A program made the translations under genes and the position numbers. The notes beneath the pieces are model-generated. The model saw only the letters and a list, made by a program, of their open reading frames with translations. It did not search any database and was not told the DNA's origin. Below are positions 1 through 12,761 of a stretch of 12,761 bases of DNA, in pieces. Positions within the stretch are counted from its first letter, which is position 1, and every line of letters begins with the position of its first letter. The DNA is from Verrucomicrobiota bacterium (lineage in GTDB: Bacteria; Verrucomicrobiota; Lentisphaeria; Oligosphaerales; Oligosphaeraceae). Location: assembly GCA_022709995.1 (NCBI GenBank), contig JAKLHU010000016.1, positions 1-12,761 of the forward strand, read 5' to 3'.

Positions 1-168
1 ATCCTGACGGGCGACCCTTACCAGATCGACAACCCATACATCGACGCCGAAAACAACGGCCTGACGTACGTTATCGAACGCTTCCGTGGCGAACGCATCT
101 CGGCGCACGTCACGCTGCAGCGCGGCGAACGCAGCGAACTGGCCGAAACCGCCTCCGCCCTGCTGTAG
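1..168 (+). CDS. PhoH-family ATPase, C-terminal end (5' cut by window)
   Basis: The frame is open from base 1 to a TAG at 166-168 and encodes 55 residues. Seen directly: [14 protein letters not shown] near the start, then [12 protein letters not shown], and a tail of the form [17 protein letters not shown]. These are hallmarks of the C-terminal end of PhoH-like P-loop ATPases, specifically the longer form with an N-terminal PIN nuclease domain (YlaK/PhoH2 type), where the GDPxQID segment follows the Walker B region. The Walker A and PIN parts lie outside the window, so the fusion cannot be checked here. Family role: ATP-dependent RNA helicase or RNase activity is reported for PhoH2 proteins. 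The next 210 bases hold no gene and no strong terminator hairpin. Confidence 0.88.
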
Positions 169-381
169 ATAAAACCGGCCTGGAAGGAAAAGCCAGGTGT
201 TGTGGAAGAGGAAAAGGCAAATGAAGCACTGCCGCCACGCTCTTCCACCAGGGAAAAGCATCACCGCCAGACCTGACGCGACTTGGCGATGACGCGATCA
301 ACAGGCGACACGGCTTTCCAGTGCACTCCCCGGCCGAAAGTCTGCGGAAGGTGCTTGGCGTTGGCTGGAGAAAGGAGCGCT

Positions 382-1872
382 ATGAACTTGTCGCACGCGG
401 AGTTTCTGGCTAAACGACGGCATGTCATTTTGCAGGAGGATACGGACTCTCCGACGGCCTTCACCCTGGCCAAAGACGGCTTTTCGCAGTGGCTCCAGGA
501 CCGTTTCCGCCATTTCGAGCCGTCTGCCGTTGCCTCGATCGTCTGGGACATGGGCTTGGAATCGGAGTCCTTCCGGACCTGGCAGCGCGGGCGCATCCGC
601 CCTTTGCGCGATGATTATGTCCCGGTCGGCGAATGGGGCCGGCAAGGCATCGACTGGCTCGCCGAAGGCATGGCGGCCGCCAGTTCCCTGGGCATTGAAT
701 CCTTCTGGAATCACCGCATCTCGGAAGTCGACCTGCCGCACCCGCTGATGACCGCCAAAGACCTCTGCGTTCCCCATGATTCGCCCCGCCGCCTCAACCC
801 CTTCAAGCAGGAGCATCCCGACTGGCTGCTCAAAACCTGGTGGCCCCAGGGACTGTGGAACCTCGCCGTGCCGGAATTGCGAGCCCATAAAGTCGCCATC
901 CTCGAGGAACTGCTGACCAACTACCCCCTGGCCGGGATTCAACTTGACTTCGCCCGCCACACGCCTTGCCTGCCGCCCGGGCAGGAATGGGAACAACGCG
1001 AACACGCCACCGAATTCGTCCGCCTGGTCAGACGCATGATGCGCACCATCGAAAAAAACAGCGGCCGGCCGCTGCTGCTGCTGGCCCGAGTGGCGGAAAA
1101 TCCCGCCGGCGGCAACCGCGACGGCCTGGATGTGGAAACCTGGGTGCGGGAAGGACTGCTCGATGTGCTGGTGCCGGGCGGCCGCGCCACCGCCATCGAC
1201 TTCCAATCCTACCGCGCCATGCCCGGCGCGGAAAACATCGCCATCATCCCCAGCCTGGACGGACATCATACCCCCGCCGGATACAACGGCCTCCCCATCG
1301 AATACCTGCGCGGCGTCGCCACCAATTTCTTCGCCGGCGGCGCCGACGGCATCTCGCTTTTCAACTGGTTCATCGACCGGCCGATCCATCCCGCCAAACG
1401 CCAGTTTCTGGAAGAATTGGCCGATTGGCCGGCCATGCGCGGCAGGGCGACGTTCTATGCCGCCGAACGCCGCGGCGAATATCCCTGGGCCGGGAATTAC
1501 CTCTATCGCTGCGATGACCGCCCGCTGCCGGCCCTGGCGCCAACGGACACGCCGCTCCTGGTTCCGGTGGTCATCGTCCGGCCCGAACGCCCGGCCCGGC
1601 TGGACATCCTGGCGACCGGGTTGTCAGCGCCAACCGACCTGACCGCGGTGACTCTCAACGGCGTGCCGCTGGCGCCCAGCCATTTCGACCCAGCCCGCTG
1701 TGACCAATGGAACACGTTTAACCACAAAGCGGCGCCCTGCTTACCGTGCATCAGCTTCTCGCTGGACGGAATGTCCCTGGTCAGCGGCGAAAACACGGTG
1801 GCAATTTCCCGCCGCACCAAAACCAACCGGGACATCGTGGTGCAGGGACTGGAAATCCACCAGGCGACGTAA
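382..1872 (+). CDS. Glycosyl-hydrolase-like TIM-barrel protein with C-terminal beta domain
   Basis: A 496-residue protein. I chose the ATG at 382 because AAAGGAG sits 4 bases upstream (371-377); the in-frame ATG at 283 has no ribosome site and adds 33 unconvincing residues. No signal peptide is visible, so it is probably cytoplasmic. Residues about 50-340 read as a TIM barrel of the GHL10 / family-10-like glycosidase type: FWNHR near 108-112, HPDWL followed by ALPEVR-like LAVPELRAHK, GIQLDFARH with D189 and R192, LDVETWVREGLLDVLVPGG (E252), and GADGISLFNWF ending near 330. The last 120 residues look like an all-beta domain. The acidic residues on strand ends are compatible with a retaining glycosidase, but substrate and activity are unknown. 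It stands alone, with non-coding DNA on both sides. Calling it a GHL10-type protein is family recognition from motifs; a catalytic role is inference. Confidence 0.72.
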   Translation: MNLSHAEFLAKRRHVILQEDTDSPTAFTLAKDGFSQWLQDRFRHFEPSAVASIVWDMGLESESFRTWQRGRIRPLRDDYVPVGEWGRQGIDWLAEGMAAASSLGIESFWNHRISEVDLPHPLMTAKDLCVPHDSPRRLNPFKQEHPDWLLKTWWPQGLWNLAVPELRAHKVAILEELLTNYPLAGIQLDFARHTPCLPPGQEWEQREHATEFVRLVRRMMRTIEKNSGRPLLLLARVAENPAGGNRDGLDVETWVREGLLDVLVPGGRATAIDFQSYRAMPGAENIAIIPSLDGHHTPAGYNGLPIEYLRGVATNFFAGGADGISLFNWFIDRPIHPAKRQFLEELADWPAMRGRATFYAAERRGEYPWAGNYLYRCDDRPLPALAPTDTPLLVPVVIVRPERPARLDILATGLSAPTDLTAVTLNGVPLAPSHFDPARCDQWNTFNHKAAPCLPCISFSLDGMSLVSGENTVAISRRTKTNRDIVVQGLEIHQAT

Positions 1873-1983
1873 TCACCCGGTTGCCTTTTCGGAACCCGGG
1901 CCCGCTGAATGATTTTGGCAATCGCTCCCGCCCCTTGGCCCGGCTGCCAAAAAGGCCGGCGACGCCAGAAAATCATCCACAAC

Positions 1984-2016
1984 AAAAAAAGCCTCCCGGC
2001 GAAGTCCGGAAAGCTT
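1984..2016 (-). terminator. Orphan intrinsic terminator reading leftward
   Basis: On the minus strand an 11-bp stem (AAGCTTTCCGG with CCGGGAGGCTT, 6-base loop ACTTCG) runs directly into seven T (1990-1984). Two of the pairs are G-U only in the minus-strand RNA and would be C-A mismatches in plus-strand RNA, which fixes the orientation. No minus-strand gene lies within 500 bases upstream, so the gene it once served appears to be lost. Confidence 0.6.
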
Positions 2017-2064
2017 TGAAGGTATTGGCTGGTGCGCGCAACGGGATTTATGGGCGTAATTTAG

Positions 2065-2095
2065 CCTAATTTATATAATTTTTATACTAATTAGG
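2065..2095. repeat. AT-rich inverted repeat at the left edge of the phage block
   Basis: Perfect 7-bp arms CCTAATT (2065-2071) and AATTAGG (2089-2095) flank a 17-base AT-only core that contains TATAAT and TATACT. It lies about 50 bases before the integrase fragment in otherwise GC-rich DNA. It could be the old integrase promoter/operator or part of an attachment site; nothing here decides between them. Confidence 0.35.
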
Positions 2096-2143
2096 TCGTT
2101 ATTTCCATGGGCCGCCCCATCCCCATCAGCCCAGGCGACCCGC

Positions 2144-2300
2144 ATGAAAGCCAAAACCAAGCCGCTGCCGCCGCCGGAGGACGTAAGGAATCTGCTGCTC
2201 ATCGGCAGCACCTGGTATGTCCGAGCCCTGATTCAAGGAGCTACTGTAAAGCAGACCCTGCGGACGTCAAGCTTGGCCGTGGCGCAATCGCGGCGGACGG
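2144..2300 (+). pseudogene. Phage integrase (tyrosine recombinase), N-terminal fragment
   Basis: An ATG at 2144 opens a frame of about 52 sensible residues. Residues 22-52 carry STWYVRALIQGATVKQTLRT followed by SSLAVAQSRR. This is the typical N-terminal 'W-Y-x-R-G-x-x-x-x-x-S-L-x-T-x-x-x-x-x-A-x-x-x-R' DNA-binding segment of phage tyrosine integrases. The reading is lost exactly where repeat copy A begins (2301); the frame continues only as low-complexity sequence and no catalytic R-H-R-Y domain exists anywhere in the window. The gene is therefore a dead 5' stub. Its position beside an AT-rich inverted repeat suits one end of an integrated element. Function of the parent (site-specific integration) is family knowledge. 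Confidence 0.6.
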
Positions 2301-2357
2301 GTAATCGGTCAGCCATTGCATCTGGCGGCCATAATGGCCTGGCGCGCCAAGGTGGCG
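2301..2357 (+). repeat. Dispersed palindromic repeat, copy A (5' half only)
   Basis: 57 bases align without gaps to the first 57 bases of copies B (7581) and C (9559), including the invariant GTAATCGGTCA start and GGCCTGGCGCGCCAAGGTGG near its end. The similarity stops abruptly at 2357, before the strong internal hairpin seen in the other copies. It lies exactly at the junction of the integrase stub and an unrelated 3' gene fragment. Confidence 0.8.
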
Positions 2358-2525
2358 GTACTGCTGGCCACCATGATCAACATCAATCTGCCCAAAGGGA
2401 AGACACGCGTCAAGGCCGATGCCCTAAATCCGTATGCCGCCCGGCGGCAAAGCAATGTAATGGTGATCAGCCGGGAAGAGGCGACTGAGGTATTCAAACA
2501 GATCGCCGCGCAAGGCAAAAAATGA
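2316..2525 (+). pseudogene. 3' fragment of a small, probably phage, gene fused to repeat A
   Basis: The frame continues out of repeat A and ends at TGA (2523-2525). The non-repeat part encodes about 55 residues with good coding character: LPKGKTRVKADALNPYAARR and then a helical, charged tail with VMVISREEATEVFKQIAAQ. A lysine-rich linker followed by 'NPY' and a short helix resembles the small proteins encoded just before tape-measure genes in tailed phages, but I cannot name it. Its own 5' end is missing and has been replaced by repeat A, so the listed start is only the first ATG in the fused frame. A hairpin immediately follows the stop. Confidence 0.4.
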
Positions 2526-2556
2526 AAGGCCGTATCCAAACGCTTGGACACGGCCT
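2517..2556 (-). terminator. Terminator after the 113-aa small gene
   Basis: A 13-bp stem with one imperfect pair (2527-2539 against 2544-2556) and a 4-base loop is followed on the minus strand by TTTCATTTTTT. It lies 17 bases beyond the stop of the minus-strand gene at 2573-2914 and also abuts the plus-strand fragment ending at 2525, so it may act for both. Confidence 0.7.
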
Positions 2557-2572
2557 CGGAAGTCACTTATAA

Positions 2573-2914
2573 TCATTCACCAAGACAACCGGACATGAGA
2601 TAGACCATCTCCAATGTTTCGTCGCGCCGTCTCTTTTCCTCCGCCATCTCCTTGCCTTCCTCCAGAGTTGGCAAATATTCGACTACGACCTCTCTGTCTT
2701 CATCATATACTGCCTTCCATTCGCCCTTGAGACCCTTAGGCGCGCCAACCAGATCAAGGAAGACACGCGTTTGCATCTCTTCTTCGGAAATCCACTTCAA
2801 GTATCCTGGCGTCTTCGTATAGCAATTGTTTCCAATCCAGTAATTATACCTGATGGAAAAAAGCCCGAAGAAGACTTCCACCCTCACTATAACTTTTATT
2901 TGAGCATTATCCAT
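2573..2914 (-). CDS. Small protein, paralogue of its upstream neighbour
   Basis: 113 residues, start ATG at 2914 preceded by AGGAAG at suitable spacing. I do not recognise the family. The N-terminal third is hydrophobic/aromatic (VEVFFGLFSIRYNYW), the middle carries WISEEEMQ and GEWKAVYDED, and the C-terminal third is a highly charged helix (EEGKEMAEEKRRRDE). The WxSEEEMQ...GEWKxV(Y/F)D...YxP core is shared with the 105-aa protein encoded 75 bases upstream, so the two arose by duplication. Both are transcribed leftward and are followed by one terminator, which suggests a two-gene operon. They lie between phage fragments on the other strand. Accessory phage ('moron') or immunity-type roles are conceivable but only inferred. 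Confidence 0.7.
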   Translation of the reverse strand: MDNAQIKVIVRVEVFFGLFSIRYNYWIGNNCYTKTPGYLKWISEEEMQTRVFLDLVGAPKGLKGEWKAVYDEDREVVVEYLPTLEEGKEMAEEKRRRDETLEMVYLMSGCLGE

Positions 2915-2989
2915 GGCTTGCTTCCTAACTTAGAGGCTGGCAAACATCATGTCATCACCCTCAGATCACCGGGCAAAGGATGAAATAGA

Positions 2990-3307
2990 CTAATAGAAGT
3001 AATAGACGTCGTCATCGCCCCGCTGGGCCCTGTCCTGCCGCTCCGCAATCTCCGGGGGCGGGAAGTACTTGGGGACAACATTCTTCTTCTGGTCGAAAAC
3101 CGGCTTCCATTCGCCCGCGCGATTCAAAGGCGGATTGCACAGTTCCATTTCGACATGCTTTTGCATTTCCTCTTCAGACATGTTCTGAAGCCAGTAGGGC
3201 GTCCAAACGACCCAACCAAAAATTTCGCTCAGGAATTCCACCTTGTCACCCCACCATCCGAAGGCAACTCTCATCCTCGCGATTCTTTTATTATCGTTGT
3301 CTTCCAT
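2990..3307 (-). CDS. Small protein, paralogue of the 113-aa neighbour
   Basis: 105 residues from the ATG at 3307, which has GGAGG 7 bases upstream. The ATG at 3346 would add 13 residues and has no ribosome site, so I reject it. Visible features: basic N-terminus, tryptophan-rich region (FGWWGD, FGWVVWTPYW) around residues 16-38, the shared core NMSEEEMQKHVEMEL and GEWKPVFDQKK, and an acidic, tyrosine-rich end. It matches the downstream 113-aa protein over about 55 residues, strongest in the SEEEMQ and GEWK blocks. No transmembrane segment is certain. It begins 67 bases from the divergent tape-measure head at 3375. Function unknown. Confidence 0.7.
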   Translation of the reverse strand: MEDNDNKRIARMRVAFGWWGDKVEFLSEIFGWVVWTPYWLQNMSEEEMQKHVEMELCNPPLNRAGEWKPVFDQKKNVVPKYFPPPEIAERQDRAQRGDDDVYYFY

Positions 3308-3374
3308 GCCTTGCCTCCGTCGCTTGGCACCCTCCATGCATTGCAACCATCCTCACTTACAATGTAATACAACC

Positions 3375-4046
3375 ATGGCAAACATCAAAGACATCGCCGC
3401 CGGCATGACTTACGTCAAGATCATGGTTGACAATTCCGAGCTCGCCACGGGGCTCAAAAAATCCAAGGGCATGGTGAAGCGCTTCGGCGACGTCTGCGCC
3501 TCCATCGGCTCGAAGATGACCGCCACCGGCGTCATGCTCGCCGCGCCCTTTGTCAATGCCATGCGCATCTTCACCCAGTTCGACGACCAGATGCGCATGA
3601 CCAAGGCCGTGACCGGCGCCACCAACGACGAATTCGACTTGCTGATCAAACGTGCCCGCCAGATCGGCAGGGACACGGCCTTCTCGGCATCCCAGACCGC
3701 CGCCGACATGACTTCGCTGGGACGAATGGGTTTCTCTTCCAAGGAAATAGACCGCGCGACGCCGTCCGTGGTCGATTTGGCGCTGGCCACTGGCACCGAC
3801 CCGGCCCAGGCGGCCGACATCGCCGCCAACAACATGCGTGTCTTTGGCATGCGAGCCACGGATATGACCACCGTCGCCGACGTATTGACCGTTACGGCAA
3901 ACTCATCGGCACAGACCCTGTATGACTTGGGCGAAGCCCTGAAAATGGCCAGTCCCCTGGCCGCCGTCGCCGTGCTGATACCCGGCCTGCGAGTCATGGA
4001 TAAACGCCTTACAGCGAATCCAGAAGAAAACAAACCATGCACGTAA
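3375..4046 (+). pseudogene. Phage tail tape-measure protein, N-terminal head 1 (truncated)
   Basis: From the ATG at 3375 about 197 residues match the conserved head of tail tape-measure proteins (PhageMin_Tail / TP901 type). Landmarks are YVKIMVDNSELATGLKK, FTQFDDQMR, VTGATNDEFDLLIKRAR, DTAFSASQTAADM, LATGTDPAQAADI and VLTVTANSSAQT with LGEALKMASP. After about 3965 the expected 'A-x-G-x-S-x-x-x-x-A' continuation is replaced by unrelated sequence and the frame ends at 4046. Intact family members are commonly 600 to over 1,500 residues, so this is a head without the coiled-coil body that sets tail length. No ribosome site is apparent before the ATG. The break is next to the end of a small gene on the opposite strand. 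Confidence 0.82.
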
Positions 4047-4269
4047 TCAACATCAGGAAAAGCACAGTTAGGCCAAGGACTGTCCGATCTCGCTTTTGGT
4101 CTTCGGTCAATGGCGCCTTGGCCGGCTGTAAAGTGGCTGGATTCTCAATCGTGATCTGAATCTTCCGACCATCTTCAAGTTCGATGGTCTCCTGTTTATT
4201 TTCAGACAAACGAATATATGGCTTTCGCTTGTATCCACCCATTGCAAATGCTGGAAAATCAGCTGGCAT
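4009..4269 (-). CDS. Small protein with one C-terminal membrane segment
   Basis: 86 residues, starting at the ATG at 4269 with an excellent GGAGGT 5 bases upstream. Residues 1-63 are soluble and charged (basic YKRKPYIRL, acidic ETIELEDGR, then KIQITIENPATL). Residues about 65-84 form one hydrophobic helix (TVLGLTVLFLMLITCMVCFL) ending three residues before the stop. This is a tail-anchored or single-span inner-membrane topology. I do not recognise the family. It overlaps the last 38 bases of the out-of-frame tail of tape-measure head 1 and is divergent from head 2 (33 bases apart). By position it is a phage accessory gene; small membrane proteins there are often superinfection-exclusion or holin-like, but nothing specific supports either. 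Confidence 0.65.
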   Translation of the reverse strand: MPADFPAFAMGGYKRKPYIRLSENKQETIELEDGRKIQITIENPATLQPAKAPLTEDQKRDRTVLGLTVLFLMLITCMVCFLLDSL

Positions 4270-4302
4270 GACTCACCTCCATATAACCAAACGGAAAATT
4301 TT

Positions 4303-4533
4303 ATGGCCGCGTTTGCATCAATCTTAGCAGGAAAAGCGACGATTTCAATAACTGTTGACGGTTCCAATATAAAACCCGGGTTAGAAAAGGCAGGCGGTTT
4401 TCTTGCCAATTTTGCGGCGACAAGCACCAATTTATTACAATCCTTGGCGTCCGGTCATTATCTTTTTCAAAACATCATCCGCCCCATCATTGACCTCTAC
4501 GCCTAGTTCGACGATCAAATGCGTGTCGCAAAG
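4303..4533 (+). pseudogene. Tape-measure protein, N-terminal head 2 (nonsense codon, truncated)
   Basis: The ATG at 4303 opens 67 residues that parallel the first tape-measure head: TISITVDGSNIKPGLEKAGG corresponds to its VKIMVDNSELATGLKK stretch. A TAG at 4504-4506 interrupts the frame, but the sequence after it continues in the same frame as FDDQMRVAK, the same FDDQMR motif that follows in head 1. Homology then stops near 4533, where a minus-strand gene remnant takes over. The gene is therefore both interrupted and cut short. It is a diverged paralogue of head 1, not a recent copy. Two different tape-measure heads so close together imply two phages or a duplicated gene. Confidence 0.75.
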
Positions 4534-4830
4534 CCGCCCAGCAGCTCATATAGGCGATGTCCCGCGACCGCATGCCGTGGACGGAATCCTTGAAGTTGTC
4601 GTAGTCAATCGCTTCGGCCTCGGCCTGGACGATTCGGGCCCACAAGGCGCGGCTGAAGTCCATCCGGTATGGGTAGTCGTTGCCAGGCGTATGCGCGACT
4701 TTTGGCGCCACGGCATGAGCGGTGCAAAGGCGCTCGAGGTCGCCGACGAAACGCCCCGGACATGGATGACGCCGACGTTGTCCAGATGCTGGACGGCGGA
4801 GAAAAAGCCTGACTTGCAAAACAGCCACAT
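4487..4830 (-). pseudogene. Frameshifted 'MWLF...' conserved hypothetical protein
   Basis: An ATG at 4830 with GAGG upstream starts MWLFCKSGFFSAVQHLDN and continues to VIHVR; the frame then breaks near 4752-4755. The next frame resumes without gap as RFVGDLERL, TPGNDYPYRMDFSRALWARI and EIDYDNFKDSVHG-like text with AYMSCWAALR at the end. Restoring one base in the GGGGCG stretch rejoins both parts. The combined protein matches a widespread uncharacterised family of about 100-120 residues (W-x-F-x-x-x-G-F-x-S-V at the start, T-P-x-x-D-Y-P-Y-R in the middle, I-D-Y-x-N-F-K near the end). It lies 8 bases after the 161-aa gene, so the two were co-transcribed. The 3' end overlaps tape-measure head 2, and the exact end is uncertain. 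Confidence 0.65.
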
Positions 4831-4838
4831 GGCGGGCC

Positions 4839-5324
4839 TCAAATCATGTCGGGTGAAAGCCCCTGCGCTTCCAAGTCGGCCAGGGTCAAGGGCTTGTTCT
4901 GTTCGTATGGGATGTCCATCGACATCAGCGGATAAAGGGCGTTTTCCTTGAGCAGGTAATTGACGGCCTCCAGGCGAGTAGGGACCTTAGTCATCGCCTT
5001 GTCGCCGCGGTGATAGTAGTGGTGCATGACCATCAGGACGCGAGGGTCGGTGGTGATGGGGTTCCCAAACGTCATGTCGATATAGACACCGTTCTTTTGA
5101 ATGTATTTTTTATACTTGCCAAGCTCATCGTCAAAGGCATCTTCGTATGGGTAAAAGCAGGATAGCCCTCTACGTAATGATTGCCAGTTATCGGTCGGCA
5201 TGAACGAAATCCCGTCCGCACGAAAATAGGGTGATCCGTCTGGATTAATTAAAATCTCCAGCTCGCCCGCGTCTTCACAGACCGGATTACTTTCGCCCAT
5301 AAATTCTTCCACAGTCCATTTCAT
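4839..5324 (-). CDS. Hypothetical protein, 161 aa
   Basis: An uninterrupted frame from ATG 5324 to TGA 4839 with normal amino-acid composition, acidic overall. No transmembrane segment, signal peptide or motif that I can assign is visible. It is rich in prolines and aromatic residues, and has the stretches GSPYFRADGISFMP, SCFYPYEDAFDDELGKYKKY and VMHHYYHRGDK. No clear ribosome site precedes the ATG, but a gene remnant ends 12 bases upstream, so translation could be coupled. Eight bases after its stop begins the frameshifted MWLF gene. It is one of the few undamaged frames within the phage block, which hints at recent arrival or maintained function. Function unknown. Confidence 0.6.
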   Translation of the reverse strand: MKWTVEEFMGESNPVCEDAGELEILINPDGSPYFRADGISFMPTDNWQSLRRGLSCFYPYEDAFDDELGKYKKYIQKNGVYIDMTFGNPITTDPRVLMVMHHYYHRGDKAMTKVPTRLEAVNYLLKENALYPLMSMDIPYEQNKPLTLADLEAQGLSPDMI

Positions 5325-5336
5325 AGTAGCGTTACT

Positions 5337-5486
5337 TTAACTGTTTTTTTCAAATTGCAAGAATTTAATACGGAAAGGAGCGAGCGGCGCATCATCCTTG
5401 ACACTCCCAAGGAAAAGAGCTGGAATTCCATGGGTGTCGGCGTTGAATTCATTTTCACCGTCGCCAAGGAACATCCTGTCGTTTTT
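5337..5486 (-). pseudogene. C-terminal fragment of an unknown phage-block gene
   Basis: In the minus-strand frame ending TAA at 5337 there are about 49 residues of convincing protein: KNDRMFLGDGENEFNADTHG, then IPALFLGSVKDDAPLAPF and a basic end. The internal ATG at 5474 lacks a ribosome site, and the similarity in style extends a few residues upstream of it, so this is the tail of a longer protein whose 5' part was deleted. The break is at about 5486, where it is joined to the head of another gene. Family not recognised. Confidence 0.4.
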
Positions 5487-5538
5487 GCGCGGTCAGCATG
5501 GCCTCGGCCTCGGTGAATGTCAGGAGAGCCTCGAACAC
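5455..5538 (-). pseudogene. 5' fragment of a probable phage head-tail connector gene
   Basis: A GTG at 5538 has AAGGAT five bases upstream and starts 3 bases after the previous stop, the typical spacing of packed phage genes. The first 18 codons read VFEALLTFTEAEAMLTAQ. This 'L-x-T/x-x-E-A-x-A-x-L' opening resembles head-tail connector or DnaT-like head-completion proteins that follow the capsid gene in Mu-like phages. After about 5487 the frame becomes nonsense and stops at 5455. The assignment rests on only 18 residues and on position. Confidence 0.3.
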
Positions 5539-5541
5539 GGG

Positions 5542-5601
5542 TTATCCTTGGGTTTGGTCGTCGCCCGGATCGGAAAGCTCGGCGGTGGGGAGCTCGACCA
5601 G
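5542..5601 (-). pseudogene. 3' tail of a phage gene between capsid and connector
   Basis: About 19 codons, LVELPTAELSDPGDDQTQG followed by TAA (5544-5542), sit in a frame different from the protease fragment they are fused to. A next-gene ribosome site and start follow immediately. The acidic, low-complexity end suits a short structural gene between the major capsid and connector genes. Too short to name. Confidence 0.3.
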
Positions 5602-5923
5602 CCGCGGTCTTCGCCAGCGCTCTGATCCAGCCCGCCGCGGGGGCCTCGTTGCCGGACAGCGTCTGGTGCTCGTAGTCGACCACTACGTCCTTGCCGCGCT
5701 TGGCAAAGTCGGCGATGACATGATCGGCGGACTCCTCGTCGAAGGCGAACCGGCCCATCTCCTCGCCCTTGGTGAAATCGTTGTCGCCATAGCGCACCAG
5801 CAGGAACTCGGACGGCGGGACTTCCGGCGGCGTCTGGGCGCCGTCGGAAAAGCCGATGGGCGCCAGCGCCATCGTGTCCGCCGCCGCGTCGCCCAAGGCC
5901 AGCATGTCGCTGTGTCTGTTCAT
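5602..5923 (-). pseudogene. Mu-like gpI prohead protease, N-terminal fragment
   Basis: From ATG 5923, about 108 residues match the N-terminal part of Mu-type I protein (prohead protease/scaffold, COG4388). Seen directly: PPSEFLLVRYGDNDFTKGE, FAFDEESADHVIADFAKRG, KDVVVDYEHQTL and APAAGWIRAL. In intact proteins this continues for a further 200 or more residues ('G-L-W-A-x-V-x-W-T', then the 'REYRYFSP' block); here the frame runs into arginine-rich nonsense after about 5602. The in-frame upstream extension to 6019 is not protein-like. The parent enzyme processes the capsid scaffold. Its position after the portal and head-morphogenesis remnants follows Mu order. Confidence 0.75.
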
Positions 5924-5967
5924 ATTATTGCCGCCAGCGTCAACTGATTTTTTCCCCAGAAAAGAAC

Positions 5968-5995
5968 TTGACAAGGCCCAAAAGCCGTCTATGGT
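5968..5995 (+). promoter_or_regulatory. Sigma-70-type promoter of small RNA unit 1
   Basis: A perfect -35 TTGACA (5968-5973) is 16 bases from TATGGT (5990-5995). Predicted start is about 6002-6003, just before the closing stem of the downstream RNA. The geometry is the same as in the second unit 114 bases on. Confidence 0.55.
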
Positions 5996-6002
5996 AGTTG
6001 CC

Positions 6003-6069
6003 ACGGCACCTCGTAACACCGCGGATATCCGGAAACGGTAACCTGCTTTCGCCTCGAGGTGCCTTTTTT
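6003..6069 (+). ncRNA. Candidate small RNA 1 with end-to-end stem and T6 terminator
   Basis: Starting within a few bases of the predicted transcription start, GGCACCTCG (6005-6013) pairs perfectly with CGAGGTGCC (6055-6063), followed at once by six T (6064-6069). The enclosed 41 bases contain GGATATCC, a GAAA loop on a 3-bp CCG/CGG stem, and CCTG. The whole is a self-contained transcription unit: promoter, about 65-nt RNA, terminator. It lies in the gap between the head-morphogenesis and gpI remnants on the opposite strand. No open reading frame with a ribosome site is present. I do not recognise the RNA family; a plain terminator is less likely because of the dedicated promoter and large loop. 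Confidence 0.5.
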
Positions 6070-6081
6070 ATTACAAACCAC

Positions 6082-6109
6082 TTGACATCCGTAAAAAGCA
6101 GCTTATGAT
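6082..6109 (+). promoter_or_regulatory. Sigma-70-type promoter of small RNA unit 2
   Basis: TTGACA (6082-6087), 16-base spacer, TATGAT (6104-6109), which matches five of six consensus -10 bases. Predicted start is about 6115-6117, coinciding with the first base of the following stem. Confidence 0.6.
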
Positions 6110-6116
6110 AATGATT

Positions 6117-6180
6117 GGGTCCACCATACTCTGGATGTCCTCCTTCGGGAAGCTCCTGTCTGCGGTGTGGACCCTTTTTT
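6117..6180 (+). ncRNA. Candidate small RNA 2 with end-to-end stem and T6 terminator
   Basis: GGGTCCAC (6117-6124) pairs perfectly with GTGGACCC (6167-6174) and is followed by six T (6175-6180). The loop region contains GGATGTCC, a TTCG loop on a 3-bp TCC/GGA stem, and CCTG. The order is the same as in unit 1 (GGATRTCC, tetraloop, CCTG, closing stem, T6, ATT), so the two look like diverged members of one family. It includes UCCUCCUU, complementary to a Shine-Dalgarno sequence. The T tract overlaps the stop codon of the convergent minus-strand fragment, so it could additionally serve as that region's boundary. Read on the minus strand it offers only an 18-codon frame. Confidence 0.55.
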
Positions 6181-6664
6181 ATTTGTGCAACCTTACGTGA
6201 TGCAACTGGCATGCCTGGGGCCCGGGGCCTTTAAGCCGATGGACAATAAATTGCACTCCACGCACCTTACCGTCGATTTTCACCTTCGCTGCGATACCGA
6301 ATGTCGCCCCGACGTGCGGTTTGGTATTCGGCAAAAGTTCAACCTTGCCGTTCCTCAAGACCTCTCCCAAGGCTTTAGAGTCACAGAGCAAAGCCTCTTT
6401 CATTGGGCCTGAATACATCTTCATCGAGTGGCGCATCCCAGCCGATGTGACTATTATCTCCCCAACAGCCTTATTCTTGAAGTCTACACCCTCGTGCTGC
6501 GTCAGCGCGTATTGGACTTTTCCACCCAGCTTCAAGCCCCTCCACCCTTCTGGCAGCGAGGCGGTTGATACGCTCGCCATCTTCCCATAATCAAAGCGGC
6601 CGTCGGCCTTGCGGGGCTGGCCGTCGTAAAAGGCGCTTACTTGGCCGCGCCCCGGCGCCGCCAA
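6179..6664 (-). pseudogene. Phage head-morphogenesis protein C-terminal part with nuclease-like domain
   Basis: A frame of up to 161 residues with only a TTG available as start (6664), overlapping the end of the preceding portal-like gene by 28 bases. It probably lacks its true 5' part. It begins with FYDGQPRKADGRFDYGK, similar in style to the 'QPR(D/K)xxGRF' linkers of phage head proteins. From about residue 65 it reads GEIIVTSAGMRHSM, KEALLCDSKALGEVL, VKIDGKVRGVQFIVHRLKG and ends LHHVRLHK. That pattern (T-x-x-G-x-x-H-S near the start, I-D-G-K, closing HH) resembles the polyvalent-protein-associated BECR-type nuclease domains found at the C-terminus of Mu-F-like proteins. The fold call is from pattern memory only. 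Its position between portal and gpI remnants agrees with Mu gene 30. Confidence 0.45.
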
Positions 6665-7044
6665 AAACCGACCGGCAGGGCGCCGTTGAGAAAGCCAGCC
6701 AGAAGTGCACCCTGCAGCGCATCCTCGAAGGCGCGCGCGTCAAACTGGTCCATCACCCCGGGCAGCGACGCCAGAAAGGCCGGCCCGCGCTCCCGGAACT
6801 TCGCGACCAGCGCCGGGTCCGCGGGGTCCAAGTCGCCGAATGACTTCCGGATGGCGGCGTCGATGGGAAGGCGCCACGCCGCCAGAGCGTCCTCGTCCAC
6901 CATCCGGCCGAGGGTCGCCCGAATCAGCCGGTCGCCGGCAGCCGACACCCTGCGGCCCTCGTCCGTCATGGCCGTCTGGCCGTCTTCATCGTCGTCAATG
7001 TCCTCGTCGCCGGCCTTCTTGCCGGCCGGCGAGGGATCGCCCAT
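6637..7044 (-). pseudogene. Mu gp29-like portal protein, C-terminal fragment
   Basis: 135 residues from the ATG at 7044 to TAA at 6637. The first 30 are an acidic linker (GDEDIDDDEDGQ). The rest is helical: DRLIRATLGRMVDEDALAAW, then PIDAAIRKSFGDLDPADPAL, and FEDALQGALLAGFLNGAL near the end. Two repeated helical segments ending in 'L-x-x-A-x-x-A-G' are typical of the C-terminus of DUF935/gp29 portals, which are normally near 500 residues. The upstream part is gone: a terminator hairpin directly precedes the ATG. The following frame overlaps it, and the order portal, head morphogenesis, protease matches Mu. The identification leans on this order. Confidence 0.45.
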
Positions 7045-7047
7045 GAC

Positions 7048-7090
7048 AAAAAAAGCCCCCGGCTGGCTTCGCGCTCAGCGGGGGGGCTTT
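7048..7090 (-). terminator. Strong intrinsic terminator, probably of the tRNA transcript
   Basis: Arms AAAGCCCCC (7052-7060) and GGGGGCTTT (7082-7090) with an inner GCTG/CAGC stem; on the minus strand it ends in seven T (7054-7048). The nearest upstream minus-strand genes are the tRNAs at 7258-7505. On the plus strand it would have only three T, so it is weaker that way. Confidence 0.75.
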
Positions 7091-7098
7091 CTGTAAAC

Positions 7099-7182
7099 AA
7101 GGAGGTAAATTAAATGCGACAATGCCGTTTGGGACGGCATGTTTATTGTCCAACTTTTGCTGCCGGTGGCGAGTTATCTTGA
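7099..7182 (+). other. Ribosome site and hairpin with only a 22-codon frame
   Basis: AAGGAGGT (7099-7106) is 7 bases from an ATG at 7114, ideal for translation, but the frame ends after 22 codons (stop 7180-7182) and encodes a basic, cysteine-containing peptide of no recognised type. Its first codons overlap a hairpin: ATGCCGT (7122-7128) and ACGGCAT (7134-7140), with outer GACA/TGTC complementarity. It could be a leader peptide, or the 5' stump of a gene lost when the phage block decayed. Confidence 0.25.
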
Positions 7183-7216
7183 CACGCTTTGACAACCGCC
7201 AAAACTCACTTATAGG
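7179..7216 (+). promoter_or_regulatory. Double -35 promoter pointing into antisense of tRNA-Leu
   Basis: Two TTGACA copies (7179-7184 and 7189-7194); the second is 16 bases from TATAGG (7211-7216). The predicted start near 7223 would give RNA antisense to tRNA-Leu. The 16-base geometry equals that of the two small-RNA promoters. No gene on the plus strand follows. Confidence 0.4.
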
Positions 7217-7257
7217 CACAAATCGCGTCTCGCGGCGGGCTAGAGTTATCCAATTCC

Positions 7258-7344
<87 letters not shown>

Positions 7345-7431
7345 CTCTGAATCGTTATTCAAAACACATCATACTTTACCCGCATTTCCGCCGTTTACAA
7401 ACCGCCATGCCGCCTATTTGCGGCAAAAAAC

Positions 7432-7505
7432 TGGCAACCCCGCCAGGATTCGAACCTAGACTAAGTGGACCAAAACCACTTGTGCTGCCATTACACCACG
7501 GGGTT
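7432..7505 (-). tRNA. tRNA-Gln (anticodon TTG)
   Basis: A 74-base cloverleaf with encoded CCA (7434-7432). Acceptor AACCCCG pairs with CGGGGTT; TGTAATGGCAGCAC forms the D arm; anticodon stem AGTGG/CCACT holds loop TTTTGGT, giving TTG, which reads CAA and CAG. The T arm has GGTTCGAATCC. The A1-U72 pair and G73 discriminator suit glutamine identity. Confidence 0.96.
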
Positions 7506-7522
7506 CCCGCAAAAACGACTTT

Positions 7523-7550
7523 AATATAGTTTCCCGGGCTGGCTTTTCCA
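7523..7550 (-). promoter_or_regulatory. Possible promoter of the tRNA pair
   Basis: On the minus strand TGGAAA (7550-7545), a 16-base spacer and TATATT (7528-7523) lie about 18 bases before the tRNA-Gln 5' end, with a GC-rich discriminator after it. The -35 match is weak (three of six). Confidence 0.35.
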
Positions 7551-7580
7551 CTGCGGGCAGAGGATTTTCCGGCCGCCCCC

Positions 7581-7703
7581 GTAATCGGTCACCCATTGAT
7601 AATGGCGGTCCTTGTGGCCTGGCGCGCCAAGGTGGCGCCTCAGGCCCTGAGGCGCTCAAGCGTTGACTCATCTATCGCTCAATTCTCAATCACTGACCGA
7701 TAA
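7581..7703 (+). repeat. Dispersed palindromic repeat, copy B (full length)
   Basis: 123 bases alignable to copy C without a single gap. It contains GGCCTGGCGCGCCAAGGTGG and a hairpin at 7634-7655 (GGCGCCTCAG and its complement, 9 pairs, loop GCC). The outer ends pair as GGTCA/TGACC plus ATTGA/TCAAT with a 3-base mismatch. One frame stays open through the whole repeat and ends at TAA 7701-7703, as in copy C. A 14-base direct repeat (CCGCCCCCGTAATC) occurs at 7573-7586, overlapping the left end, and again at 7705-7718 just past the right end. It sits between the endonuclease gene and the tRNA promoter. Confidence 0.85.
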
Positions 7704-8055
7704 CCCGCCCCCGTAATCCCTCGCTCTTGGATAGCAGCAGGGTTGTCTCCGATAGTCGCGAAGTGACTAAAGCCTCAGCAGAGCCGCCGGGGTCGGTGCA
7801 GCGAACCGGGCAGAGCCCGGCCGCTGCACACCGGGGTAATTCCTCGCCCGGGCAACATAGACGGAAAATCATCGGACGCCGCGGCGATGACCGCCTTATT
7901 CCGAGACCACGTGAGGATGACTCAACTTTTTGCTGTAAGGCGCTGCATCGATGGTTGGCGAGCACAGGCCGAAAGCCCACGTCACCTCTCTCCCGAGCCG
8001 CTTCGGCGTCATTCCTCTGCCGGCGGTGCAGACGCCATGCACGCCCTCCGTCCAT
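7704..8055. other. Gene-poor, hairpin-rich stretch; possible structured RNA
   Basis: No frame on either strand has both a ribosome site and recognisable protein. Instead there is a series of hairpins: 7754-7768 (six pairs including a G-U in plus-strand RNA, loop GAA), 7797-7828 (TGCAGCG/CGCTGCA enclosing CCGGGC-AGA-GCCCGG), 7869-7890 (TCATCG/CGATGA), 7967-7977 (GGC/GCC, loop CGAAA) and 7997-8007 (GCCG/CGGC, loop CTT). I compared it from memory with RNase P RNA, tmRNA, 6S and SRP RNA and found none of their signature motifs. It may be a structured RNA, a longer form of the neighbouring repeat, or unconstrained DNA. Confidence 0.3.
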
Positions 8056-9018
8056 TCACCATACTGATTTTGGCCGGCGCCGTTCGAGTTCGGCCTGCGC
8101 CGCCGGGGGCAGTTCCGGGAAAAAGTCCAGCCCGGTCAGCGCCTCGAGTTCGTCGATGGTGCACAGCGCCTGGTCCAGGCTGGATGGCGCCGGGGCGTCG
8201 TGCCGGAAACGGAAGGCGATAGCCCGCAGGCGCCCGCAACGCTCATCCACCACGATCTTGTAAAAGGACTCAGGAATGGGAATGCCGGACGGCAGTTCGC
8301 GGATCAGTTCCGGATTGTAGACGGGGCCGGCGATGACCCAGATCTCCTGGAAGCGCCCGGTGTAATTGATTGCTTCGCGCAATTCCAATTCGTTCCAGAC
8401 GCCGGCATTGAGGTCGTGGCGCTGCGGCACGATGTTCGACATCAGGAACGTCTCCCGCTGCGCTTCCGGGCCATGACAGCGGCCGAGGCCGAAATTCGGG
8501 GCCAGATGGCCGCGGTCAAAACCGCTGCCGGTGTAATGTTCCGAACTGACTTGGGCGACCGTCCGCAGGTCGGTCATGAATTCCACCGGCCGCGGTCCGG
8601 CCAGGTTGTCCCGGCTGTCGAACAGACGATACGCGACCCAGGCCGGATTGCGGCGCCGTTCATCGTAGCCGACCCAATACGCCCGGTTGCGCAATACCCG
8701 CAAGGCGCCGGCCGCCGGCAGGCCGCCGTACACGGTCGCGTTGCCCGCGCCGACTTCACAGACGACGCCGTCGCCGCGGTAGAGCTGCCAGAAATCAACC
8801 ACCATTTCCAGGAAAGTGGCCTGGTTCTGGCGCCGGACATAATTGCCCCAAAGATGCTTGACCTCGGCCTTGCGTTCGGCCGGCTCGAAACGACGCCAAT
8901 ACCAACCCGCGCCGGCAGCCAACAGCCCCAGCAGCACCGCCAGGCCAAGCCACCGCCATTTCCGGCTCGAGCCACCCGGTTGGCCACGGCGTTTCCCACG
9001 ACTGCTCCGTCCTGACAT
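8056..9018 (-). CDS. DNA/RNA non-specific endonuclease, membrane-anchored
   Basis: 320 residues from the ATG at 9018, preceded by GAGAGGA at 8 bases. It has a basic N-terminus (residues 1-22), then one hydrophobic helix at about 24-40, which fits a signal anchor placing the rest outside the cytoplasm. The catalytic region is that of the NUC1/EndoG/Serratia nuclease family. DRGH is at 168-171 with H171 as general base, then MSNIVPQ at 193-199 and LNAGVWNELE at 203-212, where N204 is the expected magnesium ligand and E212, eight residues on, its partner. All key residues are present, so it is probably active. It degrades single- and double-stranded DNA and RNA, serving nutrient scavenging or defence. 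It is transcribed in the same direction as rpmA, but a terminator separates them. Confidence 0.9.
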   Translation of the reverse strand: MSGRSSRGKRRGQPGGSSRKWRWLGLAVLLGLLAAGAGWYWRRFEPAERKAEVKHLWGNYVRRQNQATFLEMVVDFWQLYRGDGVVCEVGAGNATVYGGLPAAGALRVLRNRAYWVGYDERRRNPAWVAYRLFDSRDNLAGPRPVEFMTDLRTVAQVSSEHYTGSGFDRGHLAPNFGLGRCHGPEAQRETFLMSNIVPQRHDLNAGVWNELELREAINYTGRFQEIWVIAGPVYNPELIRELPSGIPIPESFYKIVVDERCGRLRAIAFRFRHDAPAPSSLDQALCTIDELEALTGLDFFPELPPAAQAELERRRPKSVW

Positions 9019-9060
9019 GCCGCCGTCCTCTCTGGCTCAATCCCGACTTGTCATCCCTGC

Positions 9061-9092
9061 AAAAAGAGACCCCCCAGGGCTGGGAGGTCTCT
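9061..9092 (-). terminator. Terminator of rpmA
   Basis: On the minus strand AGAGACCTCCCAG pairs with the following GGGGGGTCTCT (outer 7 pairs perfect, 9065-9071 with 9086-9092), ending in TTTTT. It lies about 55 bases beyond the rpmA stop. Confidence 0.8.
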
Positions 9093-9147
9093 CGCAATCA
9101 TGCCGGCAGTCCTGGCGTACGGTCGCCGTCACCCGGCAATGGTGCTC

Positions 9148-9429
9148 TCAGGCCTGGGCGGCGGCTTCCGCAACGCATTCAACCGCGGGAATCACGTTGA
9201 TCTTGTTGCGGTTGGTCTGCACAAACTCGACAACGCCGTCGCACAGCGCGAAAATCGTGAAATCACGGCCCAAGCCGACGTTGCGGCCCGGATGGAACTT
9301 CGTTCCGCACTGCCGGACGATGATGCTGCCGGCCGTCACGGTCTGACCGCCGTAGACTTTCACGCCGCGGTATTTCGGATTGCTGTCACGACCGTTGCGG
9401 CTCGATGACTGACCTTTCTTGTGTGCCAT
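9148..9429 (-). CDS. rpmA: Large ribosomal subunit protein bL27
   Basis: 93 residues from ATG 9429, with GGAG upstream. The N-terminus [19 protein letters not shown] is the conserved L27 tail reaching the peptidyl-transferase centre, starting without the cleaved leader seen in Firmicutes. [20 protein letters not shown] and [20 protein letters not shown] complete the family core; the C-terminal 25 residues are variable. Length is normal for the family (85-95). In most bacteria rpmA directly follows rplU (L21); here the upstream 360 bases hold no L21 gene, only a repeat copy. Downstream is a terminator, so this gene is transcribed alone. Very secure identification. Confidence 0.98.
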
Positions 9430-9464
9430 GATGTCACTCCATTTGCCTTATTGGTTACCATCTG

Positions 9465-9480
9465 ATCAATGGACATTGAT
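9465..9480. promoter_or_regulatory. Palindrome in the rpmA leader
   Basis: ATCAATG and CATTGAT form perfect 7-bp arms around GA, 36 bases before the rpmA start codon and in an AT-rich part of the upstream region. It could be an operator or a leader hairpin; no proof. Confidence 0.25.
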
Positions 9481-9558
9481 TCATTGAGAATGAAGCCATT
9501 AAATATAACTTCAAACCAGGACAATGCAATGCCGGACCGCAAAAAACGCGAAATTTTC

Positions 9559-9681
9559 GTAATCGGTCAGCCATTTCGTCTAGCGGCCGTAGTGGCCTGG
9601 CGCGCCAAGGTGGCGCCTCAGGCCCTGAGGCGCCGAGGCGTTGACTCCTCTATCGCTCAGTTATCCATGGCTGACCGCTGA
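9559..9681 (+). repeat. Dispersed palindromic repeat, copy C (full length)
   Basis: 123 bases aligned gaplessly to copy B. The ends carry a perfect 11-bp inverted repeat, CGGTCAGCCAT (9564-9574) and ATGGCTGACCG (9667-9677). Inside is a perfect 10-bp hairpin, GGCGCCTCAG and CTGAGGCGCC with loop GCC (9612-9634). One frame is open throughout and stops at TGA 9679-9681; it begins VIGQPFRLAAVVAWRAKVAP. The copy occupies the gap between pdxT (ending at 9797) and rpmA; nothing else is evident in 9430-9796. Confidence 0.87.
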
Positions 9682-9796
9682 CAAATTTTCCCCTTCCGGC
9701 ATCGACGCCGTGACCGGATCCGTCATTTCGGGCGGGTTCGGAGCCGGCGTGTCCACCCACCCAACCCCGGCCGGCAACCGAGTGAACTCGGCCCGG

Positions 9797-10384
9797 TCAG
9801 GCCGCGTTCCCGGCGGCCCGGCCGGCAACCGTGCGCAAGAAATAATCATGCACCCGCAAATCGCTGCTGAGTTCCGGATGGAAGGCCGTGCACAGCATGG
9901 CGTCCTGGCGGGCGGCCACGATGTGACCGTCAACGACCGCCAGGATCTGGGCCTGGGGGCCGACGGCGCTGATGTAGGGCGCCCTGATGAAAATCATCGG
10001 AATCACCCCAATGCCGGCAAATTCGGCCTGAGTGCTGAAACTGCCGAGCTGCCGACCGTAGGCATTGCGCCGGACGGTGATGTCCATCACCTCGAAATAT
10101 GTTTTCTCCTGATTGTCGGCGCGGGCCGCCAGCAGAATCAGTCCGGCGCAGGTGCTGAAGACCGGCATCCCGCCCTGAATCATGGTTTTCAGCGGAGCAA
10201 ACATGTCCAGTTCGCGCAGCAGCTTTCCCATGACCGTGCTCTCGCCACCCGGCAGGACCAGACCGTCCAGATCCGGCGTGATGTCAGCCCGCTGGCGCAA
10301 TTCGACGCCAGTCACACCTAATCGCGACAACGAGGACAAATGCTCGGCAAACGCCCCCTGCAGAGCCAGAACGCCAATCTTCAT
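9797..10384 (-). CDS. pdxT: Pyridoxal 5'-phosphate synthase, glutaminase subunit PdxT
   Basis: 195 residues, the normal length for the family. It hydrolyses glutamine and channels ammonia to PdxS for pyridoxal phosphate synthesis (DXP-independent pathway). The class I triad is visible: nucleophile C79 in FSTCAG, and H169 and E171 in AFHPEL. MKIGVLALQGAFAEH at the start and LVLPGGEST (42-50, oxyanion region) are diagnostic. It follows pdxS with 3 bases between stop and start, so the two are co-translated from one transcript. The C-terminal tail (TVAGRAAGNAA) is low complexity. A 15-base stretch in its 3' end (CCCGGCCGGCAACCG) recurs 50 bases beyond the stop, a sign of local duplication. Confidence 0.97.
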   Translation of the reverse strand: MKIGVLALQGAFAEHLSSLSRLGVTGVELRQRADITPDLDGLVLPGGESTVMGKLLRELDMFAPLKTMIQGGMPVFSTCAGLILLAARADNQEKTYFEVMDITVRRNAYGRQLGSFSTQAEFAGIGVIPMIFIRAPYISAVGPQAQILAVVDGHIVAARQDAMLCTAFHPELSSDLRVHDYFLRTVAGRAAGNAA

Positions 10385-10387
10385 CGG

Positions 10388-11260
10388 TTATTTACCCCTC
10401 TCCGCCATCAGCAGCGCGATTTCCTGTTCGTTGATGCCGACCATGGCTTCGCCGAGGTCTTCGGACAACTCGGCCAGCATCTTCGGGTCACGGTAATTGG
10501 TGACGGCCTTGACAATCGCCGCCGCCCGCTTGGCCGGGTTGCCCGACTTGAAGATGCCGGAGCCGACGAAGACGCCCTCGGCGCCCAGGAGCATCATCAG
10601 CGCCGCGTCGGCGGGCGTCGCAATGCCGCCGGCGGCGAAGTTCACCACCGGCAATTTGCCGTTGTCGTGCACGTACTTGACCAGGTCGTAGTCGCAACGA
10701 TGTTCCTTCGCGGCCTGGTATAGCTCGTCGTCACGCATGCTCTGCAAACGACGCATCTCACTCATGATCAAACGCATATGACGAACCGCCTGAATCACGT
10801 CGCCGGTCCCCGGCTCGCCTTTCGTGCGGATCATCGACGCTCCTTCGCTGATCCGGCGCAGGGCCTCGCCCAAATCCTTGGCGCCGCACACGAACGGTAC
10901 GTCAAAGCACGTCTTGTCAATATGATAGGTATCATCCGCCGGCGACAAGACTTCGCTCTCGTCGATATAGTCGATTTCAATCGCCTGCAGAATCTGGGCC
11001 TCGGCGATGTGACCGATCCTGACTTTCGCCATCACGGGAATCGACACCGCCTTCTGGATGCCGCGAATCATGGTCGGGTCGCTCATGCGCGAAACGCCCC
11101 CCGCGGCCCGGATGTCGGCCGGAATCCGCTCCAGAGCCATCACCGCGCACGCCCCGGCCGCTTCCGCGATTTTGGCCTGCTCCGGCGAGCTGACATCCAT
11201 GATGACGCCGCCCTTCAGCATCTGGGCGAGATTCTTGTTGAGTTCATAACGGTCTGACAT
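10388..11260 (-). CDS. pdxS: Pyridoxal 5'-phosphate synthase, synthase subunit PdxS
   Basis: 290 residues from the ATG at 11260, with AAGG upstream. The open frame continues to 11389, but the added 43 residues are not family-like and cross the promoter, so I reject that start. It makes pyridoxal phosphate from ribose 5-phosphate, glyceraldehyde 3-phosphate and PdxT-derived ammonia. Key residues are present: D22 in [11 protein letters not shown], Schiff-base K79 in [10 protein letters not shown], and K147 in [26 protein letters not shown] and FVGSGIFKS form the phosphate site. Family members form double hexameric rings with PdxT docked outside. It heads the pdxS-pdxT operon, divergent from pdxR, with a leader of about 130 bases. 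Confidence 0.98.
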
Positions 11261-11377
11261 GGTTCTTGCCTTTCTGTTCTTTTCGTCGCTTCGCTGCCAA
11301 AATCCGCACACTTCCGCTTCACACCTGGACATCCTTCCCGGAAAGACTGCCGGCGGCGGCAAAAAACGCCACGCCGC

Positions 11378-11455
11378 TTGATTCCACACCTGAATGTCAT
11401 TATTATAATATGGCTGCTGTTGGCATTATTGCAATAGCTGTTTTTGCTGTTTTTT
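11378..11455. promoter_or_regulatory. Divergent pdxS/pdxR promoter region
   Basis: For pdxS (minus): TTGCAA at 11433-11428 and TATTAT at 11409-11404, spacer 18. For pdxR (plus): TTGATT at 11378-11383 and TATAAT at 11403-11408, spacer 19. The two -10 boxes overlap, so the promoters exclude each other. A tandem direct repeat, GCTGTTTTT at 11436-11444 and again from 11445, lies beside the pdxS -35. MocR-type PdxR proteins are known to bind direct repeats, so this is the best operator candidate. Confidence 0.45.
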
Positions 11456-11477
11456 TCAATGCCAGTGAGGTGGAAGC

Positions 11478-12761
11478 ATGCAGTGGGAACCTATCCAAAA
11501 TAACGGCGATCTGCCCTTGTACGAAGCCGTTTATCAAAAGATCAAGGCGTCGATCCGGAATCGCGAGCTGTCCGGGCGGCTGCCGTCAAAGAACCAGGCG
11601 GCGGCGTTGCTGCAGGTCAGCAAGGTCACGGTCGAAAGGGCCTACGAACAGCTGAAAACGGAGGGCTACCTGCGGGCGAAGCCGCGTTCCGGTTTTTTCG
11701 TGGCCTTCACGGCCGGCCAGCCGCCGGTCGCCAGGCCGGCCGGGCCAGTCCCTGACCGCGAACCGGCCAAGCCGGAGGCGGAGTATGATTTGAGCACCTA
11801 CGCGGTGTCGGCCGATGCGTTTCCCTTCGCCACCTGGAGCCGGCTGATCCGGCAGGTGCTGGCGGGCGAAGGCGAGAAACTCCTGCGCAGCACGCCGCCC
11901 AAGGGCATCCGGATTCTGCGCGAGCAGATTGCGAGCTACCTGCAGGCCTACCGGGGCATCTATGCCGATCCGGAGCAGGTCCTGGTCGGCGCCGGCACCG
12001 AATGGATGGCGAGCCTCTTCATCCAGCTGCTCGGGCCGCGCCAGCGTTTCGCCATTGAAAACCCGGGCTACCGGAAGATCTGGCGGATTCTGGCCGCCCA
12101 CGGGATGGAAATCGTCAGCATCCCGATGCGCAACGACGGCATTGACTTGCGCGAACTGGAGCAGACCCGCCCCGACGTCGTGCACATCACGCCCTCGCAT
12201 CATTTTCCGCTCGGCATGGTCATGCCCGTCCAGAAGCGCACGGCCCTGCTCGCGCTGGCCGAAAGCCAGGACTTCTACATCATTGAAGACGACTACGACA
12301 GCGAATTCAGGTTCCGAGGCCGGCCAATACCGGCTTTGCAGGGTCTGGACAAGGCTGACCGCGTCATCTACATCAACACCTTCGCCAAAAGCCTGGCGCC
12401 GTCGCTGCGGGTGAGCTACATGGTTCTGCCGCCGCCGCTGCTGGAGACCTATGAGAAAAATTTCGCTTTCTACTCCTGCACGGTTCCCGGCTTCGAGCAG
12501 CACGTGCTGGCCAGATTCATGGGCGAGGGCCATTTCGAACGTCACCTCAACCGCATGAAGGCCGTCTACAAGGCGAAGCACGACGCCCTCGTCGCCGCCC
12601 TGGAGCAAAGCGCCCTCCGGGACCGGCTCCGCCTCGCCGGCAAAAACGTCGGCCTCCACTTCCTCCTGCGCCTGGAGGGCCGCCTGAGCGAAAAGCAGAT
12701 GGTCGACCGGGCCCGACAATTCGGCATCGCCACCCCCGGTCTGTCGGAATTCTACAGCCAG
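11478..12761 (+). CDS. pdxR: PdxR, MocR-family regulator (3' cut by window)
   Basis: 428 residues are visible, the frame still open at the window end; start ATG 11478 with GAGG 8 bases upstream. Residues 1-75 are a GntR-type winged helix: LPLYEAVYQKIKASIRNREL, then LPSKNQAAALLQVSKVTVE and GYLRAKPRSGFFV. After a 30-residue linker comes a fold-type I aminotransferase domain with HITPSHHFPLG (237-246), EDDYDSEF (270-277) and INTFAKSLAPSLR, where K304 should hold pyridoxal phosphate. Such proteins sense pyridoxal phosphate and control pdxST; the divergent arrangement here supports that. Only the last part of the aminotransferase domain is missing. Confidence 0.93.
   Translation, partial: MQWEPIQNNGDLPLYEAVYQKIKASIRNRELSGRLPSKNQAAALLQVSKVTVERAYEQLKTEGYLRAKPRSGFFVAFTAGQPPVARPAGPVPDREPAKPEAEYDLSTYAVSADAFPFATWSRLIRQVLAGEGEKLLRSTPPKGIRILREQIASYLQAYRGIYADPEQVLVGAGTEWMASLFIQLLGPRQRFAIENPGYRKIWRILAAHGMEIVSIPMRNDGIDLRELEQTRPDVVHITPSHHFPLGMVMPVQKRTALLALAESQDFYIIEDDYDSEFRFRGRPIPALQGLDKADRVIYINTFAKSLAPSLRVSYMVLPPPLLETYEKNFAFYSCTVPGFEQHVLARFMGEGHFERHLNRMKAVYKAKHDALVAALEQSALRDRLRLAGKNVGLHFLLRLEGRLSEKQMVDRARQFGIATPGLSEFYSQ

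Follow-up and report, generated by a model that had tools for sequence, protein, structure and literature searches.

Convergent small-RNA units abutting toxin-like ends of Mu-like phage proteins: candidate RNA immunity genes

Why should a bacterial contig carry two tandem small-RNA units among the debris of a prophage? The window analyzed here, meaning the whole 12,761-nt stretch of DNA, comes from a Verrucomicrobiota bacterium of the family Oligosphaeraceae (GenBank assembly GCA_022709995.1, contig JAKLHU010000016.1). A preliminary description had read positions 5968 to 6180 as two promoter/closed-RNA/terminator units, and we located all of the elements where it had placed them (Table 1). The units repeat with the 114-base period claimed, and both hold the described order of shared motifs: GGATRTCC (GGATATCC at 6023 in unit 1 and GGATGTCC at 6133 in unit 2), a tetraloop, CCTG and T6-ATT. 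The stem-closed RNA is 58 to 59 nt long in both units, with a perfect stem of 8 to 9 bp whose arms are GGCACCTCG/CGAGGTGCC in unit 1 (spanning 6005-6063) and GGGTCCAC/GTGGACCC in unit 2 (spanning 6117-6174). The distance from promoter to stem, described as 8 to 10 bases, is correct for unit 1 and too long for unit 2. None of 200 shuffles was as stable as the fold of unit 1 (z = -3.4), and 6 of 200 were as stable as that of unit 2 (z = -1.7). A promoter scan of the window gave 14 sites, with both unit promoters in the top three, against a shuffle mean of 4.4 sites in total.

Table 1. Positions of the two RNA units and of phage-related features in the window
Feature	Position	Strand	Remarks
Phage tape-measure fragment	3333-4046	+	PF10145; flanks the region
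Mu-like I protease fragment, next gene of the head cluster	5321..5923	-	PF10123, 58.1 bits
Unit 1 promoter	5968..5995	+	TTGACA 5968-5973, 16 nt, TATGGT 5990-5995
Unit 1 RNA (class B)	6005..6069	+	9-bp closing stem and T6 6064-6069; 9 nt after TATGGT
Unit 2 promoter	6082..6109	+	TTGACA 6082-6087, 16 nt, TATGAT 6104-6109
Unit 2 RNA (class A)	6117..6180	+	8-bp closing stem and T6 6175-6180; 7 nt after TATGAT
LPD3-like C-terminal domain, toxin-like tip	6179..6664	-	PF18798, 26.2 bits, cut-off 27 (borderline)
ORF in another frame	6637..7044	-	By eye like what precedes the LPD3-like domain of the G006 portal protein
DNA/RNA non-specific endonuclease	8056-9018	-	PF01223; flanks the region

To look for homologues, we ran blastn against the bacterium's own genome and 58 relatives. 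Convincing matches were found in two of the 58, one of the same genus (G001; E = 8.7e-9) and one of the same family (G017; E = 1.1e-6), and they lie in arrays. Contig C118 of G001 has six tandem units with TTGACA in each. On its contig C96 there are three, of which two are fused and have no clear promoter separating them, and contig C588 of G017 has four, the first cut at the contig start. The array RNAs sort into several classes, named A to E; unit 2 belongs to class A and unit 1 to class B, with a homologue of unit 1 on C96 of G001 (L079 1491-1559, minus strand). R1, a covariance model built from five class A RNAs, recovered its five members and a degenerate sixth (E = 3.3e-5) and did not recover unit 1, so the proposal that both units form one family gave way to two sequence classes. 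The homologue search with covarying stems that had been suggested as a check did bear fruit within class A. In the alignment of the five sequences, 97.5% of cells pair, and the closing stem is fully paired, with three of its eight pairs changing on both sides. The covariation score was reached by 1 of 500 shuffles, which for five sequences is modest on its own. The claim of discrete, phage-linked small-RNA genes, with further members and compensatory changes in the closing stem, is thus upheld at the level of prediction. Class A is carried by 3 of 29 family genomes, and we took weaker matches in five other family genomes as chance.

Class D RNAs of the arrays are 120 to 130 nt long with the conserved stretch TTCAAGAGCCANCTTNTCGTAA; among 47 genomes of the order they were found at three places only (L080 6100-6226, minus strand; L079 1720-1850, minus strand; L081 about 180-313, plus strand). 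On C118 and C588, the array converges on a tRNA-Val gene (L080 5608-5684 and L081 774-850, respectively) and sits immediately downstream of it, and no tRNA was present within the stretch of C96 that was scanned. The tRNA-Leu gene of the window (7258-7344), about 1.1 kb from the units, has the same relation to them as the tRNA-Val genes have to the arrays. The promoter style of the arrays recurs at 7189-7216 (plus strand; TTGACA, 16 nt, TATAGG); this promoter is aimed at the 3' end of the tRNA-Leu gene, and by eye no closed RNA follows it. The contig with the six-unit array also carries a CRISPR-like array in which a 30-mer occurs in 62 exact copies (L080 8500-12190), and a transposase-like ORF lies between the two arrays. 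At gathering score, Rfam 15 matched only tRNAs in the window and the arrays and nothing at six phage or tip loci; in permissive scans the matches fell far under the gathering scores, one tRNA excepted.

The surroundings of the units in the window are phage derived. They are flanked on either side by a minus-strand Mu-like prophage remnant, the I protease on one side and the LPD3-like domain on the other. The stop codon of the latter (6179-6181) overlaps the T-run of unit 2, and the T6-ATT of this unit arises where that T-run runs into the stop codon, TAA, read as its reverse complement. The preliminary description had held that the opposite-strand phage remnants leave the units unexplained. 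That view is not supported, given this overlap and the recurrence of the convergent arrangement in other Mu-like phages (see below). The gene that carried the LPD3-like domain looks broken in the window, and the adjoining minus-strand ORF has no Pfam match. Of the domains considered, the remnant itself matches LPD3 and lacks a MuF domain; its relative in G006, from another genus, sits on a portal protein. By eye, the window domain ends in ..HHVRLHK*, and class A and B units elsewhere end at short remnants such as ..HNARLKKQK, ..FHVRLRKQK, RLHE* and RLTK*.

In G006, the portal protein of the related prophage (PF06074, 226 bits) terminates in a domain related to the LPD3-like one of the window (E = 2.6e-10), and its own Pfam LPD3 match is weak (12.8 bits). 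On the opposite strand, the interval from the portal end to the I protease contains three promoters with structured stretches and T-runs behind them, as well as what by eye is a second copy of the domain end. One such unit, with GCCTGAAT..ATTCAGGC and TTTTTTATT, occupies the same place on IMG/VR contig L153. The layout that recurs is a MuF head or portal protein with a variable C-terminal domain (the tip), whose stop codon is abutted by a convergent unit before the I protease gene.

We then asked how often such units occur at I protease loci. PF10123 is present in 110 of 387 genomes of the phylum, and our survey covered 67 loci: 27 of 30 in a first set, 38 of 40 in a second, the window and L153. 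Five loci at which the contig ends at the gene were dropped, and upstream sequence is short at a few of the 67. The strict detector reported antisense units at 9 of the 67 loci, counting the window, G006 and L153, which were known before the survey, compared with 0 of 67 in the sense direction and 2 of 201 dinucleotide shuffles. Two looser settings gave 12 and 15 antisense units, none in sense, and 3 and 9 of 201 shuffles. Units at L156 and L169 had been seen by eye before the detector allowed the T-run to lie up to 6 nt from the stem; the 38 loci added after that change gave three antisense units versus none in sense. Most I protease loci thus have no strict unit, and not all nine strict units adjoin a tip. 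The one at L157, inside another gene, is probably due to chance. By eye, MuF phage L271 has a closed antisense RNA that the detector did not report, and no unit adjoins the LPD3 relative on C35 of G001. The Verrucomicrobial portal fusion L205, with a tip that looks nuclease-like, leaves a gap of only 69 nt. A MuF domain exceeded the cut-off at L187, L200, L184, L196 and L159 (PF04233) and L237 (TIGR01641) and fell below it at L156 and L169; L196 also has a weak PBECR2 match. Two others of the nine strict loci also lack a tip: L202 (G172:C14) has an antisense closed-RNA unit adjoining an ORF that by eye resembles guaA, and L192 (G117:C41) has two tandem antisense units beside a tRNA gene.

When the gene ends were read by eye, phages with a common domain type had a common type of RNA. 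We set this out as a prediction for one type, "WNNA" (carrying ..LKLVSWNNAGDDYGDSEW..), and tested it by searching a 109-residue tip in 197 genomes of the taxonomic class. The search returned 13 places in 12 genomes, 2 of the related SWHRS type and 11 WNNA. Nine of the 11 WNNA places have an antisense promoter, closed RNA, T-run and a hairpin with an ACGATT loop. The other two are L231, cut by the contig end, and L232, where a divergent tip goes with one or more antisense units that by eye are of another kind. Three of the nine RNAs were known beforehand, so the fresh result is six of seven testable places. The unit lies within a few bases of the stop in the eight places with the usual stop codon (at L226 this applies to the second of two modules); at L234 the frame continues past the usual stop, and the unit is at the matching point. 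Fresh viral contig L237 encodes a complete MuF protein with the RNA 4 nt from its stop and the I protease 171 nt on. The two SWHRS tips share 74% identity, and their RNAs have a common core by eye. No Pfam family matches the WNNA tips, and a single-sequence structure model (mean pLDDT of 59) gave no useful structural match. Two RNA modules of the same class appear by eye behind a single promoter, antisense past the MuF stop, at L187 (1168-1268, plus strand) and L191.

We aligned nine WNNA RNAs, with rows picked by the ACGATT motif and the RNA of L200 (G055) excluded as a rearranged variant (alignment A3). The alignment has two helices in which 98.6% of cells are paired and six of eight pairs change on both sides. 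Its covariation score of 0.594 compares with a shuffled mean of 0.251 and was reached by none of 500 shuffles; slid versions of the alignment pair at 34 to 61%. The covariance model of these RNAs (R2) found 22 places in 17 of the 197 genomes, 9 of them by construction. It recovered L237, which is not in the model (E = 1.8e-12), and missed the RNA of L200. Past the 3' end of the RNA, on the other strand, a toxin tail scored above all 60 shuffles at 14 of the 22 places, compared with 1 of 22 (by one point) in the sense-strand control. In these 14 cases the distance between RNA and tail match is -3 to 11 nt, except for one of 49 nt, which belongs to the first of two modules. The 13 new places comprised 6 above the shuffles, 3 with a tail below the shuffle maximum near the right spot (L243, L246 and L248) and 4 without a tail; 5 of all 22 places lack one. 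Several places retain only about the last 12 to 25 codons of the tip gene, as would be expected of leftovers from displaced tip-plus-RNA cassettes. Predicted transcripts show no coding potential: in 14 of them the longest closed ORF had 0 to 20 amino acids, and no ORF was shared among them.

These results bear on several explanations. Convergent, abutting terminators in the strictly placed cases are what one would see if the unit were a device in cis, its promoter and terminator limiting late head gene expression or read-through while the RNA stays inert. We regard that as unlikely, given that the RNA core is structured and covarying, that one transcript can hold two RNA modules and that copies persist with just 12 to 25 codons of the gene. 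Tandem tip-plus-RNA cassettes and remnant tails would also suit stem units serving as recombination sites for tip exchange, like the attC hairpins of integron cassettes; yet promoters and T-runs are retained, and the stems pair despite sequence change where a shared site should retain its sequence, which makes this very improbable. Least credible is a type I antisense RNA pairing with the toxin mRNA. Such an RNA would lie on the opposite strand and touch the gene end, as these do, but in the placed cases the overlap amounts to a few bases at the stop codon and the T-run, far short of the extensive complementarity to the toxin mRNA that type I calls for, and orphan copies have no whole gene alongside.

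The linkage of the RNA units to phage domain ends is well supported by these comparisons, which also establish, at the level of sequence, the position of the units, the match between classes, the covariation and the cassette behavior, tandem and orphan copies included. The units are probably RNA immunity genes, or antitoxins, for the toxin-like C-terminal domains of MuF or portal proteins of Mu-like phages. Several observations weigh against this: the majority of I protease loci that lack a strict unit, the short gap at L205, the differing RNA at L232, the borderline LPD3 call of the window, the LPD3 relative on C35 of G001 with no neighboring unit by eye, the R2 places whose tail is absent or below the shuffle maximum, and the failure of Pfam and of the structure model to place the WNNA tips. 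Toxin immunity is judged a better reading than the earlier label of regulatory RNA. We infer that the tips have RNase activity and are toxic, that the units are transcribed and that their RNAs bind and neutralize the tips. The tip would be an RNase-like effector, either made late or brought in with the virion. The prophage would make the RNA from its own promoter, and the RNA would bind and block the tip in the lysogen; as the RNA gene is convergent and has a promoter of its own, production is possible at a time when the late genes are silent. Where a whole tip is missing, as in the window and the arrays of G001 and G017, the RNAs may be displaced immunity that still guards against related phages, and tandem units and orphan arrays could be immunity retained after tips were replaced or lost. 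The class match and cassette behavior would also fit if the RNA were the effector's partner (a cofactor, guide or cargo packed in the virion with the tip) and not its inhibitor. We consider a partner role improbable, as orphan arrays with separate promoters seem easier to understand as kept immunity.

On balance, it seems somewhat more likely than not that this is a new class of toxin immunity in which phage polymorphic toxins have RNA immunity, a class-specific RNA gene lies tail-to-tail with the stop codon of each tip, the cassettes recombine and hosts hold orphan arrays of antidotes to several phage toxins. If true, RNA immunity to effectors of phage heads and portals would be a new survival route for lysogens and bystanders, and orphan small-RNA arrays would be explained. 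Several RNA-protein pairs are on offer for direct tests of specificity. A search of the open PMC literature by title and abstract returned no RNA antitoxin or small RNA tied to MuF, polymorphic toxins or prophage immunity. Accounts of polymorphic-toxin immunity describe it as protein based, and according to a passage of a 2012 survey (PMC3482391) systems of this sort with RNA regulators were not known.

The closest protein counterparts are phage polymorphic toxins. Jamet et al. describe MuF polymorphic toxins of temperate phages, whose C-terminal domain varies, and place the expected immunity gene, a small ORF, just downstream (PMC5576092). Six of our loci likewise have a MuF head protein with a variable C-terminal extension. 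In our system the immunity place is taken by an RNA gene of opposite orientation; at L237, the RNA unit and not a small ORF fills the 171 nt that precede the I protease. Iyer et al. report that PBECR domains, predicted RNases, occur as fusions to MuF and portal proteins and that LPD3 shares this setting (PMC5512222). Our tips, too, sit on MuF and portal proteins, but here they come with an RNA partner, none of which figures in the relevant passages of that account, and the WNNA tips fall outside the Pfam models.

Among systems with RNA antitoxins, type III (ToxIN, CptIN and TenpIN) offers the nearest comparison. As outlined in one account, its antitoxin repeats lie upstream of the toxin in one operon with a terminator between, and the ToxI RNA binds and blocks ToxN (PMC5086642). 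Common to both is a small structured RNA set against an endoribonuclease, with the antitoxin role proposed and the nuclease presumed in our case, and the predicted transcripts here that hold two RNA modules recall the repeat antitoxins. By gene order, our units fall outside type III. The RNA gene has a promoter of its own and is convergent with, and downstream of, the toxin-like part, which forms the end of a phage head or portal protein. The simplest reading by analogy is a mode of action that would most resemble type III, attached to a polymorphic toxin.
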